64,000 bases of DNA, taken from contig JAJUJC010000002.1 in the NCBI GenBank assembly GCA_029267335.1, positions 1 to 64,000 on the forward strand, written 5' to 3'. The translations under genes were made by a program, and so were the position numbers. A model generated the notes under the pieces. That model was not told where the DNA came from. It did no database searches and was given only the letters and a program-made list of their open reading frames with translations. The stretch's first letter is position 1. Every line of letters begins with the position of its first letter. Positions 1 through 64,000 of this stretch are shown piece after piece. The stretch comes from Intestinibacillus massiliensis (GTDB lineage Bacteria; Bacillota; Clostridia; Oscillospirales; Butyricicoccaceae).

Positions 1-142
1 CGCGGGCTGCTCTGCCGTGTCGGTCGGCTGCTCGGTCGCGGGCTGCTCTGCCGTGTCGGTCGGCTGCTCGGTCGCGGGCTGCTCTGCCGTGTCGGTCGGC
101 TGCTCGGTCGCGGGCTGCTCTGCCGTGTCGGTCGGCTGCTCC
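1..142. repeat. 36-bp tandem repeat, in frame within a coding region
   Basis: Three full identical 36-bp units lie at 26-61, 62-97 and 98-133, with part of a further unit at 1-25 and the first bases of another at 134-142. The array continues past the left edge. The period is a multiple of three and the units abut, so this is a coding repeat (12 residues per unit) and not a CRISPR array. Confidence 0.95.
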
Positions 143-591
143 ACGATGACCCATGTGCCGTCCGGCTGGAGTGTTTCCCCCTGCTCGTTCTGCACAGTGA
201 CGACGTTTGCAGGCTGCACGGATGCATCCTGCGGCAGATCGCCATCGACAGATGCGGTAACAAGTAGTGCCGCGTTGTCCTCCACCTTGACCTGCGCGAC
301 CAGTCTGCGTCCCTCCAGAGAGTGCAGCAAACGGGTCTGCAAATCCGCATTATCCTGCTCGGCGGACGCCTGCGGCAAATCTTCCACCGCAAGGTCGATT
401 CCGTCGCTGTGCGCCAGCAACGTATCCGCCACAGCATCCACATCGACAGCCGCGCGCAGCGCGGTAACCGATACGGTTTCCCGCATTGCTGCAAACGCGG
501 TCGTCAGGCCGGTATTGAGCACCAGCAGGATCATGACGATCCCGGCGGTCACCCTGCGCAGCCGTTTTTTATGCATCACGCTCGTTCTCAT
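1..591 (-). CDS. Secreted protein with tandem 12-residue repeats (C-terminal part beyond window)
   Basis: The reading frame opens at ATG 591 and runs off the left edge without a stop, giving 197 visible codons. Residues 1-35 form a signal peptide: a basic start (HKKRLRR) and a hydrophobic core (IVMILLVLNTGL) ending near AFAA, so export is expected. Residues 36 to about 150 form a region I do not recognise. From about residue 150 it runs in exact 12-residue repeats reading TAEQPATEQPTD. Pro/Thr/Glu/Gln-rich repeats of this sort usually act as a wall-spanning stalk or linker. AGGGGTGA lies just upstream; GTG 600 is an alternative start. Function unknown. Confidence 0.75.
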   Translation of the reverse strand, partial: MRTSVMHKKRLRRVTAGIVMILLVLNTGLTTAFAAMRETVSVTALRAAVDVDAVADTLLAHSDGIDLAVEDLPQASAEQDNADLQTRLLHSLEGRRLVAQVKVEDNAALLVTASVDGDLPQDASVQPANVVTVQNEQGETLQPDGTWVIVEQPTDTAEQPATEQPTDTAEQPATEQPTDTAEQPATEQPTDTAEQPA

Positions 592-1010
592 GCGTCTCAC
601 CCCTATTCCTTCAAATTGCCTTGCTTTATACCTAGTGTATACCACTGTGGTTACACAGGAGTTACAAATCCAATTTTCCCAAAAAATTTTTTTGTGATTT
701 TAATTTTCCTATTTTTATGCACTTTGCACTATTTGTCGTATTTTGTAATCCACTTTTTAGGTGTTATCGTGTGGTGTGTATTTCCGTTTTCGTGCCATTT
801 TGCATTCTTTTTTCATGTGTTTTTTATTTTATTACATTTCTTCTCGCAATATCAAAATTATTTTCGCGTTATATCCGCCTGTTTAACATGGATTTTGCTG
901 CTTTTGTGTGTCATATGCAGCCTTTTATGAAATTACCGTTTCGGTTACAAACCCGGTAACAGCATTTCAGGGGCTTACTGCTGTTTTGGTAACAGCTCTG
1001 CGACGTGCAC
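592..1010. other. AT-rich intergenic region upstream of the secreted repeat protein
   Basis: About 420 bases with no credible gene. The part from about 660 to 950 is strikingly T-rich on the plus strand, unlike the GC-rich surroundings. It holds an inverted repeat at 635-656 and two direct GGTAACAGC copies at 955-963 and 988-996. It probably carries the promoter and control sites of the minus-strand gene starting at 591, but I could not fix a convincing -35/-10 pair. Confidence 0.6.
635..656. promoter_or_regulatory. Inverted repeat, candidate operator
   Basis: Near-perfect inverted repeat in which GTGTA and ACCAC on the left are mirrored by GTGGT and TACAC on the right. It lies 44 bases upstream of ATG 591 on the minus strand, where a repressor or activator could act. 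The binding protein is unknown. Confidence 0.4.
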
Positions 1011-1051
1011 AAAAAAGACACCGGTCACGGTGTCCGTCCGTGACCGGTGTC
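1011..1051 (-). terminator. Rho-independent terminator after ptsH
   Basis: Perfect 14-bp stem (1017-1030 with 1038-1051), 7-base loop, and a run of six T on the minus strand (1011-1016). It ends the glcT-ptsG-ptsH transcript. Confidence 0.93.
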
Positions 1052-1098
1052 TGCATGAAAAGGGGGTATTGTGAAAGGGGATCGCCCCTATTAGGGCC

Positions 1099-1356
1099 TT
1101 AGAGATTTTCCGTCAGGAACTTCTCGAGCGCTGCGGCGCAGGCTTCCTCGTCCTCACCCTCGACTGTAACGGTAACAACATCGCCCTGCTTGATGCCCAT
1201 GCCCATGAGTGCCATCAGCTTGCGCATGTCGCTCTTCTTATCGCCCTTGGCGATGGTTGCGGTGCTGCTGAAGCCCTTTGCTTCCTTGACCAGCAGACCT
1301 GCCGGACGTGCGTGGATGCCCAGCGCATCCTGGATCGTGTACTCGAACTGCTTCAT
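1099..1356 (-). CDS. ptsH: HPr phosphocarrier protein of the PTS, Ser-46 replaced by Lys
   Basis: 85 residues, the usual HPr length. HPr takes phosphate from PEP via enzyme I on His-15 and passes it to EIIA domains. His-15 sits in the expected GIHARPAG motif. Aligned without gaps to B. subtilis HPr, position 46 is Lys (DMRKLMALMGMG) rather than the Ser phosphorylated by HPr kinase for CcpA-mediated catabolite repression. Start ATG 1356 follows TAGGAGGAAAC; the frame is open further upstream but there is no better start. It lies 31 bases after the EIICBA gene in the same transcript, so expression should follow the sugar permease. Enzyme I and HPr kinase are not in the window. Confidence 0.95.
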   Translation of the reverse strand: MKQFEYTIQDALGIHARPAGLLVKEAKGFSSTATIAKGDKKSDMRKLMALMGMGIKQGDVVTVTVEGEDEEACAAALEKFLTENL

Positions 1357-1387
1357 GATGTTTCCTCCTATAGTATGAACGTCAGGC

Positions 1388-3469
1388 TCAGCCGCGCACA
1401 TGCAGCAGCGACTCTCCCGCTTTTATTGTACCTGTTTTCTGCGCTTCAATCAACTGATATTCGTCTGTGTTGCAAACGATGAGCGGTGTGGTGAGCGGAT
1501 AGCCCGCGGCGCGGATCGCATCCATGTCGAAGGTGATGAGCGTATCGCCCTTTTTGACCTGCTGTCCCTCGCTGACCGCGTAAGTGAATCCCTGACCGCC
1601 CAACTTTACGGTATTGATGCCGATGTGCATGAGCAGCTCTGCGCCGCCCGCGGTGGTCATGCCGATCGCGTGACCGGTCTCAAACAGCGTAGAGATCTCG
1701 CCGTCCGCCGGCGCGACCAATTTGCCCTCGCTCGGCTCGATCGCAATGCCGTCGCCCAGTGCGCGGCTTGCAAAGGCTTCGTCCTCCACCTGCTCGAGCG
1801 GTACGACCGTACCGGTCAGGCAGCTTGCAAGGATCTCTTCCTTGGTCTGCGCGGATGCTGCCGCGGGTGCGGCGACCGCTGCCGGTGCATTGGATGCCGC
1901 CGTCTGCATATAGTCTGCAAGACGCGACTTGATGACCGCAACCTGTGGGCCATAAATGACCTGCACGCCGTTGCCGCGATGGATCACGCCCGACGCGCCC
2001 GACTGCTTGAGCGTCGCGTCGGTCACCTTGGCGCTGTCCGCGACCGTGACACGCAGACGGGTCGCGCAGCAATCCAGATCGACGATGTTCGCCTTGCCGC
2101 CCAGACCTTCCAGAATGAGCGCGCTGACCGTGTCGCCCTGTGCTTCCTTGCGCGCATTGACATCCGCACGGGTGTACAGCTTGACTTCCTCGGTGTCGTC
2201 ACGACCCGGGGTCTTGTAGTCGAACTTGGTGATCATGAACTTGAACACGAAGTAGTAAACGAAGAAATAGATCACGCCGACGATCGGGATCCAGATCCAG
2301 TGGCTCTTTGCATTGCCCTGTAGGATGCCGAACAGCGTCAGGTCGATCACGCCGCCCGAGAACGTCATGCCGACGCCGACGTTCAGGATGTGCATGATCA
2401 TATAGGATGCGCCCGCAAGGATGCAGTGTACGACATACATGGGCACTGCGACGAACAGGAACGTGAATTCGATCGGCTCGGTGATACCGGTCAGCATTGC
2501 GGTGAGCGCTGCGGACAAAAGCAGACCGCCGACCAGCTTACGCTTCTCCGGCTTTGCACAGCGGTACATTGCGAGTGCAGCGCCGGGCAGACCGAAGATC
2601 ATGAACGGGAACTTACCCGACATAAAGCGGGTCGCGGAGACCGAGAATACCGTGGTGGACTTGGACGCGAGCTCTGCGAAGAAGATGTTCTGTGCGCCTG
2701 CGATGGTCGCGCCGTCGATGACTGCCGTGCCGCCGACCGCGGTCTGCCAGAAAGGCATATAGAACACATGGTGCAGACCGAAGGGAATGAGTGCGCGCTC
2801 GATGATGCCGTAGATGAACGTGCCTGCGTAACCGGAGGCGAGCACGAGCTGACCCAGTGCGGCGATGCCCGCCTGCACGACCGGCCAGATATAGAACATC
2901 GCCATACCGACGACCAGATAGACGACCGAGGAGATGATGGGCACGAAGCGCGTGCCGCCGAAGAAGGACAGCACCTGCGGCAGCTCGATCTTATAGAAGC
3001 GGTTGTGGAGCGCCGCAACGCCCAGACCGACAATGATACCGCCGAACACGCCCATTTGCAGCGTCGTGATGCCGAGTGCGGTCGTGGTGGAGTTCGCCGC
3101 CATCGCCTCTACGCCGCCGTGCGCGGTGATGAGTGCGCTGATCGCGGTGTTCATAATGATATAGGCGACCGCGCCGGACAGCGCCGCGACCTCTTTTTCC
3201 TGCTTTGCCATGCCGATCGCGACGCCCATCGCGAACAGCAGTGCAAGGTTGCCGAATACCGCCCCGCCCGTCTGCGCCATGATGTCGAGAATGGTGTAGA
3301 TCAGCGTGCCCGGATGAATCAATCCGTTCAGGCCGTACGCTGCGAGCATGGTTTCATTGGTGAACGAGCCGCCGATGCCAAGCAGCAGACCCGCGACCGG
3401 CAGCAGCGCGATCGGCAGCATAAACGATCTGCCAACGCGCTGCAGCACGCCGAATATCTTGTCTTTCAT
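1388..3469 (-). CDS. ptsG: PTS glucose-type permease, fused EIICBA
   Basis: 693 residues. Imports and phosphorylates a hexose, most likely glucose; the glucosamine/N-acetylglucosamine permeases are close relatives. The EIIC membrane domain (about 1-420) has the LMLPIALLPVAG-type start and the GITEPIEF sugar-site motif. EIIB (about 450-520) carries the phospho-Cys in CATRLRV (Cys-468). An Ala/Pro linker (about 525-545) leads to EIIA (about 550-693), with the active His in LLMHIGINTV (His-615) and the partner His-600. Start ATG 3469 follows GGGAGGAAC; the open frame further upstream covers the leader terminator. The RAT/terminator leader and the antiterminator gene just upstream favour glucose as substrate. 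Confidence 0.9.
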   Translation of the reverse strand: MKDKIFGVLQRVGRSFMLPIALLPVAGLLLGIGGSFTNETMLAAYGLNGLIHPGTLIYTILDIMAQTGGAVFGNLALLFAMGVAIGMAKQEKEVAALSGAVAYIIMNTAISALITAHGGVEAMAANSTTTALGITTLQMGVFGGIIVGLGVAALHNRFYKIELPQVLSFFGGTRFVPIISSVVYLVVGMAMFYIWPVVQAGIAALGQLVLASGYAGTFIYGIIERALIPFGLHHVFYMPFWQTAVGGTAVIDGATIAGAQNIFFAELASKSTTVFSVSATRFMSGKFPFMIFGLPGAALAMYRCAKPEKRKLVGGLLLSAALTAMLTGITEPIEFTFLFVAVPMYVVHCILAGASYMIMHILNVGVGMTFSGGVIDLTLFGILQGNAKSHWIWIPIVGVIYFFVYYFVFKFMITKFDYKTPGRDDTEEVKLYTRADVNARKEAQGDTVSALILEGLGGKANIVDLDCCATRLRVTVADSAKVTDATLKQSGASGVIHRGNGVQVIYGPQVAVIKSRLADYMQTAASNAPAAVAAPAAASAQTKEEILASCLTGTVVPLEQVEDEAFASRALGDGIAIEPSEGKLVAPADGEISTLFETGHAIGMTTAGGAELLMHIGINTVKLGGQGFTYAVSEGQQVKKGDTLITFDMDAIRAAGYPLTTPLIVCNTDEYQLIEAQKTGTIKAGESLLHVRG

Positions 3470-3601
3470 GGTGTAGTTCCTCCCTGTTGTTGCGGAACGC
3501 GCCGCCTGTGCGGGCGGCGCGCCCCTGTTTGCTTGTTTTTTCTCTTTTCTTCTCTCGTCTCTCGCGCGCTCTCCGGCCGGTCGAGCACGCGCGTGGCAAA
3601 T

Positions 3602-3655
3602 AAAAAAACCTATACCGCGCGAGCCGGACGTCCCAGGCTCGCGCAGCATAGGTTT
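3602..3655 (-). terminator. Regulated leader terminator between glcT and ptsG
   Basis: Stem AAACCTAT plus GCGCGAGCC (3606-3613, 3617-3625) pairs with the complementary arm at 3636-3655, followed on the minus strand by a run of seven T. Its 5' arm shares bases with the 3' part of the RAT site, the arrangement needed for antitermination. Confidence 0.92.
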
Positions 3656-3690
3656 AGCCCATGGAAGTAAATAACTCCGGTTACTATCCT
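3649..3690 (-). promoter_or_regulatory. RAT (ribonucleic antiterminator) site for the GlcT/LicT-type protein
   Basis: On the minus strand GGATAGTAACCGG is followed about 20 bases later by GGGCTAAACCTA. This matches the known RAT layout (GGATTGTTAC ... GGCAAAACC). The last bases fall inside the first arm of the following terminator, so binding of the antiterminator would block the terminator hairpin. Confidence 0.82.
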
Positions 3691-3718
3691 AACAAATTCT
3701 GCGCGGAAAATATTGATT

Positions 3719-4579
3719 TTATTCGATTTCCCGTCCATCGGGATTGATACGCTTGAGGTGGATGGTCAAAAAGATCAGTTCCTCGTCCGACATTTTCTTG
3801 TGCCAGGTGTTCTCCGCATAGGCGGCGACGCACTCGGCGCACCGGTAATGCTCGGGACAGTTGCGCGCGATCAGCGTGCGGAACATCTCATCATGCGCGA
3901 GGTTATCGGTCGATTCCGTGCCCTGAAAGACGCGCTGCGCGAAAAAGCGCATGTGCACCGCCAGACGGCTGAAATCGAGCGATTCGCGGTCGTAGGTTTT
4001 ATGGTAATAGTACTCGATGACCTGAATGCAGCCATCGACGAACTGCGTGATGTCGTTCATAACGCTCATGCTGGTGTTCAGCTCCGCGTTGACGATGTGC
4101 AGCGCGATGAAGCCCGCCTCGTCCTTGGAAAGCGCAACGCCGAGCTGCTGCTCGATGCGTTCGAGGCAATCCCGACCGAGTTGGTATTCCGCAGGGTAAT
4201 AGTCGCGGATGGGCTGCATGAGCGGATTTTTGAAGGAAATGCCGTTTTGCTTGCGCTCGATGGCAAAGCTGATATGGTCTGCAAGCGTGATGAGCAGGCT
4301 TTCGTTGAGCGTATAAGGCAGTCTCTCGCAAATCATGCGCACCAGTTCGTCGGTCAGCGTGAGGTGCTCGTAAGGGATGTGCTCCATGAGGTCGGCAAGC
4401 TTGCGCTGCACCGAGGGGCTGGTCATACGGTAGACCTTTTGGATGGTGTCCTCCTCGACCGTTTCGCCCGTTTTGCGTCCGAAGCCGATACCGCGCCCGC
4501 TCACGATGAGTTCGCAGTCGGTCGCGTCGGTGACGCACAGAATATTGTTATTGATTACCTTTTTGACGACATAGCTCAT
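3719..4579 (-). CDS. glcT: BglG/LicT/GlcT-family transcriptional antiterminator
   Basis: 286 residues, family length. An N-terminal RNA-binding CAT domain (about 1-55, starting MSYVVKKVINNNILCV) precedes two PRD domains. The four regulatory histidines phosphorylated by HPr or EIIB are all present: His-102 (ADHISFA) and His-161 (IALHIVNAE) in PRD1, His-209 (LAVHMRFF) and His-274 (LTIHLKRI) in PRD2. Start ATG 4579 is preferred because AAAGGA sits 8 bases upstream; ATG 4585 is too close to it. The protein is expected to bind the RAT upstream of the EIICBA gene and allow read-through when sugar flux dephosphorylates it. Which sugar it senses is inferred from the neighbour. Confidence 0.9.
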   Translation of the reverse strand: MSYVVKKVINNNILCVTDATDCELIVSGRGIGFGRKTGETVEEDTIQKVYRMTSPSVQRKLADLMEHIPYEHLTLTDELVRMICERLPYTLNESLLITLADHISFAIERKQNGISFKNPLMQPIRDYYPAEYQLGRDCLERIEQQLGVALSKDEAGFIALHIVNAELNTSMSVMNDITQFVDGCIQVIEYYYHKTYDRESLDFSRLAVHMRFFAQRVFQGTESTDNLAHDEMFRTLIARNCPEHYRCAECVAAYAENTWHKKMSDEELIFLTIHLKRINPDGREIE

Positions 4580-4870
4580 GCTCATTTTCCTTTGCCTTTC
4601 GGCACACGGGCAAAAAATAATCCAACCCCGTACCAGAATGAATCGTGCGGCGGACAAACGCCTGCCGTTGTTCTTGCTGTACAGAGTTGGTTAAGCCTAT
4701 CGATCGTTTGTCAATAGTAACATTCCAACATCCCGTCATGTTCTGCTATTATGCTACTATCTGTACTACCATTTTGTCAAGCGGCTTTGTGAACAAATTG
4801 TGCATTTCCACGTTCTGTACAACTTTTGACGCGTGTTTTTGTATATTCTACTTTAAAAACTTTTGCGGCG
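4580..4870. other. Intergenic region upstream of glcT
   Basis: About 290 bases without a gene, AT-rich from 4690 on. It carries a candidate glcT promoter (4751-4780) and a second TTGACA on the minus strand at 4709-4714 that lacks a good -10. Confidence 0.5.
4751..4780 (-). promoter_or_regulatory. Candidate promoter of glcT
   Basis: TTGACA (4775-4780) and TAGCAT (4751-4756) with an 18-base spacer on the minus strand, about 170 bases upstream of the glcT start. The -10 is weak. Confidence 0.4.
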
Positions 4871-4875
4871 GTGGG

Positions 4876-4917
4876 AAATCAAACCCCCGCGTCCCGCTCG
4901 AAAACGGGGCGCGGGGG
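4876..4917 (-). terminator. Terminator after ppdK
   Basis: GC-rich arms 4884-4896 and 4905-4917 form a 13-bp stem with one mismatch, followed on the minus strand by TTTGATTT. It lies 15 bases past the ppdK stop. Confidence 0.75.
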
Positions 4918-4931
4918 CAGACAGATACGAC

Positions 4932-7559
<2,628 letters not shown>

Positions 7560-7623
7560 GTTGTTTGTTTCCTCCAATCGTGCCTTGCCGTTCGCATCCA
7601 TATTTACTCAATTTCACGATAGA

Positions 7624-7632
7624 ATTATACCA
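7624..7632 (-). promoter_or_regulatory. Extended -10 promoter of ppdK
   Basis: TGGTATAAT on the minus strand (TG, one base, then TATAAT at 7624-7629), 65 bases upstream of the ppdK start. There is no good -35, as is usual for extended -10 promoters. Confidence 0.55.
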
Positions 7633-7639
7633 TATTTTT

Positions 7640-7938
7640 CTCTGGCTCTTCCACTGGGGGATTTCACGAAACCCGCACGCCACCCTTGTATAATTTCACT
7701 ACAAAAATTATTTTAGTTGGTTTTATCCCTGTATACTATACCTTTATCCCGTTTATGCAAACGTTTTCGTTTTGGTGAAAGATTATCATTTTTTGTAGTT
7801 TTATTGGTCTATCCTGCGTTTTTGTAGGATAAAACGGATTTGCATATCCGAGGTCGTGGGTCGGGTCTTTTTGCAGCCTTTCCTGCATAGGCGGGTGCAA
7901 CGCGGTGCAAAACCCGCAAACCAACCTGTTTTGCGCAC
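7640..7938. other. Intergenic region upstream of ppdK
   Basis: About 300 bases without a gene. It contains TGCAAACGTTTTCG at 7756-7769, one base off the cre/LacI-type consensus TGNAANCGNNNNCA, and a short hairpin (TATCCTGC/GTAGGATA) near 7811-7832. The cre-like site is about 130 bases from the ppdK promoter, so its role is doubtful. Confidence 0.4.
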
Positions 7939-7978
7939 AAAAAAAGCCTGTCCGACCGCAACTAGCGGCAGGACAGGC
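7939..7978 (-). terminator. Terminator after the membrane protein gene
   Basis: GCCTGTCC and GGACAGGC arms with extra GC pairs inside, followed by seven T on the minus strand (7939-7945). Confidence 0.9.
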
Positions 7979-7990
7979 AAACAGCTCCAC

Positions 7991-8857
7991 TCAGTGGCGC
8001 GGGGCGTAATCGAGGTGACGGGTGGCGAGAACGAGGTTCGCGAGCAGATACACGGACGCCGCACCGAAGCACGCGTAACGCAGCACAGCTTCCATGGTCA
8101 GCGTGATGGTACCGCCGCCGAGCAGCCCGTACACCAGATAGCCGCCGACGCAGGTCCACGAAAAGAATACGCCAAGTGCGGACGCAAACACGAACCGCGC
8201 AGGGTTCGAGCGCGCATACAGGAAGCCCGCGATCGAATAGAACGCGAACACGAGCGCGATCGCCGCGAACAGCTCAAACGCGTAGAGCGAGACAAACGGG
8301 CTTGCACCGTTGTCTTTAAAGGTGATGATGAGGTCGAAGCACGCCCAGAACATGGGCACGAGGGTAAACGCCGCGTGGCTTTCCGTCATCGTACCGCGCG
8401 CCTGCACGGATGCGACCAGAATGAACGCCACCATCGACAGCAGCGCAAGCAGCCACAGCGGAATAAGCGGCAGCACCGTGGTCAGCACGGACGGCTGGGT
8501 CTCGAGCATGGTCTGCGCCCCCGTGCCTGTACCTGTCGCGAGCAGATACAGACCGCCTGCGCCCGCCGCGCCCATTGCCAGACCGCACAGCACCGCGATC
8601 GTCTTATAGCCGGTCGACGAGCAGCCGAACGTGTCCTCGAACAACGCGCCGCGCTGTCCGCGGAAGCCGTGCCCGAGCACATAAAACAGCACCACCATCG
8701 CGATCGACAGCGCAACGAGCGCGGTCTGCGGCACATTGCCCGGAATTGGCAGACCGGTCCCCTCTTCATACCCGCCGTGCAGGTTCAGCCCGCGCAGCAC
8801 CGCTCCTACGATGCCTGCCAGTGCCGCAAACACAGGGATATATCGCTTCAATTTCAT
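7991..8857 (-). CDS. Multi-pass membrane protein, unknown function
   Basis: 288 residues with about eight hydrophobic segments spaced along the whole length. I do not recognise the family. The start is ATG 8857 (MKLKRYIPVFAALAG), 8 bases after GGAGGC; an upstream in-frame start has no ribosome site. It has its own promoter (8899-8927) and terminator (7939-7978), so it is a single-gene unit. No catalytic or transport motif stands out. Base composition matches the neighbours, with no sign of transfer. Confidence 0.8.
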   Translation of the reverse strand: MKLKRYIPVFAALAGIVGAVLRGLNLHGGYEEGTGLPIPGNVPQTALVALSIAMVVLFYVLGHGFRGQRGALFEDTFGCSSTGYKTIAVLCGLAMGAAGAGGLYLLATGTGTGAQTMLETQPSVLTTVLPLIPLWLLALLSMVAFILVASVQARGTMTESHAAFTLVPMFWACFDLIITFKDNGASPFVSLYAFELFAAIALVFAFYSIAGFLYARSNPARFVFASALGVFFSWTCVGGYLVYGLLGGGTITLTMEAVLRYACFGAASVYLLANLVLATRHLDYAPRH

Positions 8858-8898
8858 ACAAAACGCCTCCAGCGCGATCAAAATTCACAGATGGTATC

Positions 8899-8927
8899 AG
8901 TATAGCACAGTTTTGCGCGAAATCCAA
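8899..8927 (-). promoter_or_regulatory. Promoter of the membrane protein gene
   Basis: TTGGAT (8922-8927), 17-base spacer, TATACT (8899-8904) on the minus strand, about 40 bases upstream of ATG 8857. Confidence 0.65.
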
Positions 8928-8936
8928 GTCATCTGC

Positions 8937-8973
8937 AAAAAAGAAGGACGGGTGGAAGCGTGTCCGTCCGTCC
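8937..8973 (-). terminator. Probable terminator after the antiporter gene
   Basis: GGACGG/CCGTCC arms followed by TTCTTTTTT on the minus strand, just past the stop at 8984. The stem is only about 6 bp. Confidence 0.55.
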
Positions 8974-8983
8974 CTCTGTCGGG

Positions 8984-10174
8984 TCAGGTGTGGGGTTCGG
9001 GCTGCGGCGGATCGTTCCGCATCACGATCTTGAGCAAAATGGGGGTGATGAGCGTCGTCACGATGACGACGAGCACGATCGCAGGGAACATATGCGCATC
9101 CACCAACCCCGCTTGTGCGCCCTTCTGCGCGACGATGAGCGCGACCTCGCCGCGTGAGATCATACCCACACCGACCGATACCGCCTCATGCATACGGAAG
9201 CCGCACGCCTTCGCGCCCAGACCGCAGCCGAGGATCTTCGTCAGGATCGCGACCGCGAGCAGCGCGATGGAAAAGCCAAACAACTTGCCGGACATGCCGG
9301 TCAACTCGGTTTTGATGCCGATACTTGCGAAAAAGACCGGTGAAAAGAACATATACGAGATAATCGTCATTTTTTTCGCGATATAGGAGCGCGTGCGCAT
9401 GATATTGCACAGGATGAGACCGGCAAAATAGGCGCCTGTGATGTCCGCGATGCCAAACAGCGCCTCGGACAAATAGCTCATAAACAGGCAGAATACCAGA
9501 CCGCCGATCGCGACGCGGCGCTTTTCGCCCCACGTCGAGTCCATGCGCTCAAAAATCTTATGTGCGACGAAGCCGACCGCCGCCACGAACAGGAAAAACA
9601 GCCCGATACGTCCGAGCACAATATGGATGCGTACCGACTCATCCGTAAACGCGGAGAGCACGGTCAGCGCGATCAGACCGAGCACATCGTCGATGACCGC
9701 CGCGCCCAAGATCGCCGTGCCGACCTTGCCGTGCAGCCGTCCCATTTCGCGCAGGGTCTCGACCGTGATGGAGACCGAGGTCGCGGTCAGCACCACGCCG
9801 ATGAACATGCCCTTGAGCACATGCTCGGGATCGGCGCCGCTGCCGAAAAAGCCTTCATAGCACAGGTAGCCGCCCGCGAGCGGCACGAGCACACCGATGA
9901 GCGCAATGACAAACGAGGCGACGCCGGTCTTTTTCAGTTCCTTGAGTTCGGTGTCCAGACCCGCGCCAAACATCAGGACTATGACGCCGATTTCCGAGGT
10001 TTTTGTCAAAAAATCGGTTTCCGACACCATTCCCAGTACGCTCGGCCCGAGCAGGATGCCGGCAAGCAACGCGCCCACCACCTGCGGCATGTGCACGCGC
10101 TCGGACAGCAGCCCAAGCACCTTCGTCGATAATAAAATGATCGCCAAAACCAATAAAAACTGATATGATTCCAT
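8984..10174 (-). CDS. CPA2-type Na+/H+ or K+/H+ antiporter (KefB/NapA-like membrane domain)
   Basis: 396 residues, about 12 membrane segments, no C-terminal TrkA-N/RCK domain. The N-terminus has the family pattern of a GLLSERVHMPQVVGALLAGI segment followed by a LMFGAGLDTELKEL loop. The mid-protein AVIDDVLGLIAL motif carries the paired acidic residues used for cation/proton exchange. Start ATG 10174 lies 9 bases after AAGGGGG. It is expected to act in cytoplasmic membrane pH or cation homeostasis; the transported ion cannot be read from sequence. It has its own promoter at 10235-10263. Confidence 0.87.
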   Translation of the reverse strand: MESYQFLLVLAIILLSTKVLGLLSERVHMPQVVGALLAGILLGPSVLGMVSETDFLTKTSEIGVIVLMFGAGLDTELKELKKTGVASFVIALIGVLVPLAGGYLCYEGFFGSGADPEHVLKGMFIGVVLTATSVSITVETLREMGRLHGKVGTAILGAAVIDDVLGLIALTVLSAFTDESVRIHIVLGRIGLFFLFVAAVGFVAHKIFERMDSTWGEKRRVAIGGLVFCLFMSYLSEALFGIADITGAYFAGLILCNIMRTRSYIAKKMTIISYMFFSPVFFASIGIKTELTGMSGKLFGFSIALLAVAILTKILGCGLGAKACGFRMHEAVSVGVGMISRGEVALIVAQKGAQAGLVDAHMFPAIVLVVIVTTLITPILLKIVMRNDPPQPEPHT

Positions 10175-10234
10175 GCATTCATCCCCCTTGTGCCGGTGTT
10201 TGCCTGTCCAAAGGCTTCCCTGCCAATGTGTGCT

Positions 10235-10263
10235 ATTATACACCCTTTGTCTGTGGCGCGCAA
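10235..10263 (-). promoter_or_regulatory. Promoter of the antiporter gene
   Basis: TTGCGC (10258-10263), 17-base spacer, TATAAT (10235-10240) on the minus strand, 60 bases upstream of the start. Confidence 0.7.
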
Positions 10264-10287
10264 TGTAAAAAATGGCATATTTTCCTA

Positions 10288-10335
10288 TTTAAAGTAAACG
10301 AAAGCCGGCTTCCCAATGTATCTAGGGAAGCCGGC
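10288..10335 (-). terminator. Terminator after the permease/small protein operon
   Basis: Perfect 11-bp stem GCCGGCTTCCC/GGGAAGCCGGC (10304-10314, 10325-10335) followed on the minus strand by TTTCGTTTACTTT. Confidence 0.82.
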
Positions 10336-10366
10336 GGGGTAAAACGAGATGATTTCCGGGCAATTC

Positions 10367-10822
10367 TCAGAGCGGATGCGACTGCTCGCGCATATCATCC
10401 GCCTTTGCCATGAGCTTATCAAGCTCGTCGTCAAATGCGTGCAGCGACTCGGGTGTTACATTATTATTGAGGAACACCGCTTCGAGCTGGCTGACGAGCA
10501 TCGTGGTCTTTTCCGCAAGACCGACAAACTCCTTAAAGTTGGAGGAATGCACCGCATTACGGAACTTTTCGATATCGGACGTGATGAAACGTACGATCTG
10601 TGCCGCATCGGCAAACATGCCCCACGGCAGCGCGTAAGGACGCATGCGCTGCAAATAATACTGATTGCCCTTTGTGATGTTGAACACATACGATACCTCG
10701 ATCCCGTCCCCCAGATCAAAGGTCGCAATGTGCATCATGCTGCGGATTTCGCGCACCGAGACCGCGCCGAGCTGGCGCAAAGAGATGCCGATAAGGTCGC
10801 CGCTAATGGTATTTTCGTTCAT
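10367..10822 (-). CDS. Hypothetical cytoplasmic protein, partner of the upstream permease
   Basis: 151 residues, no signal peptide or membrane segment. I do not recognise the family. A mixed N-terminal half (with the phrase MMHIATFDLGDGIEVSYVF) is followed by a helical C-terminal half (about 85-151). The gene starts 20 bases after the stop of the ArsB/NhaD-type permease and ends before a strong terminator, so the two are co-transcribed. A regulatory or accessory role for the permease is only inferred from that pairing. Confidence 0.75.
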   Translation of the reverse strand: MNENTISGDLIGISLRQLGAVSVREIRSMMHIATFDLGDGIEVSYVFNITKGNQYYLQRMRPYALPWGMFADAAQIVRFITSDIEKFRNAVHSSNFKEFVGLAEKTTMLVSQLEAVFLNNNVTPESLHAFDDELDKLMAKADDMREQSHPL

Positions 10823-10842
10823 AATACAGCCCTCCTAAGGAA

Positions 10843-12108
10843 TCAATACCGGATGAGCAGGAATACCGAAGAAATGATGATCGACAGGATCATCAGCGGG
10901 AATGCGATCTTGAGATACCCCATAAAAGTGATGGGATGACCGTCCTTCGCGGAGATACCCGACAGCACGACGTTTGCCGATGCGCCGATGAGCGTACCGT
11001 TGCCGCCGAGGCATGCGCCGAGCGACAGCGCCCACCACAGTGCCGTTACGTCCATGCCATCCTTCTGCATTGCCAGAATGAGCGGGATCAGCGTCGCAAC
11101 AAACGGGATGTTATCCAAAATTGCGGAGAAAATAGCACTCAGCCACAGGATGATCATCATGGTGAGCACAGGGTGACCGCCGGTCAGAGACATGAGTGCA
11201 TTACCCAGCATCTTGATGACGCCGGTCTCGACCAGACCGCCGACGACCACAAACAGGCCGGTGAAGAACAGAATGGTCGACCATTCCACGCCGAGGATGA
11301 TTTCCTCCGCGTCCTGCTTGCCGACGAGCAGCATGATCGCTGCGCCGGTCAGCGCGATCGTGCACGATTCGATGCCGAACTGTGCGTGGAACACAAAGCC
11401 GAGCGCGATGAGCACGATCAGCACGATGCTCTTGGTCATGAGCGCGCGATCCTTGATCGCCTTTTGCTCGTCAAGCTCCATGACCGCGTGCATCGCTTCC
11501 TGCGCGACGTGCATCTTGCGGCCGTAGATAAAGTACATGCAGACCATGGTCGCGATCATAACAAAGACGACCGCAACGCCGGTATTTGCCATGAAATCCA
11601 TAAAGCTCAGGTTTGCAGCCGAGCCGATCATAATATTCGGGGGGTCGCCGATCAGGGTCGCGGTACCGCCGATATTCGACGCGAGGATCTCGGTGATCAT
11701 AAACGGTACGGGGTCGATGCCGAGGATGTGCGTGATTGCAAGCGTCATCGGTCCGATCAGCAGCACGGTCGTAACGTTGTCGAGGAAGCCCGACAGCAGC
11801 GCCGTGATGACCGCGAACATGATCATGATACGCCAGGGATTGCCCTTGCATATTTTTGCCGACCGGATGGCAATATACTCGAAGATGCCGGAGTTTTTGA
11901 CAACGGCGACAAAGAGCATCATGCCGATCAGCACACCGATCGTGTTAAAGTCGATGTAACCGATGGCGGAATCCACTGTCAGCATTTTTGACAGCAGCAG
12001 CACCATCGCGCCCGCGATTGCCGCGACCGAGCGGTGCACCTTCTCGCTCATAATGGCGATGATGACAACCAGAAAAACCGCGATGGAAAAAATCTGTGGT
12101 ACGTTCAT
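10843..12108 (-). CDS. ArsB/NhaD-type anion or ion permease
   Basis: 421 residues, about 11-12 membrane segments. It belongs to the ion-transporter superfamily that includes ArsB, NhaD and the P protein. The duplicated family motif is visible: SGFLDNVTTVLLIGP with TATLIGDPPNIMIGS in the first half, and SAILDNIPFVATLIP with NGTLIGASANVVLSG in the second. Start ATG 12108 follows GGGAGGC by 8 bases. No arsenic genes (arsR, arsC, arsA) are nearby, so arsenite export is not supported; sodium/proton exchange or organic anion transport is equally possible. It shares a transcript with the 151-residue protein downstream. Confidence 0.87.
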   Translation of the reverse strand: MNVPQIFSIAVFLVVIIAIMSEKVHRSVAAIAGAMVLLLSKMLTVDSAIGYIDFNTIGVLIGMMLFVAVVKNSGIFEYIAIRSAKICKGNPWRIMIMFAVITALLSGFLDNVTTVLLIGPMTLAITHILGIDPVPFMITEILASNIGGTATLIGDPPNIMIGSAANLSFMDFMANTGVAVVFVMIATMVCMYFIYGRKMHVAQEAMHAVMELDEQKAIKDRALMTKSIVLIVLIALGFVFHAQFGIESCTIALTGAAIMLLVGKQDAEEIILGVEWSTILFFTGLFVVVGGLVETGVIKMLGNALMSLTGGHPVLTMMIILWLSAIFSAILDNIPFVATLIPLILAMQKDGMDVTALWWALSLGACLGGNGTLIGASANVVLSGISAKDGHPITFMGYLKIAFPLMILSIIISSVFLLIRY

Positions 12109-12188
12109 GGAAAGCGCCTCCCTTTTTATTTGGCGTGGCCGCAAAGCAGAGAGGGATTTCGTCCCCCTACTTTTTCGGCACGGATGCC

Positions 12189-12217
12189 ATTATACGCCGT
12201 TCGTATGGGGAAAGCAA
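12189..12217 (-). promoter_or_regulatory. Promoter of the permease operon
   Basis: TTGCTT (12212-12217), 17-base spacer, TATAAT (12189-12194) on the minus strand, about 80 bases upstream of ATG 12108. Confidence 0.65.
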
Positions 12218-12304
12218 CGTCCATATGCACAAAAAAGCGCGGTTCTCGCTTCCAAAAAATCATCAGTTTACGCCAAAAAAGGACAAAGGAGCACCCAAAA
12301 AGAG

Positions 12305-12336
12305 GAATAAAAAGACCCGCCCCAAGGGACAGGTCT
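12305..12336 (-). terminator. Terminator after the ferredoxin gene
   Basis: AGACC...GGTCT hairpin with inner GC pairs, followed by TTTTTATT on the minus strand, 32 bases past the ferredoxin stop. Confidence 0.8.
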
Positions 12337-12367
12337 CTTTAAACCGGACTTTTTAAGTACGCAGGAA

Positions 12368-12568
<201 letters not shown>

Positions 12569-12572
12569 TTAC

Positions 12573-12600
12573 ATTGTAACACAGGATTTTGAAAAAACAA
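12573..12600 (-). promoter_or_regulatory. Promoter of the ferredoxin gene
   Basis: TTGTTT (12595-12600), 16-base spacer, TACAAT (12573-12578) on the minus strand, 35 bases upstream of the start. Confidence 0.55.
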
Positions 12601-12697
12601 TAACAAAGGCGAATGTTAGCTAACCATAACATTTTGCGCCGTGTTCTTCCTTTTGAGGGATGCTTTGTGCGGTGCAGCCGTGCGACATCCGTCTATT

Positions 12698-12715
12698 GGT
12701 CAGGGAAAATCAAAA
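12698..12715 (+). promoter_or_regulatory. CtsR operator 1 (weaker)
   Basis: GGTCAGG, three bases, then AATCAAA: a CtsR direct heptad repeat with a degenerate second half, about 110 bases upstream of the -35. Confidence 0.6.
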
Positions 12716-12798
12716 TAGCTTCATATTTCGTGAAAAACAGCGTATCGGTTCGTAAACCGGAGATAATTTGAAATAACCAGTTCTTGTGTTTTCCCATT

Positions 12799-12816
12799 GG
12801 TCAGGAAAGGTCAGAA
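12799..12816 (+). promoter_or_regulatory. CtsR operator 2
   Basis: GGTCAGGAAAGGTCAGAA, close to the CtsR direct-repeat consensus (GGTCAAA-N3-GGTCAAA). It ends 6 bases before the -35 box. Confidence 0.85.
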
Positions 12817-12822
12817 TCAGTG

Positions 12823-12851
12823 TTGCGTTTTGTGCGGCTGACGTGTATGAT
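12823..12851 (+). promoter_or_regulatory. SigA-type promoter of the ctsR operon
   Basis: TTGCGT (12823-12828), 17-base spacer, TATGAT (12846-12851). It is bracketed by CtsR operators 2 and 3, so bound CtsR would block polymerase. Confidence 0.75.
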
Positions 12852-12860
12852 AAATACAAA

Positions 12861-12878
12861 GGTCAGGAAAGGTCAGAT
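12861..12878 (+). promoter_or_regulatory. CtsR operator 3
   Basis: GGTCAGGAAAGGTCAGAT, identical to operator 2 over 17 bases, placed over the expected transcription start. Confidence 0.87.
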
Positions 12879-12933
12879 AAAAAGAATGCTTTCCCGCCTT
12901 TGGAAATAGAGTATCACAAGGGAGGACGACCGT

Positions 12934-13386
12934 ATGAAAATGAGCGACATCATCGCGGATTTCATCGGCGAAATGCTGTCCGACGGCGGCGGCGTTGCAG
13001 AACTACAGCGAAAAAGCCTTGCAAGCCAGTTTTCGTGCGTGCCCAGTCAGATCAATTATGTGATCGAAACGCGCTTTACGCCGGAAAACGGCTATCTCGT
13101 TGAAAGCCAGCGCGGCGGCGGCGGCTACATCCGCATCGTGCGGCTGATGGACGATAAAAAGCGTACGCTCGTCGAAGCGGCGCGCGGCATCGGCGGACGG
13201 CTGCGGCAGAGTGACGCGGCACGTCTGGCGCATGCACTCGTGAGCGCGCAGCTTTTAAGCCCGACCGAGGGACAGCTTCTGTTGTCGGCGTGCTCGGACG
13301 GCGCGCTCGCGGAGGTGCAGGAAACCGACCGCGACCGACTGCGTGCGGCGATCTTCCGCTGCGCGATCCTGGGCATCGCCACCTAG
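12934..13386 (+). CDS. ctsR: CtsR, repressor of clp stress genes
   Basis: 150 residues, family length. The N-terminal winged-helix DNA-binding domain has the signature VPSQINYVIETRFT followed by the glycine-rich wing RGGGGYIRI (about residues 30-70). It represses clp genes and is removed under heat or protein stress through McsB and Clp activity. It is first in the ctsR-mcsA-mcsB-clpC operon and has three of its own operators upstream, so it is autoregulated. Start ATG 12934 follows AAGGGAGGACGA. Confidence 0.95.
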   Translation: MKMSDIIADFIGEMLSDGGGVAELQRKSLASQFSCVPSQINYVIETRFTPENGYLVESQRGGGGYIRIVRLMDDKKRTLVEAARGIGGRLRQSDAARLAHALVSAQLLSPTEGQLLLSACSDGALAEVQETDRDRLRAAIFRCAILGIAT

Positions 13387-13443
13387 GCGACCGCTTGACG
13401 AAAAATTTGTAATCTTTTACCCTGTATAAAGGAGTGTTGACTT

Positions 13444-14031
13444 ATGAAATGCGAAAAATGCGGCAAGAATGAAGCTACGACTTATTACAAAGAGAGCATC
13501 AACGGCAAGACCCGTGAACTGCATCTGTGCGCGGACTGCGCGCGTGAGATGAACGTTGGCGGCGCGTTTCAGCACGCGTTCGCGAGCATGGCGACCGGCT
13601 TTGCGGACGCGGGGTTCGGCAGCTTCTTGAGCGATCCCTTCCAGTCCATGCTCGGCAGCGGCTTCGGCGCGCTGTGGGACGATTTTGCGGGTGCGCTGCC
13701 CATGACGGGCGGTCTGCTCGGCACAGAGCGGCGCTGTCCGACCTGCGGCATGACCGAATCCGCGCTGCGCCGCACCGGACGCGCGGGCTGTCCGGACTGC
13801 TACCACGCGTTCGAGGACATCCTGAACCCGTACATCAAGCAGGTGCACGGCGCAGACAGCCACATCGGCAGCACGCCGACGGGCGACGCGGCGGGAACTG
13901 CACAGCCGCCGCAGGAAGATCCGGTGGCAGCGCTCAAAGCCAAGCTGCAACAGGCGATTGGCAGCGAAAACTATGAGGAAGCGGCGCGTCTGCGCGATGA
14001 AATTCGCAGATTGGAGGGTGAAGGCAAATGA
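13444..14031 (+). CDS. mcsA: McsA, zinc-finger activator of McsB
   Basis: 195 residues. An N-terminal CxxC zinc-binding pair (CEKC at the start, CADC near residue 30) is followed by a second pair (CPTC and CPDC, about 97-120). The C-terminus is a UVR motif (SENYEEAARLRDEIRRLE). McsA activates the arginine kinase McsB and links it to Clp. Its stop overlaps the mcsB start in an ATGA arrangement, pointing to coupled translation. The linker region is Gly/Ala/Phe-rich. Confidence 0.93.
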   Translation: MKCEKCGKNEATTYYKESINGKTRELHLCADCAREMNVGGAFQHAFASMATGFADAGFGSFLSDPFQSMLGSGFGALWDDFAGALPMTGGLLGTERRCPTCGMTESALRRTGRAGCPDCYHAFEDILNPYIKQVHGADSHIGSTPTGDAAGTAQPPQEDPVAALKAKLQQAIGSENYEEAARLRDEIRRLEGEGK

Positions 14032-15059
14032 GTACGTTCAGCATCCGGGGCGGCTTTCAGGACATCGTCGCCAGCTCGCGCGTGCGGCTCGCGCGCAACC
14101 TCAGGGGCTACCGCTTCGGCAGGCAGAGCGCGGAAACGCTGCGTGAGCTGACCGACAAGGTATGGGACGCGCTGCAAACCGCGCCCTCCCTCGCCGCGAC
14201 CTTTACGCGCACCGAAATTGTACCAAACACCGCCGAAGCGCAGCGTTTGGTCGAAAATCACACCATCTCCCCCGCCCTTGCACAAGCCGGCGGGTGGGCG
14301 CTCGTGTCGGCGGACGGCGGCGTTTCCATCATGATCGGCGAGGAAGATCACCTGCGTTTACAGGTTATGGGCGCGGGACTGTGCCCCCGCGAATGCCTTG
14401 CAGAAGCACAGCGGCTGTCCACGCTGCTCGAGAGCCGTCTCCCGTTCGCGTTTGACGAGCGGCTCGGCTATCTCACCGCGTGCCCGACCAACCTCGGCAC
14501 GGGACTCCGCGTGTCGGTCATGCTCCATCTGCCCATGCTGACCGCGACGCACGCGATGAACCATGTGGTCAACTGGGCGGGTCGACAGGGCTGCACCCTG
14601 CGCGGCGCGTTCGGCGAGGGCACGGCGGCGGAGGGCGGATTCTATCAGCTTTCCAACCAGATCACGCTCGGCATGTCCGAGGAAATGCTGTGTCAGCGCC
14701 TGACCGAAATGGCGACACAGCTTCTCGAAAGCGAGCAAAAGGCGCGCCAGACCATGCGCGAGCGCGACGAAAACGCACTTTCCGACCGATTGTACCGTGC
14801 CGCGGGCACGCTGCTGACCGCGCGTCTGCTCTCGACCGATGAGGCGGAGCGCGCACTGTCCGACGTGCTCATGGGCGTGCAGCTGAGCATGCTCACAGGT
14901 GTGACTGCGCCGGAACTCTATGCCGTCATGCGCGAACTGCGTCCGGCCTCCCTCGTGCTCGCGGCGGGCCGCGACCTGTCCTCGCGCGAACGCGACGAAG
15001 CGCGCGCGACACTGGTGCGCGCGCGGCTGCGCGGACTGTGGAACGGTCTAAACGTATAA
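14028..15059 (+). CDS. mcsB: McsB, protein arginine kinase
   Basis: 343 residues, family length, guanido-kinase fold. It phosphorylates arginines on CtsR and damaged proteins, marking them for ClpCP. The family start SSRVRLARNLRGYRFG is present near residue 15, and the central TACPTNLGTGLRVSVMLHLP phosphotransfer region is intact. It overlaps mcsA by 4 bases and is followed 44 bases later by clpC. Confidence 0.95.
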   Translation: MSTFSIRGGFQDIVASSRVRLARNLRGYRFGRQSAETLRELTDKVWDALQTAPSLAATFTRTEIVPNTAEAQRLVENHTISPALAQAGGWALVSADGGVSIMIGEEDHLRLQVMGAGLCPRECLAEAQRLSTLLESRLPFAFDERLGYLTACPTNLGTGLRVSVMLHLPMLTATHAMNHVVNWAGRQGCTLRGAFGEGTAAEGGFYQLSNQITLGMSEEMLCQRLTEMATQLLESEQKARQTMRERDENALSDRLYRAAGTLLTARLLSTDEAERALSDVLMGVQLSMLTGVTAPELYAVMRELRPASLVLAAGRDLSSRERDEARATLVRARLRGLWNGLNV

Positions 15060-15103
15060 AAAGTACCATATTAAAGCAAATTCACCCAAAGGAGTGATTT
15101 TAC

Positions 15104-17581
15104 ATGGCATTTCAAAATAGATTCACCGAGCGTGCAGCGAACGCGATCTCGCTTGCACAGGATACCGCGGCGCAGCTTGGGCACAGCTACGTCGGCTCGG
15201 AGCATGTGCTGACCGGTCTCGTGCGCGAGGGCAGCGGCGTTGCCTATCAGGTGCTCACACAGTTCGGTGTGACCGAGGAAAAACTCATCGGTGAGATCGA
15301 GCGCACGATCGGGCGCGGACAGCCTGACCAGACCGCGCCGCAGGGCATGACCCCGCGCACCAAGCGCATCATCGAACTGGCGGTCGCGTCCGCCAATGCA
15401 ATGGGGCACAGCTATGTCGGCACCGAGCACCTGCTCATGGGGCTGCTGCGCGAGGGCGAAAACGTCGCGCTGCAGCTGCTCGAAGCGCTCCGCGTGGATA
15501 TGCAGCGGCTCGCAAACGCGCTGACACAGGCGGTCGGCGCGGGCAATGCGGACGAGGTCGCGGGTGGGGCCCCTGCGGCAGCAGGCGGCAAGGCGGGCGG
15601 CTCGACCAAGACGCTCGAGCAGTATGGACGCGATTTGACCCGTGCGGCGCGCGAGGGCAAGCTCGATCCGGTCATCGGTCGCTCGGAGGAAATTCAGCGC
15701 GTCATCCAGATCCTGTCGCGCCGCACCAAGAACAACCCTGCCCTCGTCGGTGACCCCGGCGTCGGCAAGACCGCGGTCGCCGAGGGGCTTGCGCAGCGCA
15801 TCGTTGCGGGCGACGTGCCCGACAACCTCAAAAACAAGCGCATCCTGTCGCTCGACCTGACCGGCATGATCGCGGGCACCAAGTACCGCGGCGAGTTCGA
15901 GGAGCGCATCAAGGGCGTGCTCGAAGAGCTGCAAAACGCCAAGGACGTCATCCTCTTTATCGACGAGCTGCACATGCTCGTCGGCGCGGGCGCGGCGGAG
16001 GGCGCGGTCGACGCGGCAAACATTCTCAAGCCTGCGCTGTCGCGCGGCGAAATTCAGGTCATCGGCGCGACCACCCTCGACGAGTACCGCAAGCACATCG
16101 AAAAGGATTCCGCGCTCGAGCGCCGCTTCCAGCCCGTCATGGTCGGCGAGCCGAGCAGCGAGGACGCGGTGCGCATCCTGCAAGGTCTGCGCGACCGCTA
16201 CGAGGCACATCACCGCATCAAAATCACCGATGAAGCCATCGAAGCCGCGGTCAAAATGTCCGTGCGCTATATTTCCGGCCGTCAGCTCCCCGACAAGGCG
16301 ATTGACCTCATCGACGAGGCATGCTCGCGCGTGCGCTTGCAGGCAATGACCGCGCCCCCCGACCTCAAGAACCTCGAGGATGCGCTTGCGCGGGCAAACG
16401 CGGAAAAGGAAGAGGCGGTCAAGGGCCAGGACTACGAAAAGGCGGCCGCGCTGCGCGATCAGGCCAAGGCGCTCCAGACCCAGATGGACGAGCGCCGCAA
16501 GGAATGGCACGATAGTCAGGCAAAGGCGCACGGCGAGGTCACGCCGGAGGACATTGCGGAAGTCATTGCGGGCTGGACGGGCATCCCCGCCGCCAAGCTG
16601 ACCGAGGACGAGTCCGCGCGGCTGCTCCACCTCGAGGATACGCTGCATGAGCGCGTCATCGGACAGGACGCCGCGGTCACCGCGGTCGCCAAGGCGATCC
16701 GCCGCGGCAGAGTCGGTCTGCGCGACCCCAAGCGTCCGATCGGTTCATTCGTATTCCTCGGCCCGACGGGTGTCGGCAAGACCGAGCTGTCCAAGGCACT
16801 CGCGGAAACACTGTTTGGCGACGAAAACGCGATGATTCGCGTGGATATGTCCGAATATATGGAGAAACACAGTGTGTCCAAGATGATCGGCTCGCCTCCG
16901 GGCTATGTCGGCTTCGACGAGGGCGGTCAGCTCTCCGAGAAGGTGCGCAGAAAGCCCTACTCGGTCGTGCTGTTCGATGAGATCGAAAAGGCGCACCCCG
17001 ATGTGTTCAACATCCTGCTGCAAATCCTCGAGGACGGCATCCTGACCGACGCGCAGGGGCGCAAGATCGACTTTAAGAACACGGTCATCATCATGACCTC
17101 GAACATCGGCGCGACCAAGATCACGGGTAAGAGCCGCAAATCCCTCGGCTTTACGGACGGGGACAGCGCGAGCGACGAGCGCACCTTCGATGCCATCAAG
17201 GAAGAAGTGCTCGGCGACCTCAAGCAGGCGTTCCGCCCCGAGTTTCTCAACCGCATTGACGACATCATCGTGTTTAACCGCCTGAGCGAGTCCGAGATCG
17301 AGTGCATCGCGGCGAACATGCTTGCAGGCGTGGCCGCGCGCATGCAGGATATGGACGTTCTGCTGCGCTGGACAGACCCCGCGCGCGCGCACCTTGCCAA
17401 GGCGGGCTTCGATCCGATCTACGGCGCGCGTCCGCTGCGCCGCGCGATCCAGGCGCAGGTCGAGGACCTGGTCGCGGAGGAAGTGCTCTCCGGAAAGATC
17501 AAGGAAGGTCAGACCGTTCTGCTCGACGAAAATGACGGTAAGCTGACGCTCACCATGCAAAATGCTGTCGAACCCGCATAA
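15104..17581 (+). CDS. clpC: ClpC, AAA+ unfoldase of the Clp protease
   Basis: 825 residues. Two N-terminal Clp_N repeats each begin with a GHSYVG-type motif (about 25 and 100). AAA+ domain 1 has Walker A GDPGVGKT near residue 216. A middle domain carries a UVR motif ([16 protein letters not shown]), the McsB/MecA contact region. AAA+ domain 2 has Walker A GPTGVGKT near 553. It unfolds substrates for ClpP and, with McsB, degrades arginine-phosphorylated proteins. It is last in the CtsR operon. A second, zinc-finger Clp ATPase lies at 51829-54168. Confidence 0.97.
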
Positions 17582-17594
17582 ACTCTGTCAAACA

Positions 17595-17639
17595 AAAGCG
17601 CGCCGTGCCGGAAAATCTCCCGGTGCGGCGCGCTTTTTT
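17595..17639 (+). terminator. Terminator of the ctsR operon
   Basis: AAAGCGCGCCGTGCCGG pairs with CCGGTGCGGCGCGCTTT (one internal mismatch), followed by a T run. Confidence 0.95.
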
Positions 17640-17668
17640 GTGTGTTCTGCCGTATTTGTAAATTTTCC

Positions 17669-17697
17669 TTGAACTTGCCCGACAAGTATGTTAACAT
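17669..17697 (+). promoter_or_regulatory. Promoter of the glycine riboswitch transcript
   Basis: TTGAAC (17669-17674), 17-base spacer, TAACAT (17692-17697). The predicted start near 17704 places the aptamer at the 5' end of the RNA. Confidence 0.65.
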
Positions 17698-17721
17698 TTT
17701 ACCACGATCACACGATCGTGA

Positions 17722-17813
17722 CTCTGGAGAGTCTTTCCCGCAAAGCGGAAAGCGCCGAAGGTGTACGGCAAGGGGCAATTCCCCGTGCCAATCTCTCAGG
17801 CAAAAGGACAGAG
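17722..17813 (+). promoter_or_regulatory. Glycine riboswitch (single aptamer)
   Basis: Family landmarks in order: P1 arm CTCTG (17722-17726) with GGAGAG, then GCGCCGAAGG (17751-17760), a variable hairpin GGCAAGGGGCAATTCCCC, then AATCTCTCAGGCAAAAGG and closing CAGAG (17809-17813). Only one aptamer is seen; many glycine riboswitches are tandem. It precedes a terminator and an AGCS symporter gene, so glycine probably tunes glycine/alanine transport. Confidence 0.93.
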
Positions 17814-17841
17814 GCTACATGCTTTTTGTCTTTTTCTCTTC

Positions 17842-17877
17842 AAAGTCGCGCCGTTTCGGCACGACTTTTATTTTTTT
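17842..17877 (+). terminator. Expression-platform terminator of the glycine riboswitch
   Basis: AAAGTCG and CGCCG arms pair across TTT with CGGCA and CGACTTT, followed by TTATTTTTTT. It lies between the aptamer and the symporter start, 23 bases before ATG 17901. Confidence 0.88.
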
Positions 17878-17900
17878 ACAAGAGAGGAAGAAAAAACCAA

Positions 17901-19322
17901 ATGTTCCAAACCATCAACAACATCCTCGTCGCCATCGACGACGCCGTGTGGGGTGTCCCCCTCATCGCGCTCATCCTCGCAGGCGGTATCCTGCTCACCG
18001 TGCGTCTGCGTGGCTTGCAGGTGCGCAAACTCATTCTTGCACTTAAGTACATGGTCAAAAATGAAGAGGGTGGCCACGGCGAGGTCACGAGCTTCGGCGC
18101 ACTGTGCACCGCGCTGTCCGCGACCATCGGCACGGGCAACATCGTCGGCGTTGCGACTGCAGTCACGGCGGGCGGTCCAGGCGCACTGTTCTGGATGATT
18201 GTCGCGGCGATCTTCGGCACGGCAACCAAGTATTCCGAGGGTCTGCTCGCGGTCAAATATCGCACCGTGGACGAAAACGGTCATTCCCTTGGCGGCCCGT
18301 TCTACTATATCGAGCGCGGCATGGGCGCAAAATGGAAGTGGCTCGCAAAGTGCTTTGCATTTTTCGGCATGTGCGTCGGTCTGTTCGGCATCGGTACCTT
18401 CTCGCAGGTCAACGGTATCACGTCCGCCGTACAGAATTTCTTTGATCCCAACAAGGCGTGGACGGTCACCATCCCCGGCATCGGCACCTACTCGTGGGCA
18501 GTCGTCATCGCAAGCCTTGTGCTCGCGCTGTGCGTTGCGCTCGTGCTCATCGGCGGCTTGCAGCGTATCGCGAGCGTGTCGCAGGTCGTTGTGCCGTTCA
18601 TGGCGATCATCTATGTTCTTTTCTGCGTCATCCTGATTGGCTGTAACATTACCCACGTTCCGGCTGCATTTGCCACGATCGTCAAGGGCGCATTCAACCC
18701 GGCTGCGGTCACGGGCGGTGTCGTCGGCTCCATGATCGTCGCGATGCAAAAGGGTATCGCGCGCGGTATCTTCTCGAACGAAGCAGGTCTGGGCTCCGCA
18801 CCGATCGCAGCGGCCGCGGCGCAGACCCATGAGCCGGTTCGTCAGGGTCTGGTCACGATGACCGGTACGTTCATCGACACCATCATCATCTGCACCATGA
18901 CCGGTCTGTCCATCGTCATCACCGGCGCATGGCAGGTGCCCGGTCTGGAGGGCGTGCAGGTCACGAACTATGCGTTCCAGAACGGTCTGCCCTTCCCCTC
19001 GCAGGTCTCCTCGTTCATTCTCATGCTGTGCCTCGTGTTCTTCGCATTCACGACCATCCTCGGTTGGGATTACTACAGTGAGCGCTGCCTCGAGTACCTC
19101 TCGGGGGGCAACCTCAAGAGCGTCATGACCTATCGCTGGCTGTACATCTTCGCGGTCTTTATCGGTCCTTACATGACGGTTTCCGCCGTTTGGACGATCG
19201 CGGACATCTTCAACGGTCTCATGGCGATCCCGAACATGATCGCACTCATCACCCTCAGCGGCGTGGTCGTTGCGGAGACCCGCAGCTACTTCACCCGCAT
19301 GAAAAACGGACAGCTCAAGTAA
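17901..19322 (+). CDS. AGCS-family sodium:alanine/glycine symporter
   Basis: 473 residues, about 10-11 membrane segments. AGCS motifs are clear: ALCTALSATIGTGNIVGVATAV in the first part (two adjacent stretches), GTATKYSEGLLAVKYR, and FSNEAGLGSAPIAAAAAQT near residue 295. It carries alanine or glycine with Na+ across the cytoplasmic membrane. Start ATG 17901 follows AGAGGAAG by 10 bases; the frame upstream runs through the riboswitch and is not coding. The glycine riboswitch with its terminator makes glycine the likely substrate. Confidence 0.93.
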   Translation: MFQTINNILVAIDDAVWGVPLIALILAGGILLTVRLRGLQVRKLILALKYMVKNEEGGHGEVTSFGALCTALSATIGTGNIVGVATAVTAGGPGALFWMIVAAIFGTATKYSEGLLAVKYRTVDENGHSLGGPFYYIERGMGAKWKWLAKCFAFFGMCVGLFGIGTFSQVNGITSAVQNFFDPNKAWTVTIPGIGTYSWAVVIASLVLALCVALVLIGGLQRIASVSQVVVPFMAIIYVLFCVILIGCNITHVPAAFATIVKGAFNPAAVTGGVVGSMIVAMQKGIARGIFSNEAGLGSAPIAAAAAQTHEPVRQGLVTMTGTFIDTIIICTMTGLSIVITGAWQVPGLEGVQVTNYAFQNGLPFPSQVSSFILMLCLVFFAFTTILGWDYYSERCLEYLSGGNLKSVMTYRWLYIFAVFIGPYMTVSAVWTIADIFNGLMAIPNMIALITLSGVVVAETRSYFTRMKNGQLK

Positions 19323-19327
19323 CTGCG

Positions 19328-19357
19328 AAAAAGCCCCGCTGCACGGCGGGGCTTTTT
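19328..19357 (+). terminator. Terminator after the AGCS gene
   Basis: AAGCCCCGC/GCGGGGCTT stem with TTTTTT, 5 bases past the stop. Confidence 0.93.
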
Positions 19358-19398
19358 TGCGCTTATGTTGCAGTTGTATAACGTTTTGCCCCGTGTGC

Positions 19399-19427
19399 TT
19401 GTCATTTTGCGTGCAGCGTGCTATCCT
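19399..19427 (+). promoter_or_regulatory. Promoter of the stalk-domain protein gene
   Basis: TTGTCA (19399-19404), 17-base spacer, TATCCT (19422-19427), about 30 bases before ATG 19458. Confidence 0.6.
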
Positions 19428-19457
19428 ATAAAAAGACATCCAAGGAGGTCTTTTTGT

Positions 19458-20330
19458 ATGAAAAAAACACTTTCTGTGCTGCTTGCGACCGCAATGCTGT
19501 GCGGCGCGGTCAATGCATACGATATTTCGGGCGGCGCGCTGCAAGCGGCACCTGCCGCGGTACATACCGACCTGTCCGCCAGCCTGACGACGCTCGGTCT
19601 GGACGCGCTCACGGTGACCGGTTCGTCCGCGTCCAGCTCGACCGCGAAGCTTGGGGACCGCATCACGGTCTTTGCGTCCGGCAGCCCGACCGGCACGCAT
19701 GTCGTCGCGGCGAGGCTCGATACCTCGAACCAGACTGCCGCACTCGCCGCCTCGACCGATTTCGGCGCGGTATGCGCCGCGATCGTCAAACTGGTCTCTC
19801 CCACTGCATCCTCTCAAACGGTGAGCACTGTGCTCAAGCTCGATCAGGCAGCACCCGTCACGGACGGTGAAAACCTGCGTACCTACACCGCAAACGGCGT
19901 GCTCTACACCTATGAGGTGCGCGCGGACAGCGTGCGCTTTGCGGCGATGCCGCTGCCCGAAGCCGCCAACGGGGTGCAGCTTGTCGTCAACGACACGTTC
20001 CTGTCGCTCGACGTCGCGCCGCGCATCGTGAACGGCCGCACGCTCGTGCCCGTGCGCGGTATTTTTGAACAGCTCGGCGCGACCGTCGAGTGGAATCAGG
20101 GGACCCAGACCGCAACGATGACGCGCGGCGGCGTGGACGTCAAGGTCAAGATCGGCAGCAAGACCGCCACCGTGGGCGGCGAGACCCGCACGCTCGATGT
20201 GCCCGCGCAGCTCTCCTCCCCCACCGGCGCGGCGCGCACCCTCGTGCCCGTGCGCTTTATTTCGGAATCGCTCGGCGCACTCGTCGGCTGGAACGCCGAC
20301 GCCTCGACCGTCGTCATCTCGGCAAAGTAA
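19458..20330 (+). CDS. Exported protein with copper-amine-oxidase-like N-terminal (stalk) domain
   Basis: 290 residues. A signal peptide (MKKTLSVLLATAMLCGAVNA) is followed by an unrecognised region (about 20-170) and a C-terminal copper amine oxidase N-like domain. Its two hallmark phrases are RTLVPVRGIFEQLGATVEW and RTLVPVRFISESLGALVGW. In Bacillota this domain is a common extracellular module linked to wall or substrate binding; no oxidase domain is present. Start ATG 19458 sits 7 bases after a perfect AAGGAGGTC. It has its own promoter and terminator. Confidence 0.9.
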   Translation: MKKTLSVLLATAMLCGAVNAYDISGGALQAAPAAVHTDLSASLTTLGLDALTVTGSSASSSTAKLGDRITVFASGSPTGTHVVAARLDTSNQTAALAASTDFGAVCAAIVKLVSPTASSQTVSTVLKLDQAAPVTDGENLRTYTANGVLYTYEVRADSVRFAAMPLPEAANGVQLVVNDTFLSLDVAPRIVNGRTLVPVRGIFEQLGATVEWNQGTQTATMTRGGVDVKVKIGSKTATVGGETRTLDVPAQLSSPTGAARTLVPVRFISESLGALVGWNADASTVVISAK

Positions 20331-20333
20331 CAT

Positions 20334-20367
20334 AAAGCACCGGAAAATTCTTTCCGGTGCTTTTTTT
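20334..20367 (+). terminator. Terminator after the stalk-domain protein gene
   Basis: AAAGCACCGGAAA/TTTCCGGTGCTTT stem with a long T run on the plus strand. Confidence 0.94.
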
Positions 20368-20370
20368 GCG

Positions 20371-20402
20371 CAAAAAGCGCGCTGCAATATGCAGCGCGCT
20401 TT
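20371..20402 (-). terminator. Terminator after the DUF4914-like gene
   Basis: AAGCGCGCTGCA/TGCAGCGCGCTT hairpin followed by TTTTTG on the minus strand, directly after the stop at 20410. Confidence 0.88.
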
Positions 20403-20409
20403 GTCTTGC

Positions 20410-22284
20410 TTATAGATTGGTCGGGGTGATCGCCTCGTAGTCTGCGAGCGTGCCGCCGTTCTGGAAGCACTCGATGATCTGCTTGCCCAGCGGATCGAGC
20501 TCGGGCGTATTGAACTTTGCGAGCTCCTTTGCGAAGAAATCGTTCAGGATCTTGGCGCCCGCGTCATAGCCGTCGGTGCCGAGCAGATCCTGCGTTTCAC
20601 AGCGCAGGTACTTGGAGCGAATGCGCTGACCGTCGATGGTCAGATCCTTCATCGCATAGCCAAGCAGCGGGCAGCGTGCCGGCTCAAGGTGCTCACGGCG
20701 GATTTTTGCGCCGCCGTGGCGCGCGAGATACTCACGCGAGATCCACTCTGCCATGAAGCCGATTTTGTATACGCCGATATGCTGGTTCGGGATGAGCACA
20801 TAACGGGTGTTCGGGCTCTTGACGATTTGATCGAGCAGCAGGTTCGCCTGCTTGACGCACAGACCGGTCGCAAACGGCCAGTAAGAGCCAACGCCTTCGC
20901 TCTTGAGCTCACCGCCGCCGACGATGGACGGGTTGTTAAAGCCGCGCGGTGCGACCAAACGCCACAGCCATGCCAGTGCGGGCGGAATGATGTGCATCAT
21001 ACCCATGATGCCGTAATTCGGGTTGTCGCGGGTGGACGGGGGCATACGCACGCCAAAAGAACGTACATCGACCTCGACCGGCTCCTTGACGATGTTCGGC
21101 ACATCCCAGCGCGGAACGATGGCACGCGGGTTCGGGCAGGGCTTGCCGTTGGAATCGAGCGTGTGCTCCCAAATGAGCAGCGTTGCGCCCGGATGACCTT
21201 CCATGTTAAAGAAGCACAGCGGCTCCTTGGGCTGGGTGCAGATGCGCTCGTACACCGGATCGCTGCCGTAGTGGGTCACGCCGTCCATGCGCAGGAACCA
21301 ACCATCCTCACCGTCGACCAGTACGAGCTTGCCGCTCTGGTTCTGGATCGCGGGGTAGCAGGTCGCCATATCGTCGCACACCGGCTCGATCTTGCAGGTC
21401 GGGCCCATGGTCAGAATGGTCTGCTCGCCCGTGACCGTGTGGGTGGAGAGCAGGATGTTGCCGTCGTGCATGCGGGAGATGTCCTGCAGCATTTCGCTCT
21501 TGCCGCCGCCGGACGCGCCCTCGTGCATGATGACGATTTCGTTTTCATACGGGGTGATGACACGACCGGCAGAGGTGTGCGCGGTCACCCAGCCCTCCTG
21601 CTCGCCGATGTCGAGCAGAACCGAGTAAACGCCCTTCTTTGCGGACGGTCCCGGATAAAGGTTGTAGGAAAAGACCTCATGGCAGTCGTCCAGACGATTG
21701 TGGACGACGACCTGACGGCCGTCAAAGTGCGTATGACGGAACGGGGGCGCGACATACACGATCGCGCGGGGCTTAAAGCCCTCGGTCTCGCGTGCATCGA
21801 CAAAGCCCTGCAGATGTGCGAGCGCAAACGCAAAGAACGCCGCCTGCTTCGGGCACACGAGCATGGAGCCGTAGCCGTAAATGTTGCCGCCGGAGTTGAA
21901 GGGCATCAGGATGAGCTCCTGCGTTTTGAACCACTCCATGGTCTCCTGGCGCAGCTTGCCGAACTCGTAGCCGTAAACGTCCTTAAAACGCGGCTTGTCC
22001 GTCGGCTTGTCGTCCGCGATGCGCATGCAATCGGGATCGCGGCGGCGCATGTAATCCTCAACATAGTTGACCGAAGCACCGTTTTTGCATCGTACGACGT
22101 CCGCTTCCTTGACCATGCCCTTGCCGGGCACGTCGAAGAGCACATCATAGGTATCCGCCTTGTCCGGCCCGAATACCATGTCGTACAGCTCCGCCTTGCT
22201 GGTCGGCACGGAAACGCCCTTGCAATGTTCGATCACATCGGTCAGTTCCTCGGTGAACGTGAACTTCTGTAATAACTGGTCCAT
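20410..22284 (-). CDS. P-loop protein, probably DUF4914 family (PEP carboxykinase-like)
   Basis: 624 residues, cytoplasmic. A P-loop GASGGGKS lies at residues 256-263 in the context IVIMHEGASGGGKSEM, which recalls the nucleotide loop of ATP-type PEP carboxykinase. Later conserved-looking phrases include NMEGHPGATLLIWEHT and GFNNPSIVGGGELKSEGVG. From memory this matches the uncharacterised DUF4914 family; I am not certain of the number. The enzyme reaction is unknown; a nucleotide-dependent kinase or carboxykinase-like activity is inferred from the loop. Start ATG 22284 follows AGGAGGTTATC. It is a single-gene unit with a strong promoter and terminator. Confidence 0.75.
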   Translation of the reverse strand: MDQLLQKFTFTEELTDVIEHCKGVSVPTSKAELYDMVFGPDKADTYDVLFDVPGKGMVKEADVVRCKNGASVNYVEDYMRRRDPDCMRIADDKPTDKPRFKDVYGYEFGKLRQETMEWFKTQELILMPFNSGGNIYGYGSMLVCPKQAAFFAFALAHLQGFVDARETEGFKPRAIVYVAPPFRHTHFDGRQVVVHNRLDDCHEVFSYNLYPGPSAKKGVYSVLLDIGEQEGWVTAHTSAGRVITPYENEIVIMHEGASGGGKSEMLQDISRMHDGNILLSTHTVTGEQTILTMGPTCKIEPVCDDMATCYPAIQNQSGKLVLVDGEDGWFLRMDGVTHYGSDPVYERICTQPKEPLCFFNMEGHPGATLLIWEHTLDSNGKPCPNPRAIVPRWDVPNIVKEPVEVDVRSFGVRMPPSTRDNPNYGIMGMMHIIPPALAWLWRLVAPRGFNNPSIVGGGELKSEGVGSYWPFATGLCVKQANLLLDQIVKSPNTRYVLIPNQHIGVYKIGFMAEWISREYLARHGGAKIRREHLEPARCPLLGYAMKDLTIDGQRIRSKYLRCETQDLLGTDGYDAGAKILNDFFAKELAKFNTPELDPLGKQIIECFQNGGTLADYEAITPTNL

Positions 22285-22405
22285 CCTGATAACCTCCTGT
22301 GAGCCGATCGCGCGGTACGCCGCGGCGCCCTATCGAAATCCGGCTGATAAATCAAAGTTGTGGAAAATCCCTTACCTAAGTTTTTTCCAACACTCCGCTT
22401 TATAT

Positions 22406-22435
22406 ACTATACTACCGTTTTCCCCTGCTCGTCAA
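22406..22435 (-). promoter_or_regulatory. Promoter of the DUF4914-like gene
   Basis: TTGACG (22430-22435), 18-base spacer, TATAGT (22406-22411) on the minus strand. Confidence 0.6.
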
Positions 22436-22497
22436 TAGTGATTTTGCGATTTTTGCAAGATTCATTTTTTTATCCTGCATAACTGAGCAACTTTTGC

Positions 22498-23577
22498 TCA
22501 CTTGCTGGTCTGATATGCAGTCTTGATCTGGTTCAGGCGCAAAGCCGCCGCGCTGTAGCGCGCGTCCGCCGTACCGGTCCCGGCGGGCACGCCGAGCGTC
22601 GCCGCGTCTGCGGGCAGCACATAGCCGTAGGTCTTCCAGCGCGTCATGGCATTCTCGAAGGCGGTCTGCTGCGCGGCGCTCTCGCGCTGCGCCTGCTGCT
22701 GCGCCAGTGAAGCCGTATACTTTTGATAATCGAGCGTCGGTGTGCCGCCGAGATACCCCGTGACCGCCGCGCTCGACAGCGCATAATTTCGGTCGGCAGA
22801 CTGCTGCTGCAAGGCGTAACTGCGGTCGGCGTTATACTGCGACAGCGCGATCGACGCAAGCTGCTGCGCTGCGCTCGCCGCCGCGGTCGCGTTCTGCGTG
22901 CGCAGCGCGGTATCCGCGGTCATCGCGGCGTCCTCCGCTGCGCCGAGCGCGGTCTGCTTTGCAGCGGCTAAGCCGTTCAGATCGCTTTTGAGCGCGTTAT
23001 CCGCCGTAATGCGCGTGCTTTCCGCATAGCCGGTCGTGGGTGCGGCGTACATGCCGCCCGCATTCAGTCCGAGTGCGGCGAGTTTTTCCTCGCTCCCGCG
23101 CGCGGTCAGCCGCGCATCGGTCTGCGCCTGCGTGACGTTTGCGGTGTACTGCTGCTCAATCGCGCTGCGCTGTGCGGCGAGCCGGCGCGCATTTTCCTGC
23201 CGCGCCGCCTCAAACGCTTCGAGACGCGACCGCTCGATCGCGTCGTACAGACTGCCGATATTGATCGCCCCGCCCGCCGTGCCGCTGTAACCCCCGCCCG
23301 TGCCGAAGCTGCCTGCGCTGCCCATATTGCTCCTGCCGATGGTCGCTCCGCCTGCCGAAGTCGAATACGGTCTGTAATCGCCGCTCCACTGCGACACCGC
23401 CTGATTGCTCGCGACCTTGCCCGCAAGCCCTTCCGCATCGATCTTGTTCTGACGCTCACTGAGCAGCGTCTCGCGCTTTGCCGTATCGGTTTCGCTCGCG
23501 ATCGCCGCAGAATAGTCCTTATTTTTTACATAATAGCCCGCGATGATGCTCCTCTCCTTTCCTCCTCGAGCGCGCAC
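22498..23577 (-). CDS. Phage Ala/Gln-rich structural or ejection-type protein
   Basis: Up to 359 residues. Rich in Ala, Gln, Ser and Gly; residues about 110-270 look like long helices full of AAQ/ARQ/QQ runs, with short Gly-rich stretches before them (TGGGYSGTAGG). Such helical low-complexity proteins occur at the end of short-tailed phage structural operons as internal or ejection proteins; that role is inferred. The start is unclear: GTG 23577 has no ribosome site, while AAAGGAGAGGAGC stands just before an ATC at 23547. It overlaps the preceding gene. It ends the cassette. Confidence 0.65.
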   Translation of the reverse strand: MRARGGKERSIIAGYYVKNKDYSAAIASETDTAKRETLLSERQNKIDAEGLAGKVASNQAVSQWSGDYRPYSTSAGGATIGRSNMGSAGSFGTGGGYSGTAGGAINIGSLYDAIERSRLEAFEAARQENARRLAAQRSAIEQQYTANVTQAQTDARLTARGSEEKLAALGLNAGGMYAAPTTGYAESTRITADNALKSDLNGLAAAKQTALGAAEDAAMTADTALRTQNATAAASAAQQLASIALSQYNADRSYALQQQSADRNYALSSAAVTGYLGGTPTLDYQKYTASLAQQQAQRESAAQQTAFENAMTRWKTYGYVLPADAATLGVPAGTGTADARYSAAALRLNQIKTAYQTSK

Positions 23578-23762
23578 AGCCGGTGCGAGTTGGATTTTGC
23601 GCGCTCCTCTACCTTATACAGGCGTTCCAGACCCCCGCCGAGCCGCTGCACCTGCTGCTCGAGCTGCCCGATGCGGTAGCTTATGAGCCTGCTCGACTGC
23701 ACCAGCCCGACGATTTGGATGACCGCCGACGCGACGACTGCCGCCCACCCCTCAACGCCCAT
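23526..23762 (-). CDS. Small phage membrane/coiled-coil protein (XhlA-like organisation)
   Basis: 78 residues. An N-terminal hydrophobic segment (VEGWAAVVASAVIQIVGLV) is followed by a heptad-like stretch (YRIGQLEQQVQRLGGGLERL) and a charged tail. A membrane segment plus coiled coil recalls the haemolysin XhlA type found in phage lysis cassettes, though here the order is reversed relative to some XhlA proteins. Start ATG 23762 overlaps the end of the 50-residue gene by 11 bases, so translation is probably coupled. Confidence 0.6.
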   Translation of the reverse strand: MGVEGWAAVVASAVIQIVGLVQSSRLISYRIGQLEQQVQRLGGGLERLYKVEERAKSNSHRLCALEEERRGASSRAIM

Positions 23763-23904
23763 CCGTTGCGACCCGCGAGCCGATATAACCGCCGATCGCG
23801 CCGACCGCCGCCGCACACAGGTTTTCCATGTGCAGGAACACGCCGCAAATACAGATGACGCCGAGCGCCGCGAGCGCAATCGTATCATTGTCCATGAATT
23901 TCAC
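23752..23904 (-). CDS. 50-residue phage membrane protein, holin-like size
   Basis: Starts at GTG 23904, 8 bases after AGGAGG, and ends at 23752. One long hydrophobic stretch (TIALAALGVICICGVFLHM) and a second milder one (AAAVGAIGGYIG) make it a likely one- or two-pass membrane protein. It overlaps the next gene by 11 bases. A holin-like role is inferred only from size, topology and position. Confidence 0.65.
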   Translation of the reverse strand: MKFMDNDTIALAALGVICICGVFLHMENLCAAAVGAIGGYIGSRVATDGR

Positions 23905-23925
23905 GCGTTTCCCCTCCTTTCCGGT

Positions 23926-25743
23926 TTATTTCACATCCACACCGCGCGTATACCGCAGCACGAGCGCGAGCAGCCCGAACGGCTCGTCCGCGCGGTCGTT
24001 GCCCGCGCGCAGCTGCACGGTCGTGCACCGCCGCAGCGTGCGCCGCATATGAAACGGCGACGCACCGGGCACACAGCGGAATGACAGGCGCGAAAAATTG
24101 AACGTTGCGAACGAAAACAGATCAAGATTGTGCGTTTCCTCCGCGACCGGATTGCCGTCCGCCAGATAGCGCACGCGCGCGCCCGACCGCGAATATGGCA
24201 TGAGCACAGGAAAAAACGCGCGCACGCTTTTGTAGCCGCTCCAATCGCCCAGACTGAGCACAGGCGTGCACCAGTATGCGTCGATCGCCGCGCCATCGTC
24301 GAGATAGGCGTGCTCCTCATCCGCGCGGCACATCCGGCACACGCGACCGTCCGCCGTGCCGAAATACAGCGCGCCGCCGCTCTCTGCGAAGCACTGCGCG
24401 GGAAAATTGTCCCAGTAGTACCATGCCGGCGCGCCGTCCTCGTCCGTAATGCGTCCGTCCGCGACATAACAGTGCGTGCCCACCGCGAGATAATACTTGT
24501 CCTCAAAGACCGCCGCGCACGCGTGCGCAAGATCGTTTTCCGCGGTCAAACGCGGGTCGATGGCGCGCGATGCAGAACGGATGGCGCGCTGCTCCGCGAC
24601 CGCCGTGCCATACACGCCCATGACCCCGCGCGCGGACACGAACAGCGGCGTATCCCCGAGGGATGCGAACCCGCGCCGTGCCAGCGCACCCGCGCCCAGC
24701 GCGCCCTGCTTGAGCGGATAGAGCGCGCTGCCGTCGTCCGCCATCAGATAGGTGCGCAGATACTGCGTCGCCTCCTGCGTGCCGCCCTCCTTGACGACGA
24801 TCTGGCTCTCATACTGCTTGACATAGCCCACAATGGCGGATGCGTCCGAGCCGATGCGCGTGTAACCCGTATCGGGGAAATAGGTGGGGTCGTATAAGCC
24901 GGACTGCCAGTCGCACGCGGGTTCATCGGCATTGCCGGACAGGAACACACGCGTGTCGTTTTTGCCGCCGTACAGCCCTGCAATGCGGCATTTGTTGATT
25001 TTCTCCAAATAGCCGTTCACCGTTTTAGCAAACGTGATCGTCACATTGGCGACACCGTTCCCGTTTGGCGGCGCGCTGGCGAGCGTGACCACGCCGGTCG
25101 TGCGGTCGACCGCAGACACCGTGACCGCCGTGCCGTTCACGCTCGCCGTCACCGCAGTGCTGTCGAGATTCTTGACGTCGAGAAAAAACTGCGTCGCAGA
25201 GCCGTTGCCGACAAAGGTGTTGATGCGGCAGGGCGTGAGCAGATTGACCGGCTCAAACGCCGTTCCGCCGCCCGTGGGCGGCGCGTTGATCGTCGTAGTC
25301 GGCACGAACGCGACCTCTGCGACCGCACGCGCCTTCCACACGCCCGCTTCCTGTTTCACCACGCGGTAGGTCGCGCCGTCGAGCACATAGAGCGCGCCGC
25401 CCATGACAAATGCCGCGGAAAAGTCGCACGCCGCCCCCGTGACGAGCGCGGTGAGCGTGCCGTCCTGCGCAAGCACACTGAGGGTGTCGCCGTGATGGCA
25501 CAGCAGCGCGCCGCCGCCGTCCGGCAGCGGAAACAGCCCGTATACCGGCGTACCGGGTGTGCACACCCGCTTGTAACCCGGCCGCTTGACGAGAAAATGC
25601 GTTTCCTCCGCGACCAGATTTTTCATGTCCGGACTGCGCGTCAGCCCGACCTTGGTCGGGTGCGTGCCGAGGTCGATGCCGCCGAAGCGCTCCGCACGCG
25701 TTTCGTGCACGGTCTCCGCGCGCGGGAAGGCATACGCCCGCAT
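23926..25743 (-). CDS. Phage tail/stopper-type structural protein
   Basis: 605 residues, cytoplasmic, no membrane segment. The N-terminus (FGGIDLGTHPTKVGLTRSPD then KRPGYKRV) resembles short-tail tube or head-completion proteins that list a gene product's parameters over repeated beta blades. The rest has many short beta-like segments and Gly/Asp turns, consistent with a beta-propeller. Position after the connector gene supports a tail tube or hub role. The start ATG 25743 overlaps the upstream stop (TGATG). I cannot name the exact family. Confidence 0.6.
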   Translation of the reverse strand: MRAYAFPRAETVHETRAERFGGIDLGTHPTKVGLTRSPDMKNLVAEETHFLVKRPGYKRVCTPGTPVYGLFPLPDGGGALLCHHGDTLSVLAQDGTLTALVTGAACDFSAAFVMGGALYVLDGATYRVVKQEAGVWKARAVAEVAFVPTTTINAPPTGGGTAFEPVNLLTPCRINTFVGNGSATQFFLDVKNLDSTAVTASVNGTAVTVSAVDRTTGVVTLASAPPNGNGVANVTITFAKTVNGYLEKINKCRIAGLYGGKNDTRVFLSGNADEPACDWQSGLYDPTYFPDTGYTRIGSDASAIVGYVKQYESQIVVKEGGTQEATQYLRTYLMADDGSALYPLKQGALGAGALARRGFASLGDTPLFVSARGVMGVYGTAVAEQRAIRSASRAIDPRLTAENDLAHACAAVFEDKYYLAVGTHCYVADGRITDEDGAPAWYYWDNFPAQCFAESGGALYFGTADGRVCRMCRADEEHAYLDDGAAIDAYWCTPVLSLGDWSGYKSVRAFFPVLMPYSRSGARVRYLADGNPVAEETHNLDLFSFATFNFSRLSFRCVPGASPFHMRRTLRRCTTVQLRAGNDRADEPFGLLALVLRYTRGVDVK

Positions 25744-26111
25744 CAGTCCATCTCCTCGACCGGCTGCAGCGTCACCGGACAGTAACGCTGCAGACGGTCG
25801 GCAAATTCCGCCGCGCACCAGTTGAATTTGAGCTTGTCGTCGTCGCACACGAGCAGCGCCGCCAGCCCATACGGGAAGCATTCGCGCGCGAGCGCTTCGG
25901 GCGCGGGCAGCGCGTCCTCAAGCGCGGTAATGCGCGGCGGCGCGCTGATCGCCTCCCCACCCGCCGCAAGGCTGAGCGCGCACAGCTCGCGGCGGCAGTT
26001 TGCCAGCACCTGATTCATGTGATAGAGCGCGAATTTTTCATAATAGCCCGCGCTGTCGCTCGTTTCTCCGAGCAGCGCGAGCGCGGCTTCGTAGCATTCC
26101 TTGCCTGTCAT
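25743..26111 (-). CDS. Phage head-tail connector-like protein
   Basis: 122 residues, mostly helical, starting MTGKECYEAALALLGE. Size, helical content and position directly after the capsid gene fit a head-tail adaptor (gp6/gp4-type). The start is ATG 26111 after AAAGGAGGGAAC. It overlaps the next gene at the stop. No family motif is certain. Confidence 0.6.
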   Translation of the reverse strand: MTGKECYEAALALLGETSDSAGYYEKFALYHMNQVLANCRRELCALSLAAGGEAISAPPRITALEDALPAPEALARECFPYGLAALLVCDDDKLKFNWCAAEFADRLQRYCPVTLQPVEEMD

Positions 26112-26174
26112 GGCGTTCCCTCCTTTCGTGCGCCGCGTGCGCGAGTATGCACGCGGCGCACTCCTTGTTCCGTC

Positions 26175-27221
26175 TTACTGTGCGGCGACGGCGGACGGGT
26201 ACAGCCCCGTGCCGACCGCATACGCGCGCGCCTTCTCACCGCTTGCAAGCGTGACCGCGGACACATAGTCCTTCGCGCTGTCCGAGTAGCGCGGGTCGGA
26301 GCCGTCGACCGTGTAGCGGATCGCCGCGCCGCTCGTCGCGCAGGTGATGGTCGCGGTCTGACCGCTGACCTCGATCGCAGGCGTCTTTGTCGTTTTGTCC
26401 GCCGCGACAAGCGCATACACGCCCGCGCACTTTGCGCCGAGCACGAACGCATCATAGTAGTGGCGTCCCTCGATGAGCGCGCCCGATACGCCGACCGGAT
26501 CCTCGTGTACCTTCGCGTCGGAGATCTTATACGGCAGCAGCACCGCGTCGCGGTGGGTGATGATGAAATAGCAGTTTTCCGGCAGATAGCTCTTGGGCAC
26601 GCGCACGAGCTGCATGCCGAAGATCTCACCGACCACGCCCTTTGCAAGGCTCTTTTCCCCGAGCGCGGGCACGCCCGTGAACTCATCCGAGGTGCAGACA
26701 TACTTGTACAGCTCGCTCGTCAGATAGACATAGCGGTTGTCGTCCGGCACGAGCGCGTCGTCGAGCACCTGCGCGCCGCGTGCGAGCAGCGACACGATGT
26801 TCGCCTTGGACGGCACGGCGGCAGCCTCCTCGACCGTGCCCGCGAGGGTCGCAAAACGGCGCAGCGCATAGCGATCGGCGGCGGGGGTGGATTTTTCGCT
26901 CAGCTGCAAGCGCAGCATGTCCGCGGCGCGCTTGGCAAGGTTCTGGTCGAGGTTGTTGCCCTTGTCGATCGTCAGCGTGAAGGACTTGTCCTGCGTCATT
27001 TTCAGTTCCTGCACAGTGTCCTGCATTTCGGTGGGCGTACCGTAGCGGCTCAGCCCGTCGCGTACATAGTCGGTCTCCTCGACCGTGATGGGGGTGTAGA
27101 CCTTGAGCGTCTTGACGCCCGTCAGGTCAAAGGTGTTTGCGGTCTTGCCCTTGACGAACGAGCCCGCAGTAAAGACCGACGCGATCTGGTCGGCATATTT
27201 GGTTGCAAGATTGATAGCCAT
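26175..27221 (-). CDS. Phage major capsid protein with a C-terminal chitobiase-type beta domain
   Basis: 348 residues. Residues about 1-275 look like an HK97/P22-type coat protein: MAINLATKYADQIASVF at the start, a central VYLTSELYKYV strand-helix region, and GRHYYDAFVLGAKCAGVYAL near the end. The last about 65 residues (ATITCATSGAAIRYTVDG through GLYPSAV) match the pattern of the small CHB_HEX_C Ig-like domain (xIxYTxDGSxP), often fused to phage coat proteins as a surface decoration. Ribosome site AGGGAGGAAA precedes ATG 27221. Confidence 0.75.
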   Translation of the reverse strand: MAINLATKYADQIASVFTAGSFVKGKTANTFDLTGVKTLKVYTPITVEETDYVRDGLSRYGTPTEMQDTVQELKMTQDKSFTLTIDKGNNLDQNLAKRAADMLRLQLSEKSTPAADRYALRRFATLAGTVEEAAAVPSKANIVSLLARGAQVLDDALVPDDNRYVYLTSELYKYVCTSDEFTGVPALGEKSLAKGVVGEIFGMQLVRVPKSYLPENCYFIITHRDAVLLPYKISDAKVHEDPVGVSGALIEGRHYYDAFVLGAKCAGVYALVAADKTTKTPAIEVSGQTATITCATSGAAIRYTVDGSDPRYSDSAKDYVSAVTLASGEKARAYAVGTGLYPSAVAAQ

Positions 27222-27245
27222 ATCCTTTTTCCTCCCTGATACTCT

Positions 27246-27704
27246 TTACTTACCCAGCAGCGCGCGCACAACGGGGTCGCCCTCGGGCGCTTCGCCGTCC
27301 GATGCCGCCGAGCCGATCGCGAGCGCGCGGTTTGCCTTGTCCTTGGTCAGCGCGGCAAGCTGCGCGCGCAGCTGCGCAAGCTCATACTTGCGGTATGCCG
27401 CGACCAGACTGCCCTCCGCCTGCGCATCCTGCCACACCTCGGGCGGGATGTCCGCGGGCGCGACATCGGGATACTCCGCGAGAAACGCGGCGTAAACGTC
27501 GCCCATCGGGGTCGCGGCGGCAGCGGTCTCGCGGCGTACCGCCTGATTGCGCGCGCTCAGCCCCGCCTGTGCCGCCTGCACGAGCTGCTCGAGTGTCAGC
27601 TCGAGCGTCTGCCCGTCAACCTGCACCGCATAGGTCTGCGCGCCCGCTGCGGGTGCGCCCCCCTGCGTGCCGTCCTGCGCCGCTGTGTCAAAAAGATTGT
27701 TCAT
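27246..27704 (-). CDS. Phage scaffold-like protein
   Basis: 152 residues, acidic and helical, rich in Ala, Gln and Glu (VDGQTLELTLEQLVQAAQAG; LAQLRAQLAALTKDK). This composition and the position between portal and capsid are typical of scaffolding proteins. The start overlaps the portal stop in an ATGA arrangement (27701-27704). No protease motif is visible, so the particle probably uses a free scaffold. Confidence 0.65.
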   Translation of the reverse strand: MNNLFDTAAQDGTQGGAPAAGAQTYAVQVDGQTLELTLEQLVQAAQAGLSARNQAVRRETAAAATPMGDVYAAFLAEYPDVAPADIPPEVWQDAQAEGSLVAAYRKYELAQLRAQLAALTKDKANRALAIGSAASDGEAPEGDPVVRALLGK

Positions 27705-29215
27705 GCTTGTTTCGCTCCTTCCTGCGTTGGCTCGATCCGTTTTTCCCGGAGCGCACGCAGCAGAGCCGTTTTGCCGCGCACCTGTGCATCGGGAATGTTC
27801 TCCACATAGAGCAGCGGGTCGGTGATGACGCCGCTCTCAAGCAAATGGTCGTTCGTCACGGTCTGCATGGTCTCCGACCAGTAGCTTGCCGCACCGACCT
27901 CGACGTTGACGGTCAGTTCGCGCCCCGCGAGCGTGCCGAAGTCAAACGTCACCGTGCGTTCGCTGCCGTCCTCCGCCGTCACACGGTAGCTGCGCTCGCC
28001 GTAGTGCGCGCCCATCAGGTCGAGGAAAATGCGCGCCCAATCCTCGATGAAGCGGTAAAATTCCATGCGGGTCAGTTCCATCGGCGCGGCGGTCGCCTGC
28101 TGCACCGCAACGATCGCGGAGGTGTTCGTCGGCGCGACGTTGCCGAGCACGGCGTCCGATGCCCCCATGAGCTCCATGGTGTCACGCATCATCTGTTTGA
28201 GCACGGTCATGACCTGCGCAGAGATGTCCGGCGCACGGAACGCCGTCAGGATCGCTTCGTTCGGGTTACCGTGCATACCGATCGCCTTGCCTACATCGTT
28301 CGAGTAGCCGTTGGGGAACCGTGTCATATCGTAGATCACCTTGGGGAACGCGACCTGCTTGATGCACTGCACATACATCGAGTACAGCTTGTTGATCGCG
28401 ATCTGGTTCGGGATCGCCTCGGTGACGGGCGATGCGCCGTGGCATGAGTTTTTGACGCGATACCAGCTCATATAGGCGATCGGATACCGCGTGTAGGGCG
28501 TGCGTTTTTCCGGCATGATCGTCGCGGTGCGTGTGACCTTGACAAAGTGGATGCCGTCGTCCTCGCGCCACATTTTGAGCAGCGCGGTCGCATAGGGCAC
28601 GCCGTCGTCGGGGTCTGCGCCGTCGGGCACGATCGCGTTGATGTCCGCCGCGGATGCGTGATGGCGCAGTGCCTCGCATTTCAGCTCATCCACGTCGCGG
28701 CGCATTGCAAGCAGGATGTAGGGCTGCTTTTGCACCTCATCGGAGGTGGTATTGCCGAAAAAGACATTCGTATTGTCGATGTGTTCGACCGCGATCTCGC
28801 CGCGCACCGCCTGTCCGCTTTCCCGCGACGGGTCGAAGTGCACATAGAAGCAGCCGTCGCCGTCGACGCATGCGTCGCGCAGCAGCTGTCTGCCCATGCT
28901 CTTCACGCGGCTGCGCTCGATCGCCTCACGAAATGCCTGCGACAGCACCTGTTCGGTCGTTTCATCGCCGTCAAAGGGCGATGCCTGCACGGCAACGTCG
29001 TCCGAAACGAGCATGCTGACGAACAGATTGACGCAGCGGCGCAGCACATTGAAGATCAGTGGGTCGAGCGTGCGCACACGCAGCCCTTCCCATTGTCTGC
29101 CGAGGAAAAAATCCTCGTTGCGGCGCACGCGGTCATACAGTCCAATGCGCTGCTTGTACGCCTGTCCGCGTTCATATTCCCGCCAAATGCCCGCAGGGGT
29201 CACTTCACGTTTCAT
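27701..29215 (-). CDS. Phage portal protein
   Basis: 504 residues. The N-terminal part has the usual helical lead (RIGLYDRVRRNEDFFLGRQW), then FNVLRRCVNLFVSMLVSDD and the EHIDNTNVFFGNTTSDEVQK region. The C-terminal half has the long stem and crown helices (KQMMRDTMELMGASDAVLG). It would form the dodecameric ring through which terminase packs DNA. Start ATG 29215 follows GGGAGGAGGAC, and the gene overlaps the upstream small membrane gene by 11 bases. Confidence 0.85.
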   Translation of the reverse strand: MKREVTPAGIWREYERGQAYKQRIGLYDRVRRNEDFFLGRQWEGLRVRTLDPLIFNVLRRCVNLFVSMLVSDDVAVQASPFDGDETTEQVLSQAFREAIERSRVKSMGRQLLRDACVDGDGCFYVHFDPSRESGQAVRGEIAVEHIDNTNVFFGNTTSDEVQKQPYILLAMRRDVDELKCEALRHHASAADINAIVPDGADPDDGVPYATALLKMWREDDGIHFVKVTRTATIMPEKRTPYTRYPIAYMSWYRVKNSCHGASPVTEAIPNQIAINKLYSMYVQCIKQVAFPKVIYDMTRFPNGYSNDVGKAIGMHGNPNEAILTAFRAPDISAQVMTVLKQMMRDTMELMGASDAVLGNVAPTNTSAIVAVQQATAAPMELTRMEFYRFIEDWARIFLDLMGAHYGERSYRVTAEDGSERTVTFDFGTLAGRELTVNVEVGAASYWSETMQTVTNDHLLESGVITDPLLYVENIPDAQVRGKTALLRALREKRIEPTQEGAKQA

Positions 29216-29405
29216 CGTCGTCCTCCTCCCGTTGCGGCGCGCCCTGATAGCCGAGCAGCGCCGCCAGATCGTTTCCGAAATCATCCTCACGCGGCTTGTC
29301 CGGCGGCGCATGCACCCCGCGCGGCGCAGGCGACCAACCGCCCGAAAGCAGCGCGCCCGCCGCGACAAGCAGCACCGCACCGATTGAAAACAGTAAAAAG
29401 TCCAT
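29205..29405 (-). CDS. Small membrane protein in the phage cassette
   Basis: 66 residues. One N-terminal membrane segment (MDFLLFSIGAVLLVAAGALL) is followed by a Pro-rich and acidic tail ending EEDDDET. ATG 29405 follows GGGAGAGAC. It lies between terminase and portal; no role is known. Confidence 0.65.
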   Translation of the reverse strand: MDFLLFSIGAVLLVAAGALLSGGWSPAPRGVHAPPDKPREDDFGNDLAALLGYQGAPQREEDDDET

Positions 29406-29475
29406 TTGTCTCTCCCAAATCCTAACGAATCTCCCGTCCCGCGCCACGCGGGGCGGTGTCCATGCCGGCCAGGCA

Positions 29476-30771
29476 CTAGAAGTACGCGAGAAACGCATCC
29501 ACCTCGTCGCGTTCCTCGCGGCGCGCAGGCGTATCCGCGCGCATCGTCGCACAAAAGCCGCGCAGCGCATCGGGCGCGTGGGTCAGCTCGTGCGGACGGT
29601 TCGCCGCGTCGTTCGGGTCGGCACTGTCCGCCATGAGCGCGCCCAGCGTGCGGATGAGCTGCGTGCAGGTATCAAATACCCGCAAATGCGGCGTCAAAAT
29701 GCCCTGCTCATCGGGCTGCGGCTGCAAATATTCCTTGACCGCAAGCCAGCCCGTCACGCGGCGGTTGTCGCTCTTGTCAAAATACAGCCCATGCTGCGCG
29801 AAGATCTCGACCGCCGAGCGTCCGGTCTCCTGCCGCCTGCCCCACAGGTCGGGCGGCGCAAACCGCTGCCGAATGCGCTCGTCCGGTCCTTCCGCCGCGC
29901 GCAGCCGCTCCGCCGCGGCAGATACGATCAGCCCGCTTTCGTACACCTCACGGTACACATACGCGCAGCCGCGCGGGTCGACCGCGATCCAAAGCGCCGC
30001 GAGCATGTCCAGTCCGTAGTCGATGGACAGGTAGCGCGGCCATTCCCCGGGAATTGCGCACGGCGCAATGACATGCGTGCCGCGCGAAAATTCCGGAAAA
30101 AAACGCCCCTTGGTCAGTTCCCAGTCGCCCTCAAGCAGCGCGCGCCGCTCGTGCTCGCCAAGCTGCCGCAGCCGGTCAAGATAGCCCGGATCGCGCGCCA
30201 TCAAAAAGCGGTTGTCCTGCACTTTCGCAGGCAGAAACAGCCGCGTGCGCCCGTCAAACGGCACGGGCTGATTGGGCGGCAGCGCGTCGATATAGCGCCG
30301 CTTGACCCAGTCGTGCCCCACGCCGCCGGGATTGGTCGTGCCCTTGACCAGCTTGGGGTAGCCGTTCGCACCGCGGATGCGGCTGAGCAGATACGTAAAC
30401 TGGAACCGCGTGAAATGTGTCAGCTCGTCGAAGCGAATGACGTCGTACTCCGCACTTTGGTACTTGACCACATCGCTTTCCGCGTCGCAGTAGCCGAATT
30501 CCAGTTCCGAGCCGTTGCAAAACCGCCAGCGGTGTGCGCTTGCCACATAGTTTCCCACAGCCTGTGGATAGAGTGTCAGGCTGACGCGCACAAGCGAACG
30601 CTCGAGTTCGGGCATCGTGCGCCGCAGCAGCAGTTGATGCGACCCCGCATAGCGCAGCGCGTAGATCAGTGCGTCAATGAGCTGCGCCCAGCTTTTGCCG
30701 CCGCCTGCCGCGCCGCCGAACAGCGTTTCATCCGCGTCCGAGCGCAAAAACGCAAGCTGCTGCCGCGTCAC
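29476..30771 (-). CDS. Phage terminase large subunit
   Basis: About 431 residues from GTG 30771; a CTG at 30783 overlapping the upstream stop is possible. The ATPase domain has Walker A GGAAGGGKS (about residues 19-27) and a Walker B-like VIRFDELTHF followed by a SRIRGANGYPKLV coupling region with GTTNPGG. The nuclease domain begins at SIDYGLDMLAALW, with a conserved Asp. It pumps and cuts DNA into capsids via the portal. The frame is open further upstream into the leading ORF, but that part reads as shadow Arg/Gly-rich sequence. Confidence 0.87.
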   Translation of the reverse strand: MTRQQLAFLRSDADETLFGGAAGGGKSWAQLIDALIYALRYAGSHQLLLRRTMPELERSLVRVSLTLYPQAVGNYVASAHRWRFCNGSELEFGYCDAESDVVKYQSAEYDVIRFDELTHFTRFQFTYLLSRIRGANGYPKLVKGTTNPGGVGHDWVKRRYIDALPPNQPVPFDGRTRLFLPAKVQDNRFLMARDPGYLDRLRQLGEHERRALLEGDWELTKGRFFPEFSRGTHVIAPCAIPGEWPRYLSIDYGLDMLAALWIAVDPRGCAYVYREVYESGLIVSAAAERLRAAEGPDERIRQRFAPPDLWGRRQETGRSAVEIFAQHGLYFDKSDNRRVTGWLAVKEYLQPQPDEQGILTPHLRVFDTCTQLIRTLGALMADSADPNDAANRPHELTHAPDALRGFCATMRADTPARREERDEVDAFLAYF

Positions 30772-30779
30772 GCCAAATC

Positions 30780-31004
30780 TCAGGTCGACTCGCCCTCGAC
30801 CGTGAGCACCAGATGAAAGTCCCCCGCCGCTTCGCGCGGTGTCAGCGCGTCGATCGTTTCCGCGAGTGCGCGCAGCTCTTTCGATGCCGCGATCAGCTCC
30901 TTCGCCTCGAGCGCGTCGTCGCGCAGCGTGCCGCGCAGCCGTTCGAGACAGATCGCCGCGGCATCCAGTACCTCCGCGCGCATGTTTTCGTCTTCCAATC
31001 GCAT
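30780..31004 (-). CDS. First gene of the phage cassette, small helical protein in the TerS position
   Basis: 74 residues, starting MRLEDENMRAEVLDAAAI, mostly helical and acidic. ATG 31004 is 5 bases after AAGGAG. It occupies the usual small-terminase position directly before the large subunit, but it is short and has no visible helix-turn-helix, so a TerS role is only a possibility. Confidence 0.6.
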   Translation of the reverse strand: MRLEDENMRAEVLDAAAICLERLRGTLRDDALEAKELIAASKELRALAETIDALTPREAAGDFHLVLTVEGEST

Positions 31005-31047
31005 CCCCTCTCCTTTCCACCTCGTTCTTTCCGTACGGATGTTTGAT

Positions 31048-31076
31048 ATAATAGCCGTGAACATTCGTTCTGTCAA
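31048..31076 (-). promoter_or_regulatory. Promoter of the phage cassette
   Basis: TTGACA (31071-31076), 17-base spacer, TATTAT (31048-31053) on the minus strand, about 45 bases before ATG 31004. It is close to consensus and should be strong when not repressed. Confidence 0.85.
31059..31070 (-). promoter_or_regulatory. LexA (SOS) box inside the phage promoter spacer
   Basis: GAACGAATGTTC, a perfect fit to the Gram-positive LexA core GAAC-RNRY-GTTC. It starts right after the -35 and fills 12 of the 17 spacer bases, the ideal place for repression by LexA and release after DNA damage. Confidence 0.78.
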
Positions 31077-31129
31077 GCATTTTTCAAACATTTGTTTTGT
31101 GGGCTATCCCACGTTCCTGTCGTGCGCGC

Positions 31130-31163
31130 AAAAAAAAGCCGCTCCCCTAAGGGAGCGGCTTTC
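31130..31163 (-). terminator. Terminator after the YbjN-like gene
   Basis: AAAGCCGCTCCC/GGGAGCGGCTTT stem with eight T on the minus strand. It also insulates the phage promoter from upstream transcription. Confidence 0.94.
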
Positions 31164-31176
31164 GCTTGTTGATGAT

Positions 31177-31680
31177 TTACTGCTGCGCCTGCTGTGCCTG
31201 CTGTGCCTGCGCGGCTTTCTGCCACTGCTGCTGTAAGAACGCAAGTGCCTTTGCCGGCTCCTCGTTTGCGGTAGCGACCGCGAGGATGCCGAGCGCGTAA
31301 CGGTCGAGCATCATGACCGCGAGGCGAATCATGCGGCCCGTGATGTCGGGGTCGATGCTCTCGTCCTGCGGCGCCATGCCGGTGGTCTTGTAGCGCACCT
31401 CACCGTCCGAGAAGTCCATCTCGAAGTTGCCGTGATACAGCCCGTAATTTGCGCGGGTCAGAAACTCCGCAACCGCAACGCGGCGCTCTTCGGGCACCTT
31501 GATCGGGAATACGGTGTAACACAGCAGCGTTGAAGTGTCGACAGGCGACAGGATGCACGCGCAGTTTTCCACGGACTGCAGCTTCATGTGCATCATAACA
31601 TAGTTTTTGTCCTCATGCAGCTCATAGTGCCACTCTTCGTGGTTGAGGTAGCGGATAACGTCGGTCATTGTAACGGCCAT
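31177..31680 (-). CDS. YbjN-like (type III secretion chaperone-fold) protein
   Basis: 167 residues. Residues about 1-150 show the alternating strand-helix pattern of YbjN-domain proteins, including VRYKTTGMAPQDESIDPDITGRM (split over two segments) and a helix with LAVMMLDRYALGI. The C-terminus is a low-complexity Gln/Ala tail (AAQAQQAQQAQQ) encoded by near-repeats of CTGCTGTGC. Start ATG 31680 follows AAAGGAAG. No known enzymatic role; YbjN proteins are thought to act in protein-protein contacts. It is followed by a strong terminator. Confidence 0.7.
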   Translation of the reverse strand: MAVTMTDVIRYLNHEEWHYELHEDKNYVMMHMKLQSVENCACILSPVDTSTLLCYTVFPIKVPEERRVAVAEFLTRANYGLYHGNFEMDFSDGEVRYKTTGMAPQDESIDPDITGRMIRLAVMMLDRYALGILAVATANEEPAKALAFLQQQWQKAAQAQQAQQAQQ

Positions 31681-31711
31681 GGTGTTGTACTTCCTTTCTC
31701 TGTGCGGGTGT

Positions 31712-32218
31712 TTATGCGTCGCGATAGCACGCGACGATCTCCCCGATGTACATCGTGTGATAATTTTTATCGCCGTACCATTTGGTATCGACGCTGGGAT
31801 CGGTGAAATCCTCGGGTGAAACCGGACCTGCGTAGCGTTTTTTGCAGATGAACACGGTCTCCGCTTCCGCGAAGGTCGGCTGTCCCTCGAGGAAGAGCGG
31901 GGTCAGACCGCTGTCGCCCATCTTGTCGATGTCGCGGCCGGATTTGGTGCCTAGCCGGTTGAGCGCATCGCGGTGGCCGTCCTTGAGGAAGGTCAGCGTG
32001 TAGTATTCGCCCGCGTCGACGAAGGTTTTGGTATAGCGGGTCTGGCGGATGAACGCCATCGTGCTGGGCGCGCCCCACATCACGCCGACGCCGCCCCAGC
32101 TTGCGGTCATCGTGTTGAATTTCTGCTCGTTTCCGGCGGAAATGAGCATCCACTGCTTGCCGATCATATCAAACGGATTGACGCGCAGCGTATCGAGCGC
32201 AACTTTCTGTAATGCCAT
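31712..32218 (-). CDS. Flavin reductase-like, FMN-binding protein
   Basis: 168 residues, flavin-reductase split-barrel fold. The phrase FNTMTASWGGVGVMWGAPS is the FMN-binding region shared with related reductases, and RQTRYTKTFVDAGEYYTLTF continues the pattern. It is a soluble protein. Substrate unknown; members reduce flavins or act as small flavoprotein electron carriers. ATG 32218 follows GGGAGGGAC. The gene sits 48 bases after the ftsK stop on the same strand. Confidence 0.85.
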   Translation of the reverse strand: MALQKVALDTLRVNPFDMIGKQWMLISAGNEQKFNTMTASWGGVGVMWGAPSTMAFIRQTRYTKTFVDAGEYYTLTFLKDGHRDALNRLGTKSGRDIDKMGDSGLTPLFLEGQPTFAEAETVFICKKRYAGPVSPEDFTDPSVDTKWYGDKNYHTMYIGEIVACYRDA

Positions 32219-32266
32219 AGTTGTGTCCCTCCCATTTGGTAACTATTCTATGCAAAACGGTGTTCA

Positions 32267-34813
32267 CTAAATGCGTCGTCTTGCCTTCATCTCCTGCCAT
32301 TCCTCGCGGGAGATCAAAATTTGACGCGGCTTGGAGCCTTCGGACGCGCCCACGATGCCGCGTTCCTCGATCTGGTCGACGATGCGCGCAGCACGGGAGT
32401 AGCCGAGCTTCAGGCGGCGCTGCAGCATGGAGACCGACGCCTGCTTGGTGTCCATGATGACATCGACCGCGTCCCACAGCATTTCGTCCTCGTCCTCGGA
32501 CGGGTCGCCGCCCGCGCCGCCGGACGAGCCGCTTTCCGCCTGCCGCTCAATGTGCTCGAGAATTTCCTCGGAGTATTCCGCGGTCGCGGATTCCTTGACC
32601 TTGGCGATGACGTTTTCGATCTCGTCGTTTGAGATAAAGCAGCCCTGCACGCGGGTGGGCTTGCCCTCGCCGAGCGGTGCATAGAGCATGTCGCCCTTGC
32701 CGATCAGCTTTTCCGCGCCGGTCGTGTCGAGGATGATGCGGCTTTCGATCTGGCTCGCGACCGCGAACGCGATGCGCGACGGGATATTCGCCTTCATGAT
32801 GCCCGTGATGACGTCCGCGGACGGACGCTGCGTGGCTACGACGAGGTGCATGCCCGCGGCGCGCGCCTTCTGCGCGATGCGGCAGATCGAGGTCTCGACC
32901 TCCTTTGCCGCGACCATCATGAGGTCGGCAAGCTCGTCGATGACGATGACGATCTGCGGCAGCACGTTATACTGCTCGGGCGCGCCGCCCTCGATCTGTT
33001 CCGCTTGGATTTTTTTCTGGCGCATGAGGTCGTTATATCCCACCAGATTGCGCACCTGATTGTCCGCGAACAGCTTGTAGCGCCGCTCCATCTCGCCGAC
33101 CGCCCAGTTCAGCGCACCGGACGCCTTTTTCGGGTCGGTGACGACCGGGATCAGCAAATGGGGAATGCCGTTGTAGTTGCCCAGCTCGACCATTTTCGGG
33201 TCGACCATGATGAGGCGGACTTCCTCGGGGGTGGATTTATAGAGCAGTGAAATGAGCATGGAGTTGATGCATACCGATTTGCCCGAGCCGGTCGTACCGG
33301 CGATGAGCATATGGGGCATTTTCGCGATGTCACCGATGACTGCCGCGCCCGTGATGTCCTTGCCGACCGCAAAGGCGACGCGGCTTTTTGCACTCTGGAA
33401 CGCGCGCGAGCCGATGACCTCGCGGATAAAGACGGTCGCGGTCGATTTGTTCGGCACTTCGATGCCAATGGCGACCTTATCCGGAATGGGCGCGATGCGC
33501 ACGGAGACCGCGCCGAGTGACAGCGCGATATCGTCGGACAGCGAGGTGATGCGCGAGAACTTGATACCGCGCTCGATGGTCAGCTCAAACCGCGTGACCG
33601 ACGGACCGCGCACGATGTTGATGATCTGCGCCTCGATGCCGAAGGATTCCAGCGTGTCGATGAGCCGCTGCGAGCTTTCGGTCAGCTCCGCGCGCGGGTC
33701 GCCGTCGGGATTGCCCTTGGGCTCGTTCAGCAGCGTGAGCGGTGGATACGCATATGCCGGCGGGGGGGTCTTCTGGCTGGCGGACATTTCCGCGGCAAGG
33801 GCTTGCTGCGCGGCGGCATCCGCGTTTTTGTCGGGCTTTTTCTCCTCCCACGGCGGCGTATCGTCGGCGTGGGCGGAGTTTGCCGCAGGCTGTGCCTGTG
33901 TCAGCGGCTGTGCCTGCTGCACGAGCGACAGAATATCCTCGAACGCGTCCTCCTCCGGCGCAGCCGTGGACGATGCCGCGGCAACCGGCTCGTCCGGAAG
34001 GTCGATCGGTGTGACGGGCGCGTCATAGACCGGTGAGGCGGGCTCAGGCGGCGTATACACGGGCACAGGCGCTTGGTCAGGCTCGTCCGCCGGCGCGTCG
34101 TCAATCGGGATGTCGATGGCACGGCGGGCGCGGCGCTTTGCCGCACGCTCGACCTCACGCCGCGCGGCAAGCTCGCGCACATTGGGCAGCTGCGGCGGGG
34201 CTTCATAGCGCTGCCGCTCCTCCTCGTCCGCATATTCAAATTCCGGACTCTTGAGCATGTTCCACAGCGCGGCGGGTGTGATGCGGCACGCGATCATGAG
34301 TGCGGCGACGATCAGCAGCACGAGCATGAGCAGCGCGCCGCCGCCGGACAGCGCCCATTCGAGCGCGACATAGAGCAGACCGCCGATCAGGCCGCCCGAC
34401 TTTGCGTCCACGCCGCTCGCGAGCAGTGCACCGAGCGAGGACACCTGCATCGGATATTCGTGCGCGTTCAGCATGCCTTGCAGCAGCGCGCCGACAAACA
34501 CGGGCAGCAGCAGCACACAGGTGCCGCGCAGACGCACCGGTCCCTTGCGCTGTATGAGCAGCAGCGCGGTCATGCCCGCGAGCGCGAGCGGCAGCACATA
34601 CAGCCCGCGGCCCAGCAGACCGCCCAGTCCGGTGCGCAGCCAACCGAGCACCGCGCCGCTCGCCCCAAAGAGCGAGAGCAGCGCAAGCAGCGCGAGCACC
34701 GCATACAGCAGCGCCCACGCCTCGCGGCGAATGCCGCCGGTCTTTTGTTGTTGCGGCGCGCGCTTTGCCGTGGATTTTTTGCGCGTTCCGGTCGATTTTT
34801 TGCTCGTTGCCAA
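32267..34813 (-). CDS. ftsK: FtsK/SpoIIIE-family DNA translocase
   Basis: 848 residues. A basic N-terminus is followed by four membrane segments (about 30-180), then an acidic Pro-rich linker (about 190-340). The motor domain has Walker [13 protein letters not shown] (about residue 508), [16 protein letters not shown] and [13 protein letters not shown]-terminal winged-helix gamma domain (about 780-848) reads [21 protein letters not shown]. It pumps DNA during division and, in spore formers, into the forespore. The start is TTG 34813 after CAGGGGTG. It is downstream of uppP. Confidence 0.95.
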
Positions 34814-34839
34814 GTTTTACACCCCTGCTAAGTAATCAG

Positions 34840-35664
34840 TTACCCTTTGATGAAGCTGACGACGATCGTAATGATGCCGATCAGCGTGCAATAGACGACA
34901 AACGGGCGGAAATTGCCGCGTTTGGCGATAAAACGAACCATTTTGATTGCGGCGAGGCCGGAAAGCAGCGCGACCGCCACGCCGATGAGGTACACATAGA
35001 GCGGAATGCCCGCGGCGGGCGGTGCACTGAGCGCGTCCCCCACCTCAAGAATGTTCGCGCCGAGCACGACCGGCAGCGACATGATGAACGCAAAGCGCAC
35101 CGCGAAATCGCGCGAGAAGCCGCGCAGCAGACCGCCCGAAATGGTCGTGCCCGAGCGGGACAGACCGGGCAGCAGCGCACAGCACTGCATCACGCCGACG
35201 ACGAGCGCATCGACCCAGGTCGCATCCGCTTCGGTCTTGTGTCCGTGGTTGTACTTTTCCGAAAAGAGCAGCAGCGCCGCCGTGACGAGCAGCATGCAGC
35301 CGACGAGGAAGGTCGAGCTCATCGCCTCCTCGATCTTGCTCTTGAAGGGCAGCACCGCGAACATCGGCACGATGGTGAGCAGCACCATCGCGACAAAGCG
35401 GCGGTAGGGGCGGTCTTTCAGCTTAAAGCCGTCCTTGACCCAGCCGAAAAATTCCACAATCAGTTCCTTTACGTCCTTCCAAAACGCGATGATGACCGCG
35501 AGCAGCGTGCCAAAGTGCAGCAGCACGCTGAAGAGCACGAAGTCCGCTTCGGGATCAACGCCGAGCAGCGCCTGGGCAAGCACGAGATGACCCGAGGACG
35601 ACACGGGCAGAAACTCGGTCAAACCCTGTACCAGACCGAGAATGATGGCTTGAATGATCGACAT
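34840..35664 (-). CDS. uppP: Undecaprenyl-diphosphatase UppP (BacA)
   Basis: 274 residues, eight-plus membrane segments. Family motifs: GLVQGLTEFLPVSSSGHL at the N-terminus, with catalytic Glu and Ser, and LLPGLSRSGTTISGG near residue 165, with the essential Arg. It dephosphorylates undecaprenyl pyrophosphate to recycle the lipid carrier for peptidoglycan. ATG 35664 follows TTGGAGGAAAA. ftsK follows 27 bases later. Confidence 0.96.
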   Translation of the reverse strand: MSIIQAIILGLVQGLTEFLPVSSSGHLVLAQALLGVDPEADFVLFSVLLHFGTLLAVIIAFWKDVKELIVEFFGWVKDGFKLKDRPYRRFVAMVLLTIVPMFAVLPFKSKIEEAMSSTFLVGCMLLVTAALLLFSEKYNHGHKTEADATWVDALVVGVMQCCALLPGLSRSGTTISGGLLRGFSRDFAVRFAFIMSLPVVLGANILEVGDALSAPPAAGIPLYVYLIGVAVALLSGLAAIKMVRFIAKRGNFRPFVVYCTLIGIITIVVSFIKG

Positions 35665-35783
35665 AGCGATTTTCCTCCAAAAAGAATCCGTCAGAAATTA
35701 CATACGTTATTATACTACCATAACTTTGGCAAACTTTCCAGAAAAGAAGTCTCAAACTTAAAAAAGTTCTGCCACTGTGCTTC

Positions 35784-35812
35784 TTGCGATATCATGCAAA
35801 AAAGTTTATGCT
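35784..35812 (+). promoter_or_regulatory. Promoter of the HAD hydrolase gene
   Basis: TTGCGA (35784-35789), 17-base spacer, TATGCT (35807-35812), 50 bases before ATG 35863. Confidence 0.55.
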
Positions 35813-35862
35813 AATATTTAGTAGTTTTCACTAAGCATTCGGAAAATGGTAAAGGAGAGACT

Positions 35863-36684
35863 ATGCAATACGATCTCATCGCACTCGATTTGGACGGCAC
35901 GGCGCTGTCCTCGAACAATGAGGTGCAGCGCTCAACGATAGACGCTGTGCGATGGGCGCGGGAGCACGGCGTGCGTGTCGTGGTCTCGACCGGACGCATC
36001 TGCGGGGAAGCCGCGGAGTTCGCGCGGCGCATCGGCACGGAGGACGAGATGGTCACGGCGGGGGGCGCGGCGCTCGGCTCGGTCGCAACGGGGGCGTGCT
36101 TTGAGCATGTGTCCATCCCGTGGGAGCAGGCGGTGCGCGCTGCGGCGATCCTCGAGCGCGCGAGCCTCATCACCATGGTGTATATCGACTCGCACATCGT
36201 GCTCACCCCCTATTCCGACATGGAGTTTGGGCGATATAAGTCGAACGAGGGCTATCTTGCCGTCAAGCAGGTCGCGCCCAGCGTCGCGGAGTACATCGCG
36301 CAGGGACATCACGCGGTGGACAAGCTGTTTTCGCGCTGCACGAATCCGGTCATCCTTGCACACGCGCGCGCACAGCTTGAGCGTCTGCCCGGTGTGCGCG
36401 TCATGAGCTCGTACTTCGACAACGTCGAGGTCGTCGCACGCCGCGCGGACAAGGGCAGCGCGCTGCGCCGCCTGTGCGAGCGCTACGGCACGACGCTCGC
36501 GCGCACGATCGCGATCGGAGACAGCGAAAACGACCTCGAAATGCTGCGCGTGGTCGGCATGCCGGTCGCGATGGGCAACGCCGCGCCCGAGGTCAAAGCG
36601 CTCGCGCGCTACGTCACCGCGGACAACAACCACGGCGGCGTCGCACAGGCGATCTATCACCTTCTCGGACGGGAAGATGCTTAA
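35863..36684 (+). CDS. Cof-type HAD-IIB hydrolase
   Basis: 273 residues. Motif I DLDGTALSS near residue 9 gives the catalytic aspartates; motif II STGR near residue 41; the IIB cap domain lies between about 85 and 190; motif IV GDSENDLEML near residue 217. Cytoplasmic Mg-dependent phosphatase, probably of sugar phosphates or flavin/pyridoxal phosphates; the exact substrate cannot be read. ATG 35863 follows AAAGGAGAGAC. Single-gene unit ending in a bidirectional terminator. Confidence 0.93.
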   Translation: MQYDLIALDLDGTALSSNNEVQRSTIDAVRWAREHGVRVVVSTGRICGEAAEFARRIGTEDEMVTAGGAALGSVATGACFEHVSIPWEQAVRAAAILERASLITMVYIDSHIVLTPYSDMEFGRYKSNEGYLAVKQVAPSVAEYIAQGHHAVDKLFSRCTNPVILAHARAQLERLPGVRVMSSYFDNVEVVARRADKGSALRRLCERYGTTLARTIAIGDSENDLEMLRVVGMPVAMGNAAPEVKALARYVTADNNHGGVAQAIYHLLGREDA

Positions 36685-36719
36685 AAAGCGGGCGGATGCC
36701 AACCATCCGCCCGCTTTTT
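36683..36719. terminator. Bidirectional terminator between converging genes
   Basis: AAAAAGCGGGCGGATG pairs with CATCCGCCCGCTTTTT, so a stem with T run exists on both strands. It serves the HAD gene and the zinc-ribbon gene. Confidence 0.94.
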
Positions 36720-36722
36720 GCA

Positions 36723-37520
36723 TTATTGCATGGGTTCCCAGATCTCTGCCTCCTGCACAAGCGCACCCGTGTCGTCGACCGCGATCACCGTATCATCTTT
36801 TTTGCTTTGATACAGCGTCAGCATATAGGATGTGTCATGCTCGGGCGCATCGTCCCCCGAGGCAGTGCGTGTATGCATTTCCAAATGTAATATATATGCA
36901 TCGAACTCCTCGGCGGGTGGCATGCCCTCCGCACGCACCGTGCCTTGCGGCTCAGGCTCGGTCCAGCACACGCCGTTTTCATCCGCGATCCACGTTTTGC
37001 CCTCCAGGTGCATCGTATATGTGCCCTCCGGCTGCATATAGAGCGTCGCCTGCGCGCCGTGCGCCTCTGTAAACTGCCATCCACCCGCGAGCGACGCTTC
37101 TACCGTGCGATCCGGCATGGGTTCGGGCACGCTGTCGGAAAATGCGGGCACAAGTTCGCCTGTAAAGTCCTCCAGTTTCTCGCGTGCAAACGCGCCGAGA
37201 TCGCCGAGCGCGCCCCCCGAAAGCAGCTCGCTGCCGATCTTGAGCACGATGCCGATCGCCACGAGCCAGCCGACCGCACCGCCTTTTTTGTGTTCGGCAA
37301 CCTTCCCATCGCCCGAAAACTGCCGCGCTGTGCGCGTTTTGTGCCCATTCAGCACGGCGCGCTCGGTGGTGCGCGGTATATTTCCGCTGCCCACGACCCG
37401 TCCGTTCAAAATCGTCGGACGCACGGCTTTTTTCTGTGTATTCCCGAATGCGCGTGTGCCGCACATCGGACAGACCTTATCTTCGTCATAGAAGTTGATT
37501 CCGCAGTTTCGGCATTTCAT
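36723..37520 (-). CDS. Zinc-ribbon membrane protein
   Basis: 265 residues. An N-terminal zinc ribbon (CRNCGINF and CPMCGTRAF, residues 3-23) is followed by a basic linker and one membrane segment (about 82-95, GWLVAIGIVLKIGSELL). The C-terminal domain (about 135-265) is predicted beta-rich and outside the membrane. Family not recognised. ATG 37520 follows GGAAGGGGG at some distance. It ends in the shared terminator. Confidence 0.8.
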   Translation of the reverse strand: MKCRNCGINFYDEDKVCPMCGTRAFGNTQKKAVRPTILNGRVVGSGNIPRTTERAVLNGHKTRTARQFSGDGKVAEHKKGGAVGWLVAIGIVLKIGSELLSGGALGDLGAFAREKLEDFTGELVPAFSDSVPEPMPDRTVEASLAGGWQFTEAHGAQATLYMQPEGTYTMHLEGKTWIADENGVCWTEPEPQGTVRAEGMPPAEEFDAYILHLEMHTRTASGDDAPEHDTSYMLTLYQSKKDDTVIAVDDTGALVQEAEIWEPMQ

Positions 37521-37587
37521 GGCAAAGCAGCCCCCTTCCTATATCCTATGTTCATCATAGCAAAGGAATGGGGGCTGCGCAAGTGTA

Positions 37588-38397
37588 TTACTCGAGATTT
37601 AAGCGCCGTGTCAGGATATATCGTGTGAAGTAGAACGCAATGGCGGTGCAGATCACGCACAATAGGATGATCACCCACATAATGAGATGTACCGCGGGGA
37701 TGGGCTGCAGGTTAAGATTGCCCAACCAGCCGAACATGCCGCTGTCGCTCGATGCAAACAGGGTGACGCCAAGCAGCCACTGACCGATCAGCGACAGACC
37801 GAAGTACGCGCCGATCGCCGCCGCGACGCGATGACGCTTTGCGAGGTGACCGATCGCGATGCACAGATACAGGAACAGAATGCTTGCGAGCGTGCTCAGG
37901 ATAAAGAGCAGAATGCCCTCCAGTGCAAAAATCGGGAAGTGCGCATTGCTGAACAGCATGCGGAATCCCTCGCCGAAGATCTGGCTGCACTGCGCCCAAA
38001 ACTGCGCATTACTCGCCATGATGAGCACGCTCAGAGCGCCCGCAACGCCGCTGAGCACGCTCATGATCGCCGCAATGATGGTCTTTGCCCAGATGTTCTG
38101 CGAGACCGTGACCGGCAGCGTAAACATCAGATAGCCCTCGTCCCCGAGCAGACTTTTATAAAACCGCTGCAGCAGCAGCACAAAGGTGATGATAAACGCC
38201 GCACACATAAAGAGGATATACGCGGTCATTGCCACAAACTGCACGATGCCCGCCATGCCTTCGATGGCGCTCAGCTGCGCGCCGTGACCGACCCACAGCA
38301 AACGGTTGAGCAGGGCGAGCAGCAGCACGCCGCCGAATACGGGCAGAAGAATGCGGCTGGTCGCCTTCCATTCATATTTTACAAGATGCTTCAGCAT
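37588..38397 (-). CDS. ABC transporter permease (ABC-2-like)
   Basis: 269 residues, six membrane segments. The N-terminus MLKHLVKYEWKATSRILLP is typical of ABC-2-type permeases of the YtrC/BcrB sort. It overlaps the ATPase gene by 7 bases (38391-38397) and is the last gene in a GntR-ATPase-permease operon. Probable role in cell-envelope stress or antimicrobial peptide export, by analogy with YtrA operons. Confidence 0.85.
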   Translation of the reverse strand: MLKHLVKYEWKATSRILLPVFGGVLLLALLNRLLWVGHGAQLSAIEGMAGIVQFVAMTAYILFMCAAFIITFVLLLQRFYKSLLGDEGYLMFTLPVTVSQNIWAKTIIAAIMSVLSGVAGALSVLIMASNAQFWAQCSQIFGEGFRMLFSNAHFPIFALEGILLFILSTLASILFLYLCIAIGHLAKRHRVAAAIGAYFGLSLIGQWLLGVTLFASSDSGMFGWLGNLNLQPIPAVHLIMWVIILLCVICTAIAFYFTRYILTRRLNLE

Positions 38398-39095
38398 GCG
38401 AATACCTCCCGGAATAGCGCGTCGACCGACTTGCCGCGTGTTTCGCGGATGTCGTCGACCGTTTCATGCAGCACAAGTTTGCCTCTTTGCAGAAAAATGA
38501 CCTCGTCGAGCACGCGCTCGATGTCGGAGATCAGATGCGTGGAGATGAGCACCGTGCTGTTTTCACTGTAGTTTTTCAAGATCGTGTTCAAAATATAGTC
38601 GCGCGCCGCGGGGTCTACGCCGCCGATCGGCTCGTCAAGCACATACAGCTGTGCCGCACGGCTCATCACCAGAATGAGCTGCACCTTTTCCTTGGTGCCC
38701 TTGGACATGGTCTTCAAGCGGTCCGCCGCGCTGATATCAAGCGCGCGCAGCATTTCATACGCCTTGTTCTTGTCGAAATCCCCATAAAAATCCGCAAAAA
38801 AGTCAATCACATCGCTTGTTTTCATCCAATCGTTGAGATAGGTACGCTCGGGCAGATAGGATACCACGGAGTGCGTGTACACGCCGGGCAGCTCACCGTC
38901 GATGCGCACCTCACCCTTCGACGGGGTGAGCAGTCCGTTCATCAGTTTGATCGTGGTCGACTTTCCCGAGCCGTTCGGGCCGAGCAGTCCGACGATACGC
39001 CCCCTGCCGATCGTCAAATTGAGATCGCTCAGCGCACACAGACCGGAATAATACTTGGTCAGTCCGGTGCATACGATCAGATTCTTTTCATTCAT
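38391..39095 (-). CDS. ABC transporter ATP-binding protein
   Basis: 234 residues. Walker A GPNGSGKST near residue 40, signature-region variant (TMSKGTKEKVQL, degenerate LSGGQ) near 128-140, Walker B LYVLDEPIGGVDP near 155, and the H-loop in STHLISD. The signature MSKGTKEK in place of LSGGQ is typical of the YtrB/YxlF-like subgroup. It sits between the GntR regulator (4-base overlap) and the permease. Confidence 0.93.
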   Translation of the reverse strand: MNEKNLIVCTGLTKYYSGLCALSDLNLTIGRGRIVGLLGPNGSGKSTTIKLMNGLLTPSKGEVRIDGELPGVYTHSVVSYLPERTYLNDWMKTSDVIDFFADFYGDFDKNKAYEMLRALDISAADRLKTMSKGTKEKVQLILVMSRAAQLYVLDEPIGGVDPAARDYILNTILKNYSENSTVLISTHLISDIERVLDEVIFLQRGKLVLHETVDDIRETRGKSVDALFREVFAC

Positions 39096-39469
39096 TGTAA
39101 GTCCCCCTTCCGGTTTGCCGTCTGCGTCAGCAGCCGCAGCGTTTCCTCGCTCGTAAAGCCGAGCTGCCGCATGCTGCTGAGAAAATCCTCGATTCTGCTC
39201 TTTGCGATCGTTTCCCTCATCTGCGTGATCCTCCCCTCATCCTCTGTGACAAAGCGCCCGCTTGTGCGCTGTGTATAAAGTAAACCGTCGCGCTCTAGGT
39301 CGGCGAGCGCACGCTGCATGGTGTTCGGGTTGACACCCGCCTCTGCCGCAAGCTCGCGCACCGCAGGCACCTTTGCGCCGGGCGGATAAATACCGCTGAC
39401 GATGCGCTCGGTCAGCCCTTCGGTGAGCTGCTGGTAGATCGGTCTGTCGCTTGTGATATTCCACATCAT
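39092..39469 (-). CDS. GntR-family regulator, YtrA subgroup
   Basis: 125 residues. The N-terminal winged helix begins RPIYQQLTEGLTERIVSG and contains VPAVRELAAEAGVNPNTMQRA. The C-terminal part is short and helical, without a ligand domain, as in the YtrA subgroup. Start ATG 39469 follows AAAGGAGCAC. It is first in the regulator-ATPase-permease operon and has a palindrome across its own -10, so autorepression is likely. Confidence 0.92.
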   Translation of the reverse strand: MMWNITSDRPIYQQLTEGLTERIVSGIYPPGAKVPAVRELAAEAGVNPNTMQRALADLERDGLLYTQRTSGRFVTEDEGRITQMRETIAKSRIEDFLSSMRQLGFTSEETLRLLTQTANRKGDLQ

Positions 39470-39515
39470 ATCTTTGTGCTCCTTTCCGGATACGCTTTGT
39501 ATCTCTGTATTAACC

Positions 39516-39540
39516 GTATGACACAATAATACAATCATAC
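39516..39540. promoter_or_regulatory. Candidate GntR/YtrA operator
   Basis: GTATGA at 39516-39521 mirrored by TCATAC at 39535-39540, spanning the -10 box. The position suits a repressor that regulates its own operon. Confidence 0.55.
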
Positions 39541-39554
39541 ATCCGCTTTGTCAA
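39526..39554 (-). promoter_or_regulatory. Promoter of the GntR-ABC operon
   Basis: TTGACA (39549-39554), 17-base spacer, TATTAT (39526-39531) on the minus strand. Confidence 0.82.
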
Positions 39555-39636
39555 GTATTATTTTCAAAAAAACTTTCGCACGCGGTTACAATGTGCAAAC
39601 AACGCGTTTTTACGCCCAATCGCGCTGTTATCTTGC

Positions 39637-39664
39637 TTGACAATGCAGTATAATCCGTTATAAT
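39637..39664 (+). promoter_or_regulatory. Promoter of the YgiQ gene
   Basis: TTGACA (39637-39642), 16-base spacer, TATAAT (39659-39664). About 90 bases upstream of the start. Confidence 0.75.
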
Positions 39665-39751
39665 GAATTTATATCATATTGTATTCTATGTAATTTTTTT
39701 CTTTTCTTTGTGCTATACAGCCCGCACCGGCAAGGTGCTCCGAGGTATTTT

Positions 39752-41734
39752 ATGTCTGATTTTCTCCCCATTTCTCATGATGATATGGTCGCGCGCGGCT
39801 GGTACTACTGCGACTTTCTGCTCGTGACGGGCGACGCCTATGTCGACCACCCGTCGTTCGGTACCGCAATTATTTCGCGCGTGCTCGAGGCGCAGGGTTA
39901 CAAAGTCGCGATCCTGTCCCAGCCCGACTATCATTCCGAAGCGGATTTTGTCGCAATGGGACGCCCGCGCTACGCGGTGCTCATCAACGGCGGCAACATC
40001 GACTCCATGGTCGCGCACTACACCGCCGCCAAAAAGCGCCGCTCGGACGATGCCTATACCCCGGGCGGCAAGGCGGGTGCGCGCCCGGACCGCGCGGTCA
40101 CGGTCTATTCCATGCTTGCCCGCCGCGCATTCCCCGACACCCCGATCTACCTCGGCGGACTGGAGGCTTCCCTGCGCCGTTTCGCGCATTATGACTACTG
40201 GGCGGATCGTATCCTGCCCTCCATTCTGGACGCCACCGGCGCAGACGGTCTGATGTACGGCATGAGCGAGCACTCGGTCGTCACGCTTGCGCACAACCTC
40301 AAGCGCGGCAAAAAGGGCGCGGAAGCCTGCGTCGGCGTGCGCGGCACCGCCTATCTCGCGCATACAGCGGACGATCTGGCGTTCCCCGCCGTCGAATGTC
40401 CCTCCTATGAGGATACCCTCGCCGATCCTGCCGCCTATGCGCGCTCGGTCAAGGTGCAGTACGACGAACAGGACGCCGTGCGCGGCCGTGCACTCGTGCA
40501 GCGCCACGGCAAGCGCGTGCTCATCCAGAACCCGCCCGCGCGTCCGCTGACCACCGCGGAAATGGACGAGGTGTACGCCCTGCCCTATCAGCGCACCTAT
40601 CATCCCTCGTATGAGGCGCGCGGCGGGGTGCCCGCGATCTCCGAGGTCAAATTCTCCATCATTCACAACCGCGGTTGCTTCGGCGCGTGCAATTTCTGCG
40701 CGCTTGCGTTCCATCAGGGACGCGCCATCTCGGCGCGCAGCCACGACAGCGTGCTGACCGAGGCGGAACAGATCGCCGCGATGCCCGATTTTAAGGGCTA
40801 CATTCACGATGTCGGCGGACCGACGGCAAACTTTCGCTCCCCCTCGTGCAAAAAGCAGGCGGAACACGGTCTGTGCCGCGACAAGCGCTGCCTGTTTCCG
40901 CAGGCGTGTTCACAGCTCGAAGCCGACCACACCGATTACCTGTCTCTGCTGCGCAAGCTGCGCCGCGTCGAGGGCGTGAAAAAGGTCTTTGTGCGCTCCG
41001 GTTTGCGCTATGATTATATGATGGCGGATCACAACGACGCGTTCTTCCGCGAGCTTGTCGAGCACCACATTTCGGGACAGCTCAAGGTCGCACCTGAGCA
41101 CATGAGCGATAACGTTTTGTATTATATGGGCAAACCATCGTTTTCTGTATATGAAAGTTTCCGTGAACGCTATACCAAGATCAACACCCAACTGGGGCGC
41201 AAGCAGTATCTCGTCCCCTACCTGATGAGCTCGCACCCCGGTGCGACGCTTGCCGATGCCGTCGAGCTTGCCTGTTATCTGCACAAGGTCGGCTACATGC
41301 CCGAGCAGGTGCAGGACTTCTACCCCACGCCGGGCACGCTGTCGACCGCGATGTACTATACCGGACTCGACCCGCGCACCATGCAGCCGGTCTATGTTGC
41401 CAAGACCGCCGAGGAAAAGGCGATGCAGCGCGCGCTGCTGCAATGGGGTCGACTGGACAAGCGTCCGATCGTGCTCGCCGCGCTGCGCCGTGCGGGACGC
41501 GAGGACCTCATTGGCTACGACCGTGACTGTCTCATCCGCCCGGACCGGGCCGCACCTGCGCCGCGGTCCGGCGCGAAATCCCACCACGCTGCTTCCAAAT
41601 CCGCGCCGGAAAAGCCCGCCGCGAAAGCCGCCGTGCGCGCGGGTGCTTCCGCACGCAAGCCCGTGGAACGACCCGCTGCACCGCCGCGCCGCAAATCCGG
41701 TTGGGCAAAGCCCAAGGCACGCAAGAAAGGCTGA
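39752..41734 (+). CDS. YgiQ-family radical SAM protein
   Basis: 660 residues. An N-terminal domain starting MSDFLPISHDDMVARGW is followed by a radical SAM domain with the CxxxCxxC cluster motif in RGCFGACNFCAL near residue 310. A long C-terminal tail (about 600-660) is rich in Lys, Pro, Ala and Arg. YgiQ proteins bind a 4Fe-4S cluster and use SAM radicals; their substrate is unknown. Start ATG 39752 follows CCGAGGT. Its own promoter lies upstream; the diguanylate cyclase gene follows 50 bases later. Confidence 0.94.
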   Translation: MSDFLPISHDDMVARGWYYCDFLLVTGDAYVDHPSFGTAIISRVLEAQGYKVAILSQPDYHSEADFVAMGRPRYAVLINGGNIDSMVAHYTAAKKRRSDDAYTPGGKAGARPDRAVTVYSMLARRAFPDTPIYLGGLEASLRRFAHYDYWADRILPSILDATGADGLMYGMSEHSVVTLAHNLKRGKKGAEACVGVRGTAYLAHTADDLAFPAVECPSYEDTLADPAAYARSVKVQYDEQDAVRGRALVQRHGKRVLIQNPPARPLTTAEMDEVYALPYQRTYHPSYEARGGVPAISEVKFSIIHNRGCFGACNFCALAFHQGRAISARSHDSVLTEAEQIAAMPDFKGYIHDVGGPTANFRSPSCKKQAEHGLCRDKRCLFPQACSQLEADHTDYLSLLRKLRRVEGVKKVFVRSGLRYDYMMADHNDAFFRELVEHHISGQLKVAPEHMSDNVLYYMGKPSFSVYESFRERYTKINTQLGRKQYLVPYLMSSHPGATLADAVELACYLHKVGYMPEQVQDFYPTPGTLSTAMYYTGLDPRTMQPVYVAKTAEEKAMQRALLQWGRLDKRPIVLAALRRAGREDLIGYDRDCLIRPDRAAPAPRSGAKSHHAASKSAPEKPAAKAAVRAGASARKPVERPAAPPRRKSGWAKPKARKKG

Positions 41735-41783
41735 CCCGTGCACGGGCACAGCGGGATAAAGAGACATAAAGGGGTGTTTTCTC

Positions 41784-42662
41784 ATGGAATACACGGTGGA
41801 ACAAATCCGACAGGCCATTACCACATTGGAGCAGCTTTTTGATCTGGTGCGCCTGGTCGAACCGGCAGGTCGTCACATCCTGCACATTGAGTCGGATGAC
41901 AGCCTTACCCACGAACCATACTATTGCTATCAGGTTTGGCACAAGCGTACACGTTGCACCAACTGCATCAGCCTGCGCACCTATCAGCTTGGTCGCCGTC
42001 TTACAAAATACGAGTTTGTCAACAAGGACATCTTCCAAGTCACCGCAATCCCGATCGAGCTTGTCTATCAGGACGCGCAGGTACACTGCGTGCTCGAGAT
42101 TGTGAGCAACATCACGGACGAGGTTCTGCTCGGCGCGTTCGGACAAAACGAGTTTATCGACAAGATCCTCGCCTCGGAAAAGCGTCTTTTTGAAGATTCC
42201 CTGACCAAAGCGTACAGCCGCCGTTATTTTGACGAGCATATTTTCTGTCACAACGACCGGGTCGAGCTGGCGGACGATGTGGTGTTTATCATGTGCGACC
42301 TCAAGAAGTTCAAGGACATCAACGACACCTACGGACACGAACTGGGCGACTGGGTGCTCGCACACACGGTGCTCGCGATGCAGTCGTGCGTGCGGTCCGA
42401 AGATTCCATCATCCGCATGGGCGGCGATGAGTTCCTCATCGTGCTCAGCCACAGTACGCCCGAGGTCGCCGCGCGCGTCATCCGGCATATTCGCCTGCGC
42501 ATGGAACAGGAGGTCGTCTACGACAGCGAGCATGGCAAATTCGCCGTTGCCAATTTCGGTGTTGCCTATACGCATGATTTTCGGGATTCCGCCGCGTGTG
42601 TCGACGCGCTGCTCAAAGAAGCCGACCGTAATATGTATACCGACAAAAAACAGCCCGTCTGA
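41784..42662 (+). CDS. Diguanylate cyclase with an N-terminal CxxC sensor-like domain
   Basis: 292 residues, no membrane segment. Residues about 1-125 form a PAS-like domain with CTNC (near residue 57), which might bind a metal or sense redox. Residues about 135-290 are a GGDEF domain with an intact RMGGDEFLIVLS active site. RSED nine residues before GGDEF matches the RxxD inhibitory (I) site, so product feedback is expected. It makes cyclic-di-GMP. ATG 41784 follows AAAGGGGTG. Confidence 0.92.
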   Translation: MEYTVEQIRQAITTLEQLFDLVRLVEPAGRHILHIESDDSLTHEPYYCYQVWHKRTRCTNCISLRTYQLGRRLTKYEFVNKDIFQVTAIPIELVYQDAQVHCVLEIVSNITDEVLLGAFGQNEFIDKILASEKRLFEDSLTKAYSRRYFDEHIFCHNDRVELADDVVFIMCDLKKFKDINDTYGHELGDWVLAHTVLAMQSCVRSEDSIIRMGGDEFLIVLSHSTPEVAARVIRHIRLRMEQEVVYDSEHGKFAVANFGVAYTHDFRDSAACVDALLKEADRNMYTDKKQPV

Positions 42663-42684
42663 TTCCCCTGCCACTATTTTTTCA

Positions 42685-42714
42685 CCCCTGCCCTCTTGAC
42701 GGCAGGGGGTTTTT
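42685..42714 (+). terminator. Terminator after the cyclase gene
   Basis: CCCCTGCC/GGCAGGGG stem followed by TTTTT. It overlaps the next gene's promoter. Confidence 0.85.
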
Positions 42715-42724
42715 CTGTTATCCT
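42696..42724 (+). promoter_or_regulatory. Promoter of the marR gene, embedded in the terminator
   Basis: TTGACG (42696-42701), 17-base spacer, TATCCT (42719-42724). The -35 is in the loop of the preceding terminator hairpin. Confidence 0.7.
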
Positions 42725-42726
42725 AC

Positions 42727-42744
42727 TATGTAGCATGCTACCTA
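42727..42744. promoter_or_regulatory. MarR operator 1
   Basis: TATGTAGCATGCTACCTA with the perfect palindrome GTAGCATGCTAC at its core, 2 bases past the -10. It matches a second copy at 43246-43263 at 15 of 18 bases. Confidence 0.75.
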
Positions 42745-42764
42745 TTATGAACCGGAGGTGCGCG

Positions 42765-43196
42765 ATGGACCCACTCTCTCATGACATTGGCTTTGCCATC
42801 AAAAAAATCCACGACGCGATCGCCGCGGCGGCAAATGCCGCACTGCGTCCCTATGACCTGACCCTTGCGCAGGCGGATTTTCTGCGTTTCCTCGCGCAGC
42901 GCAGCACACCCACGACCCTGCGCGATCTCGAACTGCACTTTCATCTCAAGCACCCGACTGTGGTCGGCATTGTGCACCGTTTGGAGGAAAAGGGCTTTGT
43001 TTCGACCGAAACGGCGGAAAACGATCGTCGCTGCCGTCTGGTGCGCACGACCGCGCGCGCGGATGAGGTGCGCCAGATCCTGCACGCAGCCGTCGCGGAG
43101 ATGGAACAACGCCTGACACGCGGTCTGTCTGAAGAAGAACAGGCGCTGCTGCTTCGTTGGCTGCGCTGGCTGTACGACAACATTACCGTGGAATGA
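42765..43196 (+). CDS. MarR-family transcriptional regulator
   Basis: 143 residues. Winged helix-turn-helix of the MarR type: TTLRDLELHFHLKHPTVVG then HRLEEKGFVSTETAENDRR, the Asp/Arg wing motif. It probably represses its own gene and the downstream MATE transporter; matching operators lie before both. ATG 42765 follows CCGGAGGTG. Confidence 0.94.
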   Translation: MDPLSHDIGFAIKKIHDAIAAAANAALRPYDLTLAQADFLRFLAQRSTPTTLRDLELHFHLKHPTVVGIVHRLEEKGFVSTETAENDRRCRLVRTTARADEVRQILHAAVAEMEQRLTRGLSEEEQALLLRWLRWLYDNITVE

Positions 43197-43245
43197 TTCA
43201 CTGACCCCAAAGGGCGCAGCAGCGTCCTTTTTTACCCGCAAAAAT

Positions 43246-43263
43246 TATATAGCATACTACTTA
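43246..43263. promoter_or_regulatory. MarR operator 2, before the MATE gene
   Basis: TATATAGCATACTACTTA, 15 of 18 bases identical to operator 1, ending 18 bases before ATG 43282. Read-through from marR or a promoter here would be controlled. Confidence 0.7.
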
Positions 43264-43281
43264 AAAAGGAGCGTTATTTTC

Positions 43282-44664
43282 ATGCAAGACAAAAATGAGC
43301 TGTTCGCCTCCGCGCCCATTCCGCGCGCAGTCGCAACGATGGCGATCCCCACCGTGCTGAGCATGCTCGTCACGGTCGTTTACAACATGGTCGATACCTT
43401 TTTCGTCGGGCAGACCGGCGACGCCAATCAGGTGGCGGCGGTGTCGCTCGCCACGCCGGTGTTCCTCATCATCATGGCGATGGGCAATATTTTCGGCATG
43501 GGCGGCAGCGCGGCGATCTCGCGTTTTCTGGGCATGGGCGAGCGCGAACGCGTCAAAAACACCTCGAGCTTTTGCTTTTATGGCTCGCTTGCGGTCGGTG
43601 TGGTGCTTGTCATCGCGCTGCTCGCGGGCATGCCGCTCGTGCTCACGCTGATCGGCACGAGCGCGAATACGGTCGATTTTGCGCGGCAATACCTGTTTGT
43701 CATCGCGCTCGGCGCACCGCTCACGCTGACGGGCGGCGCGCTGACCAATCTGGTGCGCGCGGAGGGCGCGGCACGCGAGGCGATGTTCGGCATGATGCTC
43801 GGCACGGTGGTCAATATCGTGCTCGACCCGCTCATGATCCTGACCTTCGGCTGGGGCGTTGCGGGCGCGGCGATCGCGACCGTCATCGGCAACGCGTCCA
43901 CGCTCGTCTATTACCTGCTGTATTTCACGCGCCGCAAGTCCATCCTGTCGATCGCGCCCAAGGCGTTCGCGCTGCGCGGCGTGTGGGGCACGGTGTTGTC
44001 GATCGGTCTGCCCGCGTCGGTCAACACGCTGCTTTTGAGCCTTGCGAACATCATTCTCAACAATTTCCTGTCGTCCTACGGCGACGCGGCGGTCGCGGCG
44101 ATGGGCGTCGCGATGAAGGCGAATATGCTCGTCGTGTTCGTACAGATCGGGCTTGCGCTCGGCGCGCAGCCGCTGATCGGCTATAATTTCGGCGCAAAGA
44201 ACTTTGCCCGCATGAAAGCGATCATGAAATTTACGATGCTCTGCACCGTCACGCTCGGTCTGTCTCTCACCGCGCTCTATTTCATTGCGACCAAGCCGAT
44301 CATTCGTGCGTTCATCGCGGATGAGACCGTCGTCACCTACGGCGTGCACATGCTGCGTGCACTCATGCTGTCCGGGCCGTTCCTCGGCGTGCTGTTCGTG
44401 TTCATGAACGCGCTGCAAGCGATGGGTCAGGCGATCGCCTCGCTCGTGCTGTCGATCAGCCGTCAGGGACTGCTCTTTCTTCCGCTGCTCATCGTGCTCA
44501 ACGCGGTTTTGCAGCTTGACGGCATCGTTTATGCACAGCCGATTGCGGATGTGTGCTCAATCGCGCTTGCGTGCGCGCTGTTCGTACACAGCGAACGTCG
44601 TCTGCGCCGTGCGCACGAGAGCGAGCGTGACGCACCTGCAACCAAACCGGTTGCGCAGAGCTGA
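43282..44664 (+). CDS. MATE-family multidrug efflux transporter
   Basis: 460 residues, about 12 membrane segments. MATE patterns: MAIPTVLSMLVTVVYNMVDTFFVGQ near the start (two adjacent stretches) and QPLIGYNFGAKNFARMKA near residue 295. It exports cationic compounds using Na+ or H+. ATG 43282 follows AAAAAGGAGC. The upstream MarR gene and matching operators suggest drug- or stress-induced expression. No terminator is obvious after it. Confidence 0.94.
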   Translation: MQDKNELFASAPIPRAVATMAIPTVLSMLVTVVYNMVDTFFVGQTGDANQVAAVSLATPVFLIIMAMGNIFGMGGSAAISRFLGMGERERVKNTSSFCFYGSLAVGVVLVIALLAGMPLVLTLIGTSANTVDFARQYLFVIALGAPLTLTGGALTNLVRAEGAAREAMFGMMLGTVVNIVLDPLMILTFGWGVAGAAIATVIGNASTLVYYLLYFTRRKSILSIAPKAFALRGVWGTVLSIGLPASVNTLLLSLANIILNNFLSSYGDAAVAAMGVAMKANMLVVFVQIGLALGAQPLIGYNFGAKNFARMKAIMKFTMLCTVTLGLSLTALYFIATKPIIRAFIADETVVTYGVHMLRALMLSGPFLGVLFVFMNALQAMGQAIASLVLSISRQGLLFLPLLIVLNAVLQLDGIVYAQPIADVCSIALACALFVHSERRLRRAHESERDAPATKPVAQS

Positions 44665-44731
44665 GCCGCGCTTTGCAAGGCATACCCTTATTCTTTTGCT
44701 GAAATTTACACGCTGGACTTTATTTTTTTAA

Positions 44732-44760
44732 TTGACACGGCGCACACAGCATGGTATTAT
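44732..44760 (+). promoter_or_regulatory. Promoter of the lrp leader
   Basis: TTGACA (44732-44737), 17-base spacer, TATTAT (44755-44760). Near-consensus. Confidence 0.8.
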
Positions 44761-44771
44761 AAAACTTGAAC

Positions 44772-44805
44772 AAAGGCGTTCACCAATAAGGTGGGCGCCT
44801 TTTTA
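44772..44805 (+). terminator. Early terminator in the lrp leader
   Basis: AAGGCG-TCACC pairs with GGTG-GCGCCTT, then TTTTT, only about 12 bases past the -10 and before ATG 44844. It would give a transcript of some 40 bases or act as an attenuator. Confidence 0.65.
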
Positions 44806-44843
44806 CTTTTTTTGCATTTAAAAGGCGAAAGGATGGTTGTCAA

Positions 44844-45275
44844 ATGGACGAAATAGATCACAAACTGCTGCGTGCACTGCAACGCAATTCGCGCTGCCCG
44901 ATCAAATCCATGTCGCAGGAGGTTTCTCTGTCGTCGCCCGCGGTGTCCGCGCGCATTGAGCGGCTCGAGCGGCAGGGCATCATCCGCGGCTACACGCTTG
45001 ATGTCGATCCGTTGCAGCTCGGGCATCACATTCTCGCGTACATCAATCTTGATATGACGCCGAACGAAAAGCCGAAATTCATTCCGTTCATCGCCTCCGT
45101 GCCCAATGTCATCGAGTGCAACTGCGTCACAGGGGCATATTCCATGCTCATCAAGGTATCCTATCCCTCGACGCAGGAGCTGGACAGCTTCATCGGACAG
45201 CTCCAGCAGTTTGGCAAGACGGAAACGCAGATTGTTTTCTCCAGTCCCGTGCCGCCGCGCGGCATCGCGCTATAG
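44844..45275 (+). CDS. Lrp/AsnC-family transcriptional regulator
   Basis: 143 residues. Helix-turn-helix at the start (MDEIDHKLLRALQRNSRCP ... SSPAVSARIERLERQGIIRGY) followed by the RAM ligand-binding domain (VIECNCVTGAYSMLIKV). Family members sense amino acids and control amino acid or feast/famine genes. ATG 44844 follows AAAGGATGG. A strong promoter and then an early terminator precede it. The target genes are not evident. Confidence 0.93.
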   Translation: MDEIDHKLLRALQRNSRCPIKSMSQEVSLSSPAVSARIERLERQGIIRGYTLDVDPLQLGHHILAYINLDMTPNEKPKFIPFIASVPNVIECNCVTGAYSMLIKVSYPSTQELDSFIGQLQQFGKTETQIVFSSPVPPRGIAL

Positions 45276-45297
45276 GGCGCAAATTTGCCTGCTTCTA

Positions 45298-45327
45298 CAA
45301 AAACCGCGGTATTTTGCCGCGGTTTTT
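45298..45327 (+). terminator. Terminator after the lrp gene
   Basis: AAAAACCGCGG/CCGCGGTTTTT stem. Confidence 0.93.
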
Positions 45328-45350
45328 CCTGTCTTGCGGTCGTGTTTTCG

Positions 45351-45379
45351 TTGCGTCGCGCGCGCGTTAGTGGTAAAAT
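45351..45379 (+). promoter_or_regulatory. Promoter of the methyltransferase gene
   Basis: TTGCGT (45351-45356), 17-base spacer, TAAAAT (45374-45379), about 55 bases before ATG 45434. Confidence 0.6.
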
Positions 45380-45433
45380 AAAAGGGATTGAAAATACGGC
45401 GCGCAGTGCGCCTTTTCCGGAGGAAATACTTTC

Positions 45434-46306
45434 ATGTGGATCGCAGATCAATGGAAAGACTACGCCGTGCTCGACTGTGGCGGCGGCGAGAAGGTCGAGC
45501 GCTGGGGCACTCAGGTGCTGGTGCGCCCCGACCCGCAGGCGATTTGGCCGCGCGACGCGGGTTGTCGTGCATGGGCGCAGGCGCACGCGACCTATCACCG
45601 CTCGAGCGCGGGCGGCGGCAGTTGGGACATCAAAAAGCTGCCCGCACAGTGGCAGATTCACTACCGCGAGCTCACCTTTAACCTCAAGCCCATGTCCTTT
45701 AAGCACACGGGTCTATTCCCCGAGCAGGCGGCGAACTGGGATTTTATCGACCGCACGATCCGCGCGGCGAAGCGTCCCGTTTCCGTGCTCAATCTCTTTG
45801 CTTACACGGGCGGCGCAACCCTTGCGGCGGCGGCGGCGGGCGCTTCGGTGTGCCATGTCGACGCGTCGAAGGGCATGACCCAGTGGGCGCGTGAGAACGC
45901 GGCATCCTCCGCGCTTGCGGACAAGCCCATCCGCTGGATCGTGGACGACTGCAAGAAATTCATCGAGCGTGAAATTCGCCGCGGCAGACGCTACGATGCG
46001 ATCATCATGGACCCGCCCTCCTACGGCCGCGGACCCTCGGGCGAAACGTGGAAGATCGAGGAGGATGTTGCGGATTTTGTGGCTCTTGCCGCAGGTGTCC
46101 TGTCCGACGATCCGCTTTTCGTGCTCATTTCAAGCTATTCGACCGGGCTTGCCCCGTCCGTCATGCGCTATTTGCTGGGCATCACGGTCGCTAAGAAATA
46201 CGGCGGCACCATCGACGCGCAGGAGCTTGGTCTCCCCGTCGAATCCACCGGTCTCGTCCTCCCCTGCGGCTCCTCCGCCCGCTGGGCCGCTCACAGCGGC
46301 AGGTAG
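45434..46306 (+). CDS. SAM-dependent methyltransferase, RlmI/rRNA-type
   Basis: 290 residues. An N-terminal part of about 100 residues precedes a Rossmann methyltransferase domain: VLNLFAYTGGATLAAAAAGA is the SAM-binding loop, VDASKGMTQWAREN follows, and YDAIIMDPPSYGRG carries the DPPSY catalytic motif of 23S rRNA-like methyltransferases. Target not known. The last eight codons (RWAAHSGR and stop) lie in a dispersed repeat that also occurs at 54168 and 60306. Own promoter at 45351-45379. Confidence 0.9.
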   Translation: MWIADQWKDYAVLDCGGGEKVERWGTQVLVRPDPQAIWPRDAGCRAWAQAHATYHRSSAGGGSWDIKKLPAQWQIHYRELTFNLKPMSFKHTGLFPEQAANWDFIDRTIRAAKRPVSVLNLFAYTGGATLAAAAAGASVCHVDASKGMTQWARENAASSALADKPIRWIVDDCKKFIEREIRRGRRYDAIIMDPPSYGRGPSGETWKIEEDVADFVALAAGVLSDDPLFVLISSYSTGLAPSVMRYLLGITVAKKYGGTIDAQELGLPVESTGLVLPCGSSARWAAHSGR

Positions 46307-46400
46307 TGTCAACGGCGGGCGAGCCCCTCGCAGGGGCAGGCAAATGTCGATTTCGGGCGGCTGAGCGCCGCTATTCCCGGAATCGGGACGAAGGACGCGT
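46285..46400. repeat. Dispersed GC-rich repeat, copy A
   Basis: GGCCGCTCACAGCGGCAGGT at the left end and GGGCGGCTGAGCGCCGCT near 46355-46372, then GGGACG. About 38 extra bases (from about 46320) separate the two halves compared with copy B. It overlaps the 3' end of the methyltransferase gene and supplies its stop. Confidence 0.75.
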
Positions 46401-46448
46401 CTGCATTCTTCCTCGACATAGGACAATAAACACAAAGGATGGAATCCG

Positions 46449-47297
46449 ATGTCTGAAATCATTAAAACCGAACAACTGACCTATGCCTACCACGACGAAG
46501 ACGGTGCGCATTTCGCGCTAAACGGCGTCGATCTGTCGATCGAGCGCGGACAGTTCGTCGCGGTGCTCGGGCACAATGGCTCGGGCAAATCGACCCTTGC
46601 GGGTCATTTCAACGCCATTCGGCTGCCCACGGGCGGCAAATGCTACGTCGACATGATGGACACCGCCGACCCGCAGACCACCTACGAGGTGCGCAAGACC
46701 GTGTCCATGGTGTTCCAGAACCCCGATAACCAGCTTGTCGCGACGGTCGTCGAGGAGGACGTTGCCTTTGCCCTCGAAAATCTGGGCGTGCCGCCGGAGG
46801 AAATCCGCACGCGTGTCGAGGATGCGCTGCGCGCGGTCGGTATGTACGAATTTCGCCGCCACGCGCCGCACATGCTGTCGGGCGGCCAGAAGCAGCGCAT
46901 CGCGATTGCGGGCGTGATCGCGGTCATGCCGCGCTGCGTCGTGCTCGACGAGCCGACCGCCATGCTCGACCCGCAGGGCCGGCGCGAGGTCATGCAGGTC
47001 GTGCGCACGCTCAATACGCGCTTTGGCATCACGGTCGTGCTCATCACGCACCACATGGACGAAGCCGTACAGGCGGATCGTGTCGTCGTCATGCACGCGG
47101 GTCGTGTGCTCATGGACGGCGCACCGCGCGAGATCTTCACGCAGGTGGACGCGCTGCGTCAGGCACGCTTGACCGTACCGCAGACCGTGGAGGTGCTCTA
47201 CGACTTAAACCGCGCCGCCGGCACTTCTCTGCCGATCGATGCACTGAGCGTATCCGAGTGCGCGGACACACTCGAACGCTACCTGAAAGCGAACTAA
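46449..47297 (+). CDS. ecfA1: Energy-coupling factor ATPase 1
   Basis: 282 residues. ABC ATPase: Walker A GHNGSGKST near residue 40, Q-loop FQNPDNQLVA, signature LSGGQKQRIAIAG, Walker B CVVLDEPTAMLDP, and H-loop ITHHMDE. With EcfA2 and EcfT it powers uptake by vitamin-binding S components; no S component is in the window, so this is a group II module shared by several. ATG 46449 follows AAAGGATGG. Confidence 0.95.
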   Translation: MSEIIKTEQLTYAYHDEDGAHFALNGVDLSIERGQFVAVLGHNGSGKSTLAGHFNAIRLPTGGKCYVDMMDTADPQTTYEVRKTVSMVFQNPDNQLVATVVEEDVAFALENLGVPPEEIRTRVEDALRAVGMYEFRRHAPHMLSGGQKQRIAIAGVIAVMPRCVVLDEPTAMLDPQGRREVMQVVRTLNTRFGITVVLITHHMDEAVQADRVVVMHAGRVLMDGAPREIFTQVDALRQARLTVPQTVEVLYDLNRAAGTSLPIDALSVSECADTLERYLKAN

Positions 47298-47316
47298 TTC
47301 ATTGGAGGGCTGTACC

Positions 47317-48183
47317 TTGTCCTACATTTTGCAAACCCGGGGCCTGACTTACGTTTACGGAGCGGGCACCCCTTTTGAGCGCACCGCGCTCGACCATGTG
47401 GACATCGACATCGCGCAGGGCGAGATCGTCGGCGTCATCGGTCATACCGGATCGGGCAAATCCACGCTCATCCAGCATTTTAACGGCCTGTTAAAGCCGA
47501 CCTCGGGTGAGGTTCTGCTCGGCGGCAGCAGCATTTGGAACGCCAAGGGCAAATGCGCGCGCGACGTGCGTTTTCGCGTCGGTCTGGTGTTCCAGTATCC
47601 GGAATATCAGCTTTTTGAGGAGACCATCGCGCGCGACATCGCGTTCGGGCCGACCAATATGGGTCTGCCCGTCAGCGAGGTCGACGAGCGCGTCGCGGAC
47701 GCGATGACCGTGGTCGGGCTCGACCCGACGCTTGCGGAAAAGTCGCCGTTTGCGCTGTCCGGCGGACAGAAACGCCGCGTTGCGATCGCAGGCGTGCTTG
47801 CGATGCGCCCCGAGGTGCTCATTCTCGACGAGCCGACGGCGGGTCTGGATCCGTGCGGACGCGACGAAATCCTGGGCTATATCCAGGACTATCACAAGCA
47901 CACGGGCGCGACCGTGCTCATCGTCACCCATTCGATGGAGGACATCGCGCGCGTTGCGGATCGCATGCTCGTCATGAGCCATGCGCGCGTGCTTATGACC
48001 GGCACCCCGCGCGAGGTCTTTTCGCGGACGGACGAGCTGGTCGCGGCGGGACTTGCCGTCCCCGAGATCACGCAGGTCTTTGGCGAGCTGCATCGCCGCG
48101 GCGTGCCGGTCGACCCGTCGGTTTTCACGATCGAGCAGGCGCTTGATGCGCTGCGCCGCGCAAAGGAGGCGGGCACATGCTGA
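47317..48183 (+). CDS. ecfA2: Energy-coupling factor ATPase 2
   Basis: 288 residues. Walker A GHTGSGKST, Q-loop FQYPEYQLFEE (the EcfA2 hallmark), signature LSGGQKRRVAIAG, Walker B LILDEPTAGLDP. The start is TTG 47317 after GGAGGGCTG; TTG 47302 lies before the ribosome site. It overlaps ecfT by 7 bases. Confidence 0.95.
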   Translation: MSYILQTRGLTYVYGAGTPFERTALDHVDIDIAQGEIVGVIGHTGSGKSTLIQHFNGLLKPTSGEVLLGGSSIWNAKGKCARDVRFRVGLVFQYPEYQLFEETIARDIAFGPTNMGLPVSEVDERVADAMTVVGLDPTLAEKSPFALSGGQKRRVAIAGVLAMRPEVLILDEPTAGLDPCGRDEILGYIQDYHKHTGATVLIVTHSMEDIARVADRMLVMSHARVLMTGTPREVFSRTDELVAAGLAVPEITQVFGELHRRGVPVDPSVFTIEQALDALRRAKEAGTC

Positions 48184-48980
48184 AGGACATCACCCTCGGG
48201 CAGTATTTCCCGGGCGATACCGCCATCCACCGCATCGACCCGCGCGTTAAAATCGTGCTCGTCATGGCGTTCATCGTCACGATCTTCCTCGGCGCGGGGC
48301 CCATCAGCTACGCGCTTGTGCTCGCGTTTCTCGGCTTCGTCATCGGCGTGTCGCGCATTCCGCCCAAAATGGTCGTGCGCGGGCTAAAACCCATCCTGTT
48401 CATCATGATTTTCACGGGCGTGCTCAATATTTTCTACACGCCGGGACGCGAGCTGTGGTCGTGGGGCTTCCTGCACATCACGCTCGAGGGCATTCAGGTC
48501 GCGGTGCTCATGGTTATCCGCATCATGCTGCTCATCATCGGCACCTCCATGCTGACCTATACGACCTCGCCCATCCAGCTCACGGACGGTCTGGAAAGCC
48601 TGCTTTCCCCGCTCAAAAAGCTGCACGCCCCCGTGCACGAGCTGTCCATGATGATGTCGATCGCGCTGCGCTTCATTCCGACGCTCATCGAGGAGACCGA
48701 CAAGATCATGTCCGCGCAAAAGGCGCGCGGCGCGGATTTTGAGACCGGCAGCATCGTCAAACGCGCCAAGGCGCTCATTCCCATCCTCGTGCCGCTCTTC
48801 ATCTCTGCGTTTCGCCGCGCGGACGAGCTTGCCACCGCAATGGAATGCCGCCTGTACCGCGGCGATGTCGGCCGCACCCGCATGCGTCAGCTTCGTGTGA
48901 GCGGCGTGGATTACGGCGCGATCGCGGTGTGCGTGGTCGTGTTCGGCGCGGTCATCGTGCTCGGACGCTTTGGACTGTGA
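48177..48980 (+). CDS. ecfT: Energy-coupling factor transmembrane protein EcfT
   Basis: 267 residues, five to six membrane segments. The cytoplasmic coupling helices carry AQKARGADFE (SAQKARG-type motif) and ATAMECRLYRG, the conserved ATPase contacts. It joins EcfA1/A2 to S components. It overlaps ecfA2 by 7 bases, and truA follows 10 bases later in the same operon. Confidence 0.95.
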   Translation: MLKDITLGQYFPGDTAIHRIDPRVKIVLVMAFIVTIFLGAGPISYALVLAFLGFVIGVSRIPPKMVVRGLKPILFIMIFTGVLNIFYTPGRELWSWGFLHITLEGIQVAVLMVIRIMLLIIGTSMLTYTTSPIQLTDGLESLLSPLKKLHAPVHELSMMMSIALRFIPTLIEETDKIMSAQKARGADFETGSIVKRAKALIPILVPLFISAFRRADELATAMECRLYRGDVGRTRMRQLRVSGVDYGAIAVCVVVFGAVIVLGRFGL

Positions 48981-48990
48981 GGGCGCGCGC

Positions 48991-49767
48991 ATGAACATCG
49001 CCCTGCGCCTCTCCTATGACGGCACCGCCTATCACGGTTGGCAAGTGCAGAAAAACGGCGCGTCTATTCAGGAAACGCTGACCAAAGCCGTCAATAAATT
49101 ACTCGGCTGCGACGCCTATGTTTCCGGCGTAGGCCGCACCGATGCCGGCGTGCACGCGCGCCGCTATGTTGCAAACTGCAAGGCGGACTGCACGATCCCG
49201 CTCGACCGCCTGCCGCTTGCGCTCAATTCCCTGCTGCCCGAGGACATCGCAGTGTCGGGCGCTTTGTGCGTCCCCGACGACTTCGACGCGCGCTTTGACT
49301 GCACCAAGAAGGAATACGCCTATTACCTCTATCCCTCGCGCCTGCGCGATCCGTTTTTGTCGCATCGCGCCTACCGGTTTCCCTACGCGCTCGACGCGGA
49401 ACGCATGCGGCGCGGCGCGCAGCACTTTGTCGGCAGGCAGGACTTTGCGGCGGTGCGCGCAATGGGTACGCCGGTCAAATCGACCGTGCGCACGGTGTTC
49501 TGGTGCGAGGTCGACGAACTGCCCGACGGGCTGCTGCGCATCCGCGTGTGCGGCGACGGCTTTCTTTATAACATGGTACGCGCGATCGCGGGCACACTGG
49601 TCTATGTGGGCAGCGGCAAGCTTGCCCCCGACGAGGTGCGCACCGTGCTCGACTCGCTCGAGCGCGCCGCCGCCGGACCGACCCTGCCCGCGCACGGGCT
49701 GTTCATGAACCGCCTGTGGTACGAGCACACCCCCGCGCTCGACGCTTTCGCGCTCGACGCACCCTGA
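48991..49767 (+). CDS. truA: tRNA pseudouridine(38-40) synthase TruA
   Basis: 258 residues. RLSYDGTAYHGWQVQ near the start and the catalytic Asp in VGRTDAGVHA near residue 51, with the later FLYNMVRAIAGTLVYVG pattern. It makes pseudouridine at positions 38-40 of tRNA anticodon arms. ATG 48991 lies after GTGAGGG. ECF-truA linkage is common in Bacillota, often near ribosomal protein genes. Confidence 0.96.
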   Translation: MNIALRLSYDGTAYHGWQVQKNGASIQETLTKAVNKLLGCDAYVSGVGRTDAGVHARRYVANCKADCTIPLDRLPLALNSLLPEDIAVSGALCVPDDFDARFDCTKKEYAYYLYPSRLRDPFLSHRAYRFPYALDAERMRRGAQHFVGRQDFAAVRAMGTPVKSTVRTVFWCEVDELPDGLLRIRVCGDGFLYNMVRAIAGTLVYVGSGKLAPDEVRTVLDSLERAAAGPTLPAHGLFMNRLWYEHTPALDAFALDAP

Positions 49768-49836
49768 AGATATTTACAAATGATTCACACCTGCGTGCGC
49801 CGCGCGCGGTACAATGGAAAGGAGACGGGACAAGCC

Positions 49837-51141
49837 ATGGCGAAACAACCGCAAAACGTGACCGCGTTCCCGACCTCCCGCAGGGAGCGCCGCCGTCTGC
49901 TGCGCCGCGCGGGCGATGTGCGTCTGCGCATCGTGTCCGTGCTGCGCGCGCTGACCGGTTGGCTGCTCGCGATTGCGGTGCTCGCCTTTCTCGCGGTCAA
50001 TTTTCGCCTGTTCACGCCCACGAGCATCCGCCGCGTGACGAGCTATGCACGCGCGGGCATGTCCGCGACGCAGGGCGACCTGCACGCCATCCCCTATGCC
50101 TCAGGGGGCGTGGCGGACGCCATCGTGTTCGACGGCGGACTGGTACTTGCGGACTCAGACACGATCTATGTTTCCAAGCCCGGCGGGTTAAATCAGCTCA
50201 CCCTGCAGCTTTCTTATGCGCATATCGCGCTGGACGCGTCGGAAAACTTCATTCTGGCATACGATCGCGGCGCGAAGGGGCTGACCGTCGCGAACGCGCT
50301 GACCACCCTCGTGCAGACCGAGCTGCCGAATGACATTCTGACCGCTTCGATCAGCAATCAGGGCGATTATGTCGTGGTTTCGGGCGAATCAGGCTACAAA
50401 TCCGCGGTCACGGTCTACTCGCCCGAGGGCAAGCAGACGTATAAATGGTCCTCCTCGGAATACTATGTACAGTCCGCCGCGCTCGCGCCCTCGGGCAAGC
50501 GCATGGCCGCACTGGGCTTTCACATGAACGGCGCAATGCTCGAAAGCAAGCTGCTGTTTTTTGATCTCGGCTCGGAAAAGATCGCGGGCGAGGTATCGCT
50601 CGGCACCGCGCTCGGTCTGGAAACGCGCTTCCTGTCGGACGGCACGGTCGGCGCGGTGTGCGACACCGGCGCGTTCGTCGTGTCGCGTTCGGGCAAGATC
50701 CTCGCGCAGCAGAACTACGCCGCGGACGATCTGCTCAGCTTCGCGTGGAGCGAAGAGCACCTCGCGCTTGCGACCCGCTCCTATGTGCGCTCGGCGCGCA
50801 GCGAGCTGCATGTGCTCGACGGCGACGGCCACGCGCCCACACCGCTCTATCTGTCGCAGGAACTGCAAAGCCTGTCCTGCGCAGCGGGTGATGTCGCAGT
50901 GCTCACCCCGACCGGTCTGCATCTGTATGACAACGCGCTGCGCCCGCTGTGGTCGGATACCGCGGCGGCGGGCGGACGGCGCGTGCTGCTCGGTGACGAC
51001 GGCACGGCATTCGTCCTCATGAGCAAGAACGCGCGTCTTTTCACCAAAAACACTGTAGAGGGGTCCGACAATGACATTTCTATCCCAGCTCAGCCCGCTG
51101 TTTCAGCCGGAAACGCTGCGGCGGCTGCTGACGCCAAGTGA
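49837..51141 (+). CDS. Membrane-anchored beta-propeller-like protein (DUF5711 type)
   Basis: 434 residues. A basic N-terminus and one membrane segment (about 35-55, GWLLAIAVLAFLAVNF) precede a long beta-rich region of blade-like repeats (e.g. VTVYSPEGKQTYKWSSSEYY), presumably outside the cell. From memory the pattern fits DUF5711. Function unknown. Start ATG 49837 follows AAAGGAGACGGG. Its end overlaps the CvpA-like gene by 71 bases. Confidence 0.75.
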   Translation: MAKQPQNVTAFPTSRRERRRLLRRAGDVRLRIVSVLRALTGWLLAIAVLAFLAVNFRLFTPTSIRRVTSYARAGMSATQGDLHAIPYASGGVADAIVFDGGLVLADSDTIYVSKPGGLNQLTLQLSYAHIALDASENFILAYDRGAKGLTVANALTTLVQTELPNDILTASISNQGDYVVVSGESGYKSAVTVYSPEGKQTYKWSSSEYYVQSAALAPSGKRMAALGFHMNGAMLESKLLFFDLGSEKIAGEVSLGTALGLETRFLSDGTVGAVCDTGAFVVSRSGKILAQQNYAADDLLSFAWSEEHLALATRSYVRSARSELHVLDGDGHAPTPLYLSQELQSLSCAAGDVAVLTPTGLHLYDNALRPLWSDTAAAGGRRVLLGDDGTAFVLMSKNARLFTKNTVEGSDNDISIPAQPAVSAGNAAAAADAK

Positions 51142-51790
51142 TCTTATCATCCTCGGTATCTGCATCCTGTGCTTTGCCTATGGCTGCCATCGCGGCTTGC
51201 TGCGCACGGTATTTGGCTTTGTGCAGGGCGTGGCGGCGTTCACCCTTGCGGGCTTCACGGCGCGCGTGTGCGCGCCCTACGTCGCGGAGTATCTCGTGAT
51301 GCCGATCGTCGGGGATGTGTTCCAGAAAAAAGCGCAGACCGCGCTGTCGGGCGCACTCGGCGCGCAGGGCGCGGGGACAAACGCGCTGGGCGGACTGAGC
51401 GGGCTGCTCAATACCGACCTCGTGTCCGCAGCAGCACATCCGCTGCAAACCGCGGCGGGGCAGGCGGCGCGCAGCATGGCGCAGAGCGTGTCCTATACGC
51501 TGCTGTTTTTCATCCTCATGACCGTATTCGGCACACTGCTGCACACGCTGTTCCGCACGCTCAAGCTGCTGACCAAGATCGGACCGCTTGGCGCGCTCAA
51601 TCGCTTGGGCGGCGGCCTGCTTGGTCTTGCGGGCGCGCTGCTGCTCATCTTATTGATTTTCGCGGTGCTTTCCGCGTTTTCCCCCGCGACCTTTTCGGAT
51701 CTGGGCACGCTGTCCCCCGCCGCGCGCGAAAAGACACTGCTCACCCGTTCCCTCTATGACGTGATCGTCCCCTACCTGCCGACCGCGTGA
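51071..51790 (+). CDS. CvpA-like membrane protein
   Basis: 239 residues, four membrane segments: LGICILCFAYGCHRGLLRTVFGF at the start is the CvpA pattern. CvpA proteins affect envelope and secretion, with no agreed mechanism. ATG 51071 follows TAGAGGGGTCC and lies inside the end of the preceding gene. Just downstream lies the zinc-finger Clp ATPase. Confidence 0.8.
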   Translation: MTFLSQLSPLFQPETLRRLLTPSDLIILGICILCFAYGCHRGLLRTVFGFVQGVAAFTLAGFTARVCAPYVAEYLVMPIVGDVFQKKAQTALSGALGAQGAGTNALGGLSGLLNTDLVSAAAHPLQTAAGQAARSMAQSVSYTLLFFILMTVFGTLLHTLFRTLKLLTKIGPLGALNRLGGGLLGLAGALLLILLIFAVLSAFSPATFSDLGTLSPAAREKTLLTRSLYDVIVPYLPTA

Positions 51791-51828
51791 CGGTCGGACC
51801 CATATCCCCCCCAGTAAAGGAGAACAAC

Positions 51829-54168
51829 ATGCAAATGCCTATGTGTTCGCGCTGCGGCAAAAATATTGCCGTGGTTTTTATCACCAAAATGGATCAGTCC
51901 GGCAAGACCTCTCATGAGGGCGTGTGCCTCAAGTGCGCGCGTGAGCTGGGCATCAAACCCGTCGACAGTCTGATGGAGCAGATGGGCATTTCCGAGGACG
52001 ATCTCGAAGCGCTTTCCGGGGAAATGAGTCAGCTCGTCGATCTGTCTCCCGCGTCGCGGGACGACAACGCCCCCGAGGACGACGAGCCGGAGAACGTCGA
52101 AGATCTGCCCGCGGGCGATGAGGACGAGAGCGAGCTTTCTACGACGCGCTCCTTCCCCTTCCTCGAGAGCCTGTTCCAAAGCGGCCACGGCGACAAGCCC
52201 GAAGGGCGTCCCTCCACCGCACAGACCGAGAAAAAAGACCCCAAAAAGGACAAAAAGCGCAAATTCCTGACGAATTACTGCGAAGACCTGACCGCTAAGG
52301 CGCGGGACGGACGGCTCGACCGCATCATCGGCCGCGAAAAAGAGACCGAGCGCGTCATCCAGATTCTCAACCGCCGTCAGAAAAACAACCCCTGCCTGAT
52401 CGGCGAGCCCGGCGTGGGCAAGACCGCGGTTGCGGAGGGGCTTGCGCTGCGCATCACCAAGGGCGAAGTGCCCTACAAGCTGCAAAACAAGGAAGTCCAC
52501 CTGCTCGACCTGACCGCGCTCGTTGCGGGCACGCAGTTCCGCGGCCAGTTTGAAAGCCGCATGAAGGGACTCATTGACGAGGTCAAGCGTCTCGGCAACA
52601 TCATTCTCGTCATCGACGAGGTCCACAATATCGTCGGCGCGGGCGATTCCGAGGGCTCGATGAACGCTGCGAACATCCTCAAGCCCGCCCTGTCGCGCGG
52701 TGAAATTCAGGTCATCGGCGCGACGACCTTTGCGGAATACCGCAAGTATATCGAAAAGGATGCCGCCCTCGAGCGCCGTTTCCAGCCCGTCACGGTCGCG
52801 GAGCCGTCCATTGCGGACACAACCGAGATTCTGCGCGGTGTGCGCTCCTACTATGAAATGTTCCACGGCGTGCAGATTTCCGATGAGATCTGCCGCCAGG
52901 CAGCGACACTGTCCGAGCGTTATATCACCGATCGTTTCCTGCCCGACAAGGCGATCGACCTCATCGACGAGGCGTGCTCGCGACTCAACCTCAAAAGCAC
53001 GTTTATCAGCGACATTCCCCGCCTGCAAACCGAGCTGGACACCATCCAGAGCGAACGCGACGGGCTGCTGCAGAGCGAGCAGAACGAGCACACCTATGAG
53101 CGGCTTGCGCTGCTGCAAAGCCAGTCGCTGCAGCTGCAAGAGCAGCTCGACACGTTACGCCGGCAGCCCGCACCCGCGCTGACAGGCGAGGATCTTGCGT
53201 CGGTCATCGAGCTGTGGACGGGCATCCCCGCATCCAAGGTGCAGGAAATGGAATTCTCCCGCCTGACAACGCTCGAAGAGCGCCTGCGCGCGCATGTCGT
53301 CGGGCAGGAGGACGCGATCCATGCGATTGGCGACGCAATCCGCCGCTCGCGCGCGGGCATTTCCCCCAAAAAGAAGCCGGTGTCCTTCCTGTTTGTGGGG
53401 CCGACCGGTGTGGGCAAGACCGAGCTCGTCAAGACGCTTGCCGCCGATCTGTTCGACGCGCCCGAGTCGCTCATTCGCTTCGATATGTCGGAGTTCATGG
53501 AAAAGCACACGGTCTCGCGTCTGGTCGGCTCGCCTCCGGGCTATGTCGGCTATGACGAGGCGGGACAGCTCACCGAGAAGATTCGCCGCCGCCCGTATTC
53601 TGTCATTCTCTTTGATGAAATTGAAAAGGCGCACCCTGATGTGCTCAACATTCTGCTGCAAATTCTCGACGACGGGCGTGTCACCGACGCACACGGCCGC
53701 GTAGTCAACTTTGAAAACACGGTTGTTGTCATGACCTCAAACGCAGGCTCGGAGAGCAAGACGGTGTCCCTCGGCTTTGGCAAGACCACGACCGAGCAGG
53801 GCAAGGAACGCGCGCTCAAGGCGCTGGAGGGCATGATGCGCCCCGAGTTCCTCAACCGCATCGACGAAATCGTCGCGTTCAATCAGCTCACGGAGGACGA
53901 TTTCACGCGTATTGCGGGGATTTTGCTGGGCGAGCTGCGCGATTCGCTTGCGGAGCGTGCGATCCGCCTGACGTGGGATGATTCTCTCGTACAGTATCTG
54001 GTCAAGAAGTCGTTTTCGACCAAGTACGGCGCGCGCAATCTGCGCCGTCTGATCGAAAAAGAGGTGGAGAACGCGCTTGCGTCCGAGATCGTCGCTTCTT
54101 ACGACCATCCCCTGTCCGGTGCGCACGTCACCGTACAGGACGACAAACTCCGCGTCGAAACCATCTAG
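51829..54168 (+). CDS. clpE: Clp ATPase with N-terminal zinc finger (ClpE-like)
   Basis: 779 residues. The N-terminus is a C4 zinc finger (CSRCGKNIA ... CLKCARELG, residues 6-43) as in ClpE, with no Clp_N repeats. An acidic linker (about 80-140) precedes AAA+ domain 1 (Walker A GEPGVGKT near 191), a coiled UVR-like middle region, and AAA+ domain 2 (GPTGVGKT near 523). It unfolds proteins for ClpP or acts as a disaggregase. No CtsR operator is seen upstream, unlike B. subtilis clpE; it closes the ecf-truA operon. ATG 51829 follows AAAGGAG. Confidence 0.88.
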
Positions 54169-54244
54169 GCCGCTCACAGCGTCAGGTAATGTCACCGGCG
54201 GGCGGCTGAGCGCCGCTTTTCCCGCCGGTGGGACGCAGGACGCG
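54168..54244. repeat. Dispersed GC-rich repeat, copy B
   Basis: GGCCGCTCACAGCGTCAGGT then GGCGGGCGGCTGAGCGCCGC and TTTTCCCGCCGGTGGGACG. It begins in the stop codon of the clpE-like gene. GGCGGG and CCCGCC can pair around an inner CGGC/GCCG hairpin. Confidence 0.85.
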
Positions 54245-54268
54245 AGGTGCTGACCGTGCAATCGCTAC

Positions 54269-54302
54269 AAAAAAGGGACGGATTTTCATCCGTCCCTTTT
54301 TC
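54269..54302 (+). terminator. Terminator after the clpE-like gene
   Basis: AAAAGGGACGGAT/ATCCGTCCCTTTTT stem. Confidence 0.94.
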
Positions 54303-54389
54303 ATGTTATGCAGCATCATTCGGTGCAGCACAAGGTGCAACATCCAACGTACCTACGCAAAAAGTCATGCAACCGTTATCGCATTTTAA

Positions 54390-54428
54390 ATGGAGAAAAG
54401 CCGGAATTCCGATGGAATTCCGGCTTTT
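54390..54428 (-). terminator. Terminator of the tRNA operon
   Basis: Perfect 15-bp stem AAAAGCCGGAATTCC/GGAATTCCGGCTTTT followed by a short T run then CTCC on the minus strand. Confidence 0.75.
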
Positions 54429-54429
54429 C

Positions 54430-54505
54430 TGGTGGCTCATCGGGGATTCGAACCCCGGACACCCTGCTTAAAAGGCAGGTGCTCTGCCGACTGAGCTAAT
54501 GAACC
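54430..54505 (-). tRNA. tRNA-Lys (TTT)
   Basis: Cloverleaf of 76 bases including encoded CCA (54430-54432): acceptor GGTTCAT/ATGAGCC, D-arm AGCTCAGT, anticodon TTT in CCTTTTAAG, T-loop GGTTCGAATCC. Last tRNA in the operon. Confidence 0.96.
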
Positions 54506-54510
54506 GTATT

Positions 54511-54585
54511 TGGCTGGGGCGACTGGAATCGAACCAGCGCATCGAGGAGTCAAAGTCCTCTGCCTTACCGCTTGGCTACGCCCCA
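54511..54585 (-). tRNA. tRNA-Gln (TTG)
   Basis: 75 bases with encoded CCA: acceptor TGGGGCG/CGCCCCA, anticodon TTG in ACTTTGACT, T-loop GGTTCGATTCC. Confidence 0.96.
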
Positions 54586-54664
54586 ATGTCGTGATACCAG
54601 CTATTTAGGGGAATCTAGACAGAACGCGCTGCGTTTTTTGCAGCGCGTTACGTCAAGAAAAAAA

Positions 54665-54742
54665 TGGGGTGGATAAAGGGACTCGAACCCTCGGCCCTCG
54701 GAACCACAATCCGATGCTCTAACCAACTGAGCTATATCCACC
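54665..54742 (-). tRNA. tRNA-His (GTG)
   Basis: 78 bases with encoded CCA and the extra 5' G (G-1) pairing with C73, typical of tRNA-His. Anticodon GTG in ATTGTGGTT. A perfect 10-bp hairpin (54623-54649) in the spacer to tRNA-Gln may aid processing. Confidence 0.96.
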
Positions 54743-54753
54743 ATATGAAAGAT

Positions 54754-54830
<77 letters not shown>

Positions 54831-54902
54831 ATAAGGCTGATCCCGTCGATGGGGAACCGGATCGAATGTCTCGCATCCCGCCTGCTGTGTGATGGGGTAG
54901 AA

Positions 54903-54976
54903 TGGAGCGGGTGATGGGAATCGAACCCACGTGTTCAGCTTGGAAGGCTGACATTCTACCATTGAACTACACCCGC
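54903..54976 (-). tRNA. tRNA-Gly (TCC)
   Basis: 74 bases with encoded CCA: acceptor GCGGGTG/CACCCGC, anticodon TCC in CCTTCCAAG, T-loop GGTTCGATTCC. First tRNA of the operon, 20 bases after the -10. Confidence 0.96.
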
Positions 54977-54996
54977 GGGTTACCTGAGACTTGAAT

Positions 54997-55025
54997 ATTA
55001 TAACAAGCAATCTCGTACTTGTCAA
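54997..55025 (-). promoter_or_regulatory. Perfect consensus promoter of the tRNA operon
   Basis: TTGACA (55020-55025), 17-base spacer, TATAAT (54997-55002) on the minus strand. Confidence 0.93.
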
Positions 55026-55112
55026 CACTTTTTGCGAATTTTTTTATGAGTCGTCTGTGCCCGGCTGAGCATGCTCACACGCGGCGGTGAGCATGCTCGT
55101 ACACGATACGCA

Positions 55113-56105
55113 TTAGGTCGACTGTCTCCAACAGATCTCGCACGGCAGAATGCGTTCCTCCTCGGTCTCCGCAGCGCCCTCGATGCGCGCAAGCAGCGCT
55201 TGGGCAGCGGCGACGCCCGCCTCAAAGGTGGGCTGTACAATCGTTGACACGGTCGGCACGGACAGGTCGCACCACTCGGTCGAATCGAAGCCGAGCAGTC
55301 CGATCTGCTGAGGAATCTCCTCGCGCAGCGGAGCGAGCGCCAGAAAGACCTTGCTGAGCAGCCAGCAGCTCGTGACGAACACGAGCAGCCGTTTGTCCGG
55401 CTCGAGCTGCGCGCGCACGACGCGCAGAATATCCGCCTCCGAGGTCTCCGCGCCAATGACCTTGACGCGGCAGCCCAGATTGGTCTCGCGCAGCGCGTCA
55501 AGACAGCCGTTCATGCGCTCGATACGCGGGATCATATGCTCGGGCGCAGCGGTGAACATCAGATAGCTGTCGTATCCGCGCGCAACGCATTCGCGGATCG
55601 CCTGCCGCGACGCTTCATAGTTGTTCGTCCGCACCCACGGCCAATCGCCCTCGGGACGGCTATCGACAAAGACGACCGGTGGGCCGCCGAGCACTTCCTC
55701 GCCGGAAAACTGCACGGTCGGCTGCACGATCAGCCCATCAACGTTCATATCGAGCAGACGACCGATGTGCTGCTGCTCCTCCTCGCCGTGGTAGTCCGAG
55801 CTGCCGACGATCATCTGATAACCATGCTGCCGGCACACTTCGTCGATGCCCTTGACGAGTTGGTTGGAAAAGCCGTTTGTAATATCCCCGATGACCACGC
55901 CGATCAGGTGGGAACGATCCGCTCCCAACATACGCGCGGCAAGGCTCGGACGGTATTGCAGCCGCTCGACGACCTCTGCAATGCGCGCCTGCGTTTCCTG
56001 CGACATTTTATTGACCTTGCCGTTGAGAAAAAACGACACCGTCGTTTTGGAAACGCCCGCTTCCCGCGCGATGTCCGCGATGGTATATTTTTTCCTGTCC
56101 TTCAC
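55113..56105 (-). CDS. LacI-family transcriptional regulator
   Basis: About 330 residues. An N-terminal LacI helix-turn-helix (TIADIAREAGVSKTTVSFFLNG) with hinge (YRPSLAARML) is followed by a periplasmic-binding-like sugar domain (GVVIGDITNGFSNQLVKGID). Start GTG 56105 or 56114; neither has a strong site, and AAAGG sits 11 bases before 56105. It probably controls a sugar uptake operon, none adjacent. A GCAAACCGCT motif overlaps its -35, suggesting autoregulation. Confidence 0.92.
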   Translation of the reverse strand: MKDRKKYTIADIAREAGVSKTTVSFFLNGKVNKMSQETQARIAEVVERLQYRPSLAARMLGADRSHLIGVVIGDITNGFSNQLVKGIDEVCRQHGYQMIVGSSDYHGEEEQQHIGRLLDMNVDGLIVQPTVQFSGEEVLGGPPVVFVDSRPEGDWPWVRTNNYEASRQAIRECVARGYDSYLMFTAAPEHMIPRIERMNGCLDALRETNLGCRVKVIGAETSEADILRVVRAQLEPDKRLLVFVTSCWLLSKVFLALAPLREEIPQQIGLLGFDSTEWCDLSVPTVSTIVQPTFEAGVAAAQALLARIEGAAETEEERILPCEICWRQST

Positions 56106-56144
56106 CCTGCGCACAACCTTTCGAGGTTTTTTCGCTATGCTTCG

Positions 56145-56184
56145 AGTATAGCACGATTTTTACGGAAATGCAAACCGCTTTACC
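56145..56184 (-). promoter_or_regulatory. Promoter and candidate operator of the first lacI-type gene
   Basis: TTGCAT (56168-56173), 17-base spacer, TATACT (56145-56150) on the minus strand. GGTAAAGCGGTTTGCA (56169-56184) overlaps the -35 and has the central CG and partial symmetry of LacI-family operators. Confidence 0.6.
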
Positions 56185-56204
56185 AAATTGTTTTCGCGGG
56201 GATG

Positions 56205-56239
56205 AAAAAAGCGGCAGTCCCCTGTCGGACAGCCGCTTT
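56205..56239 (-). terminator. Terminator after the second lacI-type gene
   Basis: AAAGCGGC-TGTCC pairs with GGACT-GCCGCTTT (one mismatch), then TTTTTTC on the minus strand. Confidence 0.85.
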
Positions 56240-56243
56240 GCAC

Positions 56244-57266
56244 TTACAAATTGTACCGTGTTTTGATTTCTATGGCAGTCAGGAGCAGTTCCTTTTTGGG
56301 CTTTGCGCCCGTGAACAGGTAGTCGTAAAGGATCTGTGCGGGACGGGTGCCCTGTGCGAACGAATCTTGCCCGATGAGAAAATCGATCGCGCCGTTTTTC
56401 ACATTTTCCACGTTTTGCGGCGTAATATCATAGCAGATCACGCGCACACGGTCATCCATGCCCAACTCGCCCAGCGCGCGGCACACGCCGACCTGACCGT
56501 TTGCGGACACGAAGATGCCCGAAAGGTCGGTATGGGAGCGCAGCGTATCGCACACGATCTCGTGGGCGATCTCGTCGCGATCGTAGCATTTTTCCAGGGG
56601 CAGCAGTTCAATACCCGGGAAAGCGGTGCGAATTTCCTCCATAAAGCCCTCGGACCGGCACATATGCGACAGGTTGGACGGGTGTCCCGTGATGACGAGC
56701 ACCTTACCCTTTCCGCCGAGCAGCATGTTCATCAGGCCCGCGCAGCAGCGTCCGCTCGCGGTGGTATCCTGTCCGACGAAGCACATGCGGCCGCAGCCCG
56801 GCATGTCGCTGTTGAAGGTGACGACCGGAATGCGCGCGGTCACCCGCGTGAGCTTGTCGTGGATCTGTGGGTCGTTGACGGGTGCGATGGCAAGCCCGCC
56901 GATGCCCAGCTCAAGCAGCTCGTCGATCAGGCGCAGCTCCTGCTCCGCGTCGATGCCGTCGATGGTGCGCACGAGCACCTGCGCGCCGTGCTCCCCGAGC
57001 GACTCGCACGCATAGTCGATGCCCTCGAGCACCAAACGCATGAACGCGGTGCTCGCGGACTGCAAAATGACGCCGATCTTGATGGGGTTTTTGGCGAGTG
57101 CAAGCGCCTTCCCCGCCCTGTTCGGCTGATAATCGTGCTCTTTTGCAATTTTTTTGATACGCTCAGCGACTTGCGGATCAACTCTGCCGCGGTTGTTGAG
57201 CGCGCGGTCGACCGTGCCGCGGGACACGCCCGCAAGCTCCGCGATTTTTGCGAGTGTCACAGCCAT
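56244..57266 (-). CDS. LacI-family regulator with a sugar-binding-protein-like ligand domain
   Basis: 340 residues. Helix-turn-helix TLAKIAELAGVSRGTVDRALNN at the N-terminus, hinge YQPNRAGKAL, then a Peripla_BP_4-type domain (IKIGVILQSASTAFMRLVLE; IAPVNDPQIHDKL; FVSANGQVGVCRAL). Start ATG 57266 is 8 bases after GAGGA; ATG 57275 is too close. Sequence differs clearly from the first LacI gene, so they are not a recent duplication. Target genes unknown. Confidence 0.93.
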   Translation of the reverse strand: MAVTLAKIAELAGVSRGTVDRALNNRGRVDPQVAERIKKIAKEHDYQPNRAGKALALAKNPIKIGVILQSASTAFMRLVLEGIDYACESLGEHGAQVLVRTIDGIDAEQELRLIDELLELGIGGLAIAPVNDPQIHDKLTRVTARIPVVTFNSDMPGCGRMCFVGQDTTASGRCCAGLMNMLLGGKGKVLVITGHPSNLSHMCRSEGFMEEIRTAFPGIELLPLEKCYDRDEIAHEIVCDTLRSHTDLSGIFVSANGQVGVCRALGELGMDDRVRVICYDITPQNVENVKNGAIDFLIGQDSFAQGTRPAQILYDYLFTGAKPKKELLLTAIEIKTRYNL

Positions 57267-57327
57267 AAGCTTCATCCTCACACCCGTGCCGTGGCACACA
57301 CCGCGACACACGCAATTTTTGTAAACT

Positions 57328-57355
57328 ATTATAACAGAAATTACCGAATTGGCAA
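57328..57355 (-). promoter_or_regulatory. Promoter of the second lacI-type gene
   Basis: TTGCCA (57350-57355), 16-base spacer, TATAAT (57328-57333) on the minus strand. Confidence 0.65.
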
Positions 57356-57359
57356 GCGT

Positions 57360-57660
57360 CCGAAACCAAAAGCTGGCGGTCAGTCTGCGCATCGCAGCGC
57401 CATTCCTCCCCGTGTGTCCGCACACGCAACATTTTCAAAACAAGCTGGCATACCACGCGACCGCAACCTTTTCCTCGTTGTGTAACCGGGCACGCAAACG
57501 CTTTAAATAAAAATTCCGCATTGCTGCCGAATTTCTTTTCCGTACAGATCACACGGCGGCACGCGAAATGCAGGCGCAAACCGCTCTTTTTTTGCATAAA
57601 ATTTTTGCGGGTTTTTCGGCATATTCACAAATTGCGTGCTCGCGCACTCATCATACTTCT
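57360..57660. other. Intergenic region between divergent genes
   Basis: About 300 bases without a gene. It contains GCAAACGCTTTAAA (57494-57507) and GCAAACCGCT (57576-57585), resembling the motif over the first lacI-type promoter at 56170-56179. These may be LacI-type operators. Confidence 0.45.
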
Positions 57661-57671
57661 CCCGCTTCCCC

Positions 57672-57700
57672 TGTACAAAGTTTGTAAAACGCGGTATACT
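57672..57700 (+). promoter_or_regulatory. Candidate promoter of the YjdF-like gene
   Basis: TGTACA (57672-57677), 17-base spacer, TATACT (57695-57700), about 40 bases before ATG 57743. Weak -35. Confidence 0.45.
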
Positions 57701-57742
57701 GATCATGCTACCACACTTAAACTGGAAAAGGAGCTGTTTTTT

Positions 57743-58546
57743 ATGAAGCGTGCCAAAAATACATCTGCGCAGAAAATGCCGGCACATGCCCGCAAGCGTC
57801 TGACCGTGCGCGGTATTTTATCGTTTCTCGTGCTGCTGAGCATCGTGCGTCAGGCGATGAACCACAACTTTGAAGGTATTTTTGTCGGCGTGCTCACGCT
57901 TGTGCTGTTTGCCGTGCCCCTCATCATCGACCGGCGGCTCGGCATCGACCTGCCGCCCGCGCTCGAGACGATCATCTATCTGTTCATCTTTTCCGCGGAA
58001 ATTCTGGGCGAGATCAACTCGTTTTACACCCGCATCCCCTACTGGGACACCATGCTGCACACGATCAACGGTTTTCTGATGGCGGCGATCGGCATTGCGC
58101 TCGTGGACATCCTCAACCGAAGCGACCGTTTTGCGTTCAAGCTGTCGCCGCTGTTTGTCGCGGTCGTGGCGTTTTGCTTTTCCATGACGGTCGGCGTGCT
58201 GTGGGAATTTTTTGAGTTCAGTATGGACAGCTTTTTCGCGACCGACATGCAAAAGGACTTTGTCGTCACGCAGGTCAATTCCGTGCTGCTCAACCCGGAC
58301 GGACTGAACACGGTCATGCATGTGCCGATCCGCAGCCTGGTGGTCAACGGCGAGGACTGGCTTGCGAAATACGGAGGCTATCTCGACATCGGCATCATCG
58401 ACACGATGAAGGATCTGCTTGTCAACTTCATCGGCGCGGTCGTTTTTTCGGTCATCGGCTATTTCTATGTGAAAACGCGCGGCAAGGGCAAGTTTGCAAA
58501 ACGCTTCATCCCGCGTCTGCGCCAAAAGGACGAGCCGCAGGACTGA
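57743..58546 (+). CDS. Integral membrane protein, possibly YjdF/DUF2238-like
   Basis: 267 residues, about six membrane segments and a basic C-terminus. YRIPYWDTMLH-type phrase (TRIPYWDTMLHTINGFL) and GVLWEFFEFSMD recall the YjdF/DUF2238 family with its conserved WDxxLH and WExxE. Function unknown. ATG 57743 follows AAAAGGAGC. The frame open further upstream has no start signal. Confidence 0.7.
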   Translation: MKRAKNTSAQKMPAHARKRLTVRGILSFLVLLSIVRQAMNHNFEGIFVGVLTLVLFAVPLIIDRRLGIDLPPALETIIYLFIFSAEILGEINSFYTRIPYWDTMLHTINGFLMAAIGIALVDILNRSDRFAFKLSPLFVAVVAFCFSMTVGVLWEFFEFSMDSFFATDMQKDFVVTQVNSVLLNPDGLNTVMHVPIRSLVVNGEDWLAKYGGYLDIGIIDTMKDLLVNFIGAVVFSVIGYFYVKTRGKGKFAKRFIPRLRQKDEPQD

Positions 58547-58600
58547 CGGCAAAATGTACCCGGCGCGAAAGCGTGTGAACGCCCTCGCGCCGGCGACCCG

Positions 58601-58795
58601 TCAGGTCTCGTGCTCCAGACACCATTCGCGGGTGTCATCCACCGTCTGGGTCGCGGGCGGTTCCACGCGGTCGCGCCGGCATGCCGCCACATGCGGGTCG
58701 GTCTGATACATGCGGTCGCCGTACATTTCGGCGGCATAGCGGCTGTTCGCCTCGTGCGCGTCAAAGCGCCAGTCGTCTGCGTGCTTTTTGTCCAT
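58601..58795 (-). CDS. Small charged protein, unknown
   Basis: 64 residues, starting MDKKHADDWRFDAHEANSRY; hydrophilic, no membrane segment or known motif. ATG 58795 follows AAGGGGGGAAC, a convincing site, which is the main reason to call it. It converges with the YjdF-like gene; a GC hairpin (58560-58593) without a T run lies between. Confidence 0.65.
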   Translation of the reverse strand: MDKKHADDWRFDAHEANSRYAAEMYGDRMYQTDPHVAACRRDRVEPPATQTVDDTREWCLEHET

Positions 58796-58912
58796 ACCTG
58801 TTCCCCCCTTTTTTTGGCTGCAACGCGCCCACCGGACGCGTCACGCTCAGTATGTGCAAAAAGAAATTGCGGGATACCGGCAAATATTTCTCGGTTTCGC
58901 GCGCATTGTACC

Positions 58913-58941
58913 TTGCCCGAAACGGCAAACTTTGATAAAAT
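58913..58941 (+). promoter_or_regulatory. Promoter of the cyclophilin gene
   Basis: TTGCCC (58913-58918), 17-base spacer, TAAAAT (58936-58941). Confidence 0.65.
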
Positions 58942-59002
58942 AGAAAAAGCTGAGATTTTAAATGAAACACTGTTTTGTTGAATGAATAGGAGAAATCAAA
59001 TT

Positions 59003-59521
59003 ATGTCGAATCCCATCGTTACGATCGAAATGGAAAACGGCGACGTGATCCGCGCCGAGCTCTATCCCGAAATCGCACCCAACACCGTGCGCAACTTTGT
59101 TTCGCTCGTGCAGAGCGGCTTTTATGACGGCACGATCTTCCACCGTGTCATCCCGGGCTTTATGATCCAGGGCGGCGACCCGCAGGGCACGGGCATGGGC
59201 GGACCGGATTACTGCATCCGCGGCGAATTCACCGCGAACGGCTTCCGCAATGATCTGGTGCACACGCGCGGCGTGCTGTCCATGGCGCGCACGGCGATGC
59301 CGGACTCTGCGGGCAGCCAGTTCTTCATCATGACCACCGATTCGCCCCATCTCGACGGGCAGTATGCCGCGTTCGGCAAGGTCATCGAGGGTATCGAGGC
59401 GTGCGACACCATCGTCAACTCCCCCCGCGACTACCATGACCGTCCGCGTGCAGATCAGCGCATGCAGCGCGTCACGGTCGACACCTTGGGCGTGACCTAC
59501 GAAGCACCGGAAAAGGTGTGA
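59003..59521 (+). CDS. Peptidyl-prolyl cis-trans isomerase, cyclophilin type
   Basis: 172 residues, no signal peptide, so cytoplasmic. Cyclophilin core: FYDGTIFHRVIPGFMIQGGD with the catalytic Arg, GVLSMARTAMPDSAGSQFFI, and the HLDGQYAAFGKV strand. It speeds proline isomerisation in protein folding. Start ATG 59003 follows TAGGAGAAATC. The GDPD-like gene follows 61 bases later. Confidence 0.96.
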   Translation: MSNPIVTIEMENGDVIRAELYPEIAPNTVRNFVSLVQSGFYDGTIFHRVIPGFMIQGGDPQGTGMGGPDYCIRGEFTANGFRNDLVHTRGVLSMARTAMPDSAGSQFFIMTTDSPHLDGQYAAFGKVIEGIEACDTIVNSPRDYHDRPRADQRMQRVTVDTLGVTYEAPEKV

Positions 59522-59582
59522 TTTTTCTCGGCGCGCGTGCTGCGTGCGTCATCGTTTTTTGTGATAAAGAGGCTTCAGAACT

Positions 59583-60308
59583 ATGCTAATCAATTATACC
59601 GACATCTTCATTGTGTCTGCACCCGCTTGTCTCGGCACGGATGCGGACAGCCTTGAGGCTATCATGGCGGGCAACGAAGCGGGTGCAAACGGCTGCGCGG
59701 TCGATCTCGACGTGACGGCGGACGGCATTGCGGTGCTGTGCGCGCACGGCGGCTTCACCCTTGCGGACGGTTCGCGCCTTGCGCTGTCTGAGGCGACCTT
59801 TGCGGAAGCGCGTGCTGCGTTCCCCAAGATCGTATCCGTCGGGCAGGTCATCGAGCTTGCCAAGTCCTGCGCCGCCAAGCTGTGCATCCATCTTAAGGAT
59901 GTGACCTCGTGCGCACAGCTACAGCTTGCGCTGCACCATGCAGATTATGCCGAGGGCGCATATTTCACTGAGTTGACCCTCGATCAGGCGGCAAAGCTTG
60001 CCGCGCGTTTCCCGACCCTGCAATTCATGGCGGACGTACTGGAAACGCCGGACAATCAGGGTGCGCTGCTGCATGCGGCGCAGTCCGCGGGACTGTTCGG
60101 TCTGCGTGTCGCGCCCAGTGTCGTCACCCCCGCTCTGTGCGAGGCGGCACACTCGGTCGGTCTGCTCGTCGCGACCACGGAATGTCATGACGAAGCGATG
60201 CTGCAGCGCCTCATCGGCATGGGCGTCAACTTCATCGAGACGCTGCGCCCTGACGTCGCTTACGGTCTGCTGCCCACCGAGGCGGATCAGGAGCAGCTCA
60301 CCATCTAG
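59583..60308 (+). CDS. GDPD-like TIM-barrel protein with degenerate active site
   Basis: 241 residues, cytoplasmic. The layout follows glycerophosphodiester phosphodiesterases, but the first catalytic His (HRG) is replaced by APA-type sequence, and the metal-binding Glu of the E-x-D pair by Ala (CAVDLDVTADG). The Asp of that pair and a later His (AHGG) remain. It is therefore likely inactive as a GDPD, or has another role. ATG 59583 follows AAAGAGG. Its 3' end runs into repeat copy C. Confidence 0.7.
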   Translation: MLINYTDIFIVSAPACLGTDADSLEAIMAGNEAGANGCAVDLDVTADGIAVLCAHGGFTLADGSRLALSEATFAEARAAFPKIVSVGQVIELAKSCAAKLCIHLKDVTSCAQLQLALHHADYAEGAYFTELTLDQAAKLAARFPTLQFMADVLETPDNQGALLHAAQSAGLFGLRVAPSVVTPALCEAAHSVGLLVATTECHDEAMLQRLIGMGVNFIETLRPDVAYGLLPTEADQEQLTI

Positions 60309-60383
60309 CGCCGCGGCGGCGCTGCCAAGTGCCAACAGCGGGCGGCTGAGCGCCACTTTTCCGCCGTTGGGACGGGGCACGAT
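60306..60383. repeat. Dispersed GC-rich repeat, copy C
   Basis: GCGGGCGGCTGAGCGCCACT then TTTCCGCCGTTGGGACGGGG, aligned with copies A and B. It starts in the stop codon of the GDPD-like gene. Copies B and C both follow the bases ACCATCTAG. Confidence 0.8.
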
Positions 60384-60409
60384 GTTTTCGCGCGCAAAAG
60401 GACCCCCAC

Positions 60410-60438
60410 GGGCGGCTATCAGCCGCCCCTCTATTTTT
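60410..60438 (+). terminator. Terminator after the GDPD-like gene
   Basis: GGGCGGCT/AGCCGCCC stem (60410-60417, 60421-60428), then CTCTATTTTT. Confidence 0.82.
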
Positions 60439-60469
60439 CATCCACATTTTTTGACCCACAGGTGATAGT

Positions 60470-62398
60470 ATGGCCGATCTGTCCATTCAAAACTTAACAA
60501 AATACTACGGCGACCGGCTGATCCTCGATCACATCAGCTTTGACATTCAGCCCGGCGAAAAGGTCGCGCTGCTCGGCGCGAACGGCACGGGCAAGACCAC
60601 CCTGCTGCGCATCCTCACCGGTCGTCTGCCGCATGACGACGGCTCATTTTCCATCGGCGCGGGGCGCACGGTCGGCATCATTGACCAGATGCCCATCGTG
60701 GAGGCGGGCGCGACGGTCGACGATGTGCTGCGTCTTGCCTTCCGCGAGAGCGACGACATCGCGCGCCAGATGATTGAACTGGAAGCGGAAATGGCGCGTG
60801 ACGCGCACAACGCCGGACTGTTAAAGCGTTACGGCGCGCTCGGGCAGCGGCTCGAAGCCCTCGGCGGCTACAACCACGATTTTGAGATCGACAAGGTTGC
60901 AAACGGTCTGGAGATCCCCGCATCGCAGCGCACGCAGCCCTTTGCGCTGCTGTCCGGCGGCGAGCAGACGCGCGTCAACCTCGCGCGCATCATCCTCCAA
61001 AAGACCGACATCCTGCTGCTCGACGAGCCGACGAACCATCTGGACATGGGCGCGGTCGCGTGGCTCGGCGAGTATCTCGACGGCTATCGCGGCACGGTGC
61101 TCACGATCTCGCATGACCGTTGGTTCCTCGATCGCTGCTGCACGCGCATCATTGAGCTGCACGACCACAAGGTCGATTTTTATGCCGGTTCTTACTCATT
61201 TTACGCGGAGGAACGTCCGCGCCGCATGGAGCAGCAGCAGGCGCAGCACGAAAACGAACTTGCAGAGCTTAAGCGTCTGGAGGCGACCGCGCGCAAGATG
61301 CACGAGCACGGCACCGAGCACCTCGCCAAGCGTGCCGCTTCGATCGACAAGCGCATCGCGCGCATGAAGGTGACAGATCGTCCGCGTCCGGAGAAGCGCA
61401 TGAGCCTGACCTTTGGTGACCCGAACTACGAAACCGAAGAGGTTCTCAAGGTTCGAGACATTACAAAAAGCTATGAAAACCGAAAAATATTACAGAACGT
61501 ATCTTTCAATGTGCGCAATCGTGAGCGCATTGCCCTGCTCGGTGACAACGGCGCGGGCAAGACCACGCTGCTGCGCATCCTGCTTGGCGAGGAGACCGCG
61601 GACGCGGGCACGATCCGCAAGGGTGTCGGACTGCGCCCCGCGTACCTGCCGCAGCAGGTGCATTTTGCCAATGAGCAGCGCAACCTCATCGACACGCTCA
61701 TCTACGACAAGAACTGGACGATGCAGCAGTCGCGCAATCGTTTGGGCGCGTTCCAGTTCACGGGCGAGGATCAACTCAAGCTGGTCAAGAGCCTGTCGGG
61801 CGGCGAAAAAAGCCGTCTGCGCCTGTGCGAGCTGCTGTACGAGCCGCTCAACATGCTCATTCTCGACGAGCCGACCAACCATCTCGACATTCTCGCGCGC
61901 GAATGGCTCGAGCAGGCGATCGAGGGCTTCACGGGCACGCTGCTCTTTGTTTCGCATGACCGCTATTTCGTCGAGCGCTTCGCCACGCGCGTGCTCTATC
62001 TGCGCGACGGCGGGCTGATCGACTTTCAGGGCAGCTACGAGGCGTTTTTGAACTACATGGAACGCGGCGGGCCGCTGCCCGCACCACAGGACGCACCCCC
62101 GCCGCCCAAGCGTGCGGTGCCCACGCTCGACGACGTCCCGCGTCCGCCCGAAAAGAAAAAGCGCACGGGCGGCGCAAAGCCGCTGCAAAAGCAGCTTTCC
62201 ACCCTGGAACGCGAGATTGCACAGCTGGAAACCCAGTCTGCCGACCTCGAGCAGCGCATGATCGACGCCGCGAGCGATTCCGGCAAGCTGCTCGAGCTGA
62301 TGGCGGAAAAGGAAACCTGTGACGACACCCTCGCCGCCAAACTCGACGAGTGGGAAGCGGTGTCGCTCGCGCTCGACGAGTTGGAGAACGGCTCATGA
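60470..62398 (+). CDS. ABC-F family ATPase
   Basis: 642 residues, no membrane segment. Two ABC domains: Walker A GANGTGKTT and GDNGAGKTT, signatures LSGGEQTRVNLA and LSGGEKSRLRLC, Walker B ILLLDEPTNHLDM and ILDEPTNHLDI. A charged linker (about 245-310) separates them, and a C-terminal coiled coil (about 570-642) follows. ABC-F proteins act on the ribosome, in translation stalling relief or antibiotic protection; the general YdiF/Uup type is most likely here. Start ATG 60470 follows ACAGGTGATAG. Confidence 0.94.
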   Translation: MADLSIQNLTKYYGDRLILDHISFDIQPGEKVALLGANGTGKTTLLRILTGRLPHDDGSFSIGAGRTVGIIDQMPIVEAGATVDDVLRLAFRESDDIARQMIELEAEMARDAHNAGLLKRYGALGQRLEALGGYNHDFEIDKVANGLEIPASQRTQPFALLSGGEQTRVNLARIILQKTDILLLDEPTNHLDMGAVAWLGEYLDGYRGTVLTISHDRWFLDRCCTRIIELHDHKVDFYAGSYSFYAEERPRRMEQQQAQHENELAELKRLEATARKMHEHGTEHLAKRAASIDKRIARMKVTDRPRPEKRMSLTFGDPNYETEEVLKVRDITKSYENRKILQNVSFNVRNRERIALLGDNGAGKTTLLRILLGEETADAGTIRKGVGLRPAYLPQQVHFANEQRNLIDTLIYDKNWTMQQSRNRLGAFQFTGEDQLKLVKSLSGGEKSRLRLCELLYEPLNMLILDEPTNHLDILAREWLEQAIEGFTGTLLFVSHDRYFVERFATRVLYLRDGGLIDFQGSYEAFLNYMERGGPLPAPQDAPPPPKRAVPTLDDVPRPPEKKKRTGGAKPLQKQLSTLEREIAQLETQSADLEQRMIDAASDSGKLLELMAEKETCDDTLAAKLDEWEAVSLALDELENGS

Positions 62399-63153
62399 CC
62401 GAGCAGCGCTTGTGGAAGTGGCTTGCGATCGCGTTCGCCGTGTGCGGCGTGCCGCTGCTGCTCCCCTCGCCCTCGCGCTTCGGCGGTGTGTTCCTGTGCG
62501 CGCTCGCGGCGTGCTGCGCCGCACAAGCTGCCGCCGTGACCGCCGCACCGCATAGCAGACGCGCGCACCTTGTCGCGTGGGTCGGGCGCGTGCTCTTTGG
62601 CGCGTTTGTCGCGTCGTTCGTGCTCGTGCAGGGCGTGATCTTTGCCGGTATGCGGCCCGATGCACAGGCCGACCGCGCGGACGCCGTACTTGTGCTCGGC
62701 GCGCGGGTCTATGCGCTCGACCGCCCGAGCGCGACGCTCGAAAAGCGGCTCGACACCGCGCTGGGCTATCTGCACGCGCATCCCGCTGCCGTTGCGGTGC
62801 TGTGCGGCGGACAGGGGCCGAACGAACCCGTGACCGAAGCCGCCGCGATGTACGCCTACCTCGAAAAGCACGGCGCGGACACCACGCGCCTGCTGCTCGA
62901 TGATGCCTCGAACAACACCATCCAAAATATCGCAAACGCCAAAGAACTGCTCACACAGCGTTTCCCGAACGGCTGCACGACTGCGGTCATCACGAGCGAT
63001 TTTCATCTCGCGCGTGCGCGGCGGCTCATGGTGCGCGCCGGACTCGACCCCTACGGGCTGCCCGCGCCCACCCCGTACCTCTATCAGCGTGTCGCGCTCC
63101 ATCTGCGCGAATACTGCTCGATCATGGGTTTGGTTCTGAGCGGGCGTTTTTAA
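62395..63153 (+). CDS. DUF218 (YdcF/SanA/ElyC-type) membrane protein
   Basis: 252 residues. Two or three N-terminal membrane segments (about 8-95) precede a DUF218 domain: ADAVLVLGARVYALDRPSATL, VAVLCGGQGPNEPVTEAAAM, SNNTIQNIANAKEL and TTAVITSDFHLARA. Members act in envelope polymer homeostasis. It overlaps the ABC-F stop by 4 bases (ATGA), so the two are co-translated. Confidence 0.92.
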   Translation: MTEQRLWKWLAIAFAVCGVPLLLPSPSRFGGVFLCALAACCAAQAAAVTAAPHSRRAHLVAWVGRVLFGAFVASFVLVQGVIFAGMRPDAQADRADAVLVLGARVYALDRPSATLEKRLDTALGYLHAHPAAVAVLCGGQGPNEPVTEAAAMYAYLEKHGADTTRLLLDDASNNTIQNIANAKELLTQRFPNGCTTAVITSDFHLARARRLMVRAGLDPYGLPAPTPYLYQRVALHLREYCSIMGLVLSGRF

Positions 63154-63186
63154 ACCTTTTTTCATTTAAAACAGGAGGCTTGCCCC

Positions 63187-64000
63187 ATGTTTGACAAACT
63201 TGACGCGCTTGAAACGCGCCTTTCCGAGCTGGAGAGCCGTATTTCCGCGCCCGATCTGTACGCCGATCCCGAAAACGCCGCCAAGCTGCTGCGCGAGCAG
63301 GGCGAGCTTGCGCCCATCGTCGAGGCGTACCGCGCCTACAAGCGGGCGCAGCGCACGATCGCCGACGCGACGGAAATGCTGTCCGACCCCGAGCTGCGCG
63401 AAATGGCGCAGGACGAGCTTGCCGCCGCCAAGGCGGACGAGGCGCGGCTCGAAGCCGAGCTCAAGCTGCTGCTGCTGCCGCGCGACCCGAACGACGGCAA
63501 AAACATCATCGTGGAGATCCGCGGCGGTGCGGGCGGCGAGGAAAGCGCGTTGTTCGCCGCGTCGCTCTATCGGATGTACTCGATGTACGCCGCCGCGCGC
63601 GGTTGGAACGTCGAGGTCATGAACGCAAATGAGACCGAGCTTGGCGGCTACAAGGAAATCATTTTTCAGGTGACGGGCGACAGCGTGTATTCGCGGCTCA
63701 AGTTCGAGTCCGGCGTGCACCGGGTGCAGCGCGTGCCCGAGACCGAGTCGCAGGGTCGCGTGCATACCTCGACCGCGACCGTCGCCGTGCTCCCCGAGGC
63801 GGAGGAGCTCGATTTCAAGATCGATCCGGGCGACCTGCGCGTCGATACGTTCCGCTCCTCGGGCGCGGGCGGTCAGCACATCAACAAAACCTCGTCCGCG
63901 ATCCGCATCACCCACCTGCCGACCGGCACGGTCGTCGAGTGTCAGGACGAACGCTCGCAGTTCAAAAACCGCGACAAGGCGATGCGCGTGCTGCGCACCC
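63187..64000 (+). CDS. prfA: Peptide chain release factor 1 (3' end beyond window)
   Basis: 271 of about 355 codons visible, open at the right edge. The N-terminal helical domain starts [19 protein letters not shown]. The decoding domain holds the [12 protein letters not shown] region, and the catalytic GGQ lies in [12 protein letters not shown] near residue 229. It releases peptides at UAA and UAG. ATG 63187 follows CAGGAGGC. Typical RF1 spacing before GGQ excludes RF2. Confidence 0.96.

Follow-up and report, generated by a model that had tools for sequence, protein, structure and literature searches.

What controls the phage-type operon on the minus strand of this DNA, and what kind of element is the operon itself? 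In the preliminary description of the window, by which we mean the whole stretch of 64,000 nt analysed here, the operon was called a phage cassette, a LexA box was noticed in the spacer of its promoter, and direct control by the host SOS response, not by a phage repressor, was inferred. The claimed arrangement, TTGACA-17-TATTAT with GAACGAATGTTC in the spacer, was confirmed at positions 31048-31076 of the minus strand. However, a second and stronger box had been overlooked just upstream. The elements are as follows.

31071-31076, minus strand: -35 hexamer TTGACA, by sequence reading
31048-31053, minus strand: -10 hexamer TATTAT, by sequence reading
31059-31070, minus strand: LexA box 1, GAACGAATGTTC, inside the promoter spacer
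31086-31097, minus strand: LexA box 2, AAACAAATGTTT, upstream of the -35 hexamer; best LexA-matrix site in the window

The spacer of this promoter, which precedes the gene of a small terminase-like protein (terS), is exactly 17 nt long (GAACGAATGTTCACGGC) and starts with box 1; the box touches the -35 hexamer and ends 5 nt short of the -10 hexamer. With 11 of 12 consensus positions matched, the promoter is the best of five promoter-like sites between positions 22200 and 31700. The two boxes lie 27 bp apart, start to start. Box 1 is the sole occurrence of the exact GAACRNRYGTTC in the window, and the fit of all four RNRY positions claimed for it holds on the minus strand, the only strand on which it can be so read. 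Two marks of a Gram-positive LexA regulon are found at terS: a dyad of the GAAC-N4-GTTC type, which both GAACGAATGTTC and AAACAAATGTTT represent, and a box placed to block the promoter. Dyads of this type are given for the LexA boxes of Bacillus subtilis (GAACN4GTTC) and of Clostridium difficile in the available part of one report (PMC4234289).

The number of such boxes, taken alone, was rejected as proof. Perfect GAACNNNNGTTC was counted 20 times in the complete 2.2-Mb genome (contexts were read for 17 of these sites), as compared with 66 times for the reversed control pattern, and the window holds seven matches with at most one mismatch against 11.1 expected, so that the count alone is not significant. 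We also scored every window position with a LexA matrix made from 45 boxes at lexA, recA, dinB or dinB-like genes and a helicase gene, all of them pre-selected by our own pattern. The top site of the 64 kb was AAACATTTGTTT at 31086 (box 2; 19.9 bits), and the runners-up elsewhere in the window reached 10.9 and 10.6 bits. Box 1 alone scored 10.0 bits, slightly below the lowest training box (10.8 bits). A score of 19.9 was attained in 2 of 150 random windows; in a separate set of 60 random windows the maximum was 23.6 bits, and therefore at least one of these also attained it. That the boxes are chance resemblances is hardly conceivable. It is true that almost every 64-kb window should hold a single site as good as box 1 (58 of the 60 random windows do), and a lone site of this score is thus at the chance level. 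However, a pair of sites at most 40 bp apart, both of at least 9.9 bits and one of at least 15 bits, occurred in none of the 150 random windows; the boxes are moreover placed at a promoter, their placement is repeated in a second Intestinibacillus genome, and a box is found in every one of the related Agathobaculum-group cassettes described below. Since box 1 is at the chance level while box 2 and the pair are rare, the above-chance case rests on box 2, the placement at a near-consensus promoter and conservation, not on box 1 alone.

Whether the motif belongs to LexA can be judged from the SOS genes. One lexA match (3e-60) and one recA match were found in this genome. The lexA promoter carries AAACATATGTTT and AAACATGTGTTT, the recA promoter GAACATATGTTG, and the promoter of dinB, a gene in the impB/mucB/samB family, GAACTTTTGTTC; a common motif type at all three of these genes, a further mark of a LexA regulon, is thus established, with the lexA and recA boxes two letters and one letter off the perfect dyad, respectively. 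Among 22 genomes of relatives that were queried, 21 yielded lexA and 21 yielded recA. LexA-type boxes were present at lexA in all 21 that could be read: AAAC-N4-GTTT in 20, and GAAC-N4-GTTT in the remaining one (G052). Perfect GAAC-N4-GTTC was additionally found at lexA in six of nine Agathobaculum-group genomes. The lexA promoter box of one relative (G013) has the same letters as box 1, and that of many relatives the same letters as box 2. Boxes were also seen at dinB-like genes of the second Intestinibacillus genome (I. massiliensis, G051) and of G024, and at a UvrD-like helicase gene of G024, these genes being named by look. The recA promoters of the relatives matched our pattern in 5 of 21 genomes; among the 16 without a match to it, about 12 have by eye a looser dyad such as CGAACAAATTTTCG, and the four of the Butyricicoccus type (G032, G034, G038, G040) have no dyad by eye.

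There is thus no sign that LexA of this organism recognises a different sequence, which would have refuted the preliminary description. One may still suppose that the dyads are operators of another regulator, such as a phage-type repressor or another protein that binds GAAC dyads. LexA binding rests on no binding data, part of the boxes read AAAC..GTTT rather than GAAC..GTTC, the matrix score of box 1 is low, and the recA promoters of many relatives are off-pattern. This supposition is nevertheless quite improbable in our judgement, as similar words occur at all three SOS genes of this genome (lexA, recA, dinB) and at the lexA and dinB-like genes of relatives, and no repressor gene was found among the called cassette genes by ORF, Pfam and PHROG searches. 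Because such motifs lie at the three SOS genes of this very genome, the direct host control proposed earlier is well supported by comparison, with LexA binding and induction remaining inferred.

The operon behind this promoter is 8.5 kb long and consists of eleven ORFs, all on the minus strand, which are given here in the order of transcription.

30780..31004, minus strand: terS-like small terminase gene, 74 aa, just upstream of terL and preceded by GGAGAGGGG
29476..30792, minus strand: terL, large terminase (Terminase_6N, 1.5e-12; phrog_979, 4.7e-47)
29205..29570, minus strand: small ORF between terL and the portal gene, with homologues in G051 and some loci of genus g2; no Pfam or PHROG family match
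27701..29200, minus strand: portal protein (P22_portal, 3.4e-20; phrog_156, 1.4e-33)
27246..27704, minus strand: scaffold-like protein, from its position between portal and capsid; only phrog_14606 (unknown function), 1.8e-4
26175..27221, minus strand: major capsid protein with a C-terminal Fn3-associated/CHB_HEX domain (phrog_422, 2.7e-36; PF13290/PF13287)
25743..26111, minus strand: neck/head-completion-like protein, inferred from position; conserved in cassettes, no family match
23926..25746, minus strand: large virion structural protein (phrog_3287, 2e-22), its start chosen by comparison with G051
23752..23904, minus strand: 50-aa hydrophobic small protein, holin-like by look only; no Pfam match
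23526..23762, minus strand: small membrane protein with a coiled coil, by look; phrog_1863 (unknown function), 2.9e-6, with a longer ORF
22498..23577, minus strand: last cassette gene, helical alanine-rich protein, pilot/ejection-like by inference; conserved in cassettes, no Pfam or PHROG family match

In 12 aligned TerL sequences, the columns of Walker A, Walker B and the nuclease Asp are invariant. Neither an integrase nor a replication gene was recognised at the locus by ORF calls, Pfam and PHROG. No contractile or long-tail gene was recognised in the cassette by Pfam and PHROG, and the expectation for a PBSX-type element is thus not met. As for lysis, the resemblance of the two small membrane proteins at 23526-23904 to holins is by look only, and no endolysin was identified in the cassette. 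Two of the criteria for a gene transfer agent (GTA) are satisfied by this gene content: intact phage-derived head and packaging genes are present, and replication and integration genes are absent at the locus, although such genes elsewhere in the genome are not excluded. The genes in the relatives' loci were called by a simple script of our own, not by a published caller.

A third GTA criterion is a TerS without a DNA-binding domain, the loss of which is proposed as a mark of GTA-type TerS in the part of the source that was available (PMC6854486). The terS product of this genome, whose homologue in G051 is 51% identical over 53 aa, gave no Pfam or PHROG match, and no helix-turn-helix (HTH) was found in it. 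No HTH match was obtained in any of four cassette TerS proteins searched, that is, this genome's, that of G051, and the first 60-65 residues of two others. The TerS proteins of prophage-type cousins in G051 and G024 (L055 and L057) are 162-163 aa long and carry an N-terminal HTH_23 (7e-10 and 9e-9), with a resolvase-like gene, by look, upstream. The cassette TerS ORFs are of 57-88 aa in 25 of 28 cassettes; in the other three (L239, L242, L277) the script picked a wrong ORF, and for the rest it guessed the start codons. The criterion is fulfilled, although with a protein of this small size the lack of a match is only weak evidence. Some other loci also have short TerS-like ORFs ahead of terL, and TerS length alone is therefore not diagnostic. 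A short TerS apparently devoid of an HTH is supportive of the GTA reading, not decisive.

A further criterion is vertical inheritance with the host, for which the neighbourhood was compared. The genes that flank the cassette are host genes.

20410..22284, minus strand: DUF4914 protein gene (PF16260, E 0), with the same flank in G051, G024 and G046
31177..31680, minus strand: YbjN-like protein gene (PF10722), followed by flavin reductase, FtsK and UppP genes

Both flanks are identical in kind in G051, where two extra genes lie between the YbjN gene and terS. The Agathobaculum-group loci have HAD, UppP, FtsK and flavin reductase genes on one side and, in G024, the DUF4914 gene on the other; G046 also has a DUF4914 flank. 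The Butyricicoccus-type cassettes are flanked by GntR/ABC genes, which in the window sit at 37.6-39.5 kb. Relatives of terL occur in 69 of 87 genomes of the family, some of them of prophage type. When a host tree built on LexA and RecA only (G042 without a RecA row) was compared with a TerL, portal and capsid tree for 15 genomes, 10 of 12 splits were common to both; 2000 label shuffles gave a mean of 0.1 and a maximum of 3 common splits. From this congruence and the synteny, the criterion of vertical inheritance is met. The dN/dS values for eight distinct pairs (nine were run, of which L224-L221 duplicates G034-G042) were 0.027-0.120 for terL, 0.021-0.102 for portal and 0-0.074 for capsid; ftsK gave 0.035-0.182 where comparable, and the last cassette gene up to 0.214. 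Purifying selection on the cassette genes is strong. In this calculation, some gpH segments contain stops, with the query starting upstream of the likely start. The G+C content of the cassette is 0.641 against 0.59 in its own flanks, while a prophage-type relative in G051 has 0.545 against 0.631 in the flanks of that genome.

Could a functional prophage or satellite nevertheless have captured LexA control, with this as its late operon? The genes are ordered as in a short-tailed phage, and relatives contain the prophage-type cousins L055 and L057. We regard this as very improbable, because the locus has no recognised integrase or replication gene, host genes lie on both sides and match across genera, the host and cassette trees agree, and this genome yields a single terL match. 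The reading as an ordinary prophage late operon was rejected by synteny and tree agreement. Judged from these comparisons, the operon looks like a domesticated, vertically inherited head-and-packaging cassette. The earlier name, phage cassette, undersells the locus, which looks host-domesticated and GTA-like, not like a prophage. A similar arrangement was seen in an Oscillospiraceae MAG (L249:7120-15339): a terS-terL-portal-capsid cassette is preceded by GAACATATGTTC and enclosed by host-type genes, and genes that look XRE/ImmA-like adjoin it; this is a further GTA candidate.

The other circumstance that would have refuted the preliminary description, a lack of conservation of the box in related cassettes, was found for a part of them only. 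We scored at most 520 bp upstream of terL in the best 80 of 254 named-genome loci with a related terL, the Agathobaculum group being defined as loci named Agathobaculum or matching genus g2. In this sample, all 17 Agathobaculum-group cassettes score 15.9-20.4 bits. The box is also kept in both Intestinibacillus genomes: that of G051 scores 14.5 bits and occupies the same spacer position (TTGACA-GAACAATTGTTCTAAAC-TATTAT), with a second box 28 bp upstream, and TTGACA-17-TATTAT with a box in the spacer is found at terS in both. The cassette of G046, which belongs to another genus, scores 16.8 bits. However, none of the ten Butyricicoccus-type cassettes among these best 80 of 254 has the box (at most 10.6 bits). 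Two of the other 52 terL loci in the sample reach 15 bits (L249 and L294), and among viral loci (80 fetched, 76 scored) one exceeds 12 bits. Most Butyricicoccus-type loci have a different conserved promoter before terS, by eye TTGC.GTAGACAA with TATTAT, which was seen among L221, L223-L227, L229, L231, L233 and L246. Since the Butyricicoccus-type branch is nested among box bearers in both trees, the simplest reading is that the box was lost or replaced there, an inference from the trees. These cassettes, without the box and with another promoter, mean that a cassette can do without LexA control.

The pattern of a box between the -35 and -10 hexamers led beyond the cassette. In this genome, it was found at the window site, at C4:164983-165011, at C7:25297-25322 and, in a dissimilar form, at C1:565185. 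The C4 and C7 sites drive orphan genes that share an N-terminus (84% over 76 aa), and both products match phrog_14469, tail fiber, over residues 5-48 only (3e-8 and 9e-9). Two fibre promoters could be read in G051, and both are boxed (GAACATTTGTTT). All four readable Intestinibacillus fibre promoters have a 17-nt spacer, with the box 4 nt past the -35 hexamer and 1 nt before the -10 hexamer. Genes that are scattered over several loci yet regulated in common are another trait of GTAs. Here, two fibre-like genes at dispersed loci of this genome have such a box in the same type of promoter, and heads and fibres would therefore switch on together; that these fibres join this particle is inferred. 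The fibre genes of the Agathobaculum group and G046 have no box (best score, 8.7 bits). Many Agathobaculum-group fibre promoters (e.g., L085, L098 and L100) show by eye a long palindrome of the type GAGCAAATANTTGCTC abutting the -35 hexamer, possibly the operator of another regulator or a terminator.

A second feature of the fibre genes is their neighbourhood. Both fibre genes of this genome are convergent with genes of SLH-domain surface proteins, 80 and 81 bp away.

L104:4976-8985 (C4): fibre/S-layer locus, convergent pair
L106:9371-13040 (C7): fibre/S-layer locus, convergent pair

Throughout the family, a convergent SLH gene lies within 405 bp of 30 of 34 testable fibre genes (39 rows less two duplicates and three near a locus or contig end; a larger region of G047 and the C34 fibre of G051, cut at the contig end, are left out). 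The exceptions are the fibre-like genes of G024, one of G051, and those of G026 and G050, the last two being located about 7.4 and about 5.6 kb downstream of terL genes that are not of the cassette type. As a background, the same search in 476 kb of 23 other loci gave two SLH genes. Arrays of several fibre/S-layer pairs were seen in L214, L215 and L397 (G001) and in L216 and L217 (G046), with some fibres back to back. For six pairs each in G001 and G046, the similarity of the N-termini is 0.98 and 0.61 for the fibres and 0.83 and 0.90 for the SLH proteins, respectively, and that of the C-termini is 0.24 and 0.23 for the fibres and 0.09 and 0.06 for the SLH proteins. Such arrays look like a repertoire of adhesins and surface proteins. 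Covariation of the fibre and SLH C-termini was rejected as proof of pairing, since Mantel tests showed no such covariation (G001, r=-0.01, p=0.54; G046, r=-0.14, p=0.69), with six pairs in each and both sides too divergent for a test of this kind. The putative role of the S-layer protein as the fibre receptor therefore rests on neighbourhood only.

Other boxed sites were seen in the wider set. A LexA-type box lies just past the -10 hexamer of an operon at C4:280785 (L105:7760-8362), which encodes an 83-aa protein and a 112-aa sigma-70-region-4-like protein. The former has no relative in the loci compared, and the latter only a weak one (L111; 40% over 63 aa, 3e-5); because of this, the sigma-like regulator was rejected as a conserved driver or an analogue of GafA. 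A LexA-boxed promoter also lies close to a related spoIID gene in G024, where nothing but a very short ORF follows it. At L174:1501-1512 (C1:348531), AAACATTTGTTT lies between rplM-like and ttcA-like genes (by look), where a LexA function is doubtful.

The boxes, the promoter geometry, the gene content, the synteny, the tree congruence, the purifying selection and the box type of the fibre genes are the part of the argument drawn from sequences. Taken together, they lead us to regard as probable that a LexA operator pair holds an SOS-released, domesticated cassette of the GTA kind with co-induced fibres, in which LexA binding, induction, assembly, packaging and transfer are all inferred. Bound to AAACAAATGTTT and GAACGAATGTTC, LexA dimers would obstruct RNA polymerase at the operon's strongest promoter-like site. 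Upon DNA damage, RecA filaments would promote LexA cleavage, by which the terS promoter would be freed along with those of recA, dinB and the fibres. Heads would then assemble, and a TerS without an HTH would let TerL load unselected chromosomal DNA. The fibres would join, and the product would be small, short-tailed particles.

PBSX of Bacillus subtilis, which is inducible by DNA damage, has a contractile tail and its own Xre repressor, whereas the cassette found here is of the short-tailed type and has LexA boxes at its structural promoter. In the available part of the paper on FpGTA, PBSX is given as a second GTA-like case from Gram-positive bacteria, whose DNA is not injected (PMC12946183). 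Such a case recalls that an SOS-controlled, domesticated particle may transfer no DNA at all, but serve in PBSX-like killing of relatives, be a dead end or have another use for the host. LexA control and conservation would fit this equally well, and fibre genes beside S-layer genes would also suit killing. It appears unlikely, though by no means negligible, since contractile or long-tail genes are lacking among those recognised in the cassette, and since the catalytic positions of TerL are invariant and the packaging genes are under purifying selection, for which a killing machine would have no need.

We thus return to the DNA-packaging reading, to which known systems can be compared. By analogy, the cassette fits a GTA of the kind of FpGTA; no sequence comparison with FpGTA was made, and DNA transfer is inferred. 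According to the accessible portion of its report, FpGTA of Faecalibacterium prausnitzii (2026) forms 40-nm particles with about 9 kb of DNA, and packaged host fragments of 8.4-8.9 kb were found in faecal samples (PMC12946183). Its operon is 10.5 kb with ten ORFs, as compared with 8.5 kb and eleven here; like the present cassette, it has a TerS without an obvious DNA-binding domain, TerL, portal, scaffold and capsid, is of podovirus type and is without replication genes (PMC12946183). A second FpGTA locus with tail fibre genes lies about 125 kb off, and here one fibre-like gene lies about 133 kb off on the same contig; locus II of FpGTA contains a holin and an endolysin, whereas an endolysin was not found in our cassette (PMC12946183). 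As to regulation, GTAs are stated there to be likely SOS-inducible, in a single mention of SOS, and the main text contains neither 'LexA' nor 'promoter' (PMC12946183). FpGTA comes from a family other than Butyricicoccaceae, and LexA boxes at terS and fibre genes are visible here. No record with Faecalibacterium in its title is among the best 80 of 254 named-genome terL loci.

RcGTA of Rhodobacter capsulatus resembles the present case in being a domesticated cassette with a TerS lacking a DNA-binding domain and a link to LexA (PMC6854486, PMC9638019). As far as the available parts of these papers tell, it is driven by GafA and CtrA, and LexA is required by an unknown mechanism, apparently via CckA (PMC6854486, PMC9638019). 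Unlike RcGTA, our cassette has a box in the structural-gene promoter itself. For the alphaproteobacterial DsGTA of Dinoroseobacter shibae, which is driven by quorum sensing and CtrA, an in silico prediction places a putative LexA site at the gene cluster, but neither a placement in a promoter spacer nor boxed fibre loci are described in the part of the report available (PMC6473078). The LexA regulon of C. difficile has boxes of a like kind, GAAC-N4-GTTY, at lexA, recA and uvrB, but no phage-structural operon appears in the accessible text, in which 'prophage' occurs once and words starting with 'phage' are absent (PMC4234289). In the titles and beginnings of abstracts among the matches listed, no report was found of direct LexA boxes at a Bacillota GTA-like structural promoter and at dispersed fibre genes. 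By title, no report of the fibre/S-layer pairing was found among the GTA and S-layer matches listed, and 'gene transfer agent' was absent from the Agathobaculum, Butyricicoccus and Intestinibacillus matches listed.

Finally, the meaning of the findings for these bacteria is considered. It is conceivable, though we hold it only tentatively and rather doubt it, that the system is a damage-triggered donation of DNA aimed at kin, in which LexA directly and at the same moment frees the packaging operon and the scattered fibre genes, each fibre gene is passed on as a convergent pair with an S-layer gene, and this S-layer partner gene encodes or adjoins the receptor. If this is true, particles from a dying cell would be aimed at cells with the same surface coat, and the fibre/S-layer arrays would be a repertoire of adhesin-receptor pairs. 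The pairing of fibre and S-layer genes makes recipient choice by a GTA directly testable, and the combination of a LexA box in the terS promoter, a TerS without an HTH and host synteny provides a search signature for further GTAs. GTAs outside the Alphaproteobacteria are barely known, and FpGTA, the one reported from gut Bacillota, came without a regulator. The present locus indicates a second family of gut commensals with a cassette of the FpGTA kind, which appears to be wired directly to the host SOS repressor. If true, DNA-damaging drugs or other stress that induces SOS would directly cause gut commensals to release chromosomal DNA in packaged form.
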